Shown: positions 1-64,000 of the stretch, piece after piece
How positions within the stretch are numbered: position 1 is the stretch's first letter
Layout: each line of letters begins with the position of its first letter
Assembly (NCBI GenBank): GCA_003280055.1
Contig: QCGG01000004.1
Location: 113,136 to 177,135 of the forward strand
Direction of reading: 5' to 3'
Length of the DNA: 64,000 nt
From: Prochlorococcus sp. AG-363-P19
GTDB lineage: Bacteria; Cyanobacteriota; Cyanobacteriia; PCC-6307; Cyanobiaceae
The notes under the pieces: model-generated
Database searches by the model: none
What the model was told of the DNA's origin: nothing
Seen by the model: only the letters and a program-made list of their open reading frames with translations
Made by a program: the position numbers and the translations under genes

Positions 1-836
1 ACATTGTCCTTCTTCTCTGCCCGAGGGGCTATTTGAAGAACAGTCGCACTGAACCGCTGATCAGGAAAAGCATCAATTCTTATGCTGGCCTTCTGCCCTT
101 TAAGGATTCGTCCAATGTCACTTTCAGGCACCTTCGCTGAAACCTCTAGCCCCTGAGAGAGCTCAAGTATTGAACTACTGCTTGACCCTGCAGAAGAAGA
201 TGCTCTGGTTGTAGGGGTTACAAAAGCACCAGGTTCCGCATACATTGCCGTAATAACCCCATCAAATGGAGCTTTTACAAGTAACTCACTTCCTTCAACT
301 TCACGTTGTTTAAGTCTAGCTTGACTTGTTAAAAACCGATTACGGTAATCATCATTTTCTTCAGCACTGATGGCACCTTCACTAAACAACTTATTCCTAC
401 GTTCATAGGCCAATTTATTAGTCTCATAATTTGCCCTAAGCTCTTGAAGACGAAACAAATAATCACCGGATTTCATCTCTGCCAAAATATCTCCCCTTTT
501 AACAAGATCACCTTCCCTGACAAATATTGTCTCTAAAATTCCCTGCTTATCTGGGCTCACATTTACACTCATTTTGGCCTGAAGCTCCCCACTAGCAGTT
601 ATCAAGCCAGGAAGCACACCACTCTCAGCTGCAACAGTAAATTCCGTAATGTCTCGATTTCCTTTAAGAATAAAAAGACCTTGTTTGGAAATGAATAAAA
701 TCGATGAGAAAGATAAAACCGAGGCTGATAGGAGAAGAATCTTTTTCGCTATAGAAAATTTGCTAAACCTTCTTAGCTGAGAAGATAAGCCTGTAAAGGT
801 TTTTGAGAATTGTAGATTAATTTTAGATCTGGCCAT
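1..836 (-). CDS. HlyD/RND-type membrane fusion protein (3' end outside window)
   Basis: Not in the ORF track because it runs off the left edge; I translated the reverse complement from an ATG at 836 and found about 278 open codons. The protein has a basic N-terminus, a hydrophobic segment at about residues 30-52, a first biotinyl-lipoyl-like half, a hairpin region rich in Glu/Arg/Leu, and the second lipoyl half (LVKAPFDGVITA). This order is that of periplasmic adaptor subunits of ABC- or RND-type exporters. The partner should lie beyond the left edge. The substrate cannot be told. In cyanobacteria such adaptors commonly pair with a DevBCA-like ABC exporter; that pairing is an inference here. 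Confidence 0.85.
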   Translation of the reverse strand, partial: MARSKINLQFSKTFTGLSSQLRRFSKFSIAKKILLLSASVLSFSSILFISKQGLFILKGNRDITEFTVAAESGVLPGLITASGELQAKMSVNVSPDKQGILETIFVREGDLVKRGDILAEMKSGDYLFRLQELRANYETNKLAYERRNKLFSEGAISAEENDDYRNRFLTSQARLKQREVEGSELLVKAPFDGVITAMYAEPGAFVTPTTRASSSAGSSSSSILELSQGLEVSAKVPESDIGRILKGQKASIRIDAFPDQRFSATVLQIAPRAEKKDN

Positions 837-992
837 TGGGCCAATGAGCAATAATGTCTTGTAGTGGAAAAAATACCATTACAGTGGACAGCTTTAGAAT
901 GTAATCTTAGCCCATACTGAGTGCAGGTGACCTTTTCTACGTTGAACTAAAAACAACGCCCCGTAAAGCTAAATGACTCAAGATTTCAAGCC

Positions 993-2084
993 ATGCTAAA
1001 AGCAGGAATTGTAGGCCTACCTAATGTTGGGAAGTCAACTTTATTTAATGCACTTGTCGCGAATGCACAAGCTCAGGCAGCTAACTTCCCATTTTGCACA
1101 ATCGAACCAAATACTGGTGTAGTTTCGGTACCAGACGATAGACTGAGATTACTTTCTAGACTTAGCAAAAGCAAGGAAACAATACCAACACGAATAGAAT
1201 TTGTAGATATAGCGGGGCTTGTTAAAGGTGCTAGCAAAGGAGAAGGTCTTGGGAATAAATTCCTCGCAAACATTAGAGAAGTAGATGCGATTGTGCATGT
1301 AGTGAGATGCTTTGAGAATGATGATGTAATACATGTAGCAGGTTCTATTGACTCCATGAGGGACGCAGAGATTATTAATTTGGAACTAGGCTTTGCTGAT
1401 TTAGCACAAATCGAAAAAAGAAGAGAAAGAATTAAAAAGTCAATGAAAACAAATAAAGAGGCTATTGTTGAGGATAATATTCTAATAAAGATAAATACCG
1501 CCTTAGAAAGCGGATTTAGTGCACGAAGTGTCAATTTAAGTTTAGACGAAAAAAAAATCATTAAACCCTTAGGCCTACTAACCCAGAAGCCAATTATTTA
1601 TGCTACTAACCTCTCTGAGGAAGAATTATCAACTGGTAACACGTACAGTAGGAAAGTAGAGGTTATGGCAGCTAAGGAAGGGTCAAAATGTGTAAGTGTT
1701 TCTGCTCAGGTTGAGGCGGAACTGGTTGAATTATCTCAAAAAGAGAGAACAGACTACCTTGAAGGTCTTGGTGTAAAAGAAGGTGGCCTGGAGAGTCTTA
1801 TTAAAGCTACATACAGTTTACTAGGCTTACAAACATACTTTACTACTGGAGAGAAAGAGACAAGGGCTTGGACAATAAAAAAGGGAATGAAAGCACCTGA
1901 AGCTGCGGGTGTAATTCATTCTGATTTTCAAAAAGGATTTATAAGAGCGCAAACAATTGGGTACAAAAAACTTATAGAGGCGGGTTCTTTTTCACAAGCA
2001 AGAAATAATGGTTGGCTTAGGAGTGAAGGGAAAGATTATATAGTAGACGAGGGAGATGTGATGGAATTCTTATTTAACGTCTAA
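993..2084 (+). CDS. ychF: YchF/Obg-family nucleotide-binding ATPase
   Basis: The 363 aa product is full length for YchF. The P-loop GLPNVGKST is at residues 8-16, the switch motif DIAGLVKGA near 73-81, and the usual GTPase NKxD is replaced by NLSEE, the change that gives this family ATP rather than GTP preference. The C-terminus is a TGS domain (YFTTGEKETRAWTI). The family is a universally conserved translation- and stress-associated P-loop ATPase that binds the ribosome; its exact role is unsettled. The gene is alone on its strand, divergent from the HlyD-like gene, and followed by a hairpin terminator. Confidence 0.97.
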   Translation: MLKAGIVGLPNVGKSTLFNALVANAQAQAANFPFCTIEPNTGVVSVPDDRLRLLSRLSKSKETIPTRIEFVDIAGLVKGASKGEGLGNKFLANIREVDAIVHVVRCFENDDVIHVAGSIDSMRDAEIINLELGFADLAQIEKRRERIKKSMKTNKEAIVEDNILIKINTALESGFSARSVNLSLDEKKIIKPLGLLTQKPIIYATNLSEEELSTGNTYSRKVEVMAAKEGSKCVSVSAQVEAELVELSQKERTDYLEGLGVKEGGLESLIKATYSLLGLQTYFTTGEKETRAWTIKKGMKAPEAAGVIHSDFQKGFIRAQTIGYKKLIEAGSFSQARNNGWLRSEGKDYIVDEGDVMEFLFNV

Positions 2085-2112
2085 GAGACTATTTATAGCA
2101 AGGCTTTCCCCA

Positions 2113-2145
2113 GGTTAGACTAGCTGGCTTGTCTAACCGTTTTGT
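2113..2145 (+). terminator. Rho-independent terminator after ychF
   Basis: Perfect 8-bp arms GGTTAGAC / GTCTAACC enclose a 10-nt loop and are followed by a short T-rich tract. The hairpin lies 29 bases after the ychF stop codon. Confidence 0.7.
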
Positions 2146-2621
2146 CTAACTTTTCAGTCTCATTTAATCCATATCCATAGCGGACGTAATCGTTAATTTG
2201 TCTACTTTGCAACGGGGATGGTTCTCTTCCCAGTTACCTTCAAATTAATATCTCTAGTGTTCCCTTCTTGAATTCATCTACTTTAGCAAGAGCACAACCG
2301 TTGGTAGTAATTCTTTTAAATATCCAATTTGCTGCTTCTTTCAGAGAAGGTCGCTTTCTATACAAAATCATGGAAGAGATGACAGACGATAAGAAAGACG
2401 GGCATATGCGAAACTCTAGAGAATGATGTTGCAACAATAGATTTTTAGCATCTTAGTTCTAAGAGTTGTCGAACCGGTCTAAGCTGAGAATTTGCTTCTA
2501 TCGCAGTTATCTAATGATTTTCGAAAAGATTATTTGGTAGGAGTCGAAAATTTATTGAATAAACTCAAAAACATTTTGGTTTTAAAATTTATAAAGCTGA
2601 TCGATTACATGAAAAATTGTA
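2146..2621. other. Intergenic stretch with no convincing gene
   Basis: Between the ychF terminator and the folE 3' end. The only ORF is a 65-codon minus-strand frame (2240-2437) whose product has no recognisable motif, an odd N-terminal half and no clear ribosome-binding site. It could be a gene remnant. I see nothing else supportable. Confidence 0.4.
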
Positions 2622-3374
2622 CTAATAAACCTTACCGACAGTGGACTGTTGTCTGACTAACTCAAAAAATTCCTGCTTTAAAATTGGATCGTGGCGAAAA
2701 TCGCCTCGTACAACTGAATTGATCATACTTGTATCTGGCTCCTTAACACCCCTCCATTTCATGCAGTAGTGTTGGGCTTTTACAATTATTCCTAGCCCTT
2801 TTGGCTCACACAGTGATTCGATTTCGTCGGCTAAAATCATAACAGCCTCTTCTTGTATATGAGGTCGAGAAAATACCCAGTCAGCTACCCGTGCAAACTT
2901 TGATAGACCTATTACCTTATCTCCAGGTTTAATTCCAATCCAACAATCGCCCAATATAGGTACCAAATGATGTGAGCATGCTGATCGTACAGAGATCGGG
3001 CCAACTGTATAAATTTCGTCTAAGTTTTTGTCATTAGGGAAGCTAGTAACCTTTGGCTGTTTATGATACCTTCCCTTGAAGACTTCGTTAATGAACATTC
3101 GGGAAACTCTTTCAGATGTTTCTTTAGTGTTGTGATCGTTTTCAACATCTATTAGAAGAGTCTTTAGTAAGTCATTAACCCTTGACGCTACCTCCTTTTC
3201 TAAGGTGTCCAACTCACCAGGGAAAATGTACTCAGATATATTATCATTAGCATGAAATCGTGCGTTAGCTGAATTAAGCCTATTACGTATAATTTCTGAA
3301 ACCAACTTACATGAAATCTGATCTTGATATTCTTCGTTGATATTTTCGTTTGATTTAGTTGAAGTCATAATCAA
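2622..3374 (-). CDS. folE: GTP cyclohydrolase I family protein
   Basis: The 250 aa protein matches GTP cyclohydrolase I, which converts GTP to dihydroneopterin triphosphate, the first step of tetrahydrofolate synthesis. The zinc ligands are visible: Cys133 and His136 in SACSHHLVPI and Cys204 in AQHYCMKWRGV. The GLSKFARV segment aligns with the conserved IGLSKINRI of the family, followed by the RPHIQEE motif. Two start codons lie two codons apart (MIM); either is possible. It is monocistronic, with large intergenic spaces on both sides. A related activity such as a paralogue in deazaguanine synthesis cannot be excluded without a tree, so the symbol is slightly less certain than the family. Confidence 0.88.
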   Translation of the reverse strand: MIMTSTKSNENINEEYQDQISCKLVSEIIRNRLNSANARFHANDNISEYIFPGELDTLEKEVASRVNDLLKTLLIDVENDHNTKETSERVSRMFINEVFKGRYHKQPKVTSFPNDKNLDEIYTVGPISVRSACSHHLVPILGDCWIGIKPGDKVIGLSKFARVADWVFSRPHIQEEAVMILADEIESLCEPKGLGIIVKAQHYCMKWRGVKEPDTSMINSVVRGDFRHDPILKQEFFELVRQQSTVGKVY

Positions 3375-3739
3375 AATTTAGTACAAGGTAATAATTGGCA
3401 AAAGTATTAGATAGCTGAAAACTTAAAGCTATCTTTTTTATTGTCTTACATTATAGGACATAAGAGCGATAAAACGCTTATGCAATAATACATTTGTACT
3501 AAGGGGTCACTGACGCGCGCAAAGATTTGAAGGTTTAGAAGGCTTATAAGGCCTAGAGAAGGGTTAATTATTAGCAATAATTTAACTTTAGAAGGTTTAG
3601 GGATCGGTACTGCTTTAAATAGCGACAAAGAAGAGCAGGGGAGTTAAAAAACCAAGGGTGTATACATAATCATATACAAAAAGATACGTATAATAGATTT
3701 AATGTATATGTCTTCTCAACTGAATAGTTTATTGGCCAA
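3375..3739. other. Intergenic region upstream of folE
   Basis: AT-rich, with only short overlapping ORFs (a 60-codon minus frame and part of a 68-codon plus frame) that lack motifs. It should contain the folE promoter. No hairpin strong enough to call was found. Confidence 0.4.
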
Positions 3740-3931
3740 TCATAGAAATCCTTTTGGAGATTTTATTTTAGAAGGGGTAAGCTTATTTGAATTAGTTGAT
3801 TTAGGTTGCCTGATGAATGGCATCAAAATCAAAGCAACAATAATCACAAGGAATATGATCATAGAAAACAAGACAATTGAAGTAGTTAGATTTGCACTGC
3901 CAAGATGAAGGGTGTTATAAATAGATTTCAT
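3740..3931 (-). CDS. Small single-span membrane protein, hypothetical
   Basis: 63 aa. There is one strongly hydrophobic segment at about residues 18-38 followed by a basic, polar tail (PKSTNSNK, IKSPKG), typical of the many tiny membrane proteins of Prochlorococcus. An opposite-strand ORF (3702-3908) covers the same bases but lacks a plausible protein pattern, so I prefer this strand. No function can be assigned. Confidence 0.45.
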   Translation of the reverse strand: MKSIYNTLHLGSANLTTSIVLFSMIIFLVIIVALILMPFIRQPKSTNSNKLTPSKIKSPKGFL

Positions 3932-4223
3932 TAATTTAAAAAGATATTAGACTTAGTCTAAAGCCAAATATGCATAAATTAGGTTTCGTGACAAAGCTAG
4001 CATGAATAAAAGGCGAAAAGGTGGTTTAATATAATAAAGAGAAACAATATTCAAATTAAAACCTAGTGATTCCTAGGTATATTCTAATCAACTAAATTAT
4101 TATTTATTTTTGTGAATCATCTAAATATGCTAAGTATTATAGAATTAGATTTATATCTCATCCCAAATCTATCTGGGTTTAGGAGATTTCTGATCATCCC
4201 TTGCACTAAATGCACAATATATA

Positions 4224-4976
4224 ATGTATATAATCAGCAAAATTCTTCCGTTATTCTTTTTACCACTAGGCCTAAGTCTAGTTCTTATACTATCTAGAAG
4301 GGTCTACCATTCTAAATGGCCTATACTTTCAGCTTTTACAATTCTTTGGCTCTTCAGTCTTGGAATTGTAAAAGATGGTTTATGGCGACAGGTTGAAGCT
4401 CCATGGAAGTTAGTACCAGTCAGTTCAATTGGCACCGCTGATGCAATTGTAGTATTAAGTGGTGGAGAAATAAGATTAACTGGTGAGCCTATGCGAATTG
4501 ACTGGTACGATCCAGATCGATTTCTTGCAGGTGTAGAATTATTTAAAGAAGGTAAAGCACCGTTACTTCTATTTACTGGTGAAAAGAATACTGGAAATTT
4601 ATCAACCGGGCAACTATATATTCAAGAGGCTTATAAGCGTGGGATACCATATAAAAACATGGCTACTACCTCAATAGTGAGAAATACTTATGACGAAGCT
4701 ATTGCTATTAAATCGTTAATTGGCAATTCAAATTATAAAAAACACAAAAGAGTAATACTTATAACAAGTGGCTTTCATATGCATAGAGCCAAAAAGATTT
4801 TTGAAAGACAAGGGTTTGAAATTACCCCGTATCCAGTAAACTTCAACAGGAAAGATAGGCGAATTGGTTCTATATGGCAAGAGCCAGAACAATGGATACC
4901 AAAAGCAAGCAACCTTTCAGAAAGCTCAAGAGCAATTAGGGAGTTGATCGGAAGATTTTATTATAGGATATGGTAA
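4224..4976 (+). CDS. YdcF/SanA-like DUF218 membrane protein
   Basis: 250 aa. Two N-terminal hydrophobic segments (about 4-24 and 33-48) are followed by a DUF218 domain that begins ADAIVVLSGGE. Later family motifs are visible: the short LLLFTGE strand, the conserved Asn-Thr-Tyr-Asp-Glu-Ala (NTYDEA) and the VILITSGFHMHRA segment. DUF218 proteins of the ElyC/SanA/YdcF group act in the cell envelope and have been linked to peptidoglycan or lipid-carrier homeostasis; the biochemical activity is unknown. The gene converges with the two-component pair, with stop codons only two bases apart. Confidence 0.85.
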   Translation: MYIISKILPLFFLPLGLSLVLILSRRVYHSKWPILSAFTILWLFSLGIVKDGLWRQVEAPWKLVPVSSIGTADAIVVLSGGEIRLTGEPMRIDWYDPDRFLAGVELFKEGKAPLLLFTGEKNTGNLSTGQLYIQEAYKRGIPYKNMATTSIVRNTYDEAIAIKSLIGNSNYKKHKRVILITSGFHMHRAKKIFERQGFEITPYPVNFNRKDRRIGSIWQEPEQWIPKASNLSESSRAIRELIGRFYYRIW

Positions 4977-4978
4977 TG

Positions 4979-6472
4979 TTATTTTTTAGTGATTGACTTG
5001 AAATAGATTTGAATTTTTGCACCTCCAAGCTCTTCTGAAATACCAAATCGAATAAATCCACCTGTATCATCTACAACTCTTCTAACAATCATTAATCCCA
5101 GTCCCATTCCTCCAGTTGTTGATTTATATAGATTATATCCATTAGGTACAGACAATGGATCAAATCCCATACCACTATTTTCGATTTCAAAAATCACGAA
5201 AGAAGAAAAATTTATATTTATTCTGATTACACCATTTTCTCCTGCAGCAGTAATTGAATTTTTGAGCAGATTTCTTATTACAGCCTGCAATTGTATCTGG
5301 CCAGCTTTAATATTAGGGATATAAGAGTCTATAGTCACTGATAAATCCTGATCTAGGCGGTTTAATTCAGAAGCTAACTGTTTTTTTACTGTATTGACAG
5401 CGATCTCAAGATCGGCAAAATCTGTATCACGTATACCAGCTAAAGTTAAATCTTGAATTGATTTAGTATTTAGAACAACAGCATCAAGTTCCTTAAGGCA
5501 AAGCTTAGACTTATCAAGCAAATCGTTTCTAGAATTTAAATTACCATTTAGATTTAGACTCGAACCAAATTCTTGTACAAGTTCTTCTAAAAGTAATCTC
5601 AATCTTATTAATGGTTGTCCTATTTCATGTATTACTGCTCCCGATGCTTCTGCAGCTAAACGTGAACGCATGAATGTTTTCTCTTGATCAAGAGCTTTTC
5701 CGGTAGTTTGAAAGATCAATCCAAGTACTCCTATAGAAAGCAAAAGCCATGCAGAAGTTGATAACACTCTTAGGTCCTGAAGGGTGTTAAAAAGTTCGGG
5801 ATTTAGATTGATTCTTTCCAGTAAAGCCCTTTCGATATATGCCGCAGAAAACAAAACTCCCAAAAGAACAATTAAAGGGGCATAAAGATAGTTTCTTCGA
5901 TCTCTCCAAACAGCGTGTTTTATTGGTAAAAGCAATAAAATCAATGGAAGTATGATTAAAGATCCAATTGAATCTCCCATCCACCAAAAGAAAGAAGACG
6001 TAAACACTTCATCTAGTGAAGTTACTGATGAAAGATAATTTAATTTAAAAAGGAAAAATGTTAATGCAGCTAACCAATTACCTAATGGTCCAATCCAGAG
6101 TAAAAATGCAAGCAATTTATAAAAACTAGAAAGTGTGTCATCTAGCAAGTTATTTCGAAACAAAGCCCATCGCACCAAATAAGCCTGAAATGCAGCAGCA
6201 ATACATACTGGCAACATAAAAGTTTGGAAACCAAGTCCATTGCTGAGATCAAAAGCTGTTGCCAAGAGATTCCCAATAGCTAGTCCTGGGAAAACTATCC
6301 AGCCTTGAGTTATTGCTAATCCGTTAGCAAAACCTGCAGCTGGCCAAAGAGTTATGGCTGAAGATTGCCAGGTAAATAAAAATTTTGCAAAGATTGCGAG
6401 CAGTAAATATATAACTACTACTACAGCGTTAAGGCTTAAGATAAAAATTAATTTTTTAAATGTCTTGGTCAC
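4979..6472 (-). CDS. MASE1-domain sensor histidine kinase
   Basis: 497 aa. Residues 1-255 form about eight membrane spans with the look of a MASE1 sensor domain (TLWPAAGFANG early, paired aromatic/Gly helices). The kinase half has the phosphorylatable His282 in VIHEIGQPL, an H-box of the DctB/FixL HExxQPL type. An N-box (NLLKNSITAA, about 389-398) and a G-box (GGMGLGLMIVRR) follow. The start overlaps the response regulator stop by 4 bases, so the two are translationally coupled. The ligand is unknown. Prochlorococcus keeps very few histidine kinases, so a complete extra pair is notable. Confidence 0.93.
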   Translation of the reverse strand: MTKTFKKLIFILSLNAVVVVIYLLLAIFAKFLFTWQSSAITLWPAAGFANGLAITQGWIVFPGLAIGNLLATAFDLSNGLGFQTFMLPVCIAAAFQAYLVRWALFRNNLLDDTLSSFYKLLAFLLWIGPLGNWLAALTFFLFKLNYLSSVTSLDEVFTSSFFWWMGDSIGSLIILPLILLLLPIKHAVWRDRRNYLYAPLIVLLGVLFSAAYIERALLERINLNPELFNTLQDLRVLSTSAWLLLSIGVLGLIFQTTGKALDQEKTFMRSRLAAEASGAVIHEIGQPLIRLRLLLEELVQEFGSSLNLNGNLNSRNDLLDKSKLCLKELDAVVLNTKSIQDLTLAGIRDTDFADLEIAVNTVKKQLASELNRLDQDLSVTIDSYIPNIKAGQIQLQAVIRNLLKNSITAAGENGVIRININFSSFVIFEIENSGMGFDPLSVPNGYNLYKSTTGGMGLGLMIVRRVVDDTGGFIRFGISEELGGAKIQIYFKSITKK

Positions 6473-7053
6473 ATTTCTTTTGGCAAATTTCTGGCAAGAG
6501 TAACCAATGCAGAGCCTTTGAGTCCTAATTTCTTGGTAATTTGTCGTCTATGCGTCTGAGCTGTAGAAAAACTAATTTGCAATTTCTTTGCAATCATAGC
6601 AGTATCTAATCCATCACCAATTAGGCGTAAAAATTCTATTTGTCTTGGAGTTAGTATCGTTAAATCAGGAAGATTGCTATCAAGTTCCCTGGAGAGTTCC
6701 CAAATAGCATCCCTCAAAGGAGCCAAGCCATCAGCCTTGTTAATAAGTGAATGAACACTAGTTAGAAGTTTTGCAGGCAATAGATATTGCTCAGATTGGG
6801 CAGTGAGTATAAGAATGCGTCCTTGCGGGTTATGACTGACAAAAATTTCTGCGATTTCAATGCCAGAGCCGTCCGAAAGATGAAGGTCTAACAAAAGCCA
6901 ATCTGGTTTGTTCCTCTTTAAAAAAACTGTTGCGTCTTTTACTGAAGATACTCTGCTTATATCCCCTGCGGGCACATTGATCAAATTTGAGACTTCCTGA
7001 ACAAGAAAGTCCAGAAGGATTATGTCATCTTCAACAATGAGAACTTCTAGCAC
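6469..7053 (-). CDS. NarL/LuxR-family response regulator
   Basis: 194 aa. The receiver domain (1-120) has the acidic pocket VEDD (8-10), the phospho-acceptor Asp56 in WLLLDLHLSDGSG and the conserved Lys in INKADG. The C-terminal LuxR-type helix-turn-helix begins LTPRQIEFLRLIGDGL and includes SFSTAQTHRRQITKKLG. It is the first gene of a two-gene operon with the kinase and is therefore its probable partner. A perfect palindrome containing a NarL-type 7-2-7 sequence lies about 110-130 bases upstream of its start, which suggests autoregulation (inference). Confidence 0.94.
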   Translation of the reverse strand: MLEVLIVEDDIILLDFLVQEVSNLINVPAGDISRVSSVKDATVFLKRNKPDWLLLDLHLSDGSGIEIAEIFVSHNPQGRILILTAQSEQYLLPAKLLTSVHSLINKADGLAPLRDAIWELSRELDSNLPDLTILTPRQIEFLRLIGDGLDTAMIAKKLQISFSTAQTHRRQITKKLGLKGSALVTLARNLPKEM

Positions 7054-7159
7054 TATCGAATCACGTCCCTCAAAAGAATAAAGCTATTAGTGAGTAACTA
7101 CTTATAAAGTTGACATTAAGAATTCAGCATCAGCAAGAGAATAGGCCTATAACATCTAG

Positions 7160-7187
7160 ATAGCATACCCATTAATGGGTATGCTAT
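7160..7187. promoter_or_regulatory. Perfect palindrome with NarL-like 7-2-7 core (candidate operator)
   Basis: The 28 bases read the same on both strands. The core TACCCATTAATGGGTA is two TACCCAT heptamers in inverted orientation separated by TA, which is the 7-2-7 arrangement known for NarL/NarP sites in enterobacteria (heptamer consensus TACYNMT). It lies between the divergent response-regulator operon and the small gene starting at 7229, so it could control both. The sequence symmetry is directly seen; binding by the adjacent regulator is an inference. Confidence 0.7.
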
Positions 7188-7228
7188 GTCATTCACAAGC
7201 CTTAATTAGTCTCAAGTTTCAAGACTTT

Positions 7229-7561
7229 ATGGCATATTTCCAATACTTCAGCCAAGTTCAAACCGATTGCCTGCTTAGTAACTTTGAAAGCTTGCTGGAA
7301 CAAGCTGGATTAAGGGTTTCAAAGGAATACAGCAATCAAGCTCAAATTTTTGCAGAGGACAAAAATCGTGAACAAGGTTGCCAAATAATTGTAAAAGTAA
7401 TAATTTCCTGGTCTGACAAAGCTTTGAGAAAATGCTCTATTGAAATCAGAAGCGACGAGCCTTACTCGAAAAGAAATACAAGGTGTGAAACCATCAACAA
7501 ACTTCTTCACTCAATAATCCCTCCACATGAAAGCTCAAAGAATCCCAAAAAACATGATTAA
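7229..7561 (+). CDS. Conserved hypothetical protein
   Basis: The ORF track starts at 7175, but that ATG lies inside the palindrome and the first 18 residues look non-coding. I prefer the ATG at 7229 (MAYFQYFSQ), giving about 110 aa. The protein is soluble, with an N-terminal helix (TDCLLSNFESLLEQAGL) followed by alternating strands (QGCQIIVKVIISW, RKCSIEIRSDEPY) and a charged tail. This resembles small cyanobacterial proteins of unknown function. It is four bases upstream of the next gene and is probably co-transcribed with it. Confidence 0.7.
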   Translation: MAYFQYFSQVQTDCLLSNFESLLEQAGLRVSKEYSNQAQIFAEDKNREQGCQIIVKVIISWSDKALRKCSIEIRSDEPYSKRNTRCETINKLLHSIIPPHESSKNPKKHD

Positions 7562-7565
7562 ATAA

Positions 7566-7823
7566 ATGCAGAAAACAATTTTCTCCAATTTTTTCTTTTT
7601 TGTTTTACCTATTGGAATAATTTTTGTTGCTCATCAAAATGTCCTAGCCAAATGTCTCCAAGAAAGACCTTTTTTACTATTTCCAGTTAATACTTCTGGA
7701 AATAACTTCCTTCATTATGACAATCACTTAAAAAGAAGTATTTCTATTCAAGGAAATTCTTTAAATAGCAAAGCAGAGATAAAAGGTTTTCATTCTGACT
7801 ACAAGCAATCAGAGGTCAATTGA
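7566..7823 (+). CDS. Small secreted protein, hypothetical
   Basis: 85 aa. It has a clear signal-peptide-like N-terminus (basic Lys3, Phe-rich hydrophobic core to about residue 22, then VLAKC). The mature part is Ser/Asn-rich without a recognised domain. The position right after the 7229 gene suggests an operon. Function unknown. Confidence 0.5.
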   Translation: MQKTIFSNFFFFVLPIGIIFVAHQNVLAKCLQERPFLLFPVNTSGNNFLHYDNHLKRSISIQGNSLNSKAEIKGFHSDYKQSEVN

Positions 7824-7897
7824 CGACAAAAGAACACGCAAAGCCAATTCTTTATTGTTTTTAGCTTTAGAATCCCAAGAAGTATTTATCTAGCTTT

Positions 7898-8302
7898 ATG
7901 GAAGCAAATCAAATCCATTTATTAGAGGATCTTAATAAGTTGCGATCCGCCCCTGAAATTCCAATGCCTCAATCAGAAAATATCTTCAAAGAATTAAAAG
8001 AGAAAATTGAGAATTCTGATTGGTTCACTATTGGCATTATGGCCCCGTCCTCAAATGTTGCAATCTCTGCATTAAGGGAATTGGAAGATTGCTTCTCGTG
8101 GGAAGCAATGAGAATAGTCGAGAAACCAGATATTGACGGCCCTGTTTTCCTAAAGGCAAATCAAAATACTGGTGACGTTTACATACGCATCGAGTATGGG
8201 TTAGGAGAAGGAATTTTAATATCATGTCAGCAAAATGATCCAAATAAGAAAATCAATACTTTCGGACCTTTCCCCTTGAAATTCTTTCAGAGAATTCATT
8301 GA
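7898..8302 (+). CDS. DUF1824 family protein
   Basis: 134 aa, the normal size for this cyanobacteria-specific family. The diagnostic stretch is the SWEAM segment followed by GPVFLKANQ, TGDVYIRIEYGLGEGIL and a final FGPFPLKFF. No catalytic residues are known for the family; the fold is predicted to be soluble alpha/beta. It has its own upstream space and ends before a bidirectional hairpin terminator. Confidence 0.82.
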   Translation: MEANQIHLLEDLNKLRSAPEIPMPQSENIFKELKEKIENSDWFTIGIMAPSSNVAISALRELEDCFSWEAMRIVEKPDIDGPVFLKANQNTGDVYIRIEYGLGEGILISCQQNDPNKKINTFGPFPLKFFQRIH

Positions 8303-8320
8303 GGATTATTAAAAGATCAA

Positions 8321-8351
8321 AAAAAAAGACAAGGAAATCCCTGTCTTTTTT
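8321..8351. terminator. Bidirectional hairpin terminator
   Basis: A-rich and T-rich arms around AAAAGACAaGG / CCcTGTCTTTT form a stem with one mismatch and a 4-nt loop. The A tract on one side and T tract on the other let it serve both the DUF1824 gene (plus) and the small gene at 8407 (minus). Confidence 0.75.
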
Positions 8352-8406
8352 GAAATTATTTAGAAAAACAAGATAGAACTTTTTTTCTAACTAAATTTTA
8401 AATGAA

Positions 8407-8607
8407 CTAATTATCCCTTGTTGCCCAAGGATCTATCCTTTTGGAATCATCGGAATAATAAAGAAATTGGGTCATGCCAAAAACAGCTCCCAATCCACAT
8501 AATGCTGCTACGAGATTAAAACCTCCAGATGGCTTTATTAATCCAATGTCAGAAGGGTGAGGCAGTTGAGTTGCGAAATCTATGATGTGGGATAAATCAA
8601 TCATCAA
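8407..8607 (-). CDS. Small single-span membrane protein, hypothetical
   Basis: 66 aa (or 65 from the second ATG). A hydrophobic Gly/Ala-rich helix (FNLVAALCGLGAVFGMTQFLYY, about residues 30-51) lies between an N-terminal polar part with LPHPSDIG and a charged C-terminus ending DPWATRDN. It resembles small photosystem-associated proteins in size and pattern, but I do not recognise it as any named subunit. It is divergent from the pcb cluster, which may reflect a shared light-harvesting context. Confidence 0.65.
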   Translation of the reverse strand: MMIDLSHIIDFATQLPHPSDIGLIKPSGGFNLVAALCGLGAVFGMTQFLYYSDDSKRIDPWATRDN

Positions 8608-8926
8608 TAAAAAAGGCTTGCTATGAGCCTTGTGTTGAGAGAATCAAGCTTTTATAGACCAGAAGAGCTCATTAGATGTAGCTCTGTTGCATCTTGAAAA
8701 CTGAAAGAAGAACTCAAATCTGAATTCCGAAAGGAAGCCAAAAGCATAGTTACCTTTCAAAACCCTAATCAGAACAAGGGTGTAATGAAGACAAAGTTAA
8801 AGTTGAGTTCTTATTTTGGTTCCTTTGAAAGGCTTCTTACAAGGCATCACGGTTGTTTAACCGCTTACCACTTAATGCACATTTGCTTGTATTCTCAGCA
8901 GGTATATACGTCTTGCGCACCTAATT
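8608..8926. other. Divergent regulatory region upstream of first pcb gene
   Basis: 319 bases between the small membrane-protein gene and the first pcb. A 95-codon plus-strand ORF (8785-9072) crosses into pcb in another frame and is a shadow. The region should hold the promoter and a long 5' leader for pcb. It does not share the leader sequence seen before the second and third pcb genes. Confidence 0.45.
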
Positions 8927-9979
8927 ATGCAGACCTATGGCAATCCAAACCCAACCTACGGGTGGTGGGCTGCAAATTCTTATGTCACCAATCGGTCAGG
9001 CCGATTCATCGCCGCACATGCTGGCCATACAGGACTGATCGCATTCGCTGCTGGCGCAGCAACTCTTGCTGAGATGGCAGCCTATGACCCATCAGTACCT
9101 ATGGGTCACCAGAGCTCAATATTCTTGGCTCATTTAGCTTCCATAGGCATTGGCTTCGATGAAGCTGGTGTTTGGACAGGAGCAGGTGTTGTGACAATAG
9201 CCATTGTTCACCTTGTCTTCTCCATGGTCTATGGAGCCGGTGGCCTATTACATGGTGTTCTTTTTGAAGAGAAGACTGAAGACGAGGAGGTTATCCAAGC
9301 CCAAAAATTTAAATTGGAATGGAACAACCCTGACAACCAAACCTTTATCCTTGGCCATCATTTAATTTTCTTTGGTGTTGCCTGTATTTGGTTTGTCGAA
9401 TGGGCCAGAGTTCATGGGATCTATGACCCAGCCATAGGTGCTGTTCGTCAAGTTAATTACAACCTAGATCTAACTCAAATCTGGAACCATCAATTTGACT
9501 TCCTCGCAATCGATAGCCTTGAGGATGTAATGGGAGGTCATGCCTTCCTAGCATTCTTTGAAATAGGTGGAGGAGCCTTCCACATTGCTACAAAGCAAAT
9601 CGGTGAATACACAGAGTTCAAAGGTTCAGAATTGCTTTCAGCAGAAGCTATTCTTTCCTGGTCTCTTGCTGGTATTGGTTGGATGGCTGTGGTAGCTGCC
9701 TTCTGGTGCGCTACTAATACAACTGTTTATCCAGTTGAATGGTACGGAGAACCTTTAGCTCTTAAGTTCACAATTGCTCCTTTCTGGTTAGATACCGTTG
9801 ACCTTACTGACGGCGCCTTCTTTGGTCATACAACCAGGATGGCAATAGTGAACATCCACTATGGCCTTGGCTTCTTTGCATTGCAGGGACACCTTTGGCA
9901 TGCTTTAAGAGCTATGGGTTTTGACTTCACACGTTTATTAGACAGAAATGGTCCTTTCGGAGCAGAAAGAACTCTTTAG
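8927..9979 (+). CDS. pcb: Pcb chlorophyll a/b-binding antenna protein (copy 1)
   Basis: 350 aa. Pcb proteins belong to the CP43/IsiA family: six membrane helices that bind divinyl-chlorophylls a and b and deliver energy to photosystem I or II. Visible family signatures are the start MQTYGNPNPTYGWW, AHAGHTGLIAF with chlorophyll-ligand histidines, SVPMGHQSS, DNQTFILGHHL, and the last helix FALQGHLWHALRAMGFDF. The lumenal segment before helix V reads IATKQIGEYTEF, as in copy 3. The start is fixed by the invariant MQ(T/S)YGNP seen in all three copies. Which photosystem it serves cannot be told from the sequence alone. Confidence 0.97.
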   Translation: MQTYGNPNPTYGWWAANSYVTNRSGRFIAAHAGHTGLIAFAAGAATLAEMAAYDPSVPMGHQSSIFLAHLASIGIGFDEAGVWTGAGVVTIAIVHLVFSMVYGAGGLLHGVLFEEKTEDEEVIQAQKFKLEWNNPDNQTFILGHHLIFFGVACIWFVEWARVHGIYDPAIGAVRQVNYNLDLTQIWNHQFDFLAIDSLEDVMGGHAFLAFFEIGGGAFHIATKQIGEYTEFKGSELLSAEAILSWSLAGIGWMAVVAAFWCATNTTVYPVEWYGEPLALKFTIAPFWLDTVDLTDGAFFGHTTRMAIVNIHYGLGFFALQGHLWHALRAMGFDFTRLLDRNGPFGAERTL

Positions 9980-10050
9980 AGGACTAGGCTTTGAACTGAT
10001 TTAGTCACCCCCTAATCTCCACTGAATTGCCCAAATGGCATTTCAGCAAT

Positions 10051-10093
10051 AAAAAGAAGAGCCTCATCAGAAATGACGAGGCTCTTCTTTTTT
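10051..10093 (+). terminator. Terminator after pcb copy 1
   Basis: Perfect arms AAGAAGAGCCTC / GAGGCTCTTCTT close an ATCAGAAATGAC loop and end in a run of T. This very strong stem isolates copy 1 transcription from copy 2. Confidence 0.92.
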
Positions 10094-10126
10094 AACGTCA
10101 TAGTATTTACGGACTAGATTTACAAA

Positions 10127-10214
10127 CTAAATAAAGACCTTTAACTATTCGGTCCATATCAATTGAGCAGCTTGTAGGGTTTGGAGGATATCTTGCTTTT
10201 ATCACTTAAAAATC
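10127..10214 (+). repeat. Leader repeat upstream of pcb copy 2
   Basis: Begins with a 24-base block (ctaaataaagacctttaa...ctattc) found exactly before copy 3 at 11939-11962. Weaker similarity continues to the shared aaaaatcATGCAG at the start codon. It probably contains the promoter and 5' untranslated region, duplicated together with the gene. Confidence 0.8.
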
Positions 10215-11300
10215 ATGCAGACCTATGGAAATCCAGGTATCTCCTACGGGTGGTGGGCTGGTAATTCTGTGGTCACCAACCGCTCCGGTCGATTCATTGC
10301 CTCACATGTTGGGCATACAGGATTGATCGCTTTTGCGGCTGGTGGAAGCACCCTCTGGGAGCTTGCACGCTTTGACCCATCGGTGCCTATGGGGCATCAG
10401 AGCTCAATATTTTTAGCTCATTTGGCTTCTATTGGCATTGGCTTCGATGAAGCTGGTGTCTGGACAGGGGTAGGTGTTGCATCTATCGCTATTGTCCACC
10501 TGGTTTTTTCCATGGTCTATGGAGCTGGTGGTCTATTACATGGTGTTCTGTTTGATGAGAAGGTTGAGGACAGCAACGTCCTTCAAGCTCAGAAATTCAA
10601 ACTCGAATGGAACAATCCTGACAATCAAACCTTCATACTTGGCCACCATTTGATTTTCTTTGGTGTTGCCTGTGTTTGGTTTGTCGAATGGGCCAGAATC
10701 CATGGCATTTATGACCCTGCGCTAGGTGCTGTTAGGCAGGTTAATTACAACCTTGACCTATCAATGATTTGGCAACGCCAATTTGACTTTCTAAGCATTG
10801 ATAGTCTTGAGGATGTAATGGGGGGCCACGCATTCTTAGCCTTTGCAGAGATCACCGGTGGAGCATTCCACGTTGTTGCAGGCTCTACAGCATGGGAAAA
10901 GAAACGTCTTGGTACTTTCAGTAAGTTCAAAGGAGCTGAATTGCTTTCAGCAGAAGCTGTTCTTTCCTGGTCACTTGCTGGTATCGGCTGGATGGCGATT
11001 GTTGCTGCTTTCTGGTGTGCTACTAACACCACTGTTTATCCAGAAGCCTGGTATGGAGAAGCACTTCAACTGAAGTTTTCTGTATCACCTTATTGGATTG
11101 ATACTGGCGATCTTTCTGACAGCACTGCTTTCTTAGGTCACTCAACAAGAGCTGCTCTTACAAATGTCCATTACTACCTAGGATTCTTCTTCCTACAAGG
11201 ACATTTCTGGCATGCACTTCGTGCCCTTGGCTTCGACTTCAGCAAACTTAAGTCTGCTGTAGGAAACGAAGAAGATAAGACCTTCACCATTACAAACTAG
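10215..11300 (+). CDS. pcb: Pcb chlorophyll a/b-binding antenna protein (copy 2)
   Basis: 361 aa, six-helix CP43-like antenna protein. It is very close to copy 1 in the first 210 residues (QKFKLEWNNPDNQTF, SIGIGFDEAGVWTG). It differs in the lumenal loop before helix V, where it carries the longer basic segment STAWEKKRLGTFSKF instead of IATKQIGEYTEF. The 3' part shares a nearly identical 100-base block with copy 3, which points to gene conversion. It has its own promoter leader and terminator, so it can be regulated separately. Pcb paralogues are known to differ in photosystem partner and iron response. Confidence 0.97.
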   Translation: MQTYGNPGISYGWWAGNSVVTNRSGRFIASHVGHTGLIAFAAGGSTLWELARFDPSVPMGHQSSIFLAHLASIGIGFDEAGVWTGVGVASIAIVHLVFSMVYGAGGLLHGVLFDEKVEDSNVLQAQKFKLEWNNPDNQTFILGHHLIFFGVACVWFVEWARIHGIYDPALGAVRQVNYNLDLSMIWQRQFDFLSIDSLEDVMGGHAFLAFAEITGGAFHVVAGSTAWEKKRLGTFSKFKGAELLSAEAVLSWSLAGIGWMAIVAAFWCATNTTVYPEAWYGEALQLKFSVSPYWIDTGDLSDSTAFLGHSTRAALTNVHYYLGFFFLQGHFWHALRALGFDFSKLKSAVGNEEDKTFTITN

Positions 11301-11310
11301 ATGAGTTTTC

Positions 11311-11344
11311 GTTCCGATTGAAAACAGTTGTTTTCAATCGGAAC
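11311..11344. repeat. Perfect inverted repeat after pcb copy 2
   Basis: Arms GTTCCGATTGAAAACA / TGTTTTCAATCGGAAC, 16 bp each with only two bases between, start 10 bases after the pcb stop codon. There is no T tract, so it is not a standard terminator. It may stabilise the pcb mRNA 3' end, as REP-like hairpins do (inference). Confidence 0.8.
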
Positions 11345-11350
11345 CCTTCC

Positions 11351-11396
11351 ATCAACAGAAAAAGCCCCGAATTTTTACGGGGCTTTTTCTGTTGAT
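11351..11396 (+). terminator. Terminator after pcb copy 2
   Basis: Long perfect stem ATCAACAGAAAAAGCCCCG / CGGGGCTTTTTCTGTTGAT with a short AT-rich loop. It follows directly on the 16-bp hairpin, giving two tandem stems. A/T tracts on both arms make it able to act for the minus-strand gene at 11421 too. Confidence 0.93.
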
Positions 11397-11420
11397 GGGC
11401 TTTGTAAAAGAGGAAACTTA

Positions 11421-11651
11421 TTAGGAATTCGTCCTTTGGAGAATAGGTTGCATTATGCCACCGCCGAAATCATCATCATCTTTGTCATCGAAAAATGAAA
11501 AAGCCAATAAAAGTGCTGAGATAGGTAATATCAAAAACAATAAGGCAAGTTGTTCATTGCTTAAAACAGGCTCTAATGCACCCCAAACAGACCAAATAGA
11601 CCAGATCACGAGAAAGGCCAGAAAACTTATCGTCAAATTTGAACGCTGCAT
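11421..11651 (-). CDS. Small two-span membrane protein, hypothetical
   Basis: 76 aa. Two hydrophobic helices (about 8-27 and 33-55) are followed by an acidic DDKDDDDFGGG patch. The helix-turn-helix membrane pattern and the acidic tail make this a believable protein. The opposite frame (79 aa) is its low-complexity shadow. It sits between pcb copies 2 and 3 on the other strand. Function unknown. Confidence 0.68.
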   Translation of the reverse strand: MQRSNLTISFLAFLVIWSIWSVWGALEPVLSNEQLALLFLILPISALLLAFSFFDDKDDDDFGGGIMQPILQRTNS

Positions 11652-11699
11652 GCGCGAAATTCATAACGCTTCAGGAATAATCCCATACAACTGATCGTT

Positions 11700-11906
11700 T
11701 TGAGGTTCGGTCTTAACGAAACAGAATTGATCTCGTACGAAGCAAATCCAAATCAAAGCGATCTAGAAAATCTTGAGAGAGCCTCCATATGGGTGTTTGA
11801 AACGAATAAAAAACTCAATCAAAAGAATCATCTAGCAAAAGAGCCAAAGTATTCTCAATTAGCAAAGCATCTCAAATCCCTTTTCCACCAAGGGGTTTTT
11901 AAATAA
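11700..11906 (+). CDS. Small soluble protein, hypothetical
   Basis: 68 aa from a TTG start. The product is charged and probably helical (LENLERASIWVFETNKKL, YSQLAKHLKSLF). It has no recognised domain. It lies just upstream of the pcb copy 3 leader. Amino-acid composition looks natural, but no strong ribosome-binding site is visible. Confidence 0.42.
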   Translation: MRFGLNETELISYEANPNQSDLENLERASIWVFETNKKLNQKNHLAKEPKYSQLAKHLKSLFHQGVFK

Positions 11907-11938
11907 GTTCTCAGAAATATTAAGTTGGTCTGAATTCG

Positions 11939-12027
11939 CTAAATAAAGACCTTTAACTATTCCCACCATATGAATTGAACAGAATGTAAGGTTCGAAGGT
12001 TATTTTGCTCTTAATCTCCTAAAAATC
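11939..12027 (+). repeat. Leader repeat upstream of pcb copy 3
   Basis: Second copy of the pcb leader: a 24-base identical block followed by a partly conserved 60-base tract ending in aaaaatcATGCAG. Similar distance to the start codon as in copy 2. Probably promoter plus 5' untranslated region. Confidence 0.8.
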
Positions 12028-13113
12028 ATGCAGTCCTATGGAAATCCAAACCCCACCTATGGGTGGTGGGTTGGTAATTCTGTAGTAACCAACAAGTCAA
12101 GCCGATTCATTGGCTCGCATGTTGCCCATACAGGATTGATTGCTTTCAACGCTGGTGCTATCACCTTATTTGAACTAGCTAGATTTGACCCTTCATTGCC
12201 AATGGGCCACCAGGGGTTGATATTCCTGCCTCATCTGGCATCACTAGGCATCGGATTCGACGAAGCAGGCGTATGGACAGGTGCAAGCGTTACCTTCGTA
12301 GCTGTTTTCCACTTGATCTGCTCAATGGTCTATGCAAGTGCAGGACTGTTGCACTCACTGATTTTCAGCGAGGATACGCAGAACAGTTCAGGGCTTTTTG
12401 GACCTGACAGACCAGAGCACCGCCAAGCTGCTCGTTACAAGCTTGAGTGGGACAACCCAGACAACCAGACATTTATTCTGGGCCATCATTTGCTCTTCTT
12501 CGGCATTGCAAATATATGGTTTGTGGAATGGGCCAGAGTGCACGGCATTTATGACCCTGCAATCGAAGCTGTTAGGCAGGTTAATTACAACGTTGACCTG
12601 ACTCAAATTTGGAATCACCAATTTGACTTCCTTTCAATCGACAGTCTTGAAGATGTAATGGGGGGTCATGTGTTCTTGGCGTTCTTCCAAATTGGTGGTG
12701 GAGCCTTCCACATAGCTACAAAGCAAATTGGAGAATATACCGAGTTCAAGGGCTCTAACGTTCTCTCTGCAGAGGCAGTTCTTTCCTGGTCACTTGCTGG
12801 TATCGGCTGGATGGCGATTGTTGCTGCCTTCTGGTGTGCTACTAACACCACTGTTTATCCAGAAGCCTGGTATGGAGAGACATTGGCGCTGAAGTTCGGG
12901 ATCTCACCTTATTGGATAGATACTGTTCCTTCTATAGACGGGGCACCTCTTGGCCACACATCACGTGCATGGCTTACAAATGTTCACTACTATCTTGGAT
13001 TCTTCTTCATTCAAGGTCATTTGTGGCATGCAGTAAGAGCTCTAGGATTCGACTTCAAGCGTATTCCTAAAGCAATACAAAATGCAGACAATGCATCTGT
13101 AACTCTCTCCTAA
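12028..13113 (+). CDS. pcb: Pcb chlorophyll a/b-binding antenna protein (copy 3)
   Basis: 361 aa, the most divergent of the three in its N-terminal half (SLPMGHQGLIFLPHLASLG, SMVYASAGLLHSL). The loop between helices II and III is about 8 residues longer and contains FGPDRPEHRQAARYKLEW, where the other copies have a short acidic stretch. The central part resembles copy 1 (IATKQIGEYTEFKGS) and the next block is almost base-identical to copy 2, so the gene is a mosaic. Six-helix CP43-like architecture with ligand histidines (AHTGLIAF, FILGHHLL, IQGHLWHAVRAL) is intact. Confidence 0.97.
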   Translation: MQSYGNPNPTYGWWVGNSVVTNKSSRFIGSHVAHTGLIAFNAGAITLFELARFDPSLPMGHQGLIFLPHLASLGIGFDEAGVWTGASVTFVAVFHLICSMVYASAGLLHSLIFSEDTQNSSGLFGPDRPEHRQAARYKLEWDNPDNQTFILGHHLLFFGIANIWFVEWARVHGIYDPAIEAVRQVNYNVDLTQIWNHQFDFLSIDSLEDVMGGHVFLAFFQIGGGAFHIATKQIGEYTEFKGSNVLSAEAVLSWSLAGIGWMAIVAAFWCATNTTVYPEAWYGETLALKFGISPYWIDTVPSIDGAPLGHTSRAWLTNVHYYLGFFFIQGHLWHAVRALGFDFKRIPKAIQNADNASVTLS

Positions 13114-13123
13114 GAGTGAATCA

Positions 13124-13202
13124 ATTTAAACTCTTTACTTTTTTTTCAAGTAGGAGTTTAAATACAATAAAGGGCTCCATCCTTAAAAAGATGGAGCCCT
13201 TT
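13124..13202 (+). terminator. Tandem hairpins terminating pcb copy 3
   Basis: First an inverted repeat ATTTAAACTC / GAGTTTAAAT (13124-13163) around a T-rich loop. Then a strong terminator AAAGGGCTCCATC / GATGGAGCCCTTT (13169-13202) followed by T-rich sequence. As after copy 2, two stems follow the gene in tandem. Confidence 0.9.
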
Positions 13203-13299
13203 CTATTAACAAAGAAAAGGGCCAACACAGAAAATCTTTGTGGAAGAATGAATCAGAAAGACTTATGAAATAAACATAGATTTCTTAAATTTTATAATT

Positions 13300-13491
13300 T
13301 CAACTAAAACCATTTCCATCCTCAATCTCATTAGAAACATCATTATCTGCTTGCTTCTTTCGTTTATCCAAATAGATTCTTATTGGTATCTCAATAGATC
13401 TAATTATCAAAACGAGAAATCCAAAAAAACCAATTACTACAGCTACACTTAAGAGAAAAGAACCCAAATCAACCTTCGATAGAAATTCCAT
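13300..13491 (-). CDS. Small single-span membrane protein, hypothetical
   Basis: 63 aa. One hydrophobic helix (FLLSVAVVIGFFGFLVLIIRS, about 12-32) is followed by a basic stretch (YLDKRKKQ) and an acidic tail (SNEIEDGNG). This positive-inside pattern suggests N-out topology with a cytoplasmic C-terminus. Function unknown. Confidence 0.68.
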   Translation of the reverse strand: MEFLSKVDLGSFLLSVAVVIGFFGFLVLIIRSIEIPIRIYLDKRKKQADNDVSNEIEDGNGFS

Positions 13492-13538
13492 AAATCACAA
13501 GCAAATAGTGTTAATAAATTTAAGATTCACAAGAGATG

Positions 13539-13676
13539 TCAGGATTGCTTAATTAATTGAATAATCACAAGGAGAAAGCTAACCATCACAACGAGAAAAG
13601 TGGGCCAGATGACTTTCCATCGGTTAAAGGTTTTTACTTCTGAGTTTTGATCGCCAAGAGAATCGAAGATGGACAT
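13539..13676 (-). CDS. 45-residue single-span membrane protein (missed by ORF track)
   Basis: Read from the reverse complement: MSIFDSLGDQNSEVKTF, then RWKVIWPTFLVVMVSFLLVIIQL and a basic end. One clear membrane helix occupies about residues 21-40. ATG start at 13676 preceded by a purine-rich stretch (aggaatg), stop at 13539. It is the size of a photosystem small subunit, but I do not recognise it as any named one. It lies in tandem with the 13300 gene on the same strand. Confidence 0.62.
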   Translation of the reverse strand: MSIFDSLGDQNSEVKTFNRWKVIWPTFLVVMVSFLLVIIQLIKQS

Positions 13677-13778
13677 TCCTATTTAGATTGCTAAGCCATT
13701 TTTAGCTAATAAATGGTTTTTATGCTCTTAAAACTACTCAATTATATGATTTTGTAGCCAAAGTAATTAAGTCATTCC

Positions 13779-14093
13779 TTATAGACTATCTATAGAAAAA
13801 AGCTTATTCCCACATCTGAGCTCAAACTGTTTAAAGGCTCTTATTAAATCAGGAGAAATAGTAGAATAATCTGAAAAGTCCTTTGAGAGAGACATGTGTA
13901 AACGGCATGCTTTCTCGGGGTTCCCCTTATCAAATTCGTCTCCTATCCTCCTTAAAGCAGAGTCCATTTTGGTGTTGATTGAGGGCTTAGCGGATTCATT
14001 GGTTTGTGAATTATTCTGTGTCGGAGCTTCAGGACTGGAGCAACCAAAACAAACTATTAGAAAAATGGAAGCAAGGGACTTGGGGATCATCAT
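13779..14093 (-). CDS. Small putative lipoprotein, hypothetical
   Basis: 104 aa. The N-terminus is a lipoprotein signal peptide with lipobox VCFGC (Cys18), then a Ser/Asn/Thr-rich linker. The C-terminal domain contains two cysteines (KACRLHMSLS, LRCGNKLF) that could form a disulfide in the periplasm. Domain unknown. A plus-strand ORF over the same bases is a shadow. Confidence 0.72.
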   Translation of the reverse strand: MMIPKSLASIFLIVCFGCSSPEAPTQNNSQTNESAKPSINTKMDSALRRIGDEFDKGNPEKACRLHMSLSKDFSDYSTISPDLIRAFKQFELRCGNKLFSIDSL

Positions 14094-14265
14094 TGAAGTA
14101 ACACAGCAGAAAGTATGTCAATGTAATAACCCAACCGAATCAAATTTACATCGATAATTCTGCTTATTGTGATCGGAATCAATTTCTGAACCTCTCCAAA
14201 AAAACCGAAGGCCTAAAAATAGTCTCTTCAAACACTTTGCAAAATTTTCTAAATCTTTATCAGAA

Positions 14266-14667
14266 GTGGTGGATTTTCAGGAGAGAATGAAAGAACTAAA
14301 GGACAAAGGAAAATTAGTGGATACTAAGGAACTTCCTGTTAATGAAAGGGTCAAATTATTGGTTCAAGCACTTGACGGTGCAGAGCGCACAAACGAGGCA
14401 TTATCTAGTTGCAATGACTCAGAAACAATGATAAATGTGCTTCTTGGCGCCTCCGACAAACTTGATCTAGATCTAACGAGATCAGATCTCATAAAAACTC
14501 CACCCATCAGAGATTGGATCTGGTATAAGGATGGGGGAGCTTTACTAACAGTTGGGGATGGAGTACCTAGATATCAACAAGACAAAAACTCCGCAAAGTT
14601 ACGCTACATAGGAGGTGGGCTTCTAATTGCTATATTGTTTATTTTTGGCATGATGACAGGATTTTAA
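14266..14667 (+). CDS. Nif11-like small protein with C-terminal membrane anchor (tentative)
   Basis: 133 aa from a GTG start; an in-frame ATG at 14287 would shorten it by 7 residues. Residues about 28-80 follow the Nif11 spacing, with a helix, an SSCNDSE turn, a hydrophobic helix (MINVLLGAS) and LDLDLTRSDL before the next segment. The C-terminal 20 residues (IGGGLLIAILFIFGMMTGF) form a membrane helix. Nif11 domains are common as leader peptides in marine picocyanobacteria, but there is no double-glycine cleavage site or core peptide here, so a maturation substrate is unlikely. The assignment is from pattern only. Confidence 0.6.
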   Translation: MVDFQERMKELKDKGKLVDTKELPVNERVKLLVQALDGAERTNEALSSCNDSETMINVLLGASDKLDLDLTRSDLIKTPPIRDWIWYKDGGALLTVGDGVPRYQQDKNSAKLRYIGGGLLIAILFIFGMMTGF

Positions 14668-15061
14668 TCTGAGAACTAGCCATCAAAAATGAAAGATTTT
14701 AATAGCTGTAATAACTTTGAATTATTATTGGTTCAACTCACAAAACCTAACCAAAAAGGCACCTATCTAATTAATTTTTTATGGGTAGGATTGCTTTAGA
14801 GAGTAAATATAGCTTTATTTGATTTCAGCACAAAAGGTCCTTATCCCATAATGGCAGGATTAGGGTCCAGAGAAAAGCCAATAGACTAAAAATAAAAAAG
14901 TTGATCAAAAAGAACCTGATTGAAAAAGAAGAACTGTATGCCCTTGGTGAAGTCGAAAATGACTTTATAAAAGCTTCTTAAAGGGCTTAAAAATTTAGTT
15001 AATTACTCACAAAACCCTCTTGAGGACTGGCAAATGACTGTCAATGTGTTTAAATAGGGTT
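14668..15061. other. Intergenic stretch with a possible gene remnant
   Basis: 394 bases without a firm gene. A plus-strand frame ending at 14981 reads, from a TTG at 14901, LIKKNLIEKEELYALGEVEN and continues to DFIKAS. It has a natural-looking charged composition, and the open frame extends upstream without an ATG. It may be a very short gene with an unusual start or a decayed one. The rest is AT-rich with nothing I can support. Confidence 0.35.
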
Positions 15062-15223
15062 ATGGAAAAGAAAAAAAAGATCTTCAAGATCGAATCTCAC
15101 CCAAACTTTGAAGAGAAGGATCATAGACTTGCCTGCGGATGGCACGTTGACATAGAAGGCAGTGGCCAGCGCAAGAGATACCTAAGGTCCCTAAAGCAGG
15201 AACAGACTGCTCGTACAGCATGA
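15062..15223 (+). CDS. 53-residue basic protein (missed by ORF track)
   Basis: Reads MEKKKKIFKIESHPNFEEKD, then HRLACGWHVDIEGSGQRKRY, ending with QEQTARTA. The composition is strongly protein-like and the frame is closed by TGA at 15221. It is a short, soluble, basic protein with one Cys. GC content is a little higher than in the flanks, also suggesting coding. Similar tiny basic proteins are widespread in picocyanobacteria; function unknown. Confidence 0.65.
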   Translation: MEKKKKIFKIESHPNFEEKDHRLACGWHVDIEGSGQRKRYLRSLKQEQTARTA

Positions 15224-15484
15224 ACGCCTGTTTCAAGGAAATAATAATCCTTTTGATTAAATAACTTCCTCATGAAATAGAAATCGCCTAATTTATTCAA
15301 TATTTCTATAAATTTCTTTTCTGCAATTCAAGATTTATACGTTAATTGAACTTTGTAAGAATTTTTGCAAAAAAGCAAACTAAATATTCCTTCAGAATCA
15401 AATAAGATAAAAGGATAAATCTATTATGAATAAATGATTATATGAGCTTTCTGAAAGCTCCATTCATAGAATAACAAAGTTATA

Positions 15485-15694
15485 ATGAGTATAGCTATGT
15501 TTTATTCAATGAACTTATTAGCAACTTCATCTGGTTTTTTCGGAATAAGTCCAACTACTGATCAATTAATTATTATAAATCTAGCTGCAATTCTCATTGC
15601 TACAACATTCAATGCACCACAAAAAGCTATTAAATGGGGTGGCCTAATAATTTCCGTTGTGACAACTACATGCGCTATCTGGTGTAATCATTGA
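15485..15694 (+). CDS. Small two-span membrane protein, hypothetical
   Basis: 69 aa. Two hydrophobic stretches (about 25-41 and 49-66) are separated by NAPQKAIKWG; the short N-terminus is also mildly hydrophobic. No motif. It is part of the cluster of tiny membrane proteins between pcb and the glucosylglycerate genes. Confidence 0.5.
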   Translation: MSIAMFYSMNLLATSSGFFGISPTTDQLIIINLAAILIATTFNAPQKAIKWGGLIISVVTTTCAIWCNH

Positions 15695-15771
15695 TTCCCT
15701 AAAAAGTCCAACCCAGAACTTCTAATCGTCAACAATTGGGGACATAGTAATCCCTTTTACATAATTCTACT

Positions 15772-15924
15772 ATGGAAAACTTTGATAATGCTATTCACTA
15801 CGGTCCAAACGATGCAGGGGCATCGACTCTTTCTATTGCAATAGTAGTTCTAACTATACTTTTGGGATCCTGGCTATTTGGAGCACTATATGGAATTATC
15901 GCTAATTATTTTAAAGGAAAGTAA
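15772..15924 (+). CDS. 50-residue single-span membrane protein (missed by ORF track)
   Basis: Reads MENFDNAIHYGPNDAGASTL and continues with a hydrophobic helix (SIAIVVLTILLGSWLFGALYG) and a basic C-terminus (NYFKGK). Clear membrane topology with a cytoplasmic C-terminus. Function unknown. Confidence 0.62.
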   Translation: MENFDNAIHYGPNDAGASTLSIAIVVLTILLGSWLFGALYGIIANYFKGK

Positions 15925-16040
15925 AATATAAATTCTTTTTCACTGGTTGATATTATTTACCTATGCAAACAAAAAATATACAAGACTTAAAATAAATCAA
16001 TAAAATAAGCCTTCAGGATAAAAGTAGTTGTATCTTAACT

Positions 16041-16271
16041 ATGACTTTAACCATTAAAATGACTCCAAGAGAAATGATTAGGGCTCATGCATACCCTGTT
16101 CTAGCAGCTGTGAGCACTGTAAGTCTTGTAATTATTTCTGCATCCCTTATACCAATTGCAAAGTGGTCAAGGAGTCAGAATGAATGCATAGAGAGAACGT
16201 TTCGCATCAATGGTAAAGACACGCAAGGATTATCGAGTAAGGTTTGGAGTTGTAATGGTGGAGGTGAGTAA
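16041..16271 (+). CDS. Small membrane-anchored protein, hypothetical
   Basis: 76 aa. Basic N-terminus (KMTPREMIRAH), a hydrophobic helix at about 18-40 (VLAAVSTVSLVIISASLIPIA), then a polar part with two Cys (NECIERTF, VWSCNGGGE) that would face the periplasm or lumen. Likely a signal-anchored protein with one disulfide. Function unknown. Confidence 0.65.
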   Translation: MTLTIKMTPREMIRAHAYPVLAAVSTVSLVIISASLIPIAKWSRSQNECIERTFRINGKDTQGLSSKVWSCNGGGE

Positions 16272-16327
16272 GAATTGGAGAAGGGGAGGGGCATCATCCT
16301 GACTTACAAGTAATAAAGACAAATAAG

Positions 16328-16513
16328 CTAATTAAAGTTTGCATCTCTCTTCCTCATTGCCTGAGTTAGTTTTCCGGCAATAAAAGGAATATGTAATGAG
16401 TATTTATTTAATTGAATTCGCTCATCAAGCGAAACATGTTCGCCGTTCTCAATTCTAGAAATAATTTCTTGCAATCTCTGACGTGTCTCGTTGGTAAGCA
16501 TTCTAAATGGCAT
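16328..16513 (-). CDS. Conserved small cyanobacterial protein
   Basis: 61 aa. The pattern LTNETRQRLQEIISRIENGEHVSLDERIQLNKY is amphipathic and helix-rich, and I recall similar short proteins across marine cyanobacteria (quoted loosely here: TNETR..L..I..RI, then SLDERI.L.K). It has no catalytic residues and the function is unknown. The start could be the first Met or the Met four residues later. Confidence 0.7.
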   Translation of the reverse strand: MPFRMLTNETRQRLQEIISRIENGEHVSLDERIQLNKYSLHIPFIAGKLTQAMRKRDANFN

Positions 16514-16616
16514 AGAAACATAGAAAACACTTGCTCATTAAGCTTGCGGTTATTACAGCAGGAATGCAATCAAACGGTTATAAACTGATAAAAGTTAATT
16601 AGTATATGTTTTAAAT

Positions 16617-17609
16617 TTACTGGTGATCCAAGCATTGATCCTCTATAGATTTCATTCCTACCCAAGTAATCTGTCTATTGACGTCGAGATGAGCAACAAC
16701 TTCAGCATTAATCGACATTAGACTATTTTGAGGTAAAGAAACCTGAATCATTCGTATAAAATTTTCGAGTGTTTCTCCCTTAAGGGAATTGCCCTTGGTT
16801 TCCTTTAAGTGAGTCTCTTGCTGACGTTTCCAAGTAGATGTAAATTCTAATTTTTGGGCTTTTAAATGCCAAATACTTAAAAAGTACTTCCAAATAGATT
16901 CATAGGATTTCAGACAATCAATGACCTGATTTCTGTATTCGATTTCATTTTTCTGGAGAGTTTGAGCTGGTAAAGAATCAGGTTTATGGTGAGCTGAACA
17001 ACCTAAGAACCAGCCTTCAACAACAAGGATACGAGGCCTAGATAATCGCCATCCGCATCTGTCCCCAAAGCCATTTCGAAGGGATTTATCAAATCTTGGA
17101 GAAGACAAAACTCCTCTTTCCAAAAATTTATAAATAGACTCTTCTAACAGTTTTAAATCATGGCTTCCAGGTAATCCTCTAGGTACTCCCCAGGGATTGC
17201 CGGACATGGCCGTATCCAAAAGTGGTGAAGGAAGATAAAAATCATCTAGTGATACGACGCATAGCGGGAGGTTATATATAAAAGCAACATCCTCTAACCA
17301 TCTACCAAAACTGGTTTTTCCACAGCCTGGTAAGCCAGATAAACCTAATAATAAGGGATGATCATTTTTCTTCATAAGATTTTCCACTTTGGTTAGAAAA
17401 GGGAGACCCAAACCCCAAAACCAATCTGCTCTTGTACCTTTAGGCCAGAATTCATAAATAAAATCTGAGGCCTCCTTCTTCATCCAATATTCATACCATT
17501 TAATTGGATCGTCCCACCCAAGAGCCCTAATAAATTTCTCAAATTCACCAAAATTAAATTCAATCTGATGATGATAGGGTCTAAGTAGATTGTAAAGAGT
17601 GTCAGTCAC
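16617..17609 (-). CDS. glxK: D-glycerate 3-kinase
   Basis: 330 aa plant/cyanobacterial-type glycerate kinase that makes 3-phosphoglycerate from D-glycerate and ATP. The P-loop GLPGCGKT is at 92-99, followed by the family segment VVSLDDFYLPSPLLD and the NPWGVPRGLPGSHD motif characteristic of this P-loop kinase family; ILVVEGWFLG follows. It is the last gene of a three-gene operon with gpgP and the GH13 phosphorylase (7-base gap). In the cell it would finish photorespiration; in this operon it can also recycle glycerate released from glucosylglycerate. Confidence 0.93.
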   Translation of the reverse strand: MTDTLYNLLRPYHHQIEFNFGEFEKFIRALGWDDPIKWYEYWMKKEASDFIYEFWPKGTRADWFWGLGLPFLTKVENLMKKNDHPLLLGLSGLPGCGKTSFGRWLEDVAFIYNLPLCVVSLDDFYLPSPLLDTAMSGNPWGVPRGLPGSHDLKLLEESIYKFLERGVLSSPRFDKSLRNGFGDRCGWRLSRPRILVVEGWFLGCSAHHKPDSLPAQTLQKNEIEYRNQVIDCLKSYESIWKYFLSIWHLKAQKLEFTSTWKRQQETHLKETKGNSLKGETLENFIRMIQVSLPQNSLMSINAEVVAHLDVNRQITWVGMKSIEDQCLDHQ

Positions 17610-17616
17610 TAATCAC

Positions 17617-18417
17617 CTAGAATTCCTGATACATTTCAGTAAAAAATCTTTTAACAGAACAAGCCCATCCTTTTGCGTGACTTTCTTTAGCTGAGAGAAA
17701 TTTACCTTGGGTAACATGTTCTCGAAAAAAAGGGTTAATGCCGTTCTTACCAGGGACAACAATTGAACAATCAGCTGCTTGTAAAAGGTGCATGTCATTT
17801 GGAGAATCACCTAAAGCAAGAACTTTTACATTTGGGACCTTTAAATATTTTTTAAGGTGGCGAAGAGCAGTTCCTTTATTGGTATTATTACTTATAAGAT
17901 GACTCATTAAGTTTCCTCTTAAAACCATCGTTCCAAATCCATTTGCTGATTCTTCAATTTTTAGTATATATTCAGAAGGAGGAGTCAAAAATGGTACGCT
18001 CCATAATCTTTGCTGAGCAAGTTTTATAGATTCATTCTTAAGGCCAGTTAGCTCGTGTACCTCTATCGGGTTTAGATCCTTAAAAGAAATCAACCTATAA
18101 TCTATTTTTCTTGATATGTGGTCAAGGATAGGCCTAAGTTCCTTATAACTTAAGCCTAGAGGCAATTCCCAGGAACCACCGTTAGTGTTGTCACCATAGA
18201 TTGCTCCTCCATTCTCAACAATATATGGATCCTTAAACCCGTATTTACTCCTAAAATGATTCACCTCGGCTTCTGTCTTACTAGTACAAGGAATAACCGG
18301 AACACCAATCTCTTTAAGCCATTGCAATGTACCTAAAGCTGGTTGAATATCATAGTTATGGTCCAACAAAGTACCATCCAAATCTGTAACCACCCACCAG
18401 TCAGTAATGGAAGTCAT
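17617..18417 (-). CDS. gpgP: Glucosyl-3-phosphoglycerate phosphatase (MPGP-type HAD)
   Basis: 266 aa HAD-superfamily phosphatase of the mannosyl-3-phosphoglycerate phosphatase group. The nucleophile motif TDLDGTLLD has Asp12 and Asp14. The conserved second part is PVIPCTSKTEAEV, followed by the family motif YIVENGGAIY. The metal-binding motif IV is LALGDSPNDMHLL. Because gpgS lies in the same locus, the substrate is most likely glucosyl-3-phosphoglycerate, giving glucosylglycerate. Three bases separate it from the upstream phosphorylase stop, and seven from glxK. Confidence 0.9.
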   Translation of the reverse strand: MTSITDWWVVTDLDGTLLDHNYDIQPALGTLQWLKEIGVPVIPCTSKTEAEVNHFRSKYGFKDPYIVENGGAIYGDNTNGGSWELPLGLSYKELRPILDHISRKIDYRLISFKDLNPIEVHELTGLKNESIKLAQQRLWSVPFLTPPSEYILKIEESANGFGTMVLRGNLMSHLISNNTNKGTALRHLKKYLKVPNVKVLALGDSPNDMHLLQAADCSIVVPGKNGINPFFREHVTQGKFLSAKESHAKGWACSVKRFFTEMYQEF

Positions 18418-18420
18418 AAA

Positions 18421-20163
18421 TCAGATTAATCTTTTAAACCAATAAACTTCATAGGGATCTATGCAAATTGACTGTTTCCGGTATTCTACATCAACTAATA
18501 TATCTTGCCAAATCTGTGATGCTAAAAGATTATTTGAAATGCATAGATCATTTAGATTAAGCATAATTTTTTTATCTGTAAAATTATGTACTGCAATAAT
18601 TTGATCGTATTCAGAGCCTCTTGCTATTATGACTAAATCATCGCTGTTAATACTTAAACATTTCATAGGAGATTCAGGGTGAAATGCTATATTTTTTGAT
18701 CTAATTGACATTGCAGAGTTTAAACAATCTAAAGAATATGATTCCTTAGTATTTGGATTGTCAAGGCAAATGCGTAATTGCTCGACATTAAATCTTTGGC
18801 GGTTGATGTCACGCCTCTGACCAGTATTACGATAACTAACATTGTCATTAGTAGAGGCTAATATTGCTTGAAGATAAAATGCTGGGACTCCTTTCAATGA
18901 CATAGTAAGGATTTGACTTAATTTAAATCGGGAAAACTGATAACTGGAACTATTCTCATTACTATCAGACATTGCACTCCACCAACTTATATTGATTTCA
19001 TAAGGTTCATCTTTACCATTAACATTAGATCTGTGACTAATCATTCCCCCACGTTGCTCGCAAGCTATTAATAAATTTTTTAATCGTTTATTATCCATAA
19101 TCCCTCGAACAGCTTGAAGACCAATACCATCATGGCTAGATGTAAAATTAAGTAGTGAAGTCTCCTTAGGTAAATCAGGCCATACCATTAACAATTGATT
19201 AATTAAATCACACTTGTTAGTAATCAACCCTTCAAGAAGTAAAGGTGGCAAGGGGAAGTTGTAGACAATATTGGCTTCATTACCAGACTTCAGATAGGAA
19301 AGATTGTCGCGCTGGGGAACATTTGTTTCAGTAACAAGAACCGAATCAGGAACCAGATTCTTTATCAAAATTCTAAAAACTTCTACTAACTTGTGAGCCT
19401 CTTCTAAATGAATACAAGAGGTTCCAGCCTCCTTCCAAATAAAACCAACCGCATCCAATCTTATCCATTTAACACCATTTTGAACATAACATATAATAAG
19501 TTCTAGGAACTCAATTAACAGATAAGGGTCCTTCCAGTTGAGATCTATCTGATCAGGGCCAAAAGTAGTCCAGACTGGTCTAAATCCGTTATTAGTTTGC
19601 AACTTGCAAAATAACGGAGAATTTCGGGGCCTAAACACTTTTTCCCAGTTATCATTTAATGAAGGGGAAAGAATGAATGATTTTCCGGGCGCTTCTCCTT
19701 TCCTAAATTGCTCCACCCAAGGATGAGAGGAGGAAATATGGTTAAGCACAAGATCAGCCATGATTATATGATTTTTGCCAAGTATATTAAGGTCCACCCA
19801 GTCTCCAAATTTCTTGTCTATTGATTTATGATTAGAAACAGCAAAACCTCCATCACTTGTTGATTCTAAAAAAGGTAGTATATGGACTATTGAGGAAAGA
19901 TTGCACATTTTATGATTTATAATATTAGTCAATATATTTAAAGAGGGCTTATCTAAACCAGAAATAGCATCTGGGTATGTAATTAAAACTGCTGTAGAAG
20001 AATCCCAAATAGAATTATCGACTAATTTTCCAGTTTCCCTATTTAATTGGTTTTCTTCGATAATCTGTATTAATTTTGACCATAACGATTGAATTTCATC
20101 ATCAGAATGATTCTTATAGATCTCTATGAGAAGGTTCTTTAATTGTTGTAGCTGATTTGACAC
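18421..20163 (-). CDS. GH13 subfamily 18-type sugar phosphorylase, probable glucosylglycerate phosphorylase
   Basis: 580 aa sucrose-phosphorylase-like protein. GH13 catalytic regions are visible: ADLVLNHIS (region I, 136-144), WIRLDAVGF with nucleophile Asp237, VLVTETN with acid/base Glu279, and TSSHDGIGL with Asp345. Family members use phosphate to cleave a glucosyl donor to glucose-1-phosphate. Some have been shown to act on glucosylglycerate rather than sucrose. The operon with gpgP and glycerate kinase and divergence from gpgS argue for glucosylglycerate as substrate. Sucrose or glucosylglycerol remain alternatives. The first gene of the operon; its 76-base promoter region is shared with gpgS. 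Confidence 0.85.
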   Translation of the reverse strand: MSNQLQQLKNLLIEIYKNHSDDEIQSLWSKLIQIIEENQLNRETGKLVDNSIWDSSTAVLITYPDAISGLDKPSLNILTNIINHKMCNLSSIVHILPFLESTSDGGFAVSNHKSIDKKFGDWVDLNILGKNHIIMADLVLNHISSSHPWVEQFRKGEAPGKSFILSPSLNDNWEKVFRPRNSPLFCKLQTNNGFRPVWTTFGPDQIDLNWKDPYLLIEFLELIICYVQNGVKWIRLDAVGFIWKEAGTSCIHLEEAHKLVEVFRILIKNLVPDSVLVTETNVPQRDNLSYLKSGNEANIVYNFPLPPLLLEGLITNKCDLINQLLMVWPDLPKETSLLNFTSSHDGIGLQAVRGIMDNKRLKNLLIACEQRGGMISHRSNVNGKDEPYEINISWWSAMSDSNENSSSYQFSRFKLSQILTMSLKGVPAFYLQAILASTNDNVSYRNTGQRRDINRQRFNVEQLRICLDNPNTKESYSLDCLNSAMSIRSKNIAFHPESPMKCLSINSDDLVIIARGSEYDQIIAVHNFTDKKIMLNLNDLCISNNLLASQIWQDILVDVEYRKQSICIDPYEVYWFKRLI

Positions 20164-20239
20164 TTAATTTTCTACCCGTCCTTTACTATTGTGCTTACAC
20201 ATTGGGACAAACGCATAGTTTGGTATCACTAAACACCAA

Positions 20240-21451
20240 ATGGACTTTCAACAGGGACTTATAACAACGATTCATAATTACGGAATTTTCGAAGATTCGT
20301 TAGCAGAATTGTGTTCTGGATTAAAAAAACGGCCAACATCACTTTTGATACCTTGCCTTTTTGAAGAGTTCAAACGCCCTGCACTAGTTAGAATTAAGGA
20401 AGTAGTTCAAGAACTGAAGGGCCTTGACAAGCTTGTAATCGCATTGCATGCAAAATCTGTAAGTGAAGTAGAGGAAGCAAAGGTTTTTTTTGATGATATG
20501 CCATTCCAAGTACATGTGCAGTGGACAAATAGTCCTGCGGTTCTTGAGCTTCTAAAAACCCATGAGAAAAATGGCTTAATTTTATATGGAAAACCTGGCA
20601 AAGGATGGGCAGTTTGGCAAGGCATCGGTATTGCCACTATGAGCTCAGAAGTAATAGCTCTATTTGATGCAGACATTCGAACCTTTAACCCTTCATACCC
20701 CGCAAGGATGTTGAGCCCATTACTTGATGCTTCCGATGGAATTTCATATGTAAAAGCTTTTTACAGCAGAATCTCCTTAGAAAAAAACCAACTTCAAGGA
20801 AGAGCCACCAGATTATTTGTTGGACCACTGTTAAGTGGTCTGGAACAATTATTTGGGGATCTTCGTTATCTAAAATATCTCCAGGCTTTTAGATATCCAC
20901 TGTCTGGAGAATTTGCATTTTCAAAGGGCTTGGCGATGAATTTAAGAATCCCATGTGATTGGGGTTTGGAGATTGGTCTTTTATCGGAGGTTTTTAGGCA
21001 TGTTTCAACTACTAAAATTGCACAGGTTGATTTGGGTTTATTTGACCATAAACATAAAGAAATTGGTAATACAAAAGAGGAGGGTTTACAAAGGATGTGC
21101 TCGGAAATATTTGCTAGTGTTATAAGAGGACTTATGGAACATGAAGGCCAGACGCTAACACAGTCTCAATTAGCAACGTTAGAAGTACTTTATCGACGAA
21201 TAGGAGAAGATAGAGTAAGGCAATTTGGACTTGACTCTATAGTTAATCACCTTCCATATAATAGACATGAGGAAGAACTTAGTGTCCAAACATTTGGTTC
21301 TCTTCTCAAACCTTCTATGCAAACTATATTGAGCAGCCCATCATCGGAACAACTGCCATCCTGGTCAAGAGTACTAAGCTGCGAAAGCAATTTGCAAGAA
21401 GATTTAGCCATTGCGGGAACAAATATAAATAATCACATCTTCATAAATTAA
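20240..21451 (+). CDS. gpgS: Glucosyl-3-phosphoglycerate synthase (GT81)
   Basis: 403 aa GT-A glycosyltransferase that joins NDP-glucose and 3-phosphoglycerate. The DxD-type metal site is ALFDADIRTF (Asp143, Asp145), and the segment GKPGKGWAVWQGIG precedes it as in other GpgS proteins. Later conserved parts are FRYPLSGEFAFSKG and DWGLEIGLLSEVF. Glucosylglycerate is known as a compatible solute in Prochlorococcus and other marine cyanobacteria, favoured when nitrogen is scarce because it contains none. Divergent from the degradative operon with 76 bases between start codons, so synthesis and breakdown can be controlled from one intergenic region. Confidence 0.94.
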   Translation: MDFQQGLITTIHNYGIFEDSLAELCSGLKKRPTSLLIPCLFEEFKRPALVRIKEVVQELKGLDKLVIALHAKSVSEVEEAKVFFDDMPFQVHVQWTNSPAVLELLKTHEKNGLILYGKPGKGWAVWQGIGIATMSSEVIALFDADIRTFNPSYPARMLSPLLDASDGISYVKAFYSRISLEKNQLQGRATRLFVGPLLSGLEQLFGDLRYLKYLQAFRYPLSGEFAFSKGLAMNLRIPCDWGLEIGLLSEVFRHVSTTKIAQVDLGLFDHKHKEIGNTKEEGLQRMCSEIFASVIRGLMEHEGQTLTQSQLATLEVLYRRIGEDRVRQFGLDSIVNHLPYNRHEEELSVQTFGSLLKPSMQTILSSPSSEQLPSWSRVLSCESNLQEDLAIAGTNINNHIFIN

Positions 21452-21522
21452 TCATAAGAACAATTTGCATAATAAATTAAGATAACAAACTATTAGAGAA
21501 TACGAACAAGGGTCGAAAATTA

Positions 21523-21564
21523 ACTTATTAAAGTTAAACTGGAAAAAGATTAACTTTAATAAGT
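21523..21564 (+). promoter_or_regulatory. Hairpin covering the start codon of the 21563 gene
   Basis: Perfect 15-bp arms ACTTATTAAAGTTAA / TTAACTTTAATAAGT with a 12-base loop. The loop holds the purine-rich GGAAAAAG that would serve as ribosome-binding site, and the right arm runs into the GTG start codon. It could limit initiation (inference). No T tract, so not a simple terminator for gpgS. Confidence 0.65.
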
Positions 21565-21874
21565 GAAAAATCCAACTGGAGATGAAATACTAGCATCCTC
21601 GTCTATATGGCTGGCTTTCTTATTAAACATATTACCTGGGTTAGGGGCTGGTTATATTTACCAAAGAAGATGGAAAGCTTATTGGATTACTCTATTTATA
21701 TCAGTTATCTGGTTATTCTTTAGCCTTTCACTACAAACGGGAATAGACACTACTGATCCTGCTCCCAGTCGTTTTGAAGATATTGGTTTTTATGGGCTCA
21801 TTCTGATTGCTGCTACAACATCTTGTGAAGCTGCATGGGAAACCAAAAAGACCAGAAAATCACTGGACAATTGA
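21563..21874 (+). CDS. Small multi-span membrane protein, hypothetical
   Basis: 103 aa from GTG. The first helix contains IWLAFLLNILPGLGAGYIY, a Pro/Gly pattern found in small TM2-like membrane proteins, followed by QRRWKAYW. Two more hydrophobic segments follow at about 42-57 and 73-87. No Met occurs early enough to give another start. Function unknown. Confidence 0.7.
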   Translation: MKNPTGDEILASSSIWLAFLLNILPGLGAGYIYQRRWKAYWITLFISVIWLFFSLSLQTGIDTTDPAPSRFEDIGFYGLILIAATTSCEAAWETKKTRKSLDN

Positions 21875-21972
21875 ACAAAGCAATACACTGAGAGACAGGA
21901 ATTAAATCGAAACCAGGATTGAAAGCCCTTCAATACATTTCTATTGGTATGATATGAGCAGATCAAAAAGAA

Positions 21973-22107
21973 GTGAACTTGGCATCTCATTGGCAGCTAC
22001 TAGGTATTTTTCTCATAATTATTGGACTGATAGTCCAATTTGAAGTTCAGTTTGTAAATTCGCAATCAGACGAATCTATAAATGAACAAGAAAACACGAA
22101 TTCATAG
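21973..22107 (+). CDS. 44-residue single-span membrane protein (missed by ORF track)
   Basis: GTG start; reads MNLASHWQLLGIFLIIIGLI and continues to an acidic C-terminus (SQSDESINEQENTNS). One membrane helix with a natural polar tail. The frame is short, so chance cannot be excluded, but the amphipathic-to-acidic design is typical of real small proteins. Confidence 0.48.
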   Translation: MNLASHWQLLGIFLIIIGLIVQFEVQFVNSQSDESINEQENTNS

Positions 22108-22201
22108 TTATTTCAAAAGTATTTTCTAAAGTTTGGTTATACATAATGAGATCAAACTCTGAATAAACGTTTGGGAGATTTGATTATCAATTAAATATTT
22201 C

Positions 22202-22265
22202 TTTAACCAGACTGTTTATTTACTAGAACCTCTTGAATTTTTAGTAAATAAACAGTCTGGTTAAA
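22202..22265. repeat. Long perfect inverted repeat (24-bp arms)
   Basis: The left arm begins TTTAACCAGACTGTTTATTT and ends TACTA; the right arm is its exact complement. The loop is 16 bases. This is far stronger than needed for termination and no gene stops close by. It is preceded by no recognised sRNA gene. A transcription terminator for an unseen transcript, a structured RNA, or a remnant of a mobile repeat are all possible. Confidence 0.85.
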
Positions 22266-22389
22266 AGTCTTCAATAGCTAACAATTGAATTTGGTTACGC
22301 AACAGGGCAATCATTTAGAGATTTCTAAACGAAAGGAGTCTTTTGGGACTCAATGACTCAATATAGGTGTTACTGGTAAAGAATTTTCC

Positions 22390-22770
22390 GTGAAGATCCC
22401 TGGAACCCTTCTCAAAATGATTTGTGCGGCTTGGTGCCTGCTAATCCTTGCTCAATCGGCAAACGCAGAGACTCAGCCAGTAAATATCAATACTTGGTCT
22501 GGATCTTTTCAGAATCAGAAGATTAATTCTAGCAAGATTTCTATTGGATTGGGAGCATTAAGAACGCCATCACTAACCTTGATGGAGATTGCACCATTAG
22601 AAGTCAAAGCACCACCCTTAAACGTTATTGAAGGGGAGGTTACAGATCCCAATTTCAATGTAATGAGGAATGAGGCTACCAAAAAAAGTACTGCCGTAGC
22701 ATGGGTAATTGGATGTTTAGTAGTGGCCACAATTGTTCCACTTGTAACCTGGTGGTATTTCTCTAGATAA
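22390..22770 (+). CDS. Secreted protein with C-terminal membrane anchor, hypothetical
   Basis: 126 aa from GTG. A signal peptide (MICAAWCLLILAQSANAET) ends near residue 27 with an Ala-x-Ala-type site. The middle is Ser/Asn/Pro-rich (LEVKAPPLNVIEGEV). The C-terminal 25 residues form a second membrane helix (TAVAWVIGCLVVATIVPLVTW). Likely anchored in the plasma or thylakoid membrane with its middle outside. Function unknown. Confidence 0.68.
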   Translation: MKIPGTLLKMICAAWCLLILAQSANAETQPVNINTWSGSFQNQKINSSKISIGLGALRTPSLTLMEIAPLEVKAPPLNVIEGEVTDPNFNVMRNEATKKSTAVAWVIGCLVVATIVPLVTWWYFSR

Positions 22771-22904
22771 TCCTATTTAGACTTATTTGATGAAGAAAAT
22801 TAAAAACTATTCGAATTTTAAGCTAATTACTTAAATAGACATATTTTTAGTTTGATGCAAAAGTATCTATCTAATTGTGATATTGAGGAGGCTTAATCTA
22901 GCGA

Positions 22905-23516
22905 ATGATGTTAGTATTAAAAATACAGAAAAGAAAGCAAGTCCCTAAAGTCATGCCAGTTCCAGAAAAAGGTAAAAGTCAAATTCTGAAAATAGTATTT
23001 TCAATACTTTTCTTTATTACTATTCTATTTAACGTAGAACCTTCAATGGCAGTACTTCAAGAAGGAGAAGAAGTCCCAAATTATGTCCGCTCTAATATTA
23101 CTGGCGGAGACTTTCATGGACAGGATCTACACAAATCCTCAATCGCCGGGGCTGTAGCGAGGGACGCAGATTTTAGCAATGTTGACTTACAGGGAACAGT
23201 TCTAACGCTTGCAGATTTAAAGGGTTCTAATCTGAATGGAATTAATCTCACAGACACTCTTGCCGATCGAGTGAATTTCCAGAAAACCGATCTCAGAAAC
23301 TCTGTATTAACAAACATGATTGCATCAGGTAGTAGTTTTGCAGGAGCACAAATTGAAGGCGCTGACTTCAGTTTTGCCGTATTGGACAGTGATGACCAAA
23401 AAAACCTATGCATGCAAGCTGAAGGAGTGAATCCAACAACTGGGATTTCCACAAGGGAAAGTCTCGAATGTGGTGATAGGGCAGGAGGTTACAAGCCAGC
23501 ACTACCTAGTGAATAG
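22905..23516 (+). CDS. Lumenal/periplasmic pentapeptide-repeat protein
   Basis: 203 aa; the true start may be the later Met at residue 17 (MPVPEKGK). A signal peptide ([21 protein letters not shown]) directs it to the lumen or periplasm. Residues about 66-155 hold roughly a dozen A(D/N)LxX pentapeptides ([39 protein letters not shown]), which form a right-handed quadrilateral beta-helix. A C-terminal pair of cysteines ([13 protein letters not shown]) probably forms a disulfide. This matches thylakoid-lumen pentapeptide proteins of cyanobacteria and plants (TL17-like); their role is unknown. Confidence 0.88.
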
Positions 23517-23658
23517 ATCAGTTAGACAATAGATTAATTAACTCACTTTTAATTTATTATTGATCTAGGAATTAAATTCTATAAAATTAAATTTGCAAAT
23601 CATTACCTTTGTATTACGAGGCTATATTTAGGTATTTTGCGAGTAAGTTCTGAATTTT

Positions 23659-23826
23659 TTAACTTTCATCCCAGAAGCCAGGGTAAAGTTTATTAGCCTT
23701 GGCTATTGCATTAGCAAATTCAAGAAGTGTTTTATAACCAGCTTTCAATAACTGCTCTTGTCTTGTCATCTCCTTATTATTTTTTAAAAAGAAGAGAAGA
23801 TCTTTACCAGCAAGGGGAATGGACAT
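23659..23826 (-). CDS. 55-residue soluble protein (missed by ORF track)
   Basis: Reads MSIPLAGKDLLFFLKNNKEM, then TRQEQLLKAGYKTLLEFANA and ends KLYPGFWDES. It is strongly protein-like, helical and charged, and closed by TAA. I do not recognise the family. It sits in tandem with the 23914 gene on the minus strand. Confidence 0.65.
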   Translation of the reverse strand: MSIPLAGKDLLFFLKNNKEMTRQEQLLKAGYKTLLEFANAIAKANKLYPGFWDES

Positions 23827-23913
23827 ACTCGGTAGAAGTTTTAAGTGAACTTTTCAATAGAAGTTTAAAATTGGACAAAAACGACTAAAAACTAAAGACT
23901 AAAACGTTGGTTT

Positions 23914-24048
23914 TCATCTCTTGACATCATGAGCGCATCCATCGCCTTCATAGTTGTCACTATTATAATATCCATTTCGAGTTCCCATATATAGGGTTAC
24001 AAGGACAAAAGGCACGCATGAGTAAATCAAAGCCGTAGATAGAGACAT
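23914..24048 (-). CDS. 44-residue membrane-anchored protein (missed by ORF track)
   Basis: Reads MSLSTALIYSCVPFVLVTLY then MGTRNGYYNSDNYEGDG and a short CAHDVKR end. A short N-terminal hydrophobic helix is followed by an unusual Gly/Tyr/Asn/Asp-rich tail with one Cys. The distinct composition makes chance less likely, but there is no known domain. Confidence 0.55.
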   Translation of the reverse strand: MSLSTALIYSCVPFVLVTLYMGTRNGYYNSDNYEGDGCAHDVKR

Positions 24049-24186
24049 TAAAAAAAAGATGGTTTTGAAATATTAATAGCAATAGAGCTGGATTATCCTA
24101 ATAGCCATAATTTTTTAATTTTATTCAATAGCTTTATCAGCTTAAATTACAGTAAATATAGAATTTGCAAAAATCTTATTCTGATC

Positions 24187-24543
24187 ATGAATTCTAGAAA
24201 TTACCGAAGCTTGATTTATTTTTTCCTAGCAATCCTAGGGGCTTCCCTGACTATACATGCTAATTTAGAATTCATTCACGATTATGGTCCGGGGTTCGAT
24301 ATTAAACTTTTTATTAATTTAGCCAATGCAAATTCCGCATCTAGATCTCTTTCTATGGACTTACTAGTGGGAGCTTCTGCAATTTCAATTTGGATAGTCA
24401 CAGAAAGTAAACGACTTCAAATGAAAAATGTCTGGTTTGTTTTTTTGACGATGTTTACGGTAGCCTTCGCATTTGCTGCGCCAATCTTTCTTTTACTAAG
24501 GGAAAGGCGTATGCTCGAATTAGAAGAGCAAGAAACAATTTGA
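24187..24543 (+). CDS. DUF2834 membrane protein
   Basis: 118 aa with three membrane spans (about 8-26, 58-75, 82-104). The family hallmarks are the first helix ending near NLEFI, the central SRSLSMDLLVGASAISIWI segment and the last helix ending AFAAPIFLLLRERR. DUF2834 proteins occur in cyanobacteria and some other bacteria with unknown function. It converges with the MFS gene. Confidence 0.8.
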   Translation: MNSRNYRSLIYFFLAILGASLTIHANLEFIHDYGPGFDIKLFINLANANSASRSLSMDLLVGASAISIWIVTESKRLQMKNVWFVFLTMFTVAFAFAAPIFLLLRERRMLELEEQETI

Positions 24544-24589
24544 GTGAAAATCAGTTAGGTAGAAGCAATGATCATTATTTATAAAAATT

Positions 24590-25831
24590 TCAATTTTGAT
24601 AGTTTAAACTTTTGAAGAAAAATGTAATTATAGACATACATAGCAAAGACATTATTAGCCATAAATGAAAAGCATGGGAATTAGTATCAAGAAACCATCC
24701 TGAGAATAATGGGACAAGTAATGCTGTTATTGCAAAGCACTGAGAGAAAATTGCTATTGAAAGTCCTCTTTTGTTAGCAGGTGTCAAATCGATTACTGCT
24801 TGAGTCGCTGTAGGAAGGAATGCTGCCAATCCAATTGAAAAGAAAACTTGTGAAAAGAAAATGATAAAAACTCCGTTTTTAAAAAGAGCTGAAAAAGCGA
24901 CAAGAAAACATCCAAACCCTAAACATAAAAGACTAAGGACCAATCCAAATCTTATCTTTCGGTCTGCCAGCCACCTGCCTAAGGGCCACTGAAAAATTAC
25001 TAATAAGAACAATTGAATGCTAATAATAGATCCACTAACAGCTTCACTTAGAGGCGGTCTTTCTAGACCACCTCTAACCATATCTAGTGGCAAAGTACTC
25101 TGCAACATTGCAAAAATACCCGTTGCCACCAAACTAATAACTAAAATCGGGAAAAGAGCTATGTACCAAGTAGGCTTTTCTGGTGAAATAGAACTATATT
25201 TATTCTCCTTAAAAGATATTCTTTCCCTTTTGGGCCACTCCGCTAATTTACTTTTGGAGAAGATATATAACAAGGAGATCATGCAAATAGCATCGAAAAA
25301 ATAAACAAGTCTAATGAATCCAATAATTGCACCAATTGTTCCTAATAGAGCTCCCAGAGCCATTCCTAAAGCATCTGCACTCCTTACCAGTGCGTAACCT
25401 CGCCGGGAAGAGAATTTGTCGCAACTAAGACTTACAGCCAATTCAGCTGCGGGCCAATAAATTCCTGCAGCGAAACCTATTAGCAACTGACCTAATAAGT
25501 AAGAGCTGAATTCATCTGCTCTGACCAAGGAGAAATCAGCCAATAGAGTAAAAAGGCAACTAAAACCTATAAGAAAAGAGCAGGAAACCTTACTATCAAG
25601 AAGAAAACCACTAAGAAACCTTGAGAATGTTCCTACCAATGCAGCAATTGCGATTCCAACTCCAATTTGAGAAGCATCAAAACCAAACTGGTTAAATGCC
25701 ATTGGTGTTAAATAAATAACGCCACCTGCCCCCAAAGAAGCCAATACACGGACTCTTGTAATCATCTGAAGAGCAACGGGAAACTGGCCCCACCAACTCC
25801 ATGGATTCAGCTTTTCTACTAAGAAAGTCAA
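24590..25831 (-). CDS. Major facilitator superfamily transporter
   Basis: 413 aa, about 12 hydrophobic helices. The first half has LSGFLLDSKVS between helices 2 and 3, and PLGRWLADRKIRFG is the equivalent loop in the second half, an MFS duplication mark (G-x-x-x-D-R/K-x-R/K). Substrate unknown; related cyanobacterial proteins are usually annotated as drug or sugar efflux. The TTG start overlaps the divergent DUF1400 gene by 31 bases; an ATG at 25765 (MITRVRVLASLG) would remove the overlap, but NPWSWWGQFPVAL upstream looks coding. Confidence 0.88.
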   Translation of the reverse strand: MTFLVEKLNPWSWWGQFPVALQMITRVRVLASLGAGGVIYLTPMAFNQFGFDASQIGVGIAIAALVGTFSRFLSGFLLDSKVSCSFLIGFSCLFTLLADFSLVRADEFSSYLLGQLLIGFAAGIYWPAAELAVSLSCDKFSSRRGYALVRSADALGMALGALLGTIGAIIGFIRLVYFFDAICMISLLYIFSKSKLAEWPKRERISFKENKYSSISPEKPTWYIALFPILVISLVATGIFAMLQSTLPLDMVRGGLERPPLSEAVSGSIISIQLFLLVIFQWPLGRWLADRKIRFGLVLSLLCLGFGCFLVAFSALFKNGVFIIFFSQVFFSIGLAAFLPTATQAVIDLTPANKRGLSIAIFSQCFAITALLVPLFSGWFLDTNSHAFHLWLIMSLLCMSIITFFFKSLNYQN

Positions 25832-27405
25832 CTAAAAAAATTGCTTTGATAATCGCTAGCAGTTTGATGCTTTCATGGATGGCCTTTACGAAAATAGAGG
25901 CGGCTGATCAACTGGAAGTCGTAATAGATGGAACAGTTATTCCAGTGTCAATTAAAGAATTGACTGAATGGGGTCGTGGAAAGAAAAGCTCATCTGAACT
26001 GGCTAACTGGCTTAACTTGCTAGAACCAGAAAATCGCCAAGGCCTAATCAAAATCCTAAAAGCACCTTTATTAAAAGAGCTCAGTCTGGGGAGGCAAATG
26101 TTAAGAAGCTGGGCCGGTCAAGAACTATTAGACGAAATTAGTGACTTTTTATTGGTAGATAGCGACAGGAGTGGAGTTAAATTATTCAATACCCTCGAGG
26201 TTTTGCTCGATATTCAACCAGAAGTAAGCACTCTTGATCTTCTAGAAGCTCTACCAGCAGAAAATATCCGACTTGACTTAGATGCTTTGTTCCTACTAGC
26301 TAATAAATGGAAATTGCAATTAGAAAGTCAACAAAAACTTTCAGAAGCTCTAGGCAAACTCTCCTCCTCCAAATCTAGAGAAGAGGATCAACTTATTGGA
26401 AATGAATCGGAAGGTGTAAAACCAAAAACAACCCCTCTTGAAGTGAATCATCGTTCTAATCCTTTAATTCTTGAAGTTTGGAACTCAACTCAAAGAAAAG
26501 AAAAAAGAGAGAGCTGGGTTCTTCTCATGCCAGGCCTTGGTGGAAGTCAACATCATTTCCGTTGGCTTGCAAAACACCTCAATAACCAAGGATGGCCAGT
26601 GGTAGTGCTTGAGCATCCTGGAAGCGATAGTAAAGCGGTACAAGCGTTACTGGAAGGACGAAAACCAGCACCTGGTGCAGAAGTTATTCCTGAGAGGATG
26701 GAGGATCTTGAAGCAGTTATTTCAGCTAAGCGAAGGGGTGAATTGGGTATAAAGGCAGACAAAATAGTGCTAATGGGACACTCCCTAGGAGCACTTACAG
26801 CTTTCTTTGCGGGAGGTGCAACTCCTAAAGCTGGACTCCAGAATCGTTGCCAAAAAGCCCTCAAAGATCTTGCTCTTACAAATCTTTCACAACTCCTACA
26901 ATGTCAATTAAGTGATGTGAAGTTAAAAAAGAAAGAAAAAATTCCAGAGCTCCAAGCTATTGTTGCTTTAAACAGTTTTGGAAGCTTACTTTGGCCTGGA
27001 AATGGTGACGCATCCATAACTGTTCCTGTATTGATGGCAGGAGGAACACTAGACCTGATAACACCTCCATTAAGTGAACAATTAGGTTTGTTACTTGCTC
27101 TACCTTCAAATAACAAAAATGTAGCCATAGTAATTGAGGGCGCAAGTCATTTTTCACCCATAGGACTTGATCAAAACGACCAGAATTCCTCAACGGAAGA
27201 TCTTTTTAAACTCAGTGAAGATTTAGTTGGAATTAAACCATTAGAAGTTCAGCGACTATTAGCCCGAGAAATAACTATTTTCTTAAAAAACGTTGAAAGT
27301 AAAAATTCAGAAAACACGAACTTTTCAGCACACAAGCAAATAAATAACATTCGGATTCACCGCCTCTACCGACCAACAGTAATAAAGCTTCTGAACTCTC
27401 AATAA
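25801..27405 (+). CDS. Secreted alpha/beta hydrolase with N-terminal DUF1400
   Basis: 534 aa. A signal peptide (IALIIASSLMLSWMAFTKIEA, residues 14-34) is followed by the DUF1400 domain at about 38-180, a cyanobacterial extension with the repeated helix pattern EWGRGKKSSSELANWL. The hydrolase part begins near 237 (WVLLMPGLGGSQHHF). The nucleophile elbow is GHSLG (Ser328), with a probable Asp in GGTLDLITPP and His in IEGASHFSP. This is the dienelactone-hydrolase/lipase fold. Substrate unknown. Its 3' end overlaps the convergent permease gene by 7 bases. Confidence 0.88.
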   Translation: MDSAFLLRKSTKKIALIIASSLMLSWMAFTKIEAADQLEVVIDGTVIPVSIKELTEWGRGKKSSSELANWLNLLEPENRQGLIKILKAPLLKELSLGRQMLRSWAGQELLDEISDFLLVDSDRSGVKLFNTLEVLLDIQPEVSTLDLLEALPAENIRLDLDALFLLANKWKLQLESQQKLSEALGKLSSSKSREEDQLIGNESEGVKPKTTPLEVNHRSNPLILEVWNSTQRKEKRESWVLLMPGLGGSQHHFRWLAKHLNNQGWPVVVLEHPGSDSKAVQALLEGRKPAPGAEVIPERMEDLEAVISAKRRGELGIKADKIVLMGHSLGALTAFFAGGATPKAGLQNRCQKALKDLALTNLSQLLQCQLSDVKLKKKEKIPELQAIVALNSFGSLLWPGNGDASITVPVLMAGGTLDLITPPLSEQLGLLLALPSNNKNVAIVIEGASHFSPIGLDQNDQNSSTEDLFKLSEDLVGIKPLEVQRLLAREITIFLKNVESKNSENTNFSAHKQINNIRIHRLYRPTVIKLLNSQ

Positions 27406-28421
27406 TCAACTCTTGGGTCAATATAAGCAACCATTAGATCAACTATAACACTAACCCAAACAACTAGAGCTGCAACAACAACTACTATTCCCTGTACAAC
27501 AGGATAATCTCTTTGAGAGATTGCTTCCTGAAGTCTCAAAGCTAAACCTGGCCATGAAAATGTTAGTTCTATAAGTAATACTCCGCCAATCAATGAAGCA
27601 ATAGTAATTCCTATAATCGTTAAAACGGGTAGCAATGCATTGGGTAAAGCATGACGAAGAATTACCCGTCGTTCTCTCAATCCTCTACATCTTGCAGCTT
27701 CAACATAATCAGAATTCAAAGTTCTAGAAAGGTTTAGTCTTAATGCTCGACTAAAAATACCACTAAGCAATATCCCTAAAGTACAAGCAGGAAGCACTAA
27801 GTGCCTCAAAGCACCTCTTAAAGCATCATAATCAGCAGCAAATATACTATCTAAAATAAGAAACCCTGTTCCTTCAGGCTCCAACATTGAAGGAGGGAAA
27901 CGTCCCCCCACAGGAAGCCAACCTAAAAGGACAGCAAAACAAAGTTGTGCCATCATGGCAGCCCAGAAAGGGGGTAAAGCATAAGTTCCTATTCCATAAA
28001 AACGACCTGCAAGATCAATCGTTTTTTCTGGTTTGGCTACACCACTAAAACCGACAACAAAGCCTAAGCAGATTGCAACGACTAATGCAAAGAATGCAAG
28101 TTCAATACTTGCTGGAAGGGTGGAAAAAATGATCTTTGAGACAGGTTCTTGGTTGATTAATGCACTTCCAAAATCTCCATGAAACAAACCAGTTATAAAA
28201 TGAAAATATTGACTATAAATAGACTTATCTAAACCTAGTTCTATCCTAAGAGCCTCACGTGCGGAAGCCGAGGCTCGAGTACCCAGGACAGCATCAACAG
28301 GATCACCAGGAGCAACCCTTAGCAATAAAAAAACTAGCGTTGCAACCAACCAAAGCATTACCGGGGCAAGAGCCAACCGAGTAATGCCATATCTAAAAAG
28401 AGATCTACCTGTTTTTACCAT
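27399..28421 (-). CDS. ABC transporter permease, peptide/nickel (DppB) type
   Basis: 340 aa, six membrane helices. N-terminal signature LLRVAPGDPVDAVLG after the first helix is typical of DppB/OppB. The EAA loop reads EAARCRGLRERRVILRHALPNA. It is transcribed after the binding-protein gene with a one-base overlap. A DppC-type partner and ATPases are not in the window and must be elsewhere. The system imports oligopeptides or a similar solute; the exact substrate is unknown. Confidence 0.93.
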   Translation of the reverse strand: MVKTGRSLFRYGITRLALAPVMLWLVATLVFLLLRVAPGDPVDAVLGTRASASAREALRIELGLDKSIYSQYFHFITGLFHGDFGSALINQEPVSKIIFSTLPASIELAFFALVVAICLGFVVGFSGVAKPEKTIDLAGRFYGIGTYALPPFWAAMMAQLCFAVLLGWLPVGGRFPPSMLEPEGTGFLILDSIFAADYDALRGALRHLVLPACTLGILLSGIFSRALRLNLSRTLNSDYVEAARCRGLRERRVILRHALPNALLPVLTIIGITIASLIGGVLLIELTFSWPGLALRLQEAISQRDYPVVQGIVVVVAALVVWVSVIVDLMVAYIDPRVDY

Positions 28422-30022
28422 TAAATTCGTCTCAAACGTTGCAGTAAAAGTTGCCCACTTCCATCAAATTCAGGTTTAGTGAATTGATTTTGAGACCATG
28501 CTCTAGGAGTTACAAGCCAAACAGGTAAATAAGCACCTCCTGAAGCGGCTTTTCGTTCAATAGACTTTAGGAACTGATCACGTTCATCACCAAAGCTCTT
28601 TTCACTAGCTCTTAAAATCCTCTCCATACCAGCAGTAGTCCAAAAGCTTCCACTTATTACAGCTTCACCCTCTTCACAATAAGAGCCTATCGACTTGGTG
28701 CAGCTTAAAAAAGGAGTCAAATACGACTCAAAATCTGGATAGGAGCCTCTCCAATCAAGCATCACTGCATCAAAGGCACCTTGACCAAGTTGTTTGTAAA
28801 CGGTAACTGATTCAACCCCGTGCAACTTGAGCTCTAAACAATCAGAAAGATCTCTGTTGATTTGCTCCTTCCAGGTTAGTCCTAATAACTTGTCAGCGGG
28901 AACATTTGAACGATAAGTAAAAGGTATTATCAATTTCTTACCATTACAATAACCAGCACTCTTAAATAATAAATTGGCTTTTTTAGGGTTATAAACAGGC
29001 CATGGATTGTCTTGGTACTTTTTCAATGATGGTGGCACTAAAGATCTCAATGGTTTACGCATGCCATAACTAACTCTATCAACCATAAGTCTTCTATCTA
29101 TACTGTAAGACAAAGCCGTTCTGATAACTTGTTTATTTAAAGGCTTAATATTGCTCCTAAATGTTATATATCCAATCTCCATGGCAGGTCCTTCACCTTC
29201 TCTAATATCCCCTCTAAGAAACATATTGTGCAATGCTAAATACTGGTCTTCATCTAAGGCATTTGACAAAAGGACATCTATTTCCCCAGTCTTCATTCCC
29301 CCAAACAATGCTGTTGAATTACTAAGTTTGACAAAATCAATGCCAGAATTTTGGACTGGTTTACCCCAATAATAAGAAAAGGGCTCTAGCCTTTGTATTT
29401 GCCTATCAAATCTTGTCAGTCTATATGGTCCCGTTCCCACGAATTTATCATTAAGAAACTTATTTTTATGGTTTTGATAAGCACTGGGAGAGACTGGTGT
29501 AAGGTTTATTGAGGTAAGCAATCTAGTAAAAGAACTTGATGGCCTTGTAAGCTTTATACTAATTAAATAAGGATCAGAAGTTTCTATCGAAGAGATTCTT
29601 CCGGCAAGCAAATAATTCAACCTTCCTATACGCATAAATCGTCTAAGACTGAAGGCCATCGCGTACGAATCAAAAGGAGTTCCATCATGAAAAAGAACAT
29701 CTTTCCGAAGTGGAATAGAAATGGTCTTTCCTGAGTCACTTATGACGGGCAATGACGATGCCAACCTGGGTTCGAGCGAACCATTTTCATCAATGCGATA
29801 AAGGGTATCCCCTAACCCACTAAGAAGCTGAAGCGCATCAAAAGTACTTGCCTGGGCTGGATCCAGAGATGTTATTTTCCCTGCACTGGCTACAACTATA
29901 CGTGTGTCATCCGTCTTGGGCTGACATGAAACTAATAACGAACAATTAATAAGTAAAAAAAGGTTTGCAAGATGGGTATAAGGCTTTTCAGAAAAAAGCT
30001 TGAGTATGTTCTTAAGAATCAA
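28421..30022 (-). CDS. ABC transporter substrate-binding protein, family 5 (lipoprotein)
   Basis: 533 aa. Lipoprotein signal with lipobox LLVSC (Cys33). The family-5 body includes ITSLDPAQASTFDALQLLSG near the N-terminus and the conserved FHDGTPFDSYAMAFSLRR segment. KLTRPSSSFTRLL and NFVGTGPY-like (FVGTGPYRLTRF) motifs follow. It delivers peptide-like substrates to the permease immediately downstream. Its start overlaps the end of the 70-residue gene 30019 by four bases, so the three genes appear to form one transcript. Confidence 0.93.
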   Translation of the reverse strand: MILKNILKLFSEKPYTHLANLFLLINCSLLVSCQPKTDDTRIVVASAGKITSLDPAQASTFDALQLLSGLGDTLYRIDENGSLEPRLASSLPVISDSGKTISIPLRKDVLFHDGTPFDSYAMAFSLRRFMRIGRLNYLLAGRISSIETSDPYLISIKLTRPSSSFTRLLTSINLTPVSPSAYQNHKNKFLNDKFVGTGPYRLTRFDRQIQRLEPFSYYWGKPVQNSGIDFVKLSNSTALFGGMKTGEIDVLLSNALDEDQYLALHNMFLRGDIREGEGPAMEIGYITFRSNIKPLNKQVIRTALSYSIDRRLMVDRVSYGMRKPLRSLVPPSLKKYQDNPWPVYNPKKANLLFKSAGYCNGKKLIIPFTYRSNVPADKLLGLTWKEQINRDLSDCLELKLHGVESVTVYKQLGQGAFDAVMLDWRGSYPDFESYLTPFLSCTKSIGSYCEEGEAVISGSFWTTAGMERILRASEKSFGDERDQFLKSIERKAASGGAYLPVWLVTPRAWSQNQFTKPEFDGSGQLLLQRLRRI

Positions 30023-30231
30023 AGAGTTTGAGAAAGTTCATTCAGGGATACCTTCGCACACCTTCTTGATGGTGTTATTTGTTGAAGTGGAACCTCAAAA
30101 ACAGGAGATCCGTTTGGCAAAAGTGGCCACCTTCTCAACCAACAGCGGTTGTGATGATCATCAACTCCAATCACTTGGAAGAACTCCTCACCACTTGTGA
30201 GTTGAACACAGTCGCCCTGATGGATATCCAT
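30019..30231 (-). CDS. Conserved small cyanobacterial protein
   Basis: 70 aa, soluble and SH3-like in appearance: GDCVQLTSGEEFFQVIGVDD, then a Trp/Arg-rich middle (NRCWLRRWPL) and FEVPLQQI. The first strand pattern is like a KOW/SH3-type barrel. I recall such short proteins as conserved in marine cyanobacteria, without function. First gene of the transport operon; translationally coupled by a 4-base overlap with the binding-protein gene. Confidence 0.75.
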   Translation of the reverse strand: MDIHQGDCVQLTSGEEFFQVIGVDDHHNRCWLRRWPLLPNGSPVFEVPLQQITPSRRCAKVSLNELSQTL

Positions 30232-30389
30232 AACAGGTTAGATTTCAATAAAGTGTCTTTGATCTTTTAGGTTCATGCAAACGTCCTGATTGCCCACTTG
30301 CCAGGAGAAGTCAGCATCTGCGAACTTGTCCATATTCCACATATAGCAATTCTCAACCTTTCACGGCTACACAAGGTCACTAAGTGTTT

Positions 30390-31706
30390 TTAAAGACATG
30401 CAAAATGAGCAGAGACTCCTTTGACTTCAGATAGTGAATCTATAGCAATTAGTGCTTTATGCATTTGGCCGTAACTTACTTCATGAGTAATAACAACAAT
30501 CTCTGCTTTTTCCGAACAAGCATCGAATTGCACTATTGATTGAATTGAAACTCCCTGGTTTCCAAAACAGGTTCCTATCGAACCAATCACACCTGGCGTG
30601 TCATCTGCACTGAGACGAACATAATTTCTTTGAACAACTTTTTTAGGGTCTGCAATGTGACACAAACGCCAGCTAGAAGCAGAAAGCAAAGGATCAGTAA
30701 AGCCCTTGCCTTCCCCAATCTGATTAATTCCTGCAATATTGAGTATGTCTGCCACCACAGCTGAAGCCGTAGGACCAGAGCCTGCTCCTGGCCCATAAAA
30801 CATCACTTTCCCTACAGGTTCACCTTCAACCAATATCGCGTTATTCACCCCATTAACACCCGCCAGTGGATGATCAAATGGAATCAAAGTCGGTTGAACA
30901 CGAATACCAAGAGGCAAAGATTCTTCTTCTGTGGTACCTGGGTCGATACATTCACAAACAGCAAGTAGCTTTACACAAAAACCAAGTTGTTTTGCATAGT
31001 CAATATCAAGTGCATTTAAGTCACTTATTCCTCTAGTCGGAATTGCTTCACGATCAACTGACCCACCAAAAGCCAGACCACTAAGGATGGCAATCTTATC
31101 TGCGGCATCAATACCCTCAATATCTGAAGCAGGATCAGCTTCAGCGAACCCAAGTTGCTGAGCTTCTTTGAGAACCTTCAAAAAAGGAACCCCCTCTTTT
31201 GCCATGCGGCTGAGTATGTAATTAGTAGTCCCATTAATGATTCCGCTTACTCGTTCTATTCGATTAGCTCCTAAAGATTGTTTTAGCGGCTCAATAATTG
31301 GGATTCCACCACCAACCGCTGCCTCAATAAGCACATAAACACCGGCCTTAGAAGCAGCCGAAGCAATTTCTTCTCCATACCTTGCAATAACTGACTTGTT
31401 AGCAGTCACAACAGATTTACCTGAGGCAATTGAACTCAAAATTAATTTTCTAGCCGGCTCAATTCCTCCCATAACCTCCACAACTATTTGCACACGAGGA
31501 TCATCTACAACTTCTTGGGGATTGGTAGTAAGTAACGAAGATGGTATATGGACTTGTCTTGAACGCTCGATGTCTCTTACCGCTACACGAACTAAATCCA
31601 GTTGTTTAACAAGGGGGTTTCTCCCTTCGGCACTTTTAAGAATATTCACCACACCACTACCTACAGTTCCAAGACCTAATAGGCCTATCCCGATTCTTTT
31701 ATTCAT
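30390..31706 (-). CDS. hom: Homoserine dehydrogenase
   Basis: 438 aa. The N-terminal NAD(P)-binding fold has GLLGLGTVGSGV (7-18). The catalytic domain shows VSGIINGTTNYILSRM and EADPASDIEGIDAADK, both diagnostic. A C-terminal ACT domain (about 355-438, YVRLSADDTPGVIGSIG) gives threonine feedback control in this family. It reduces aspartate semialdehyde to homoserine for threonine and methionine synthesis. It is downstream of sufE on the same strand with a 39-base gap. Confidence 0.97.
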   Translation of the reverse strand: MNKRIGIGLLGLGTVGSGVVNILKSAEGRNPLVKQLDLVRVAVRDIERSRQVHIPSSLLTTNPQEVVDDPRVQIVVEVMGGIEPARKLILSSIASGKSVVTANKSVIARYGEEIASAASKAGVYVLIEAAVGGGIPIIEPLKQSLGANRIERVSGIINGTTNYILSRMAKEGVPFLKVLKEAQQLGFAEADPASDIEGIDAADKIAILSGLAFGGSVDREAIPTRGISDLNALDIDYAKQLGFCVKLLAVCECIDPGTTEEESLPLGIRVQPTLIPFDHPLAGVNGVNNAILVEGEPVGKVMFYGPGAGSGPTASAVVADILNIAGINQIGEGKGFTDPLLSASSWRLCHIADPKKVVQRNYVRLSADDTPGVIGSIGTCFGNQGVSIQSIVQFDACSEKAEIVVITHEVSYGQMHKALIAIDSLSEVKGVSAHFACL

Positions 31707-31745
31707 AACAAGTTTTTCTAATTAATCATTGGAAACACAACTCTA

Positions 31746-32213
31746 TTAACTAGAGGTGCCTTGAACAGGAGAACCTTGCATCTCATGAGCAAGAGTCTTC
31801 ATAGTAAGGAAAATGTTCATAAAACCATTCGCACGTGAAGGAGTGAGACTCACAATCAGACCAGTCTCTTCAATAAAACTTGGGTCAATTGCCAAAACCT
31901 CCTCTGTCGTTAAACCAGACATGCCGTTGATCAATAAAGCAAGCAAGCCTCTTGTGATAAGAGCATCTGAATCTCCATACCAAATTAGTTTTTCATTTTT
32001 GCGTTCTAGAGATATATGAACCTGGGAAACACAACCCTTTACACGAACTGACTTAGAAAGGAGTGAAGGATCCAAGCGAGGTAGTTTTTTCGCAAGCCAA
32101 AGTACATACTCATATTTTCTTTTTGGATCCTTTGTCCTTTGAAGTTTGGAAACCATCTCATCTAAGGCCTCACTACCAAAGCTTTTAATGGAATCACTGG
32201 AATTTTGATTCAT
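31746..32213 (-). CDS. sufE: SufE cysteine-desulfurase sulfur acceptor
   Basis: 155 aa. The sulfur-accepting cysteine is Cys61 in VKGCVSQV, the family motif. Other signatures are YEYVLWLAKKLP near the N-terminus and ITRGLLALLINGMSG. SufE takes persulfide sulfur from SufS for Fe-S cluster assembly, which supports photosystem I and ferredoxin. The start codon overlaps the stop of the upstream cyclo-ligase by one base (TGATG), implying coupling. Confidence 0.94.
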   Translation of the reverse strand: MNQNSSDSIKSFGSEALDEMVSKLQRTKDPKRKYEYVLWLAKKLPRLDPSLLSKSVRVKGCVSQVHISLERKNEKLIWYGDSDALITRGLLALLINGMSGLTTEEVLAIDPSFIEETGLIVSLTPSRANGFMNIFLTMKTLAHEMQGSPVQGTSS

Positions 32214-32794
32214 CAGTTGTTGGGTAAACAGAACGAGAATCCCGCTTCGCTAATCCAACCGTTAAAAGGCACGTCCCAGGAATCACGGGGTAACGGATTA
32301 GATGATACGCAAACCTGTGGCAAGACAACAAGGGCAGGAATCGATCTCCAAGAATCATGACTTCTAAGACGATCAAAATAGCCACCACCATATCCAAGCC
32401 TTGTCCCAGCATTGTCAATTGACAATGCTGGGACAAGTAAAAGCTTTATATCTTCAGCCTGAAGACTAGGGCAGTGAATTGGTGCAGGAATTCCATGAAC
32501 ATCTTTTCCAAGAGACGAATCATTCCAAGCATGGTATGAAAGCCCGCCATTAAGCCCAGATACTGGCAAAGCCAATGAAAACTTGAGACAATTAGCCAAA
32601 GAACGCAAATCAATTTCTCCTTGCAATGGCCAATAAATCCCTATATACCCCTCTGACTTATTTTCAATCAAGAATTGTTCTAGGTAATTACAGACTTGCT
32701 TGAAAATTAATTTCTGAACAACTTGATAACTTGTATTTCTAAGTTTAAGGTAAAAACTCCTTTTCTCTTCCTTGATATTATCAACAGGTGTCAT
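32213..32794 (-). CDS. 5-formyltetrahydrofolate cyclo-ligase
   Basis: The track ORF starts at 32857, but the first 21 residues look untranslated; I choose the ATG at 32794 (MTPVDNIKEEKRSFY), giving 193 aa, the normal length. It converts 5-formyl-THF to 5,10-methenyl-THF with ATP. The ATP-binding motif DNAGTRLGYGGGYFDR and the N-terminal basic helix are visible. The folate context recurs in this window (folE, folD). The coding region contains a 38-base perfect palindrome at 32400-32437. Confidence 0.92.
   Translation of the reverse strand: MTPVDNIKEEKRSFYLKLRNTSYQVVQKLIFKQVCNYLEQFLIENKSEGYIGIYWPLQGEIDLRSLANCLKFSLALPVSGLNGGLSYHAWNDSSLGKDVHGIPAPIHCPSLQAEDIKLLLVPALSIDNAGTRLGYGGGYFDRLRSHDSWRSIPALVVLPQVCVSSNPLPRDSWDVPFNGWISEAGFSFCLPNN
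32400..32437. repeat. 38-base perfect palindrome inside the cyclo-ligase gene
   Basis: Arm CTTGTCCCAGCATTGTCAA is followed at once by its exact reverse complement, 19 bp each with no spacer. It encodes VPALSIDNAGTR in the reading frame, just before the ATP-binding glycine motif. Such a long spacerless palindrome in coding DNA is unexpected by chance. Confidence 0.9.
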
Positions 32795-32956
32795 TTTTAA
32801 TTCAAGCGTTTGCACGAATCGATAATTATAAAGTATTGCAGAAACATATCTGTTCACCCATAAGAATAACGTTAGTTATTATAATAACATTATTCAAATA
32901 ATTTTAAACTCTTATTTATATAATCCAAGAAAGTTTGGCAAAAATAAATAATCGTT

Positions 32957-33421
32957 TTATTTTTGAAACCATGCTGTCAAAGCAATTGCAAGTGCATCTC
33001 CTGCATCATCTGGTCGAGGCGGAGTGATCAGATTCAACTCTCGCATGACAGCCTCAAGAACTTCATTTTTATCAGCTTTACCTGAGCCTGTCAGCACAAG
33101 CTTAATTTGCATAGGAGGAAATTCAACAATCGGTATAGAAAACCTAGCCAAAGTCATTATCAAGACACCTCTTGCCTGCACGACACTAATAGTTGTACTG
33201 GAACGGTAAAAGAAGAACTTTTCAACAGAAGCGAGATCTGGTTTCCAAATGCGAATTAGCTTTCTCAAATCATTTGCAATTTCCACCATTCTTTCCCCCT
33301 CTTTATAAGAGGGGTCTGTACGAATTATTCCGCAATCAAGCATTGTTTTCTTTTGATTATCTATATCAATCAATCCATAACCCACCCTTGCCAGACCTGG
33401 GTCGATACCAATTATTCTCAA
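32957..33421 (-). CDS. ruvC: Holliday junction resolvase RuvC
   Basis: 154 aa, the usual RuvC length. Acidic catalytic residues are visible: Asp7 in [12 protein letters not shown], Glu in [11 protein letters not shown] and the Asp pair in [13 protein letters not shown]. It cuts four-way DNA junctions during recombination together with RuvAB. It starts 3 bases after the chlI stop and is probably co-transcribed with it. Confidence 0.97.
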
Positions 33422-33424
33422 AAC

Positions 33425-34513
33425 CTAACTCGCTAAAGCAAGTTCAAAGTTAGAAGAATCTGCATCTTCACTTCTTTCAAAAACCTTGCAAAAGACTTTT
33501 ACCACGCGATCACCAGAATCAACTTGTTCCAAGGGGTCTTTTCTAAGACGATGCCTTAGAGAACAAGAGACAACCCTCGCAACATCCTCTTCAGAAACTT
33601 CTGTTCTTCCTTCAAAAGCAGCAAGGGCTCTAGCTGATCGATTAGTAACAATATCGCCCCGCAAACCGTCAACATCTAATTCACCACATACCGAAGAAAT
33701 TCTCAATCTGAGATCATCATCAATTTCGACACCGTCAAGTCTTTCCTGAGCTTCAACAACTTTTCTCTGCAAGGCCTCCTGTTGTGATTGCACAGAATTC
33801 ACAAAAGCATCTGGATCAGTATCAAAAGATGTTCGCTGATCAACGACCTGAACACGTAATTGTGCTTCGCGAACGGTTCTGACTTCAACACTCATTCCAA
33901 AGCGATCCAATAATTGAGGTCTCAGTTCTCCCTCCTCTGGGTTGCCAGAGCCTATAAGAACAAAACGGGCAGGATGACGAACTGAAACCCCCTCTCTTTC
34001 AACAGTGTTCCAACCAGATGCTGCCGAGTCTAAAAGTACATCGACAAGGTGGTCATCTAGAAGGTTCACCTCATCTACATAAAGCAATCCTCGATTGGCC
34101 TTAGCAAGCAAACCTGGCTCAAAAGCCCTAACACCCTCACTAAGAGCTTTTTCAATGTCGATCGTGCCGCATAACCTATCTTCTGTTGCTCCCAGTGGCA
34201 GGTCCACCATCGGAACCTGGCTTCCCTCTACTGGAAGATTTTCACCCTGCTCCAGCCTCTGCTGAACATCACTGCTCTGCAAATCAGGATCGATAGGGGA
34301 ACTGTTATACGGATCGCCCGCAACAACCTGAATATCTGGAAGAAGATCTGCTAAAGCCCTAATTGTCGTGGACTTACCTGTTCCTCTATCCCCCATGATC
34401 ATTACACCGCCAATTCTGGGGTCAATGATATTGAGCAAAAGAGCTAACTTCATCTCTTCCTGGCCTATCACGGCTGTAAAGGGGAAAACCCTTCTCTTCC
34501 TTGTTGAACTCAC
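33425..34513 (-). CDS. chlI: Magnesium chelatase ATPase subunit I
   Basis: 362 aa AAA+ ATPase. Walker A is GDRGTGKST (41-49), Walker B is LLYVDEVNLLD, and the ChlI-specific VAGDPYNSSPIDPDL and TEDRLCGTIDIEKAL segments are present. With ChlD and ChlH it drives Mg2+ insertion into protoporphyrin IX, committing it to chlorophyll. First gene of a minus-strand run chlI-ruvC with the cyclo-ligase, sufE and hom downstream; about 100 bases separate ruvC from the cyclo-ligase. A 760-base non-coding stretch lies upstream and presumably contains its promoter. Confidence 0.98.
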   Translation of the reverse strand: MSSTRKRRVFPFTAVIGQEEMKLALLLNIIDPRIGGVMIMGDRGTGKSTTIRALADLLPDIQVVAGDPYNSSPIDPDLQSSDVQQRLEQGENLPVEGSQVPMVDLPLGATEDRLCGTIDIEKALSEGVRAFEPGLLAKANRGLLYVDEVNLLDDHLVDVLLDSAASGWNTVEREGVSVRHPARFVLIGSGNPEEGELRPQLLDRFGMSVEVRTVREAQLRVQVVDQRTSFDTDPDAFVNSVQSQQEALQRKVVEAQERLDGVEIDDDLRLRISSVCGELDVDGLRGDIVTNRSARALAAFEGRTEVSEEDVARVVSCSLRHRLRKDPLEQVDSGDRVVKVFCKVFERSEDADSSNFELALAS

Positions 34514-35273
34514 GGCTTAACTTCTCTGTTCATGTGCGATTGTTTCATAAGCTTGGTACCAAAGTGAATTTATAAATTAGAAAATTCGTCAGAAAATTCA
34601 TGAACTCACTGTGTTTAAGCAAACCATTGAAGACCTTTGAAAAGCAAGTTTTGATCATGTGCCTTATTGCAAAAACATCTAAAAAACATTTGCTGGCCTT
34701 GGTTTTATCATAATATAACCACCTTTCTCATTCATTGGAACTCTCTTTGCCAAAGCATCAAACAAAGGCATGTGAGATTTTTCATATCTTGAAAAACTGC
34801 AAAAAAAATTATCTAGCAGAGTCAACAAACCAAAAGGTTTTTAATTTTTGGAATCATCTAATTTTTTTGGATCAAGTTAATCAGCGTAAATGAGAGGAAA
34901 CAAAAAACATAATCGTATTATTTATGGGAAATTCAGAACCTTATCAATCCAAATTTAGTAGCTAATTCAACTTGTGAAAAGCATGTAGAAAATAAGTTCC
35001 TCAATTTTAAAATTGCCTAAGAAATCAGAGTTTATTTGGCAAAGAGACAGAAAAGGTTCATTGACTTTGGTAAAATAATAATCTATTAGAAAATTACAAT
35101 TCAAAAGTGTAGTTATTAATATTAATAGGAATTTAATTTTACGCATTTTTTAGTGTTTGATTCTAAGTTAAAGCGATAGTATAAATAAATTAGTTTAAGC
35201 AAGCAATAAATCAAAGATCAAACAAAAATCTGTCAATAACAAATATAATTTATGATTAAGCTATTTTATCCAT
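34514..35273. other. Large intergenic region upstream of chlI
   Basis: 760 bases, very AT-rich, without an ORF in the track. It must hold the chlI promoter and perhaps the 3' end of the beta-lactamase-like transcript. I see one possible micro-ORF (listed separately) and no strong hairpin. The length is large for such a compact genome. Confidence 0.5.
34679..34771 (-). CDS. Possible 30-residue micro-ORF
   Basis: Reads MPLFDALAKRVPMNEKGGYI and ends MIKPRPANVF. The open frame continues upstream for about 20 further codons (..LLDNFFCSFSRYEKSH), where only TTG could start it. The amino-acid pattern looks protein-like for such a short frame. It may be a small gene or the remnant of one; nothing else supports it. 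Confidence 0.3.
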   Translation of the reverse strand: MPLFDALAKRVPMNEKGGYIMIKPRPANVF

Positions 35274-36311
35274 TCATTTGTTTAAAAAGGGAATCATTGC
35301 TGCCGATAAATCTCTAATTAATTCTGCAGATCTAGGGTCATTAAAAGGACCTTCAACGATAAAGCTAGCGACTACTCTTCTGCCATCAGGCAGCTGAATC
35401 AAAGCTGCATCAGAATAAGCTATCCCGATATCTCCTGTTTTATTGTAAACACGGTATCCCCTTATCAGCAAACTATTATCAGGATCTTCATCGCTAACAC
35501 CAAGACCCTTTAACAAGCCTCCTGGTATTAGCCTATTAGTGACAGAAGTACTCATTATTTCTCTAAAAAGATCTCTAGATCTTAGACTAATAACTTTGCC
35601 AGTTTCGACCATTGCAATTGTCAATGCTAGATCTTTAGCACTAGTTTTATTGCTTCCAGCTAAATCAGGTAAAAAATCATTTATTATTGTAGAGACCAGC
35701 CCTAAAGATCTAAATTTATCATTCAAAAAACCCTTGCCACCAATTCGTTTAACCAAAAGATTAGTTGCCGTATTATCACTAACTCTAATCATTTCAGTAG
35801 CTACATCATACAGAGGAAAAACTGTTCCTATAGGTTTCAAGGCCATCCAACCTGCGCCACCTGCTATCACATCTTTTTCTAGTTCAAGAAGTTCATTCCA
35901 CTTTAACTGACCTGTATCAACCTGTTGTAATACAGAAAGAAGTATCGCTATTTTTATTGAACTCGCTGCGGACAACGAAGCCTCAGAATTCAATTTTGCG
36001 TATGATTCATTATCCAAAAAGTGCATAAATGCACTAACAGTCAAATCTGGATAATCATCTGCTATGGCGGCCCAACGATCACTTAATGTTTTAATTTCAG
36101 TTTTAGGATTAAAGCTACCTAAATCAAGATAATTTTGACTTCGACTGAAGTAATTTCCAGCTTCAAGACTTTTAAAAGAACCAGGTCTTAGCATTTTCAT
36201 ACCGCTTCCAACCAGTAATCCCACGCCTACTCCAAGCGCTATCAAGCGAACTGCTGACCGCATAAAAAGGACCCAGGTTTTCGGAGCCGAAGAATAAGCG
36301 CTTCTATTCAA
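35274..36311 (-). CDS. Beta-lactamase-like serine hydrolase (class A fold)
   Basis: 345 aa. A membrane anchor at about 20-38 is followed by the penicillin-binding fold. The catalytic SxxK is SSIK (Ser117, Lys120), the SDN loop is VSDN (178-180), and the KTG triad occurs as YNKTGDIG in the C-terminal third. No clear Glu166 loop of true class A beta-lactamases is visible, so a peptidoglycan-related or other hydrolase role is more likely than antibiotic resistance. It follows trmJ and cytM on the same strand with a 31-base gap. Confidence 0.85.
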   Translation of the reverse strand: MNRSAYSSAPKTWVLFMRSAVRLIALGVGVGLLVGSGMKMLRPGSFKSLEAGNYFSRSQNYLDLGSFNPKTEIKTLSDRWAAIADDYPDLTVSAFMHFLDNESYAKLNSEASLSAASSIKIAILLSVLQQVDTGQLKWNELLELEKDVIAGGAGWMALKPIGTVFPLYDVATEMIRVSDNTATNLLVKRIGGKGFLNDKFRSLGLVSTIINDFLPDLAGSNKTSAKDLALTIAMVETGKVISLRSRDLFREIMSTSVTNRLIPGGLLKGLGVSDEDPDNSLLIRGYRVYNKTGDIGIAYSDAALIQLPDGRRVVASFIVEGPFNDPRSAELIRDLSAAMIPFLNK

Positions 36312-36342
36312 GACAGTTTTACTCCTAAGAAACTAGTTGAAG

Positions 36343-37077
36343 TCAAGATCGGGTGCTATTTAAAGCCCAGCGAATTTGTCGAATCATCCCTCTGAGCAAA
36401 GAAACCTCATTCTGACTTACCTCAGAACGATTCATAAAAGCTCTTACCTTAGACATTCGTGATTTTGCTGTGTGTTTCATAAGAAATCCAACATCAATCA
36501 AGAGGTTCTCAGCGTCATCTAAACAACCTCCAAGCTGGGAAAGTGTGGCAAGTCCTTTTTTACTTGGGGGCTGAGCTAAAAAAGAATTCTCAAACTGGAA
36601 GTTTTGAAGTTCATATAGTGCTATCGCCACAGCATGAGAAAGATTTAAAGAAACATACCTGGAATGTAGATCTAGCTTTAAAACCTTTTGTGCAATTAGC
36701 AACTCATCATTTGTAAGGCCTCTGTCCTCTCTGCCAAAAACAATTGCAACAGGTCCAGATTCAACCCCTTCTAATAACCAAGGAAGACATTCTGAGGGGC
36801 CTGAAAGCGGAATTTCCCCATGGTCGATTCGTGCACAAGTTGCCACAACTCTTCTGCAATCCGATACAGCCTCAATTAGGGAATCAAAATATCTAGCCTT
36901 CTCAAGTAAAGGAGTTCCCTTTACGGCCATTTGCTTTGCCATATCTGATAAAGCATTGCAGCGAGGAGATACCAAACGAATTTCTTCAAGCCCAAAGTTC
37001 GAACACAGTCTTGCAACACTGCCAATATTTATTTCTCCAGTTGGCTCGACTAAAATTATTTTTATTTTTTGATTCAC
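36343..37077 (-). CDS. trmJ: tRNA 2'-O-methyltransferase, TrmJ/SpoU family
   Basis: 244 aa SPOUT methyltransferase. Motif 1 is EPTGEINIGSVARLCSNFG, motif 2 PVAIVFGREDRGLTNDEL and motif 3 YVSLNLSHAVAIALYEL; these form the trefoil-knot SAM site. The C-terminal helical extension with KSRMSKVRAFMNR is typical of TrmJ, which methylates position 32 of several tRNAs. It is nine bases downstream of cytM. Confidence 0.88.
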   Translation of the reverse strand: MNQKIKIILVEPTGEINIGSVARLCSNFGLEEIRLVSPRCNALSDMAKQMAVKGTPLLEKARYFDSLIEAVSDCRRVVATCARIDHGEIPLSGPSECLPWLLEGVESGPVAIVFGREDRGLTNDELLIAQKVLKLDLHSRYVSLNLSHAVAIALYELQNFQFENSFLAQPPSKKGLATLSQLGGCLDDAENLLIDVGFLMKHTAKSRMSKVRAFMNRSEVSQNEVSLLRGMIRQIRWALNSTRS

Positions 37078-37086
37078 AACTCAAAC

Positions 37087-37476
37087 TCAAGACAAAGAGT
37101 GTAGGTAGGCCAATAGATCTGCCATAGTTTCCTCTTCTAATTCAAAACTAGGCATTGGCGGAGTTCTACCACTAACAACTTGTTTAATCAATTCAGGATC
37201 CCTTCGTAATGAAATCACCTCGCGAAGATTCGGTCCTACAAGTCCCTGAGCGTTTATTCCATGGCAACCGGCACAATTCATCCTAAATAATTTAGCTCCA
37301 TTCCTTTGAGAACCCTCTAACCCCAGTACAGCCTCAACATAAGGATCCTGCTGAGATATGAATAAAAACCAAAGCACTAAAAGGATGCAAGTAAATGATG
37401 CAAGTAAAACAAGGGCCCTTACCAGACCAATGCTACTTGTGTTTTTAACTTGGTCTGTTGAAATCGGGCCCGACAC
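37087..37476 (-). CDS. cytM: Membrane-anchored cytochrome c, probable cytochrome cM
   Basis: 129 aa. An uncleaved N-terminal helix (ALVLLASFTCILLVLWFLF, about 21-39) anchors a single heme domain with CAGCH (Cys68, Cys71, His72). The sixth ligand is probably Met in TPPMPSF. Size and anchor fit cyanobacterial cytochrome cM, a stress-related lumenal or periplasmic carrier. Divergent from petG, with 56 bases between start codons, linking two electron-transport genes. Confidence 0.85.
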   Translation of the reverse strand: MSGPISTDQVKNTSSIGLVRALVLLASFTCILLVLWFLFISQQDPYVEAVLGLEGSQRNGAKLFRMNCAGCHGINAQGLVGPNLREVISLRRDPELIKQVVSGRTPPMPSFELEEETMADLLAYLHSLS

Positions 37477-37532
37477 GATAAATTAATGGGCGTAAAACAA
37501 TTGTGCTTGATCAGCTACCAAAACGTGAAGTC

Positions 37533-37646
37533 ATGATCGAACCTCTTCTATGCGGAATAGTCCTTGGGCTAATACCAGTCACCCTTCTGGGCCTGTTCGT
37601 TGCAGCGTGGAATCAATATCGTCGCGATAGCTCAATGGTGGGCTAA
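37533..37646 (+). CDS. petG: Cytochrome b6f complex subunit PetG
   Basis: 37 aa, too short for the ORF track. Reads [20 protein letters not shown] and continues [17 protein letters not shown]; the pattern EPLLxGIVLGLIxVTLxGLF is that of PetG. It is one of the small single-helix subunits needed for assembly of the cytochrome b6f complex in the thylakoid membrane. The last 68 bases overlap the 3' end of rsmD on the other strand. Confidence 0.95.
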
Positions 37647-38232
37647 CTAAAACTAGAGCAGTATCACCATAATGCTTTCGAGCAATTTCAATCCAACTGT
37701 TCGGGATTTCCATTTCGAACTCAGTTGAGTATTCACATACAACAACAGCATCTTTTTCAAGCCACTCACCCTTCAAAAGAGCTCTAAGCACAGGCAAATA
37801 AATATTCGATCCATAGGGAGGGTCAAAATAAACCAAGTCGAATTTTTGCTTTTCATCAATATTCAACTCACCATCTCGCCCTATTGGATGTTTTTCTCTA
37901 TTGAGCCATCTGACTACCTCATTACAAACTAACTTTACTTTTGGTTGCTGAGATAAACCTTCTTTTGTGGTTAGCAAATTAGTTCCACATAATTTTGCAA
38001 CTTTTGGATTCTTTTCAACTGCCACAACCAACTTCACCCCTCTCTGCAAAGCCTCACAACTCATAACACCACTTCCACTGCATAGATCAAGCCAATTAGA
38101 GCCTCTTAAACGACTTGCTATCAAATTCATAACTGCTTCCCTTACTCGAGCGGTTGTTGGCCTTGTACCAACGCCATCTGGACTTAGAAGCTTCCTCCCA
38201 CCAGAAAGCCTTAAATACCCCTTCAAGCCCAA
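37579..38232 (-). CDS. rsmD: 16S rRNA (guanine-N2)-methyltransferase RsmD
   Basis: 217 aa. Family motifs are the N-terminal [15 protein letters not shown], the SAM site [20 protein letters not shown] and the catalytic FDPPYGSN. It methylates G966 of 16S rRNA. The start overlaps the end of hisH by 10 bases. The last 22 codons run antisense into petG; the final [14 protein letters not shown] is an unusual tail that may exist only because no earlier stop occurs within petG. Confidence 0.94.
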
Positions 38233-38861
38233 GAGTTGGCTCCAGAATCCAACCAGTTAAGCCAACTTATTAACAACCTCTGGCCCGCAAGAGAAGACTT
38301 CTCAGGATGAAATTGGCATGCCCCCAGTCGATTCTTCCAGACAACGGCAGTTACATTTTTCGTTCCAAAAGTTGTTGAGGCAGCAATATCTGAATGATCA
38401 GTCGGTACTACGAAATAAGAATGTACAAAATACATCCAGTCTTTGCAGTCGTTCTGGGAGAAAAGCGGACAAGGTTTCCTTTTGTTCAAAGGAGACCATC
38501 CCATGTGGGGTATCCGTTCTCCTTCCGCACATGGAAGAAGTTGCGCATGTCCTTTAAAGACACCTAATCCCTTAGAAGAGCCTTCCTCACTAGATTCAAA
38601 AAATAATTGCAATCCTAGACATATCCCCAAAAGAGGCTTTTCGTCTAGAGCCCACTTCCTAATAGGTTTAACAAGTTTGCATTCCTCAAGGTGATCCATT
38701 GCTGGATCAAAACTACCTACACCTGGTAAAACCAAAGCGTCGCATCCAGACAATTCTCCTTCCGAACGAACCAATTGCAACGATCTATCCAATCTTTTGA
38801 AGGCTTGTTGCACAGAATGCAAATTGCCCATGCCGTAATCAATTAGGCCAAGGCGAACCAT
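38223..38861 (-). CDS. hisH: Imidazole glycerol phosphate synthase glutaminase subunit
   Basis: 212 aa class I glutamine amidotransferase. The nucleophile is Cys81 in LGICLGLQLFF, with His/Glu in CQFHPEKSS. N-terminal IDYGMGNLHSV is diagnostic of HisH. It supplies ammonia to HisF in histidine synthesis. It lies upstream of rsmD, overlapping by ten bases, and 96 bases after trxA on the same strand. Confidence 0.97.
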   Translation of the reverse strand: MVRLGLIDYGMGNLHSVQQAFKRLDRSLQLVRSEGELSGCDALVLPGVGSFDPAMDHLEECKLVKPIRKWALDEKPLLGICLGLQLFFESSEEGSSKGLGVFKGHAQLLPCAEGERIPHMGWSPLNKRKPCPLFSQNDCKDWMYFVHSYFVVPTDHSDIAASTTFGTKNVTAVVWKNRLGACQFHPEKSSLAGQRLLISWLNWLDSGANSWA

Positions 38862-38957
38862 CAGAAAAGAAAGTTAACTGCGTGGAAGTCAAGAAAATTG
38901 AGAATAAGTCTCTAGCCAGAGATAGCTAGAGAAGCAAAAACTCAGCCTGAATTTAAA

Positions 38958-39293
38958 TCAAAGATACTTTGAAATGGTCGAAGAAAGAGTCGCCTTAGGT
39001 ACAGCACCGACAACGGTATCGACCTTTTGCCCACCTTTAAAGACCATCAAAGTTGGAATACTTCTTATTCCATACTGACTTGCAACATTGGGATTCTCGT
39101 CAGTGTTGAGCTTGAAGACCTTGATCTTCCCTTCAAACTCCTTAGAGATTTCATCCACTATGGGTGAGACCATTCTGCAAGGACCACACCAAGGAGCCCA
39201 AAAGTCAACCAATACTGGGACCGAACTCTGAAGGACGTCCTGCTCAAAAGAGGCATCTGTGACAGCAGAAGCAGTTGACATTCCTAAAGCCAA
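38958..39293 (-). CDS. trxA: Thioredoxin
   Basis: Track ORF 111 aa from TTG; the ATG at 39281 (MSTASAVTD) is the likelier start and gives the normal 107 aa. Active site WCGPC in [11 protein letters not shown]; the cis-Pro motif is RSIPTLMVF. This m-type thioredoxin passes electrons from ferredoxin-thioredoxin reductase to Calvin-cycle and other enzymes. The gene lies next to yfr1 and guaB3, an order conserved in marine cyanobacteria. Confidence 0.97.
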
Positions 39294-39386
39294 TTATCTC
39301 GGTGAAACTTAGCAACCGTTACTCCTTTTTTCAGAAATTGACCCTATTAGCTGTGTGAAATGTGACGGTAGCATCTCTAAAAAGAC

Positions 39387-39443
39387 AAAAAGCCCGAACG
39401 CGTCGGGCAGAGTGTGTGAGGAGTGTGTGGGCTATTAGCCCTC
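39387..39443 (-). ncRNA. yfr1: Yfr1 small regulatory RNA
   Basis: On the minus strand a short stem (GGGCTAATAGCCC) is followed by the unpaired motif ACTCCTCACAC, bases 39424 to 39414, and a terminator stem GCCCGA/TCGGGC ending in TTTTT. This is the Yfr1 layout: two hairpins with an ultra-conserved single-stranded 11-mer. It is between guaB3 and trxA, its known genomic place. Yfr1 is an abundant sRNA in cyanobacteria that represses outer-membrane protein mRNAs in Prochlorococcus by pairing through this motif. The 5' end is estimated from the stem. Confidence 0.95.
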
Positions 39444-39500
39444 ACAATTCAATTCTAACTCTTGTCTAAGCAGAGGCCAATAAATCTAGAGGTTTTGAAG

Positions 39501-40664
39501 TCACTTACCCATTCCTAATTGTTGTGCTTTCTGGTAAACCTTCCCTTCGGTGAGAAGAGAAGGAGCTACCACAACCTCAACTTGCTGCATCTCCTTAAGA
39601 TTCTGGGCTCCAAGGGTACCCATGGAAGTTTTTAGGGCACCTAAAAGGTTATGCGTCCCATCATCAAGCAAAGCCGGTCCACGAAGGATTCGCTCGATAT
39701 TCCCTGTTGTCCCAACATTTATGCGAGTCCCTCTTGGCAAAACTGGACTTGGCGTTGCCATACCCCAGTGAAATCCTCGACCAGGAGCTTCCTCCGCCCT
39801 AGCAATCGGGGAACCAATCATCACTGCATCTGCACCACATGCAATACATTTGCAAATGTCGCCACCAGTAACAATCCCTCCATCTGCGATTACAGGTACA
39901 TACCGTCCTGATTGCTTCTCATAATCGGAGCGCGCAGCCGCACAATCCGCCACAGCAGTAGCTTGCGGGATACCTACCCCTAACACTCCCCTAGAAGTAC
40001 AAGCAGCGCCAGGTCCAATACCTACCATTACACCCGCAGCGCCAGCGTTCATAAGTTGCAAAGCAACCTCATAGGTAACACAATTGCCTATAACAACAGG
40101 CATTTCCATTTCCCTACAAAGTTTTTTTAGGTCAAGAATTTCTCGCCCGGTAGGTCCAATATGTTCAGTTGAAACAACTGTTGCTTGAACAAAGAAAATA
40201 TCGGCTTCGGCCTTAGAAATAATTTCACCAAATTTTATTGCGGCAGCTGGGGTCCCACTAACAGCAGCAATACCACCCTTCTCCTTGATTTCAGCTATGC
40301 GCTTAAGAATTAATTCTTCCTTTACAGGCTGACTATAAATTTGCTGCATCAAAGGAACAAAGTCAGTTTTTCCTACAGAAGAAATTTCTTCAAGCACAGT
40401 TGAAGTTTTGGAATAACGAGTTTGAATCCCTTCTAAGTTCAATACTCCAAGAGCACCCAAATTGCTAAGAGCAACTGCCATATCAACATCGACGACCCCA
40501 TCCATGGCACTTGCAATAATTGGAATTTCACGTTCAATACCCCCAATAGTCCATCTGGTATCAGTCACATCGGGGTCAACAGTGCGTGTTCCAGGCACCA
40601 ATGCGATTTCATCAATTCCATAGGCACGACGAACGACCTTGGAGCGCCCGAGCTGAATATTCAC
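39501..40664 (-). CDS. guaB3: GuaB3-family IMP dehydrogenase-like protein
   Basis: The ORF opens at 40697, but a GTG at 40664 (start VNIQLGRSKVVRRAYG) fits the family; this gives 387 aa. CBS domains are absent, as in the short GuaB3 group. Key parts are PIIASAMDGVVDVDMAVAL, the catalytic loop GIGPGAACTSRGVLG with its cysteine, and IADGGIVTGGDICKCIACGA. The family oxidises IMP to XMP for guanine nucleotide synthesis in those GuaB3 tested. It is divergent from gyrA and upstream of yfr1. Confidence 0.93.
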   Translation of the reverse strand: MNIQLGRSKVVRRAYGIDEIALVPGTRTVDPDVTDTRWTIGGIEREIPIIASAMDGVVDVDMAVALSNLGALGVLNLEGIQTRYSKTSTVLEEISSVGKTDFVPLMQQIYSQPVKEELILKRIAEIKEKGGIAAVSGTPAAAIKFGEIISKAEADIFFVQATVVSTEHIGPTGREILDLKKLCREMEMPVVIGNCVTYEVALQLMNAGAAGVMVGIGPGAACTSRGVLGVGIPQATAVADCAAARSDYEKQSGRYVPVIADGGIVTGGDICKCIACGADAVMIGSPIARAEEAPGRGFHWGMATPSPVLPRGTRINVGTTGNIERILRGPALLDDGTHNLLGALKTSMGTLGAQNLKEMQQVEVVVAPSLLTEGKVYQKAQQLGMGK

Positions 40665-40942
40665 CACTTCCTCAATAAAGTTCAGACAAAATACCAACCT
40701 AAGGGGGGGAAAAACTTAAGTTGTTCTGGATCCAGATCAGATTAAAAGGTGATTCGATTGAGAATTCTCCCAAATCGACTGCTAGACAACACATCCATCC
40801 ATCGAGCTCTTAAAGCAATATTTAGCTATAAAGAATCAAAATTTGAGAGTAATCTTCAAGTAACGGAAGGAATATGTTTTAAACGCTTTTACCCAACTGA
40901 TCAGCTGCCGAGATAACCTTATGTTTGGTAAACAGCTTCTAT

Positions 40943-43579
40943 ATGGCTGATCCATTGGGACCTAGCAACAGCGGTCCCGGAGATTCCGACGACCGGATCA
41001 TCCAAACTGATCTACGTAATGAAATGTCGCGCTCCTATTTGGAGTACGCGATGAGCGTCATTGTTGGGAGGGCTTTGCCAGACGCCAGGGATGGTCTAAA
41101 ACCTGTTCACCGAAGAATCTTGTACGCGATGTACGAGTTAGGTCTTACAAGTGATAGACCCTACCGAAAGTGTGCTCGTGTTGTAGGTGAAGTTCTTGGT
41201 AAATACCATCCACATGGAGATACAGCTGTTTATGACGCCTTAGTGCGTATGGCCCAAGACTTCTCCATGCAAATGCCATTGATTGATGGGCATGGGAATT
41301 TTGGTTCTGTGGATAACGATCCACCTGCGGCAATGAGGTATACAGAATCTCGTCTACAGGCACTCACAACTGACAGTCTTTTAGAAGATATCGAATCAGA
41401 AACAGTTGACTTCTCAGACAACTTTGATGGATCTCAACAAGAACCAACTGTTTTGCCCGCGAGAATTCCCCAACTACTTCTTAATGGATCTTCAGGGATA
41501 GCCGTTGGTATGGCAACAAATATCCCTCCTCATAATCTAGGAGAACTAATCGATGGTTTACAAGCACTAATAAAAGATCCCGAACTAGATGAAAAGCAGC
41601 TGTTAGAAATAATTCCCGGCCCTGATTTTCCTACAGGAGGACAAATCTTGGGGAGAAGTGGCATACGTGAAACATACCTTGCAGGCAGAGGGTCAGTGAC
41701 CATGCGTGGTGTTGCAAATATAGAAACCATAGAAACTCCTGGAAGACCAGATCGCGATGCAGTAATCGTCACAGAATTGCCATATCAAACAAATAAAGCA
41801 GCCTTAATAGAAAGAATCGCAGAAATGGTAAATGACAAAAAACTAGAAGGAATTTCTGATATTCGAGACGAAAGTGATCGTGACGGCATGAGGATAGTAG
41901 TTGAGCTTAGAAGAGATGCCTACCCCCAGGTAGTGCTTAATAATCTATTTAAACTAACACCTTTACAAAGCAATTTCAGTGCACATCTATTAGCACTCGT
42001 AAATGATGAGCCGATACTGCTTACTTTGCGGAAGATGTTGCAAGTTTTTCTTGACTTCAGAGTTGAGACAATAGAAAGACGAACTAAATATTTACTAAGA
42101 AGAGCAGAAGAGAGAGACCATATTCTTCTTGGATTACTTCAAGCACTGAACAATCTAGACCCAATTATTGCACTTATAAGAGCAGCCTCAGATACCGCAA
42201 CTGCCAAGAAGCAATTACAGGAACAACATGGCCTTACTGAAATCCAATCAGATTCAATACTTCAAATGCAACTTAGAAGATTGACTGCTTTAGAAGCAGA
42301 CAAAATACGCCTAGAGCATGAAGAACTTCTGAAAAAAATCGCGGATTACAAAGATATCCTTAGTCGTCGTGAAAGAGTATTCAAGATAATCGAGGAAGAG
42401 CTAACAAAGCTCCGAGAGAAGTACTACACCCCAAGGAGAACAGAGATCCTAGATCTAGGGGCAGGACTTGAAGACATTGATCTGATTGCTAATGAACGGT
42501 CAGTAGTGCTTCTAACAGAAACAGGTTATCTGAAGAGAATGCCTGTAAATGAATTTGAATCCACAAGCAGAGGCACAAGAGGAAAAGCAGGCACAAGAAA
42601 TCAAGGAGAAGAGGCCGTCAAATTATTTATAAGTTGCAACGATCACGACACCCTTCTTTTATTTAGCGACAGGGGAGTGGCATATGCGCTTCCTACCTAT
42701 CGAGTTCCTCAATGTAGTCGTACCGCAAAGGGGACGCCTATTGTTCAATTACTACCTATACCAAGAGAAGAAGAGATAACATCTCTATTATCAGTTTCTT
42801 CCTTTGAAGAAGAAACATATCTATTAATGCTTACAAAAGGTGGTTTCATAAAACGAACACCCCTCTCAGCTTTTAGCAAAATTAGAGCCAACGGTTTGAT
42901 TGCTATTGGCTTAGAGAATGGCGATGCGCTTACCTGGGTGCGAATTGCTCTTTCAGGAGATAGTGTCCTAATCGGCTCAAAGGCCGGAATGACTATTCAT
43001 TTTCGACTAAATGATGATGAGATAAGGCCTCTAGGAAGAACCGCCCGAGGGGTAAAGGCTATGAACCTACGTTCTCAAGATTCCTTAGTAAGTATGGATG
43101 TACTGCCCATCGAGTTAGCCGATCAAATTGCGAAGTCCTTAGAAGATGATGATGATGAAGTGATCGATAACAACCAAAACACAGCCATTAGCAAGGGACC
43201 ATGGGTTCTAGTTGCCTCTGCTAGTGGACTAGGGAAAAGAGTTCCTGTTACACAATTTAGACTTCAGCGACGAGCTGGCATGGGTCTGCGAGCAATCAAG
43301 TTTCGAAGAGATGGAGACGAACTAGTAGGTTTAAAAGTCTTAGGTCATGGAGAAGAACTACTTTTAGTCAGTGAAAAGGGAGTAATTGTCAGAACCAATG
43401 CCGACAAGATACCTCAGCAATCTAGAGCTGCTACTGGTGTTCGACTTCAGAAACTCGACCAAGGTGATCGCCTATCCGAGGTAGTACTTGTCCCACAAAA
43501 AGCTGAAGATGAAGACGACGGGGATCTTAAGACCAATAATGAAAACAAGTCAGAGGCTGGAGACCCTCAGAAAAACTAA
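40943..43579 (+). CDS. gyrA: DNA gyrase subunit A
   Basis: The track ORF begins at a TTG (40925); the ATG at 40943 (MADPLGPSN) is the likely start, giving 878 aa. The winged-helix domain carries [20 protein letters not shown], and the catalytic tyrosine is in [10 protein letters not shown]. The C-terminal beta-pinwheel begins near residue 520; its first blade has [11 protein letters not shown] in place of the classic GyrA box, a degenerate form. An Asp/Glu-rich tail ends the protein. With GyrB it introduces negative supercoils. The next gene crtL starts two bases after its stop. Confidence 0.97.
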
Positions 43580-43581
43580 AA

Positions 43582-44811
43582 TTGATAAATTGTTCCGAGA
43601 TAATTGTTATGGGAGCCGGGCCTGCGGCTCTTTGCATAGTTGCAGAGTTAGTTGAGCATGGTCTAAATGTAACGGCCCTTGCCTCTCATACACCAGAAAA
43701 ACCCTGGCCAAATACTTATGGAATTTGGGCAGAAGAAGTTGAAACCCTTGGGTTGGAATCCTTACTAGGACACCGCTGGAGCAATACTGTGAGTTTCTTT
43801 GGAGACGGTTCTGACCCTAATGGGAAAAAACCTACGATCCATAATTTTGACTATGGTCTTTTTGATCAAAACTCTCTCCAGCAATCACTACTAAAACGTT
43901 GCCAAGGACTAATTTGGAATCTAGAGACAGCAGAAGAAATAAAGGTTCTAGGCCAAGAAACAGAAGTTACCTGCAAATCTGGAAAAAAATACAAAGCAAG
44001 GCTTGTTATTGATGCAAGTGGACACCGCAGTCGGTTTATACGACGTCCAAATAATGGTCCAGTTGCTGAACAAGCTGCATATGGAGTTGTAGGACGTTTC
44101 AATTCACCACCTGTCGAAAAAAATCAATTTGTTCTAATGGACTTCAGACCAGATCATTTATCTCAACAAGAAAAGAACGAACCACCCTCTTTTCTGTATG
44201 CGATGGATTTTGGTGATGACATTTTCTTTGTTGAAGAAACCTCTTTAGCGTGTTCACCTCCTTTATCATGGAGCACCTTAAGAGCACGATTACAAGCTCG
44301 CCTTTCTCATCGCGGAGTAGAGATACGAGAAATTATCCACGAAGAACATTGTCTTTTCCCGATGAATCTCCCGCTCCCAGACAGGACTCAACCAGTACTA
44401 GCCTTTGGAGGAGCTGCAAGCATGGTTCACCCTGCTTCTGGCTATATGGTTGGAGCACTTTTAAGACGTGCACCTGCATTAGGGGAACAACTTGCTTTGG
44501 CCATGTCAATCAAACCAAATCTTGACTCCTCTGCCTTAGCTCAAAAAGGGTGGGAAGTCCTTTGGTCAAAAGAACTGGTTCAACGGCATCGTCTATATCA
44601 ATTCGGTCTTAGTCGACTCATGAGCTTTAAAGAAGACGAATTAAGGGACTTCTTTGCCACTTTTTTCCGGCTACCTACAAAGGATTGGTCACGCTTCCTT
44701 GCTAACACATTACCACTTCCAAAACTGATATTAGTGATGCTAAAACTCTTTTGGATCGCTCCATGGAAAATCAGAAGAGGAATGATTTTTGGAATATCTA
44801 CTTCTAAGTAG
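43582..44811 (+). CDS. crtL-b: Lycopene beta-cyclase
   Basis: 409 aa from a TTG start. The FAD-binding MGAGPAALCIVAELVEHGL is at the N-terminus, with the CrtL features WPNTYGIWAEE and LVIDASGHRSRF. FFVEETSLA is the conserved cyclase segment containing the acidic catalytic patch. The enzyme closes both ends of lycopene to give beta-carotene, which Prochlorococcus uses for zeaxanthin. It is coupled to gyrA by a two-base gap and abuts the convergent GH57 gene with no intervening base. Confidence 0.94.
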   Translation: MINCSEIIVMGAGPAALCIVAELVEHGLNVTALASHTPEKPWPNTYGIWAEEVETLGLESLLGHRWSNTVSFFGDGSDPNGKKPTIHNFDYGLFDQNSLQQSLLKRCQGLIWNLETAEEIKVLGQETEVTCKSGKKYKARLVIDASGHRSRFIRRPNNGPVAEQAAYGVVGRFNSPPVEKNQFVLMDFRPDHLSQQEKNEPPSFLYAMDFGDDIFFVEETSLACSPPLSWSTLRARLQARLSHRGVEIREIIHEEHCLFPMNLPLPDRTQPVLAFGGAASMVHPASGYMVGALLRRAPALGEQLALAMSIKPNLDSSALAQKGWEVLWSKELVQRHRLYQFGLSRLMSFKEDELRDFFATFFRLPTKDWSRFLANTLPLPKLILVMLKLFWIAPWKIRRGMIFGISTSK

Positions 44812-46380
44812 CTAACTTCTTAACGAGATCCAATCACCAGGCTCGACAAGCGGAAAAAGACAGTCTTCTAATTCAAATTTTGATAGTAAAGATTCTGAAT
44901 AATCTTCCCGACTATCGATCAAATCTATCAAGCTCCAGAATCGACCAAGGTGTCTATAAATGCGATCTTTAGCTATTTGAGTAGTAGTACCTGCCCTCAG
45001 AATAAAACTCCAATCAGATGACTGGGCCAGAAGTAGTTCTCTCGCCGCCTGTTTTAGAACTCGTTGATTTTCACTGTCAACTGCAAATCGACTGCAAGAA
45101 TCAATCATTGCCTTACTTGCTTTACTCCACTCAGGAATAACCCATGAATTGCTTTCATTAAGCCAGTAATGATGATAACCTCCTTGTCCCCAACTCGATG
45201 GAGATGGATCACTTAACTGCAAGCGAGGAGATCCAGAAAGCGAATCAATCAAACGCGTAAATGAAATATTTTCTTTCGGGGCCTGGCGAAATAGTTCAGC
45301 TAAAAACTCAGGTCCTTCAAACCACCAATGGCCAAAAAGCTCTGCATCAAATGGGGCTACCAATAAAGGACTACTTTCCATTGAAAAAGTCAATTGACTC
45401 AACTGAGTTCTACGACCTTTTAAATAATCTCGCGCATGTTCAATCACTCGTGAGCGTGCAAGATCCGGCTCATAAACTTTCTTGTCTTCAAGTGGAGTAG
45501 ACATCTCCGTAACCCTATGAAGCTTTAGGCCAAGGGGTCTGGGTTCATTTAAGCCAATAGATTTAAGTTTATCTTCTGAAAAATCCCAACCAAGGTCTCT
45601 ATGAAATTCACGATATGTCGAATCTCCTGGATATCCTTCTTTAGACGACCAAACAGGAAAAGTAGATTCGCTATCTCTCCCAAAAAAAGCTACTCCATTC
45701 TTGCTACAAATAGGAGCATAAAGTCCATAACGTGGCCTAGGCGATGCATGAAGTAATCCATGTCCATCTAAGACTGCATAACGAAGACCAGCTTCAAGCA
45801 TTAACTTATCCAATCCTTCGTAATAGGCACATTCAGGTAGCCATATCCCTAGTGGTGGAGAACCTATAAGTCGTGAATGTTCTCTAACTGCAGTTAACAA
45901 TTGTGCTCGTACCGCCTCTGGATGTTCCCTCAAAAGAGGAAGATATCCATGGGTAGCAGCACAAGTTAAGAGGTCTAATACACCTACTTTCTGAAGAAAA
46001 GAAAACCTACTTATCAAATCACCATCAATATATTTCCAATAGTCCAATTGTTTTTGGATTCGTTTCGCAAGATGATTAGCTGCTCTTGAAAGATTTGACG
46101 GGACTTCTTCTAAAAGGTCAAGCCGTAATGAAATCCAACTGGAAAATCTTGTAGTTAGATCCTCATCAGCAAATAAAGAAAGAAGAGTAGGAGAAAGGCC
46201 GAGAGTGGCACGAGGTGACTGATCTTCTGCAGCATGAGCTTCCTCAAGCACCTTCAATAAAGGCAAATAACACTCCATAAGCGCTTGAAAATACCAATCC
46301 TCTTCTAGGGAGAATGGATCTCCAGAACGCACATATGGAAGATGAGCGTGTAAAACGAGAGCGAGTTGTCCTTTGGGCAC
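44812..46380 (-). CDS. GH57 1,4-alpha-glucan branching-type enzyme
   Basis: 522 aa. Begins LALVLHAHLPYVRSGD, the GH57 region 1 (HAHLPY). Region 3 with the nucleophile is GIWLPECAYYEGL, and region 4 with the acid is APFDAELFGHWWFEG. A C-terminal DUF1957 helical domain (about 415-520) completes the architecture. Members are glycogen branching enzymes. It can act alongside GH13 branching enzymes made elsewhere in the genome. Monocistronic, convergent with crtL. Confidence 0.92.
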   Translation of the reverse strand: MPKGQLALVLHAHLPYVRSGDPFSLEEDWYFQALMECYLPLLKVLEEAHAAEDQSPRATLGLSPTLLSLFADEDLTTRFSSWISLRLDLLEEVPSNLSRAANHLAKRIQKQLDYWKYIDGDLISRFSFLQKVGVLDLLTCAATHGYLPLLREHPEAVRAQLLTAVREHSRLIGSPPLGIWLPECAYYEGLDKLMLEAGLRYAVLDGHGLLHASPRPRYGLYAPICSKNGVAFFGRDSESTFPVWSSKEGYPGDSTYREFHRDLGWDFSEDKLKSIGLNEPRPLGLKLHRVTEMSTPLEDKKVYEPDLARSRVIEHARDYLKGRRTQLSQLTFSMESSPLLVAPFDAELFGHWWFEGPEFLAELFRQAPKENISFTRLIDSLSGSPRLQLSDPSPSSWGQGGYHHYWLNESNSWVIPEWSKASKAMIDSCSRFAVDSENQRVLKQAARELLLAQSSDWSFILRAGTTTQIAKDRIYRHLGRFWSLIDLIDSREDYSESLLSKFELEDCLFPLVEPGDWISLRS

Positions 46381-46593
46381 ATTCTGTGCACCGCTAAGTA
46401 AATTTATAATGTTGATCGCCCCATAGAGTCGAATATCTCAAAGATTCAGCAAAAGGGTAAATAGCGATTATCCTTGCTTTTATCCAGTAACCATACTTGA
46501 TCGAGACTAATTGCTGTTAAATAGCTAATCCCTCCTTTAGAATTAGCCTGATTTCTTCATATCTACTTACTTATAAATATATAGAGTGAAGTA

Positions 46594-48219
46594 ATGGCAA
46601 AGGATCCTGGACGAGTTCTGATTTTCGACACAACCCTCAGAGATGGGGAACAATCCCCTGGGGCGAGTTTGAACCAAGAAGAGAAACTTGCTATTGCCCA
46701 ACAACTAGCAAGACTAGGAGTTGATGTCATTGAAGCAGGCTTTCCATTTGCAAGCACAGGAGACTTCAAAGCAGTAAATCGTATAGCTGATCAGGTTGGA
46801 GGAGGGGAAGGTCCAATTATTTGCGGTCTAGCACGAGCCTCAATCAAAGATATAAAAGCTTGTGCGGATGCAATTGCGCCAGCTCGCAATAAACGAATAC
46901 ATACGTTCATTGCTACTAGCGATATCCACCTTGAGCACAAACTCAAAAAATCCAGAAGCGAGGTTCTAAAAATTGTTCCCGAAATGGTTTCTTACGCGAA
47001 ATCCTTAGTAGATGATGTGGAATTCTCCTGTGAAGATGCCGGTAGAAGTGATCCAAATTTCTTATACGAAATAATAGAAGCCGCCATCTCCTCTGGTGCA
47101 AGTACCATTAATATCCCTGATACTGTTGGCTATACAACTCCATCAGAATTTGGAGAATTAATTAGCAACATAAATAAAAAAGTACCGAACATTGATGAAG
47201 CGATAATTTCTGTACATGGTCATAACGACTTGGGATTGGCTGTAGCAAATTTTCTAGAAGCAGTTAAAAGTGGAGCAAGACAACTTGAATGCACAATTAA
47301 TGGCATAGGTGAAAGAGCAGGCAATGCAGCACTGGAAGAATTAGTCATGGGACTCCATGTAAGGCGACGTTATTTCAATCCATTTTTTGGTAGACAACCA
47401 GATAGTCCAACACCATTGACAGCAGTTCGCACAGAAGAAATAACTAAAACATCAAGGCTTGTCTCAAATCTCACCGGGATGGTTGTTCAACCCAACAAAG
47501 CGATTGTGGGTGCAAATGCTTTCGCTCATGAGTCAGGCATCCATCAAGACGGTGTTTTAAAAAACAGACTGACTTATGAAATCGTTGATGCTCAAACTGT
47601 TGGTTTAACAGATAACAGAATATCGTTGGGAAAGTTAAGTGGCAGAAGTGCTGTTCGTGCAAGGCTTGAGGAACTTGGGTATGACCTAAATAGAGATGAT
47701 CTAAACGAAGCCTTTGCTCGTTTTAAGGATCTTGCTGATAGGAAAAGAGACATCACTGATAGAGACCTTGAAGCAATTGTTAGCGAGCAAGTTCAACAAC
47801 CTGAAGCACGTTTTCAATTACATCTTGTACAAGTCAGCTGTGGCAACAGCATAAAACCAACTGCAACGGTAACTCTGAGCGATCAAAACGGACAAGAAAG
47901 AAGCACTGCAGCTGTTGGGACAGGGCCAGTAGATGCAGTTTGCAGAGCACTGAACTCACTGGCATGCGAACCAAATGAATTAATCGAGTTCTCTGTCAAG
48001 TCAGTAACTGAAGGGATTGATGCAATGGGAGAAGTCACTATCCGCCTGAGAAGAAATGGCAAGCTTTATTCAGGACACTCAGCAGATACGGATGTTGTAG
48101 TAGCAGCCGCTCAAGCTTTTGTTAATGCCTTAAATAGACTTGTCGCCTCAGAAACTTCTCTGCCAATTCATCCTCAAAAGGATATTTTAACTTCAGATGA
48201 AATCAAACCGGCTATATAA
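46594..48219 (+). CDS. leuA: 2-isopropylmalate synthase
   Basis: 541 aa. The catalytic domain begins [16 protein letters not shown]; metal-ligand histidines are in [29 protein letters not shown] and [13 protein letters not shown] are further LeuA signatures. The C-terminal allosteric domain (about 400-520) confers leucine feedback. It condenses acetyl-CoA and 2-oxoisovalerate. The N-terminal ATG follows a moderately AT-rich leader of about 210 bases with no attenuator that I can demonstrate. Confidence 0.98.
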
Positions 48220-48415
48220 ACAAATACAAGCCAGATTTTCAACTACCACAAGGAGAGTATGACCAAATAAGAAAATCAATATCTTCACCTAATGAGTAAA
48301 AATACAGAGCAATCAGGCTAGATATGGCAAAGGTTCTTGCAGATAATAAATACCTACTTGGCAAGAGAACAGACTTCATGGAAAAATAGATAGACAGTTA
48401 GACAGGCGCACATAC

Positions 48416-48655
48416 ATGGCACTAAGGAGCAAGATTTACAGGCTAATCGGCCTAGATGGCAGTCCTCACCCGGTACTAGATGGACCTTATGACTCTATTG
48501 AAGCGGCCATGCGAGAAGCTCAAAGCTGGTACGAAGGGGAAGGTCTTAAGCTTTCCCTAGGCGAAAGGGCTTATGGGATTGAAGTCATGACACGTTGTGG
48601 AGCATGGAGAACAGTTCTTTATCCAGAAAAGAGCCCTGACAATGCAATCACATAA
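48416..48655 (+). CDS. Conserved small cyanobacterial protein
   Basis: 79 aa, soluble. The pattern YRLIGLDGSPHPVLDGPYDS, followed by EAAMREAQSWYEGEG and YGIEVMTRCGAWRT, resembles short alpha/beta proteins found next to metabolic genes in picocyanobacteria. No catalytic site is known. Its last 14 bases overlap the start of the next gene, so the two are likely coupled. Confidence 0.75.
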   Translation: MALRSKIYRLIGLDGSPHPVLDGPYDSIEAAMREAQSWYEGEGLKLSLGERAYGIEVMTRCGAWRTVLYPEKSPDNAIT

Positions 48656-48974
48656 AGAAAAAATATTGGTCAGCATTGACTTCTGCCTAATCCCTATAGG
48701 AACAGATGTTTCTCTTGCACCATTTATAGCGACCTGCCAGAGAATCATTAAAAAAGCAGGGTTAAAGCATGAATTAGGCCCCAATGGAACAGCAATTGAA
48801 GGAGAATGGGATGAGGTATTTTCTTGCGTCAGAGAATGCCATAAAGAGGTGCACAAACTAGGGGCACCTAGGATATATACATCTCTGAAAATCAATACAA
48901 GAACTGACAAAACACAATCCTTTGCAGAGAAGGTTCAAAGTGTGATCGATATCCAAGAAAAAATTAGAGACTAA
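48642..48974 (+). CDS. MTH1187/YkoF-type (UPF0045) protein
   Basis: Track ORF starts at 48597; the ATG at 48642 (MQSHKEKILVSIDF) removes a non-family extension and yields 110 aa. The family features are SIDFCLIPIGTDVSLAPFI, GLKHELGPNGTAIEGEWDEV and the helix CVRECHKEVHKLGAPRIYTS. UPF0045 proteins bind thiamine or related ligands in some species and form ferredoxin-like oligomers. Overlaps the preceding gene by 14 bases. Confidence 0.88.
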   Translation: MQSHKEKILVSIDFCLIPIGTDVSLAPFIATCQRIIKKAGLKHELGPNGTAIEGEWDEVFSCVRECHKEVHKLGAPRIYTSLKINTRTDKTQSFAEKVQSVIDIQEKIRD

Positions 48975-49120
48975 GATAGGATTAATATCTGATAGATAAA
49001 AAAACCTAAAAGCAAATCATTACTTCATGGAGATATCACTTTAAGATTATGTAAATTCATCGATTATCCTAATAAGTTATCGAAAGGTAGAGATTAAAGT
49101 CTAAGAAAGCAGAATCTTTC

Positions 49121-49513
49121 ATGAGCAAAATAGTTCGTGGGTACTGGTCAATGACATGGATCGGGCTTTTTGCCAACATTACAGCTCTTCCTGTTATCGG
49201 TTTAATAGCTTTTGCAGGCCCTCCTCTACAAGTTGCTAATATCAGCCTTGCCTTTAGCGTAGCCTGGCCAGCAGCAATAGTTGGAGTTGTTGCTTGTTCC
49301 GGTCTTTTAGCTGAACGAAACTGGGGAGTAATCCTTGCAATAATTGCTCTTTCAATGGCGCTATCAGTTTCCTTACCATATGGCATTGTGCGTCTAGTAA
49401 TTGTTAGAGATTCTAATTTTATCAGTACAATTTCCCTTTCAATGGCCCTTCTCAACCTACTCTCATTAATATATTGGTGCAGACCAATACACCGAAGGAA
49501 TAGAAGGCTTTAA
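49121..49513 (+). CDS. Multi-span membrane protein, hypothetical
   Basis: 130 aa with four hydrophobic helices (about 14-34, 42-63, 68-86 and 100-118). Positive residues (RPIHRRNRRL) at the C-terminus suggest a cytoplasmic end. A minus-strand 128 aa ORF is its shadow. No recognised family. Confidence 0.72.
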   Translation: MSKIVRGYWSMTWIGLFANITALPVIGLIAFAGPPLQVANISLAFSVAWPAAIVGVVACSGLLAERNWGVILAIIALSMALSVSLPYGIVRLVIVRDSNFISTISLSMALLNLLSLIYWCRPIHRRNRRL

Positions 49514-49593
49514 ATAAGTTGGAAGTATAAATAAACTATAAAAATAAGATGTTCTCGAAAGGGCTCAGGGGAAAAAAGAGATTTTAAGTGTTC

Positions 49594-51702
49594 TTATTGA
49601 TTTCTATATAATTTACGGGCTGGTATCGGATATGCAATTCTTCGATGTTTCATTCTCCTCCAAACGCGAACAAACGCACGCACAACTAATTCTATCTCTG
49701 CTCTAGTAAGACCACTTTCTTTCAGTTGACCATCATATTGACGAGACTCAACGATTCTTCTAACAGTATGACAAGCTTCTAAAGCGTCGGTTTCCTTGTC
49801 CATAGACCTAAGTGCTGCTTCACATCCATCAGCAAGCATTAAAATCGCGGTCTCTCTTGTATCTGGCAAAGGGCCTTTATATCTGAAATTATTTTCTGAT
49901 ATATCTGGGTCACTTTGTCTAGCTATATGTAAAAAATATCCCATCTTTAGTTTCGCTTGATGTTGCGGAATAAAATCAGATACAGATTTGGGAAGTTTAT
50001 ATTTTTTAGCAAGCCTTAAGCCCTCATCAACATGAGCTTGAAGAATTTTTGCACTAGCAATTGGATCATTTAATTGATCATGAGGATTAACTCCCTCTTC
50101 TTGATTTTCGATAAACCATTCAGGCGCATGTAACTTCCCTACATCATGGTAAAGAGCTCCTGCTCGAATCAAATCAACATCGGCACCAATAGATCTTGCA
50201 CCTTCCTCCGACAAGCTACACAACATAAGGGTATGTTCAAAAGTTCCTGGCGCTTCAATAGAGAGACGTCTTAATAGTGGTCTTTCCTGATCAGCTAATT
50301 CCATTAAACGAGCTCTAGTTACTAATCCAAAGGTATTCTCAAAGAATGGGATCAGAACAATTGCCAGCATTAAAAGGGCACCCATCAAAATCGCTTCTGA
50401 GAAAAGAGCTTCTGAGTTGGGAGCCAGCCTTCCCCAAGCCGTATTTGCAGGGGTTATTTGACTAGCTAAAAGAAGCCATTCAACAAAAAGTGCGCCTAAT
50501 GGTAATAGTAAAGACATCTGAAAAAGTTCTGCTCTACTTCGCAATCTTCCTGCCTGCAATGCAACTACAAATGCAACAGCACTAGCAACCAACATCCTCC
50601 CATCTCCAAAACCGCTTACAGGCAATGGCCAAAGCATGCTGCCAATAGCCATCCAAATAAGACCACAACTTGTACCTAGTCCCTGAGATATAAGCAATGT
50701 TGGGGGGACAATTACAGCTAAAGGACTTATGGCAGCTCCAAACGATACTTTGCTTGCTTGTACAATTAGTAGTAATAAGAGGGCCAGTAAGGCGTGTCCA
50801 AACTGCAAGATTGGCTTTTCTCTTCGCATTATTAATATCAAAATCCAACAGCCCAGCAAAGCTTCACTAAACCGCCAAAACCATGCAAGAGGCCTTGGAC
50901 TTCTCTTTACCATTCCAAAATAATCAAGTACGTCGTAGTTCTGAGGACTAATTGTTTCGCCTTTTCTTGTAATCAGATCACCTCTATTCACCTCAATGGT
51001 CGGAATACCTTGTTTAGTAATTAAATCTTCTAATAACTTCTGACTCTTTAATGGGTCAATACGAAGGTTGCTGCTTCCTTGAAAAGTACTTCTAAGCAAC
51101 TTGCTTCCAAGGCTTCGAGAAGGACTCTCCCCAAGATTAAACAATTGAGCGAAAGCAGCATCCTTCAATTGCTCAGACGCCAAAGTATTTATGACTCCCT
51201 GGACAAGCATTCGATCAGCAGCATCGAGAACATCTAAGGACCAGGCTCTCCTCTCTCCCTTGGTGCTCTGAGAGAGCCAATTTTGCTCTTCTAGAGTGAG
51301 ATTTACAGGTCCAATTCGATCTCCTTCCCGACTTAAGGCAACAAGTTCAATCTCACCAAGTTTTCTTTCCAGCTTTTGCTTTAGGGCTGCAGACTGATGT
51401 TTATCTATAACCTGGACAAAAGTTCGCGGTACCAAATCCGAGCGTTTTTGCTGAAGCGCCTCACTATCTTCAACCAAAGCGTCTCTTGGAGCTCTTGCAT
51501 CAAAAGGAGCTGGGACACCAGGCCTTAAATTAGGTTCACCTAGCCATTGCCAACTTGAAACAAGCGCTACTAAAACTGCTACTAATATCAAAGTGACTTT
51601 CTGGCTACTTGACCAACTGACTAAAGGTTGTCGTGGCGACTCATTTCGCAACCAAATGCGCCAAAGCCTTTTAAAGCTAGTAATAGGAAAAGGAACTTTC
51701 AC
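49594..51702 (-). CDS. 7TM-HD phosphohydrolase, PgpH-like
   Basis: 702 aa. An N-terminal helix (about 29-47) is followed by an extracytoplasmic 7TMR-HD domain (48-260), seven membrane spans (about 270-455) and a cytoplasmic HD domain. The HD site is FEHTLMLCSL then YHDVGKLHAPEWF, with KLPKSVSDFIPQHQ later. In Firmicutes PgpH degrades cyclic di-AMP; cyanobacteria make c-di-AMP for night survival and osmotic control, so this is a reasonable role here (inference). Divergent from folD with 57 bases between. Confidence 0.9.
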   Translation of the reverse strand: MKVPFPITSFKRLWRIWLRNESPRQPLVSWSSSQKVTLILVAVLVALVSSWQWLGEPNLRPGVPAPFDARAPRDALVEDSEALQQKRSDLVPRTFVQVIDKHQSAALKQKLERKLGEIELVALSREGDRIGPVNLTLEEQNWLSQSTKGERRAWSLDVLDAADRMLVQGVINTLASEQLKDAAFAQLFNLGESPSRSLGSKLLRSTFQGSSNLRIDPLKSQKLLEDLITKQGIPTIEVNRGDLITRKGETISPQNYDVLDYFGMVKRSPRPLAWFWRFSEALLGCWILILIMRREKPILQFGHALLALLLLLIVQASKVSFGAAISPLAVIVPPTLLISQGLGTSCGLIWMAIGSMLWPLPVSGFGDGRMLVASAVAFVVALQAGRLRSRAELFQMSLLLPLGALFVEWLLLASQITPANTAWGRLAPNSEALFSEAILMGALLMLAIVLIPFFENTFGLVTRARLMELADQERPLLRRLSIEAPGTFEHTLMLCSLSEEGARSIGADVDLIRAGALYHDVGKLHAPEWFIENQEEGVNPHDQLNDPIASAKILQAHVDEGLRLAKKYKLPKSVSDFIPQHQAKLKMGYFLHIARQSDPDISENNFRYKGPLPDTRETAILMLADGCEAALRSMDKETDALEACHTVRRIVESRQYDGQLKESGLTRAEIELVVRAFVRVWRRMKHRRIAYPIPARKLYRNQ

Positions 51703-51759
51703 TTTGAAAACCCTTTCTATTTAAAACTGGTAATTAGAGGTATTTATTTTTAATCGCAT

Positions 51760-52668
51760 ATGACCCTGAAACTTGATGGTAAAAAGCTTGCTTCTGAAAT
51801 AGAGGAGCGACTCAAAACCGAAATAGCAGCCAATTTAGACAAGGCTAAACGCCCCCCAGGTCTTGCTGTAATTCGAGTAGGGAATGACCCTGCAAGCAAA
51901 GTATACGTTTTGAACAAAGAAAAAGCATGCTCAAGAGTTGGTATAGAGAGTTTTGGTGAACACCTTGACACTCTTAGTAATGAATCAAAAATTGTTCAAA
52001 AAATAAACCAATTAAATAAAGATGAGAGGGTGGATGGGATCCTTTTGCAATTACCTCTTCCGGAGGGGATTAACGAAAAGGTCTTGCTTTCAGCTATCTC
52101 ACCAGAGAAAGACGCAGATGGTCTACATAGCTTAAATCTTGGAAAATTAATAAAAAACGAACCTGGGCCCAGGAGCTGTACTCCAGCTGGAATAATGGCC
52201 TTATTAGAAGCAAACAAAATACCAATTAAAGGCAAAAAAGCAGTGGTCATTGGCAGAAGTATCCTTGTTGGCAAGCCCATGTCATTAATGCTTCAAGCTG
52301 CTAACGCAACAGTAACCATGGCCCATTCACATACTCGCAATTTAGAAGATTTAACTCGACAAGCAGATATTGTTGTCGTTGCAACTGGTTGTCCACAAAT
52401 GATTGGAGCAAAACATTTAAGACCAGGAGCTGTTGTAATTGATGTTGGAATTCATCGTATAGAAACAAATTCCCCTGAAGGGATCCCAACAAAAGCAAAG
52501 CTTTGTGGAGATGTGCGGGCCGAAGAAGTAGCCTCAATAACTAGTGCTCTAACACCTGTACCAGGTGGTGTTGGCCCAATGACAGTAACAATGTTGCTTG
52601 TAAACACCGTACATCGATGGCAACAGCATTGCGGTTTACCATTCAGCCTCAAAGATCTTCTCCCTTAA
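51760..52668 (+). CDS. folD: Methylenetetrahydrofolate dehydrogenase/cyclohydrolase
   Basis: 302 aa bifunctional enzyme. The catalytic lysine is in [12 protein letters not shown], the second motif is [13 protein letters not shown], and the nucleotide-binding [12 protein letters not shown] and [11 protein letters not shown] follow. It interconverts 5,10-methylene-, methenyl- and 10-formyl-THF for purines and formyl-Met. Followed after 40 bases by crtE, with which it may share a transcript. Confidence 0.97.
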
Positions 52669-52708
52669 TCCATTATTCCTGAGACAATCCATACAACAAG
52701 ATTTGGCC

Positions 52709-53611
52709 ATGGAACAAGAAGTAAGGAATTCATTTGACTTTTCCAAATATCTGGATAAGGCCAAAACCTCTATAGAAGAAGCCCTGGATAAATCTCTAGG
52801 GCCAGAAAGGCCTGAGAAGCTAAGGGAAGCAATGCGATATTCCCTCTTAGCGGGGGGAAAAAGACTAAGACCAATTCTTTGTCTTGCTGCTTGCGAACTA
52901 GCAGGTGGGGATCGTGAAGATGCACTCCCCACAGCCGTAGCTCTAGAAATGATTCATACCATGTCCTTAATTCACGATGATCTACCAGCAATGGATAACG
53001 ATGATCTTCGGAGAGGACGACCAACGAATCACAAGGTCTTTGGAGATGCCATTGCGATTCTTGCGGGAGATGCTCTGTTAACAAGAGCATTCGAGATGGT
53101 CTCACTTAGAAGTAATAATATTCCTGCTGAAAGATTAATTAGAGTAGTTGGAGAGCTCTCTCTAGTAGCTGGGGCACCTGGTTTAGTCGGAGGGCAAGTA
53201 GTCGACCTTTCATGTGAGGGGAAAGAAGTAGATCTTGAAACCCTAGAGTTCATTCATCTTCATAAGACTGGAGCACTTCTAAGTGCCTGCGTGATTTGTG
53301 GAGCGCTTATTGGAGGAGCACAAGACGACCTAATAAAAGCATTAAGAAAATATGCAAGGGGCATAGGACTGGCATTTCAAATAATTGACGACATCCTTGA
53401 TTTAACGGCAAGCAGTGAGGTACTTGGCAAAACTGCGGGCAAAGACCTTATTGCAGATAAAACAACTTATCCAAAGTTATTAGGCCTAGAAGAATCAAGG
53501 AAACGAGCAGAAACCTTAGTCAATCAAGCAAAGGAAGCACTCGAACCATGGAAACAATCTGCATCACCATTATTAGCACTCGCCGATTACATCACTAAAC
53601 GAGATAGATGA
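52709..53611 (+). CDS. crtE: Geranylgeranyl diphosphate synthase
   Basis: Track start is a TTG at 52703; the ATG at 52709 (MEQEVRNSF) is preferred. About 300 aa. First aspartate-rich motif: [20 protein letters not shown]. Second: IIDDILD. The enzyme elongates farnesyl diphosphate to the C20 precursor of carotenoids, phytol and tocopherol-like molecules. Stop codon overlaps the next start (ATGA). Confidence 0.95.
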
Positions 53612-54120
53612 TATTTCTTCAATCCACAGGACAAAGTCCGTTAGATCTCTTTGATAACAGTGTTCTGGCGTGGGGATTAATTGCTTGCGGTATTGCCCAG
53701 ATATCCAAACTTTTTATAGAACTGATACAACACAAAAGATGGCGACCTACAGTGTTGATAGAAACTGGAGGGATGCCATCAAGTCATTCAGCTTTAGTGA
53801 CCGGAACAGCTGCAGGAGTTGGATGGGAACTTGGTTTTAATCATCCGGCATTTGCTCTCGCCACGACAATGGCCTTTATTGTTATGTATGACGCAAGTGG
53901 AGTAAGACAAGAAGCAGGATTAATTGCAGCAAAAGTAAATCTTCTTCCTAAAAAACTATGGGGAGACTCCATTCAAGGGAACCTAAAAGAGAACCTTGGC
54001 CATAGCCGATTGGAAGTACTAATAGGTAGTTTAATTGGACCAACAATTGCATTGCCTGGTCTAGTTTATATTGGATCTCCTCTTCATCTGATACAACTTA
54101 TAACTTTAATTTCTGGGTGA
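53608..54120 (+). CDS. DUF212 divergent PAP2-family membrane protein
   Basis: 170 aa with four to five membrane helices. The family motif [13 protein letters not shown] (about 53-65) is like the PAP2 phosphatase SRxxxxxHxxxD region but degenerate, and [13 protein letters not shown] follows. The family occurs in plants and cyanobacteria; its function is not established. Coupled by 4-base overlaps to crtE and to the helicase gene. An isoprenoid-diphosphate phosphatase role beside crtE is only a guess. Confidence 0.88.
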
Positions 54121-55586
54121 AAATAAACTCAAAAAAAACTTCTTCTCACACATCGGAATTAACCGAAGAGCAAAAAGAAGCATATAATATTTTTCAATCA
54201 TGGATAAAAAAGATTAATCAAACAAAAGATACAAATTTCTTATTAAGCGGGTTTGCAGGTAGCGGAAAAACATATCTCTCAATGAAGCTTCTTAGACTTG
54301 CTGAAGAATCAAAACTTTGTTGGACTGTCGTTGCTCCAACTCATAAGGCTGTTGGAGTCTTACGACAGGCTCTAAAAAATGAAGAATTAAATCCAGCCTG
54401 GTATCCATCGACAATTCACCGTCTACTTAGACTAAAACTAAAAAGAAAAGGTTACTTAGAGCAATTCGAAAAAACGGAACAAACATCTAATGCTCTTGAA
54501 CAATTGGATCTAGTACTTATCGACGAAGCTTCAATGATAAACAGCTCACTACTCTCGATAATTCTCGAATGCGCTCAACCTTATAAAACACGTCTAGTAT
54601 TTGTTGGGGATCCAGCACAACTTCCCCCAGTAAATGAAGAAATAAGTCCCGTATTCTCAATGAAAAAATGTACAAGGTTGGAACTTAAAACAGTTGTTCG
54701 ACATAACGGATCAGTATTAAGGCTAGCCAATGGCATTCGCAAAGGAATAATCCCCTGCACTCCTCCGCCGTTTATACCACGAATAGAATATAAACAAGAG
54801 ATCGTCGGATGTATAAGCAAAAATGCATGGCTTGAAAAAGCACAAGATTCTCTAAAAGAAGCTTCATATAAAAGCAACCCAGATGGTGCTCGAATCCTTT
54901 GTTATACAAATAGAACTCTTGAAAAATTAGTACCTCATGCCAGAAGAGCTATTCACGGAGAAATGGCAGATCAATTACCCGTCTTACCTGGAGAAGTACT
55001 GATTACTAGAAATGCAGTTATGGCACCTGCCGCCAGTCAAGGTTCTGAAGAAGGAGAAGAGCCTGACATGGTTTTAGGTTCAAACAGAGAGTTAACAGTA
55101 TTGGATGTATCTCCTCATGATTGTGACCTGGCAATATTTGGATTAAAGGAAAGTTCAAATTGGGATGTTCCTATAATCAGCACTCAATTAATTCAAGCCA
55201 AAGCCGGTGAGACTGAACTAGAACTAAGATTACTCCCAGCTGTGGGAACACCCGCAAGAACCCTCTTGGATCACACGCTTAACAAAATAAGAGAAAAGGC
55301 AATAGAGTTATCTAAACAAAATCGCAAAGAGATTTGGAAGCAATTCTTTCTAATTAGGGATGCATTTGCATCTCTAGGGCCAGCATCAGTTCTAACTGTT
55401 CATAGGAGCCAAGGCAGCAGCTTTGACGAAGTTTTTGTGGCACCAGATGTTTTTTGGCCAAAAAATTTAAGCCTAAGAAAGCAATTGGTATACGTAGCCG
55501 TAAGTCGTGCTATGAAATCAGTATGGCTAGTCGGAGAGATGAAAGATCAAAGACTGATCGAAAACTGGGAGAAAGTTTTGAATTAG
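54117..55586 (+). CDS. RecD/Dda-like superfamily 1B DNA helicase
   Basis: 489 aa from GTG. Walker A is GFAGSGKTYLS (about 45-55), Walker B is LVLIDEASM, and motif III is FVGDPAQLPPV. C-terminal motif V/VI: SVLTVHRSQGSSFDEVFV and YVAVSRAMKSVWLVG, typical of RecD2/Dda helicases and their UvrD-C2 domain. No RecBC partners are nearby. The frame between 320 and 400 holds an inserted SH3-like barrel as in RecD2. Converges with cobB. Confidence 0.92.
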   Translation: MKINSKKTSSHTSELTEEQKEAYNIFQSWIKKINQTKDTNFLLSGFAGSGKTYLSMKLLRLAEESKLCWTVVAPTHKAVGVLRQALKNEELNPAWYPSTIHRLLRLKLKRKGYLEQFEKTEQTSNALEQLDLVLIDEASMINSSLLSIILECAQPYKTRLVFVGDPAQLPPVNEEISPVFSMKKCTRLELKTVVRHNGSVLRLANGIRKGIIPCTPPPFIPRIEYKQEIVGCISKNAWLEKAQDSLKEASYKSNPDGARILCYTNRTLEKLVPHARRAIHGEMADQLPVLPGEVLITRNAVMAPAASQGSEEGEEPDMVLGSNRELTVLDVSPHDCDLAIFGLKESSNWDVPIISTQLIQAKAGETELELRLLPAVGTPARTLLDHTLNKIREKAIELSKQNRKEIWKQFFLIRDAFASLGPASVLTVHRSQGSSFDEVFVAPDVFWPKNLSLRKQLVYVAVSRAMKSVWLVGEMKDQRLIENWEKVLN

Positions 55587-55609
55587 AACGTTTAAAAATC
55601 GCGATGGTT

Positions 55610-57019
55610 CTAGAAAATCGAATCATTTTCCAAGGACTCCCTCCAACTGGTAACAATCTTGACATTGCTAGCCCAATGAAGATGAACCCAACTTGCATGT
55701 AATTTTGCATTAGCCCATCCTTCTAATTGCTTTTCATGTGCGTAACCTGACACTAGCCAAGGTGACAAAAAGGATCTTTTCTTATTCAGAAAAAAATCTT
55801 TGTTTTGATTGATAGTCTCAGGTTTCGGAATAATCTCCCATCTATGAAACTCATGTCCAGTAAACGTATCCTTTTCCTTAACTAAAAGAGTATTGTTAAT
55901 CCCAGAAAGGGATCGATAACCTACTTTTAAGAAGCCTTTCCTTGATGAGAATGGCAAAATACCAGACATAATATGAGTATTACCCTCTTCATCAAATATA
56001 GATTCTCCCAACAACATCATGCCTCCACACTCAGCATAAATCGGGAGCCTTCCATAACAAGATCTAAGCTGATTTAAACTTCTTGTACATGTGGACAATT
56101 GAGATGCATATTGTTCAGGAAAACCTCCAGGAATCATTAAACCTTTTACATCTTTCGGTATAGGTTCATCACTGAGAGGACTCCATGGGATTAATTCTAT
56201 TCCCAATAAAGATAAACAGTCCTTTGTTTCTTCATATCGAAAATGGAAAGCATTGTCTTGAGCAATTGCAACAGGGTATTTTCTACCTAAAAATTTCTCA
56301 ATCTGCTTTTGAAAACCAACTTTTACTGGATTCAAAGATGCCTTTGGAGCAAGAAATATTCTTTTGAAAGAATCTAGATCTAGATATTGTTCAGCTAAAG
56401 ATACATAATACTCAGATCTTTGATTTAAGTCATCAAATTGATCTGCAGGAATAAGACCCAAATTCTTACTAGGAACAATAAGTGAGGAGTCTCTTGGTAA
56501 AGAGCCAAGAACCTTTACTCCAATACCACTTAGCACTTCAGTTAGCAACTCCAAATGTCGCAGGGAATTAACCTTATTTAGGACGACTCCAGCTATTCGG
56601 AGCTTTTTATCATGAGTGCAAAAGCCTCTAACTAATGCTGCAATAGATGCTGCTTGACCAGAAGAATCTATAACAAGAACAACTGGTAGATCTAGGAACT
56701 TAGCTATTGATGCAGTACTACCTATCTCCGAAGTTCCAACACCATCAAAAAGTCCCATAACTCCTTCAACTAAAACAAATTCAGCTTCTCCTCCATAGCC
56801 TTCATAACTTTGTTTTACCCAATCTAGTCCGCATAAATGAATATCTAAATTTCTACACGGATTACCTGCTACTAGCGAAAGGTGCTGTGGATCAAGATAA
56901 TCAGGCCCAACCTTAAAGGGTTGGACTCTAAAACCATGATGCCGAGCCCAAGCCAATAGAACTAGACTAAGAATTGTTTTACCGCATCCGCTGGATGGTG
57001 CTGCTATAACAAAAGCCAT
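55610..57019 (-). CDS. cobB: Cobyrinic acid a,c-diamide synthase
   Basis: 469 aa CobB/CbiA family. The N-terminal ATP site is APSSGCGKTILSLVLLAWA. Middle signatures are VEGVMGLFDG and AGVVLNKVNS. The C-terminal glutaminase has the catalytic Cys in IYAECGGMMLLGE and GLMIPGGFPEQYA. It amidates cobyrinate in pseudocobalamin synthesis, which Prochlorococcus performs. Encoded just after opcA (19 bases apart), so probably part of the zwf-opcA transcript. Confidence 0.94.
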   Translation of the reverse strand: MAFVIAAPSSGCGKTILSLVLLAWARHHGFRVQPFKVGPDYLDPQHLSLVAGNPCRNLDIHLCGLDWVKQSYEGYGGEAEFVLVEGVMGLFDGVGTSEIGSTASIAKFLDLPVVLVIDSSGQAASIAALVRGFCTHDKKLRIAGVVLNKVNSLRHLELLTEVLSGIGVKVLGSLPRDSSLIVPSKNLGLIPADQFDDLNQRSEYYVSLAEQYLDLDSFKRIFLAPKASLNPVKVGFQKQIEKFLGRKYPVAIAQDNAFHFRYEETKDCLSLLGIELIPWSPLSDEPIPKDVKGLMIPGGFPEQYASQLSTCTRSLNQLRSCYGRLPIYAECGGMMLLGESIFDEEGNTHIMSGILPFSSRKGFLKVGYRSLSGINNTLLVKEKDTFTGHEFHRWEIIPKPETINQNKDFFLNKKRSFLSPWLVSGYAHEKQLEGWANAKLHASWVHLHWASNVKIVTSWRESLENDSIF

Positions 57020-57038
57020 TTAATAATAAAATGTGAAA

Positions 57039-58352
57039 TCAAATCGAATTCTTCCAAAGATTGAACATTTTTTGTGCAAAGGGCACTGCTGATGCAAGTA
57101 ATGGTCCTGTAGTTCCTCTACTGCTAGCAAGAAGTCTTGCTACATCTCTTTCTACTGAAATATTCTGATTTGGCACAACCTCTTCTAAAAGTCGCATGCT
57201 AGCCATTCCTCCAGCTTCGAGACGCATACATTCCCCAGATTCAGCGGCTAAAATCACACAAAGGTCGTCCCCTTCTATAGAATTGGATCTACAAATCAAT
57301 CTGATTCCGATTATTTGCCCAGGGTGAATACTTGGTTTGCCTACAGGTAAAGACATAAGGTGAAATTGAACATTTTCACCATCAATACGTTTAAACAAAC
57401 ATGCAAATCCATCTTCCTGAATACTCGCCGAATCTACAATTTCCCAACCCAAACGATCAGCAAGCCAAGCTGCAAATAATAATCCCTGAACTGGATTAGT
57501 GCCTTCTACATCTATATCAATTTGCACAACATTATTCAGATAACTGTGTCGATTTGGAGGATCAAATACAATTGCTAATGTTTCTCTCCAACTTCTAAAT
57601 CTCAACCAATTCAAATCATCAACTGCTTGTCCACTTTGTATCCTTTTTGTCAAAAAAAGCAAGCAATATTCAGGCTCACCAAGTGCACTGTCTACAACAA
57701 GTCTTCTAGAGGGTAAAGCTACTTTCTCAAGCAATTCAGGGGCTTCATCTAATCGTCCATTCCACCAAAGCCAACAAGGTAAATCTTTAAACGTCACGGT
57801 ATCTATTATTTCAATACGGTTATCTAATGCATCAAGGCCTCCCCTTAATACAACTACATCGCCACAGGATGCACCATCTCCCGAATCCTCAGGTAGTGGA
57901 CAATAAGCTGCTACAAGAGTATCTAATTGTTGGCCACTATTTATAGTAGGAGCAATAGTAATAAGTCTTCTGGGATGCAAAGCACTTATAGCAGAATCAA
58001 TATGCTGACCTCTTAAATCCTCAAACTTTTCAAACGCCTCATTATTTGAAATAACGTCTGCAACAAGAGGATCAAAAGGAGGTGTACTATGTGGCAAATC
58101 ACCCTCTAAAATGACTTGCCTTGCTGCAGAAACAATAGCTTTTCTTTGAGAGCCGGTTATCGGACCTTGTAGCCTGCCAGTTCTCACAAGTTGTTGTTCT
58201 AACCAGGCAGGTTGCCAAACTAATAAGCAAAATGTATTTGCTCCAATATTTTCAGTCTCGGTGTTCTCGTTTTCCCATAAGTTATCTAAATAAATCGGGA
58301 TTTCTTCAGGCGGTAATTGAAGTGGAGTTTGAAGGGTAAGTTGAGGAGACAT
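57039..58352 (-). CDS. opcA: Glucose-6-phosphate dehydrogenase assembly protein OpcA
   Basis: 437 aa cyanobacterial OpcA. It is an allosteric activator needed for active G6PDH in the oxidative pentose phosphate pathway at night. Recognised by order next to zwf (20-base gap) and by the family segments GDVVVLRGGLDALDNRIEI, the WWNGRLDEAPELLEKVALP region and the C-terminal VARLLASSRGTTGPLL. There are no known catalytic residues; the two cysteines proposed for redox control in other species I cannot place with certainty. Confidence 0.95.
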   Translation of the reverse strand: MSPQLTLQTPLQLPPEEIPIYLDNLWENENTETENIGANTFCLLVWQPAWLEQQLVRTGRLQGPITGSQRKAIVSAARQVILEGDLPHSTPPFDPLVADVISNNEAFEKFEDLRGQHIDSAISALHPRRLITIAPTINSGQQLDTLVAAYCPLPEDSGDGASCGDVVVLRGGLDALDNRIEIIDTVTFKDLPCWLWWNGRLDEAPELLEKVALPSRRLVVDSALGEPEYCLLFLTKRIQSGQAVDDLNWLRFRSWRETLAIVFDPPNRHSYLNNVVQIDIDVEGTNPVQGLLFAAWLADRLGWEIVDSASIQEDGFACLFKRIDGENVQFHLMSLPVGKPSIHPGQIIGIRLICRSNSIEGDDLCVILAAESGECMRLEAGGMASMRLLEEVVPNQNISVERDVARLLASSRGTTGPLLASAVPFAQKMFNLWKNSI

Positions 58353-58372
58353 AGTAATAGAAAGTCAATTAA

Positions 58373-59896
58373 TCATGGTCTACGCCAGAGAAGATGATCG
58401 GCTGACAAAAGATCATCAGCAGCCACTGGTCCCCATGTTCGGGATTCATACAAATTGATGGGCAAACGCCATGGACTCTCCTCAATTAGTTCCAGCAATG
58501 GGGTGTAAAGCCTCCAGGCTGCCTCCACTTCATCACTACGTGTAAAAAGTGTTGGATCACCCAGCATCGCATCAGCCAGCAGACGTACATACCCCTCGTC
58601 AGATGGCTCTCCGAATGACTCTTCATAGGAAAATTCCATATTCACCGGCCTACTGCTCATTCCTGAGCCCGGAGACTTAACATCAAAACGAATTTCGGCA
58701 CCCTCATTAGGCTGAATTCGAAGTATTAGTTGATTAGAAGTAGGAGTTCCTCCTACAGCATCAAAAAGATGAACCGGAGCTTCCCGGAAGGTAAGAACGA
58801 CTTCACTTAAGCGTTTAGCCAAACGTTTGCCTGTTCGTACAAAAAAAGGCACTCCTTGCCAGCGCCAATTATCGATAAATAATTTCATCGCAACGTATGT
58901 CTCAGTTGTGCTATTGGGATTTACTCCAGGCTCCTCTCTATAACCAGCCAAAGGTGATATGTCCGTTCCTCCTCGACCATATTGACCTCTAACGCAACAA
59001 TTCCAAGGCTCAACATCATCTGCCAAGCGAGCGGCTTGAAGAACCTTTGCTTTCTCATTGCGAATTGCCTCTGGGTCAAAATGACCTGGAGGCTCCATCG
59101 CAGTTAGAGATAACATTTGAGTGAGATGGTTTTGAACCATATCTCTCAAAGCACCAGAAGACTCGTAATAACCTGCGCGATCTTCTACCCCTACTGTCTC
59201 TGCGGCAGTGATTTGAACACTAGAAATATAATTACGATTCCAAAGAGGCTCAAAAATTGCATTTGCAAACCTAAGAACCAAAATATTCTGGACAGTTTCT
59301 TTTCCCAAGTAATGGTCTATTCGAAAGATTTGAGACTCATTAGCACAACTCTGAACAATCCGGTTTAAATCCTGAGCACTTCCAAAATCTCTACCAAATG
59401 GTTTCTCAATAACTAAACGACTTCGTTTTGGGTCATGCAAAAGACCTTGTGATGCCAAAGCTTTACATCCACATCCGTAGAAGTCTGGTGATACAGAAAA
59501 ATAAAAAGTTCTATTCCCATGTGTAGCTCTTAAGCGATCAATCTCCTCAAGCCTATCTTTCAATTTTCTGACTTCCATTAAATTCTGAAGATCCAATGGT
59601 TGGTAAAAAAGAGACTCTTTGAATTGGTTCCAAGAATCAGGATTCACTGACTCTTTGTCACCCAATGCTTCATACATCCTCTTTCTAAATTCCTCATCAG
59701 ACCAACCTCGCCTTGCACAACCAAGAATTGCAAATTCACTAGGTAATCGTCGCTGATTAAACAACTCGAAAAGAGCTGGAACCAATTTCCTATGGGTAAG
59801 ATCACCTGTTGCACCAAAAATCACAAGACACTGAGGAGATATCACCCTCTCCTGCCTCAACCCAACTCTTAGGGGATTGGTAACCGCAAGACCCAT
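58373..59896 (-). CDS. zwf: Glucose-6-phosphate 1-dehydrogenase
   Basis: 507 aa. The NADP site is VIFGATGDLTHRKLVPALF, the catalytic site RIDHYLGKETVQN and the later family motif FFVRTGKRLAKR. It oxidises glucose-6-phosphate to start the oxidative pentose phosphate pathway, the main night-time source of NADPH. First gene of zwf-opcA-cobB; a 180-base leader separates it from petH, which is also on the minus strand. Confidence 0.98.
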   Translation of the reverse strand: MGLAVTNPLRVGLRQERVISPQCLVIFGATGDLTHRKLVPALFELFNQRRLPSEFAILGCARRGWSDEEFRKRMYEALGDKESVNPDSWNQFKESLFYQPLDLQNLMEVRKLKDRLEEIDRLRATHGNRTFYFSVSPDFYGCGCKALASQGLLHDPKRSRLVIEKPFGRDFGSAQDLNRIVQSCANESQIFRIDHYLGKETVQNILVLRFANAIFEPLWNRNYISSVQITAAETVGVEDRAGYYESSGALRDMVQNHLTQMLSLTAMEPPGHFDPEAIRNEKAKVLQAARLADDVEPWNCCVRGQYGRGGTDISPLAGYREEPGVNPNSTTETYVAMKLFIDNWRWQGVPFFVRTGKRLAKRLSEVVLTFREAPVHLFDAVGGTPTSNQLILRIQPNEGAEIRFDVKSPGSGMSSRPVNMEFSYEESFGEPSDEGYVRLLADAMLGDPTLFTRSDEVEAAWRLYTPLLELIEESPWRLPINLYESRTWGPVAADDLLSADHLLWRRP

Positions 59897-60079
59897 TTGA
59901 ACCCTCCCTCACGGGAATTTATTAAAAGGTAACAATTAAATTCAAATCACTTTGCCTTAAGACGCCAGGAATTGTTGTCGGATGCCCAAATAAGTCTTTA
60001 CCTATTATCAGATCTAAAGAGGTTTAATTAAACGGGAATTTTTCTTTAAACCAAATCTTCAAGCATCTATCTCACAAGA

Positions 60080-61192
<1,113 letters not shown>

Positions 61193-61335
61193 TTACCAAC
61201 ACCCCCCCTCAAGCAACTCCTAATTCGCAAGACTGAGGCCACTTTTTTATATTGGCACAACTCAAAAAGCAGATAATTTGAAGGAAATCGCCCTGATTAT
61301 GTATTGTTTGTTGCTTATCTCAGGAAACTTCACAT

Positions 61336-61924
61336 TTGACATCCACGCAAAAGCGCACAATCGAGGATGGAACCTGTAAAGCTGATGAAGTTAGCTTGCT
61401 TCATTTAAAGCGCCAAGCAATCCAGCAAACTATGGAGAAGCTTCCTAATGGAACAAGACGGCTAGCTGCAAAATTAAGAACCCCTATCCAACCACTAGTA
61501 CTTTGGGAAGTGCTTACAGACTATGAGGAACTGAGTAAATTTATTCCAAACCTATCCAGAAGTGAAATAATTTCCCGCACAGAAAACAAAGTTCATTTAA
61601 AGCAGATTGGGACACAAAAGTTCATTGGAATGAAATTTTCTGCTCAGGTACAGATCGCACTTATTACTTATATAAAGCAAAGCAAAAGAAGTCCTTGAGT
61701 TTAAATTAATAAAGGGGGACTTCAGACGTTTCGAAGGGGCTTGGAGGATCAGTCCTCTTGCTCATAAAGAGGGCAGCTACCTACTTTATGAATTAACTGT
61801 TCAAGGGTGTTTAGGGATGCCTGTAGGGCTAATAGAACAAAGGCTTCGGGAAGATCTTTCAGTAAATTTACTTTCAGTAGAGAAAGAAGCTATTAGAAGA
61901 GAGCAAAATATGGAAAATGCTTAA
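61336..61924 (+). pseudogene. SRPBCC/polyketide-cyclase-like gene with a +1 frameshift
   Basis: The first frame (61336-61698) encodes the START-like N-terminal half (TPIQPLVLWEVLTDYEELSKFIPNLSRSE in parts) and stops at SKRSP. Shifting by one base near 61675-61690 opens a frame to 61924: KEVLEFKLIKGDFRRFEG, WRISPLAHKEGSYLLYE, then VGLIEQRLREDLSVNLLSVE. Together they form a complete cyanobacterial SRPBCC domain of about 195 aa, like those that bind lipids or aromatic ligands. The break lies in an A-rich tract (CAAAGCAAAAGAAG). It could be a decayed gene, a sequencing error or a programmed frameshift. Confidence 0.8.
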
Positions 61925-62006
61925 AAATTTTTAAAGCATAAATGTAAATAAATACAAAATCACAAAATCCTTAAAGGATCTACTTAGAGAAAAATTTATT
62001 GATTTA

Positions 62007-62079
62007 TACCCCCAAGGGGATTCGAACCCCTGTCGCCTCCGTGAAAGGGAGGTGTCCTAGGCCTCTAGACGATGGGGGC
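62007..62079 (-). tRNA. trnE: tRNA-Glu (UUC anticodon)
   Basis: The reverse complement folds as a cloverleaf: acceptor start GCCCCCA, D-arm TCTAGAGGCCTAGGA, anticodon loop CTTTCAC with TTC, T-arm GGGGTTCGAATCCCC and the 3' end TGGGGGTA. CCA is not encoded. In cyanobacteria this tRNA also supplies glutamyl groups for 5-aminolevulinate, the first step of chlorophyll synthesis. Confidence 0.98.
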
Positions 62080-62172
62080 GAGGCCGTGATCAAAATTTTG
62101 TTCTTTTAATCACATCCGAAAAATACGGTTCAGCCTCTCCCTCCGTCAAGGTTGTTGATGAGACTCTTTTTC

Positions 62173-63303
62173 TTAAGCCCGCCAAACAGGAACCTTGAAA
62201 TAAAACGATGCTCCTTTGCCAACTTCCGATACTACCCATATTTTCCCTCCATGGACTTCGACAATACGACGACAAACTGAGAGTCCTACACCAAATCCAG
62301 AAGTCTGCTTAGATGTCTGAGGAAGCCTGACCCTGTCTAAAAAAATTCGTTGCTGTTCTTCTTCTGGAATACCTGGACCACTATCAGAAACCTCTACCTG
62401 AAGCCATTGACTAGTCCGATGAAGCATCGTCAATGAGATCTTCCCGCCATCATTAGTGAATTTAAGTGCATTCTCTATGAGGTTTAACAAAACCTGACGC
62501 ATACGGCGCTGATCAGCAAAAGCCTTCGGAAGATCAGATGGTATATCAGTTCTAATTTCAATATTCCTTGTCCTCCAAAGTTTTTCAAGCTCAAGTATTG
62601 CCTCTGCCGCAATGATTGCCAAATCTAGTTTCTGAGGATTGAAAAGAGCTTCCCATTGTGTAGTACCGACCTCAAGGAGATCTTTGGAGAGCACTTCAAT
62701 TTCTTCAAGCCTTCTTGTGATGACATCTTGAAAATGCTCCAGGTTAATTTGTCCAAGTTGCTGACTTTGAAGAGCAAGAGTGGCTGCGCTTAAAGGTGTT
62801 CGCAATTCATGTGCAACCATTCTCAGCAACCTTTCCTGAGAACTGATTCGTTTTATAAGAGTTTGGTTTTCCTGACGGAGTACCAATAACTCATCTTCTA
62901 ATTTCAGTTCTCTTTGAGTTCGGTTTATCTCAATTGAACTTGGTTTAAGACTCAAGCCAATGCTGTTGGCTATTTCCTCCTGCTGCCAACGTGGGACCCA
63001 ACCTTTAAATTGTTGAAAAATAGAAGTGCCTGCAAAAATCTGTTTTGGAGCAGGTGCAAGTTTTATAAGCGCCGGGAGAGCAACCAAACGATGAAGTTCT
63101 AATAATTCAGGTCTTTCCTTAGGGTCAATAATTTGCAGAGTAACTTCAAAGTCACAGTCTTTACTCTCTAAATAAGCAATAAGAGATCGTAGGTCCCCTC
63201 TAGAAAGGTGAAGTCGAGCAGCGACAAGCAATAGTTGCAGCTGAGTTCTGTCATTGGAATCAACTCGATCCAAAACTGAGCTATCTGGGGAAAGTTGTTG
63301 CAC
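62173..63303 (-). CDS. sasA: Circadian output histidine kinase SasA
   Basis: 376 aa from GTG. The N-terminal KaiB-like thioredoxin-fold domain (about 22-105: [37 protein letters not shown]) is diagnostic. The kinase core has His in [18 protein letters not shown], an N-box [12 protein letters not shown] and a G-box [13 protein letters not shown]. SasA binds KaiC and phosphorylates RpaA to time gene expression. Prochlorococcus lacks KaiA but keeps KaiB, KaiC and SasA. tRNA-Glu lies downstream; an almost 400-base intergenic region lies upstream. Confidence 0.96.
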
Positions 63304-63698
63304 ACCTTATGTTTTTTTCGGGACACTTGACAGATTTTCTTAAGAATTAAACGAAGTAATTAAAAATCTTCATGGTTTGGCGATAAAAAAGCTCGTAAAA
63401 AATGGATTTAGATCAAAGTGTCGCCTTGAATTTTCAGGCTCTGTATTATTTGATTATCGTTTAAGTTTCAAAAGCACAAAAAGTTATCGGTCTAAACAAA
63501 CCCACCAGCAATAAAACAGTTCGATTAACGCAGTATTTTCATCGAAAGCATTTTGCTCTATCAAGGTCTCTCAGTGGGTACTAACACTACTAAACGTTCT
63601 CAAAGCCAGGAGGTCTAGGCGCTGATAGAGCAGACAATCAAGCCGTTTGAATTAAGACCCTTATAAAGATCAGCTAATTTACCCGGCGATGAGGCAAC
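63304..63698. other. Intergenic region between sasA and the last gene
   Basis: 395 bases, divergent promoters for sasA and the partial gene at 63699. Apart from the stem-closed element listed separately I see no ORF or terminator. Confidence 0.5.
63554..63632. ncRNA. Candidate structured RNA element
   Basis: A perfect 10-bp stem TGCTCTATCA / TGATAGAGCA closes 59 bases that contain smaller complementary pieces (AGTG/CACT) and the string AAAGCCAGGAGGTCTAGG. The interior is more GC-rich than the flanks. It lies 66 bases before the 63699 start codon, so it could be a leader element of that gene or part of an sRNA on either strand. The class is not recognised. Confidence 0.4.
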
Positions 63699-64000
63699 AT
63701 GGCAGGACATTTAAAAATTCCATTGAGCATTTTCAATTCACAACAGCTTTTAATACTGGCAAAAATACTTTTGATTTTGCCAATAGGTCTTTGGGGTTCC
63801 GAGGCAATTGCACAATCGAAAAAGGAAACTGCAGCAAACCCTGCTTCAGATAGCGAAATCTTCCTTTATAGGGGTTTAGGTGCGTCCTACGTATGCAATG
63901 CTCTTACAGCGAAAGTCGAGTTTCCAAAAGCTGTTGGAATTGCAGCCGCAACCTATACACAATTATTAAGGTCTCGACATGGCGGCAAAGTAGCCTCTGC
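63699..64000 (+). CDS. Secreted conserved hypothetical protein (3' end outside window)
   Basis: Starts MAGHLKIPLSIFNSQQLLIL, with a long signal peptide ending near GSEAIAQS (about residue 39). The mature part shows LYRGLGASYVCNALTAKVEF and a PKAVGIAAATYTQLLRSRHGGKV segment, a pattern conserved in small secreted proteins of marine cyanobacteria; some databases label relatives as possible cAMP phosphodiesterases, which I do not see supported by motif. About 100 codons are in the window. Confidence 0.75.
   Translation, partial: MAGHLKIPLSIFNSQQLLILAKILLILPIGLWGSEAIAQSKKETAANPASDSEIFLYRGLGASYVCNALTAKVEFPKAVGIAAATYTQLLRSRHGGKVAS

Follow-up and report, generated by a model that had tools for sequence, protein, structure and literature searches.

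NarL of E. coli occupies its 7-2-7 sites in dimeric form. At frdA such a site, at -4/+6, is involved in repression (PMC4549865), while those lying upstream bring about activation (PMC7419079). The NarL consensus is TACYYMT-N2-AKRRGTA and an engineered narG -89/-89 palindrome, TACCCCTAAAGGGGTA, has been described (PMC7419079, PMC4549865). In the window analysed here, a stretch of 64,000 nucleotides from a Prochlorococcus genome, the centre of a long palindrome has the same geometry as the NarL/NarP sites and equals the engineered narG -89/-89 site at 12 of the 14 fixed bases. Like the frdA operator it is a 7-2-7 site near a transcription start, here a putative one placed from a -10-like element. 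Unlike the sites of NarL and NarP, which make up a regulon, it is one site per genome, found beside the regulator, and the physiology is unrelated. No paper on this two-component system in Prochlorococcus was found in the literature collection searched. The window genome contains six receiver-domain proteins and three GerE domains, in agreement with the first-pass annotation, which had supposed that there would be very few two-component systems. Prochlorococcus is poor in such systems, and the core links this kinase and regulator with a single small gene.

The palindrome and the genes on either side

The sequence ATAGCATACCCATTAATGGGTATGCTAT at positions 7160-7187 is a perfect 28-bp palindrome. 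At the local base composition about 4e-4 perfect palindromes of at least 28 bp would be expected in 64 kb, and no other copy with three or fewer mismatches is present in the rest of the window. The centre, TACCCAT (7166-7172), TA (7173-7174) and ATGGGTA (7175-7181), consists of inverted heptamers with a 2-bp gap and is an exact fit to the E. coli NarL/NarP consensus. The window sequence therefore bears out the earlier description of a perfect 28-base palindrome with two TACCCAT heptamers in a 7-2-7 arrangement. The features of the locus are as follows.

4979-6472, minus strand: membrane histidine kinase with a HATPase_c domain and a MASE1-like sensor that scores below the Pfam cut-off; shares 4 bp with the stop end of the regulator gene
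6469-7053, minus strand: NarL-type response regulator with Pfam receiver and GerE domains and a GTG start; the closest PDB chain is NarL (1a04)
7105-7121, no strand: TTAAGA direct repeat with 11-bp spacing, the second element kept in relatives; its first copy is degenerate in the window (TAAAGT)
7148-7153, plus strand: candidate -10-like TATAAC for the small gene, its position inferred
7160-7187, no strand: perfect 28-bp palindrome, the outer 6+6 bp peculiar to the window genome
7166-7181, no strand: core of the palindrome, TACCCAT-TA-ATGGGTA in 7-2-7 layout, probably the operator for the adjoining NarL-type regulator, seen in 14 of 14 loci with zero to two mismatches
7229-7561, plus strand: small gene of 110 amino acids (MAYFQYF...), divergent from the regulator, with the start ATGGC[AT]T kept in 14 loci

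The regulator scores above the cut-off for both the receiver domain (PF00072, 42.0 bits) and the GerE domain (PF00196, 42.7 bits), which places it in the NarL/FixJ family, and amongst solved structures NarL of E. coli is the nearest to it; the first-pass annotation was thus right in assigning a LuxR/NarL-type regulator to the gene adjoining the palindrome. Against the NCBIfam equivalogs the scores were 51.6 bits for NarL (cut-off 250) and 30.9 for NarP (cut-off 343), neither cut-off being reached, which makes it a member of the NarL family rather than NarL itself. The kinase accompanies it in every orthologous locus examined. Besides the regulator the window genome encodes two GerE proteins, one of them single-domain; one of the two, L181, is presumably similar to Rre1/Ycf29.

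The true start of the small gene is the conserved ATG at 7229, and the ORF start at 7175 within the palindrome is not real. The small protein belongs to no Pfam family, its NCBIfam match is sub-threshold and its sequence matches in the PDB are weak. A model based on two sequences (pLDDT 73) is β-rich, with weak fold matches (TM about 0.4-0.5), and no helix-turn-helix was seen in the predicted fold.

Conservation of the core and of the recognition helix

Amongst the comparison set of 300 genomes of the family we found 12 close orthologues of the regulator (63-72% identity) and a more distant one, with 53% identity, in G030; a search within the genera to which G030 and the window genome belong gave no new ones. 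Only one close relative, Prochlorococcus sp. AG-363-M17, is amongst the named genomes. Fourteen loci have the small gene beside the regulator or beside regulator relics, and the 7-2-7 core is present in all of them, eight times exactly, four times with one mismatch and twice with two. Its position is steady, at 104-126 bp from the regulator start across the cassette loci, and in pairwise comparisons the core columns are 92% identical as against 44% for the remaining spacer. In each half-site the TAC and the base at position five are invariant across the 14 loci, and TACYYMT is matched by 23 of the 28 half-sites. The first flanking pair is symmetric, as C-G or A-T, in 10 of the 14, while the outer six base pairs on each side of the window palindrome are unconserved. 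The expectation that the palindrome would be found upstream of orthologous regulators therefore holds for the 16-bp core, at one site per genome and with core and regulator both missing from G026, but not for the outer 6+6 bp, which are particular to the window genome.

The exact core occurs eight times in the 300 genomes, on every occasion in this spacer, whereas a reversed control pattern occurs once. In the window genome it is the sole such site, and the genome scan for TACCCAT-N2-ATGGGTA that had been proposed with the first-pass annotation returned the exact core only at this locus. In the 14 cassette genomes sites with two or fewer mismatches show no surplus over the reversed control; given this lack of an excess of near-sites, the predicted regulon is the cassette itself. 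No such site lies near any of 16 more distant paralogous regulators.

Within the recognition helix the stretch TAQTHRR and the IT that follows it are invariant in the 13 close regulators and in that of G030 (14 in total). The positions next to them show single changes only (in G100, G039 and G046), and over the rest of the protein the identity of the regulators falls to 53-72%. When aligned to the STVKVHVKHML of NarL, the regulator has Gln, Thr and Arg in place of Lys188, Val189 and Lys192 (K188Q, V189T, K192R). These are the residues of the NarL recognition helix that we take to contact the bases, so the regulator differs from NarL at those positions. The idea that DNA recognition has been conserved from NarL is therefore upheld as regards the half-site in the DNA and the family of the protein; with different residues in the recognition helix, recognition may be either inherited or convergent. 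With a near-invariant helix and half-sites variable at certain positions only, these loci provide a natural comparison for how NarL-family proteins read TAC-type half-sites.

A putative private operator

Taken together, these patterns of conservation make it very likely that the adjoining NarL-type response regulator has the 16-bp core as its one private operator. The partner kinase would phosphorylate the regulator, a dimer of which would then bind both TACCCAT half-sites. Since the core is just downstream of the likely -10 of the small gene, binding would most likely switch that promoter, and if the frdA site of NarL (-4/+6) is a guide the effect would be repression. Between the end of TATAAC and the core there are 12 bp; provided that the -10 is a genuine one, the core would then occupy about +6 to +22 of the small-gene transcript, where it could repress or gate.

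The palindrome begins 106 bases from the GTG start of the regulator at 7053 and the core 112 bases from it, so the core could also act on the regulator-kinase operon. The operator may control the regulator's own operon as well as the small-gene promoter, and the latter is at least as likely to be the main target, because in G039 the regulator has been relocated without the site while the small gene keeps it. In that genome the regulator-kinase pair is 12 kb away without a core of its own, and the small gene retains a core with a single mismatch, next to a regulator relic of 21 codons. Autoregulation, which had been suggested at the outset, may occur. Of the 13 close orthologues 12 carry the core on their upstream side, and G030 has a diverged form of it, but the spacer is shared with the small gene and the relocated regulator of G039 lacks the core. 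The core provides a 16-bp probe with which the target of the regulator could be tested in one gel shift.

Kinase, regulator, site and small gene stay joined while the flanking genes vary between most of the genomes. In G078 (L157) the regulator and kinase are nearest to those of G094, G039 and G016 (83-91%) and the small protein is nearest to that of G010 (77%), which suggests that the halves of the cassette have been exchanged by recombination at the spacer. A bolder and rather doubtful proposal is that of a transferable three-gene signalling cassette in Prochlorococcus, made up of kinase, regulator and a small protein from an undescribed family and insulated from the network of its host by one private operator, in which a half-site of the NarL consensus is read by different residues.

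The most serious competitor to a private operator, which we nonetheless regard as improbable, is that the core is bound by some other factor (the Rre1-like protein, the single-domain GerE protein or one as yet unknown) with control over the small gene, in which case the regulator next to it would be incidental. Two further GerE domains are indeed present in the genome, and the core stays with the small gene where the regulator is 12 kb away (G039) or absent (G104). The latter genome, 85% complete, gives no regulator match, and its small gene has two stops and a core with one mismatch. On the other hand, Rre1-type regulators are generally core to cyanobacteria, whereas the 7-2-7 core is confined to the cassette genomes and is missing from the many others searched. 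G026, which is 99% complete, keeps the small gene but has neither a match to the regulator nor the core; the argument from co-loss is that of this one genome. In G030, conversely, there is no small gene, yet a related dyad, TACTCAC-TC-GCGAGTA, lies about 93 bp upstream of the regulator with 53% identity; 26 of 20,000 shuffles gave an equally good one. Divergent from the regulator of G030 there is a gene for a long repeat protein (L098, 2231-3573), a possible alternative target, which presumably resembles a YadA-type adhesin.

Very improbable, in our judgement, is a role for the palindrome as a hairpin in the 5' leader RNA of the small gene, with an effect on stability, translation or attenuation. 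The transcript of the window genome would form a 12-bp stem (-26.9 kcal/mol, z -5.8) and the first flanking pair covaries between C-G and A-T. What is conserved, however, is the primary sequence and not the outer stem, and changes in the core break pairs while each half stays near one sequence. We rejected the hairpin as the main reading since the seven core pairs show no two-sided change, with unpaired cells in three. No Rfam family was matched. An origin by chance, or through an artefact of assembly or amplification, can be dismissed: a second long palindrome in the window (38 bp, 32400-32437) demonstrates that long dyads do occur, but against an expectation of about 4e-4 per window 13 other genomes, the single-contig G010, G039 and G078 amongst them, keep the core at the same place, and these orthologous loci rule out a chance origin for the core, if not for the outer arms, which by themselves could be accidental.

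Other elements in the spacer and the window

In about half of the loci TATAAx is found 12-14 bp to the left of the core, and the TA is invariant in the alignment. A scan of the spacer for sigma-70 promoters and terminators gave no matches. The second best conserved window of the spacer is the TTAAGA direct repeat, and all 14 loci have it, 61-64 bp to the left of the core. Cyanobacterial Pho boxes, bound by SphR, are CTTAACCT tandem repeats with 3-bp linkers (PMC1906773). The TTAAGA element is similar in that it consists of 11-bp-spaced direct repeats with TTAA, and may be a relative; it differs in that the repeat is TTAAGA rather than CTTAACCT and in having two copies, not three. It suggests a possible input site for a regulator of the OmpR/PhoB type.

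A hairpin-like sequence, GGTGATGGGGNTCAC, is located between the core and the small gene in G010, G078 and G209, and each of the ten genomes scanned has it once. In L174 (G275) the sequence stands ahead of a small-gene relic with a frameshift.

Further along the window two adjacent strong inverted repeats, with arms of 16 and 21 bp, lie at 11311-11398 after the second of three tandem similar genes of 350-361 amino acids, and are probably terminators. We take these genes to be related to the pcb antenna genes. The perfect 38-bp palindrome at 32400-32437, CTTGTCCCAGCATTGTCAATTGACAATGCTGGGACAAG, is inside an ORF of 214 amino acids on the minus strand, where such a palindrome is unexpected in that the sequence is coding; the ORF presumably encodes a protein resembling 5-formyltetrahydrofolate cyclo-ligase.

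Follow-up and report, generated by a model that had tools for sequence, protein, structure and literature searches.

Glucosylglycerate (GGA) metabolism has already been described in Prochlorococcus strain NATL2A, which harbors a "glucosylglycerate metabolism operon" for the recycling of GGA to glucose-1-phosphate and 3-phosphoglycerate, with transcripts that shift as separate synthesis and recycling sets (Coe et al. 2024, PMC11631117). In NATL2A, GGA is a major solute (Klahn et al. 2010, as cited in PMC11631117); Coe et al. considered a reserve role without favouring it, and raised the uptake of external GGA. A salt response has been reported for gpgS and gpgP in NATL1A and for gpgS in AS9601 (PMC9606707). 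The 2-O-glucosylglycerate phosphorylase (GGaP, EC 2.4.1.352), described by Franceus et al. 2017 (as cited in the review PMC7178133), is recognised by a (T/S)ETN motif at the acid/base strand and a Glu in loop A, and its gene frequently lies beside genes for glycerate kinase, GpgS or GpgP (PMC7178133). The GGA operon of Prochlorococcus and its recycling role are therefore not new.

The window analysed here is a DNA stretch of 64,000 nucleotides from a genome of 1.78 Mb whose relatives are Prochlorococcus. As in NATL2A, it combines gpgS, ggaP and gpgP with the glycerate step at a single locus; a putative transporter gene is immediately adjacent in NATL2A, whereas none is present at the window locus. 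The gene for glucosyl-3-phosphoglycerate synthase, gpgS (20240..21451, plus strand, 403 aa), diverges from three minus-strand genes: ggaP (18421..20163, 580 aa, GTG start), coding for a GH13_18 GGaP, gpgP (17617..18417, 266 aa), coding for a glucosyl-3-phosphoglycerate phosphatase of the HAD-IIB MpgP family, and glyK (16617..17609, 330 aa), coding for a plant-type D-glycerate 3-kinase (GLYK). The minus-strand genes are separated by only 3 and 7 bp, and the 76 bp between ggaP and gpgS (20164..20239) are the sole promoter space for both gene sets. When the open reading frames were rechecked, the coordinates given in the first-pass annotation for the four genes and the gap proved exact. It had also remarked that gpgP is grouped with ggaP and not with gpgS; this holds here and in the relatives and, as gpgP follows ggaP in Synechococcus as well, it is a general feature. 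The four-gene divergent layout is not due to chance, as it recurs in all 30 nearest relatives and is also found on 44 named Prochlorococcus contigs, including those of MIT 9302 and MIT 9201. Taken with the gene identities, motifs and distribution read from the sequences, this locus very probably represents the Prochlorococcus GGA operon, with a full make-and-recycle cycle, an old gpgS-ggaP core and a general-purpose glyK captured once. Transfer of the locus by phages was rejected, as no match was found among 50,697 phage records. Elsewhere in the window, three tandem related open reading frames of 350-361 aa (8927-13113) resemble the Pcb/IsiA antenna family and may belong to it.

The distribution of the core was followed in a family sample of 200 genomes, each at least 85% complete, where a true ggaP was called at E below 1e-100. 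Such a gene is present in 96 of the 200 genomes; it adjoins gpgS in each of the 96 and was in no case found without gpgS. Full-length gpgS without ggaP occurs in a single genome of the sample, G058, where a broken remnant of ggaP lies between gpgS, itself intact, and gpgP-glyK (L067:6600-7400); this lineage may make GGA without its phosphorolysis. Another genome, G017, has a decayed gpgS beside glyK. As judged from these genomes, gpgS and ggaP are an old and inseparable core pair in picocyanobacteria. The tie between gpgS and a phosphorylase gene is thus confirmed across this group, and it argues for routine turnover of GGA over a static osmolyte.

GpgS matches NF040724 with an E-value of 7e-113 over 392 of 402 positions, at 377 bits against a model cut-off of 700; similar scores are obtained for the orthologues tested from Synechococcus and from LLI-type genomes, and the best structural match is the GpgS structure 4y6n (E 2e-15). 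GpgP belongs to the HAD-IIB MPGP subfamily (TIGR01486, 264 bits, cut-off 165) and lies below every MPGP equivalog cut-off, with PDB matches to 1xvi (E 5e-25) and to the MpgP structure 3ztw (E 2e-21); from its GpgS partner, we infer that it acts on glucosyl-, not mannosyl-3-phosphoglycerate. The best PDB matches of GLYK are D-glycerate 3-kinases (7xpc, E 7e-15, and 6ckg); it has no Pfam or NCBIfam family match, conserves the P-loop GLPGCGKTS, and is predicted to be a plant-type enzyme forming 3-phosphoglycerate. No biochemical test of these enzymes or of their Prochlorococcus orthologues was found in the literature searched.

On established biochemistry, the four steps form a closed cycle leading from NDP-glucose and 3-phosphoglycerate through glucosyl-3-phosphoglycerate and GGA to glucose-1-phosphate and D-glycerate, and back to 3-phosphoglycerate. 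GpgS would join NDP-glucose to 3-phosphoglycerate and GpgP would dephosphorylate the product to GGA, while GGaP would cleave GGA phosphorolytically, giving glucose-1-phosphate and D-glycerate, the latter being returned to 3-phosphoglycerate by GLYK with ATP. Because the four steps close on 3-phosphoglycerate, the GGA pool could be built up and used again with no loss of carbon, the price being ATP and a nucleotide sugar. An MGH-like hydrolase (PF22422) as GGA sink was ruled out in the six genomes tested, window genome included, none of which encodes a member of this family; no other known GGA sink was thus found in the window genome.

The assignment of GGaP, on which the draining of this pool would depend, is well supported by its signature residues and its tree placement. 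The catalytic residues are kept (Asp in RLDA, Glu in TETN and Asp in HDG, with the motifs at residues 235, 278 and 344), and TETN is invariant across 11 aligned homologues, among them E. coli YcjM. Loop A reads DEPYE, with the expected Glu, versus DLYQ, DVHQ and AIYQ (Gln) in the phosphorylases of sucrose (SP), sucrose-6F-phosphate (SPP) and glucosylglycerol (GGoP). The protein shares 33% identity with YcjM over 531 residues (E 1e-107); YcjM is named glucosylglycerate phosphorylase in RefSeq, and an enzyme from E. coli is listed in the review as a strict GGaP (PMC7178133). Sucrose phosphorylase is the nearest named NCBIfam family, and the same genome encodes a sucrose-phosphate synthase, so that sucrose can be made and the operon could in principle mobilise it also or instead, through this or another GH13_18 specificity. 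This reading is highly improbable and, for sucrose phosphorylase, was rejected on motif, score and tree alike: the match to TIGR03852 (E 7e-42) reaches only 144 bits where 334 are required, the protein has TETN and PYE and lacks the loop N(L/V)D(I/L/V)YQ of SP, and YcjM is far closer to the window protein than the sucrose phosphorylases are. In a small GH13_18 tree (22 rows, with PDB references as aligned stretches only and a Meiothermus taiwanensis homologue in place of the M. silvanus GGaP), the window protein groups with YcjM, while SP, SPP and GGoP form a separate group on the opposite side of a 100/100 branch. The glucosylglycerate phosphorylase proposed at first pass is therefore upheld by motif, tree and gene context together.

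If the enzyme is a GGaP, its direction in the cell and the origin of its substrate can still be read in other ways. GGaP can run in both directions (Km for D-glycerate, 1-5 mM; PMC11009771), and the window genome has glcD and glcF, which makes photorespiratory glycerate plausible; the enzyme could thus mainly synthesise GGA from glucose-1-phosphate and D-glycerate, as a second route capturing that glycerate. We regard this as quite improbable, because GLYK, encoded next to it, would draw on the same glycerate, recycling and synthesis genes of NATL2A shift in opposite directions (PMC11631117), and glcD is missing from 43 of the 46 genomes that have glyK in this operon, a count that ignores phylogeny and in which most of the 43 belong to one group. 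It is also unlikely that the gene set serves to import and consume GGA coming from neighbours and not to manage the cell's own pool, as suggested by Coe et al. for the dark-tolerant NATL2A, where a transporter gene is adjacent and recycling transcripts are raised in co-culture (Coe et al. 2024, PMC11631117). An LLI-type relative has a gene for a TauE/SafE-family membrane protein next to gpgS (L081:4111-4881), perhaps the transporter mentioned by these authors. However, this gene is absent from that position in the window, no transporter adjoins either end of the operon, the nearest one being an MFS protein 3.1 kb away on the other strand (24590-25831), and no genome of the family sample keeps ggaP without gpgS. 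The MFS gene is kept in the sister genome G020. Phosphorolysis of GGA made by the cell itself is the direction and physiological role that we infer from these comparisons.

The history of glyK differs from that of the core. The gene is present in a single copy in the window genome, and scans run family by family found no further glycerate kinase, either GarK/GlxK or class II (PF02595, PF13660); it is the only recognisable glycerate kinase of this genome. It is present in 191 of the 200 family genomes and outlasts the loss of the other GGA genes. In Synechococcus G061 and in MIT9313-like genomes, including G047, glyK lies away from ggaP, beside a gene identified by eye as FtsH-type. The glyK tree separates kinases of this ancestral locus from all operon and orphaned kinases (split 98/95), which fits one relocation; the gene would have moved once from the ftsH-linked locus into the GGA operon, in the ancestor of the main Prochlorococcus clade. 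In G001, gpgS has a DUF2079 gene as its neighbour; in G033 this gene is immediately next to glyK, with order and orientation unchanged, which would fit a deletion of gpgS, ggaP and gpgP. Moreover, G013, G016 and G032 keep glyK in the absence of both glcD and the GGA genes; GLYK must therefore have a further source of glycerate, and survival of glyK solely because of GGA is refuted as a general rule. The four-enzyme cycle of the first-pass annotation thus closes on paper, but its view of glyK as a dedicated member does not stand: by its distribution, GLYK is a general kinase, since its gene is near-universal, persists without gpgS and ggaP, and lies elsewhere in the ggaP-bearing Synechococcus checked. 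In G036, which has neither gpgS nor ggaP, the neighbours of glyK are two GH13 genes and genes that look, on inspection of their sequences, like glycerol kinase and glycerol-3-phosphate dehydrogenase (L070, 7513-14956).

A glycerate kinase is expected as the last enzyme of photorespiration. Scored as present at E below 1e-60, glcD is missing in 51 of the 200 family genomes, 43 of which carry the operon with glyK, whereas it is present in 48 of the 50 ggaP genomes in which glyK is not part of the operon; this association is confounded by descent. In the 12 genomes tested, glcF follows glcD. An independent study reports that MIT9312 lacks glcE, glcF and phosphoglycolate phosphatase (PMC9723591). 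The window genome retains both glcD and glcF and, by this gene content, its GLYK probably handles glycerate from photorespiration as well as from GGA salvage. We tentatively propose that the sole glycerate kinase was captured once by the GGA operon and that the most abundant lineages later lost glycolate dehydrogenase; in these, the end of photorespiration would survive mainly as GGA salvage; the window lineage and G010, with a captured glyK and with glcD and glcF kept, would be intermediate. This history would tie GGA to the disappearance of glycolate recovery by photorespiration from phototrophs that rank among the most abundant, and the window lineage would have both systems sharing one kinase.

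The divergent gap measures 71-81 bp in nearly all relatives compared, and 111 and 173 bp in two. An element of about 20 nt ends directly at the gpgS start across Prochlorococcus and Synechococcus (L078, L079, L082, L096 and others), reading TTCTGTTGCACT-A--ACCGA in the relatives and TGTTGTCGCACTGATCAC in Synechococcus. In 20 genomes, the mean information is 0.98 bit per site at positions -20 to -1 of gpgS versus 0.35 at -40 to -21; the corresponding position in the window (20218..20239, plus strand) has diverged. A coding upstream extension of gpgS was rejected as the cause of the element, as stop codons were seen by eye directly upstream in HL and LLI relatives, and so was a structured gpgS leader (folding z of -1.31 and 0.19, not significant). 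NtcA control was also rejected, since the only NtcA-like match in the window gap, GTA-N8-CAC, is not kept in the relatives and no conserved site is present in the gap across them. The sequence thus offers no evidence for nitrogen control, nor does it for the carbon-reserve role proposed at first pass. Joint control of both gene sets from the 76 bp is no more than a reasonable guess.

GGA is probably one of three nitrogen-free solutes that the window genome can make, since a sucrose-phosphate synthase and a glucosylglycerol-phosphate synthase (ggpS, G000:C4:57871-59310, on the same contig outside the window) are encoded as well. In the genomes tested, ggpS is absent from the HL-type, LLI-type and MIT9313-like representatives and present in all four GGA-less relatives, as if one solute replaced the other.

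Compared with known systems, the window GGaP shares GH13_18 membership, TETN and the loop-A Glu with the enzymes of Meiothermus silvanus and Spirochaeta thermophila and with YcjM, although the gene of the latter lies in a sugar-uptake cluster without gpgS. A plasmid cluster of Leisingera methylohalidivorans (L181) has adjoining genes for GGaP, GpgS and an MpgP-type phosphatase, but there gpgP follows gpgS, convergent with ggaP, and glyK is lacking. This cluster (L181:3971-7734) lies next to urease genes, and its genes are annotated just as sugar phosphorylase, glycosyl transferase and HAD hydrolase. Marine Synechococcus has the same divergent gpgS and ggaP-gpgP core with a similar short gap (G061, L082), whereas its glyK is located elsewhere, beside ftsH (L083). 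The system of NATL2A, in the same organism group, likewise combines GGA synthesis and recycling genes in one operon; an LLI-type relative (G035) lacks glcD and glcF, unlike the window genome, which has both. With respect to the literature searched, what would be new is a single capture of glyK before the loss of glcD and glcF, with the window lineage as an intermediate.
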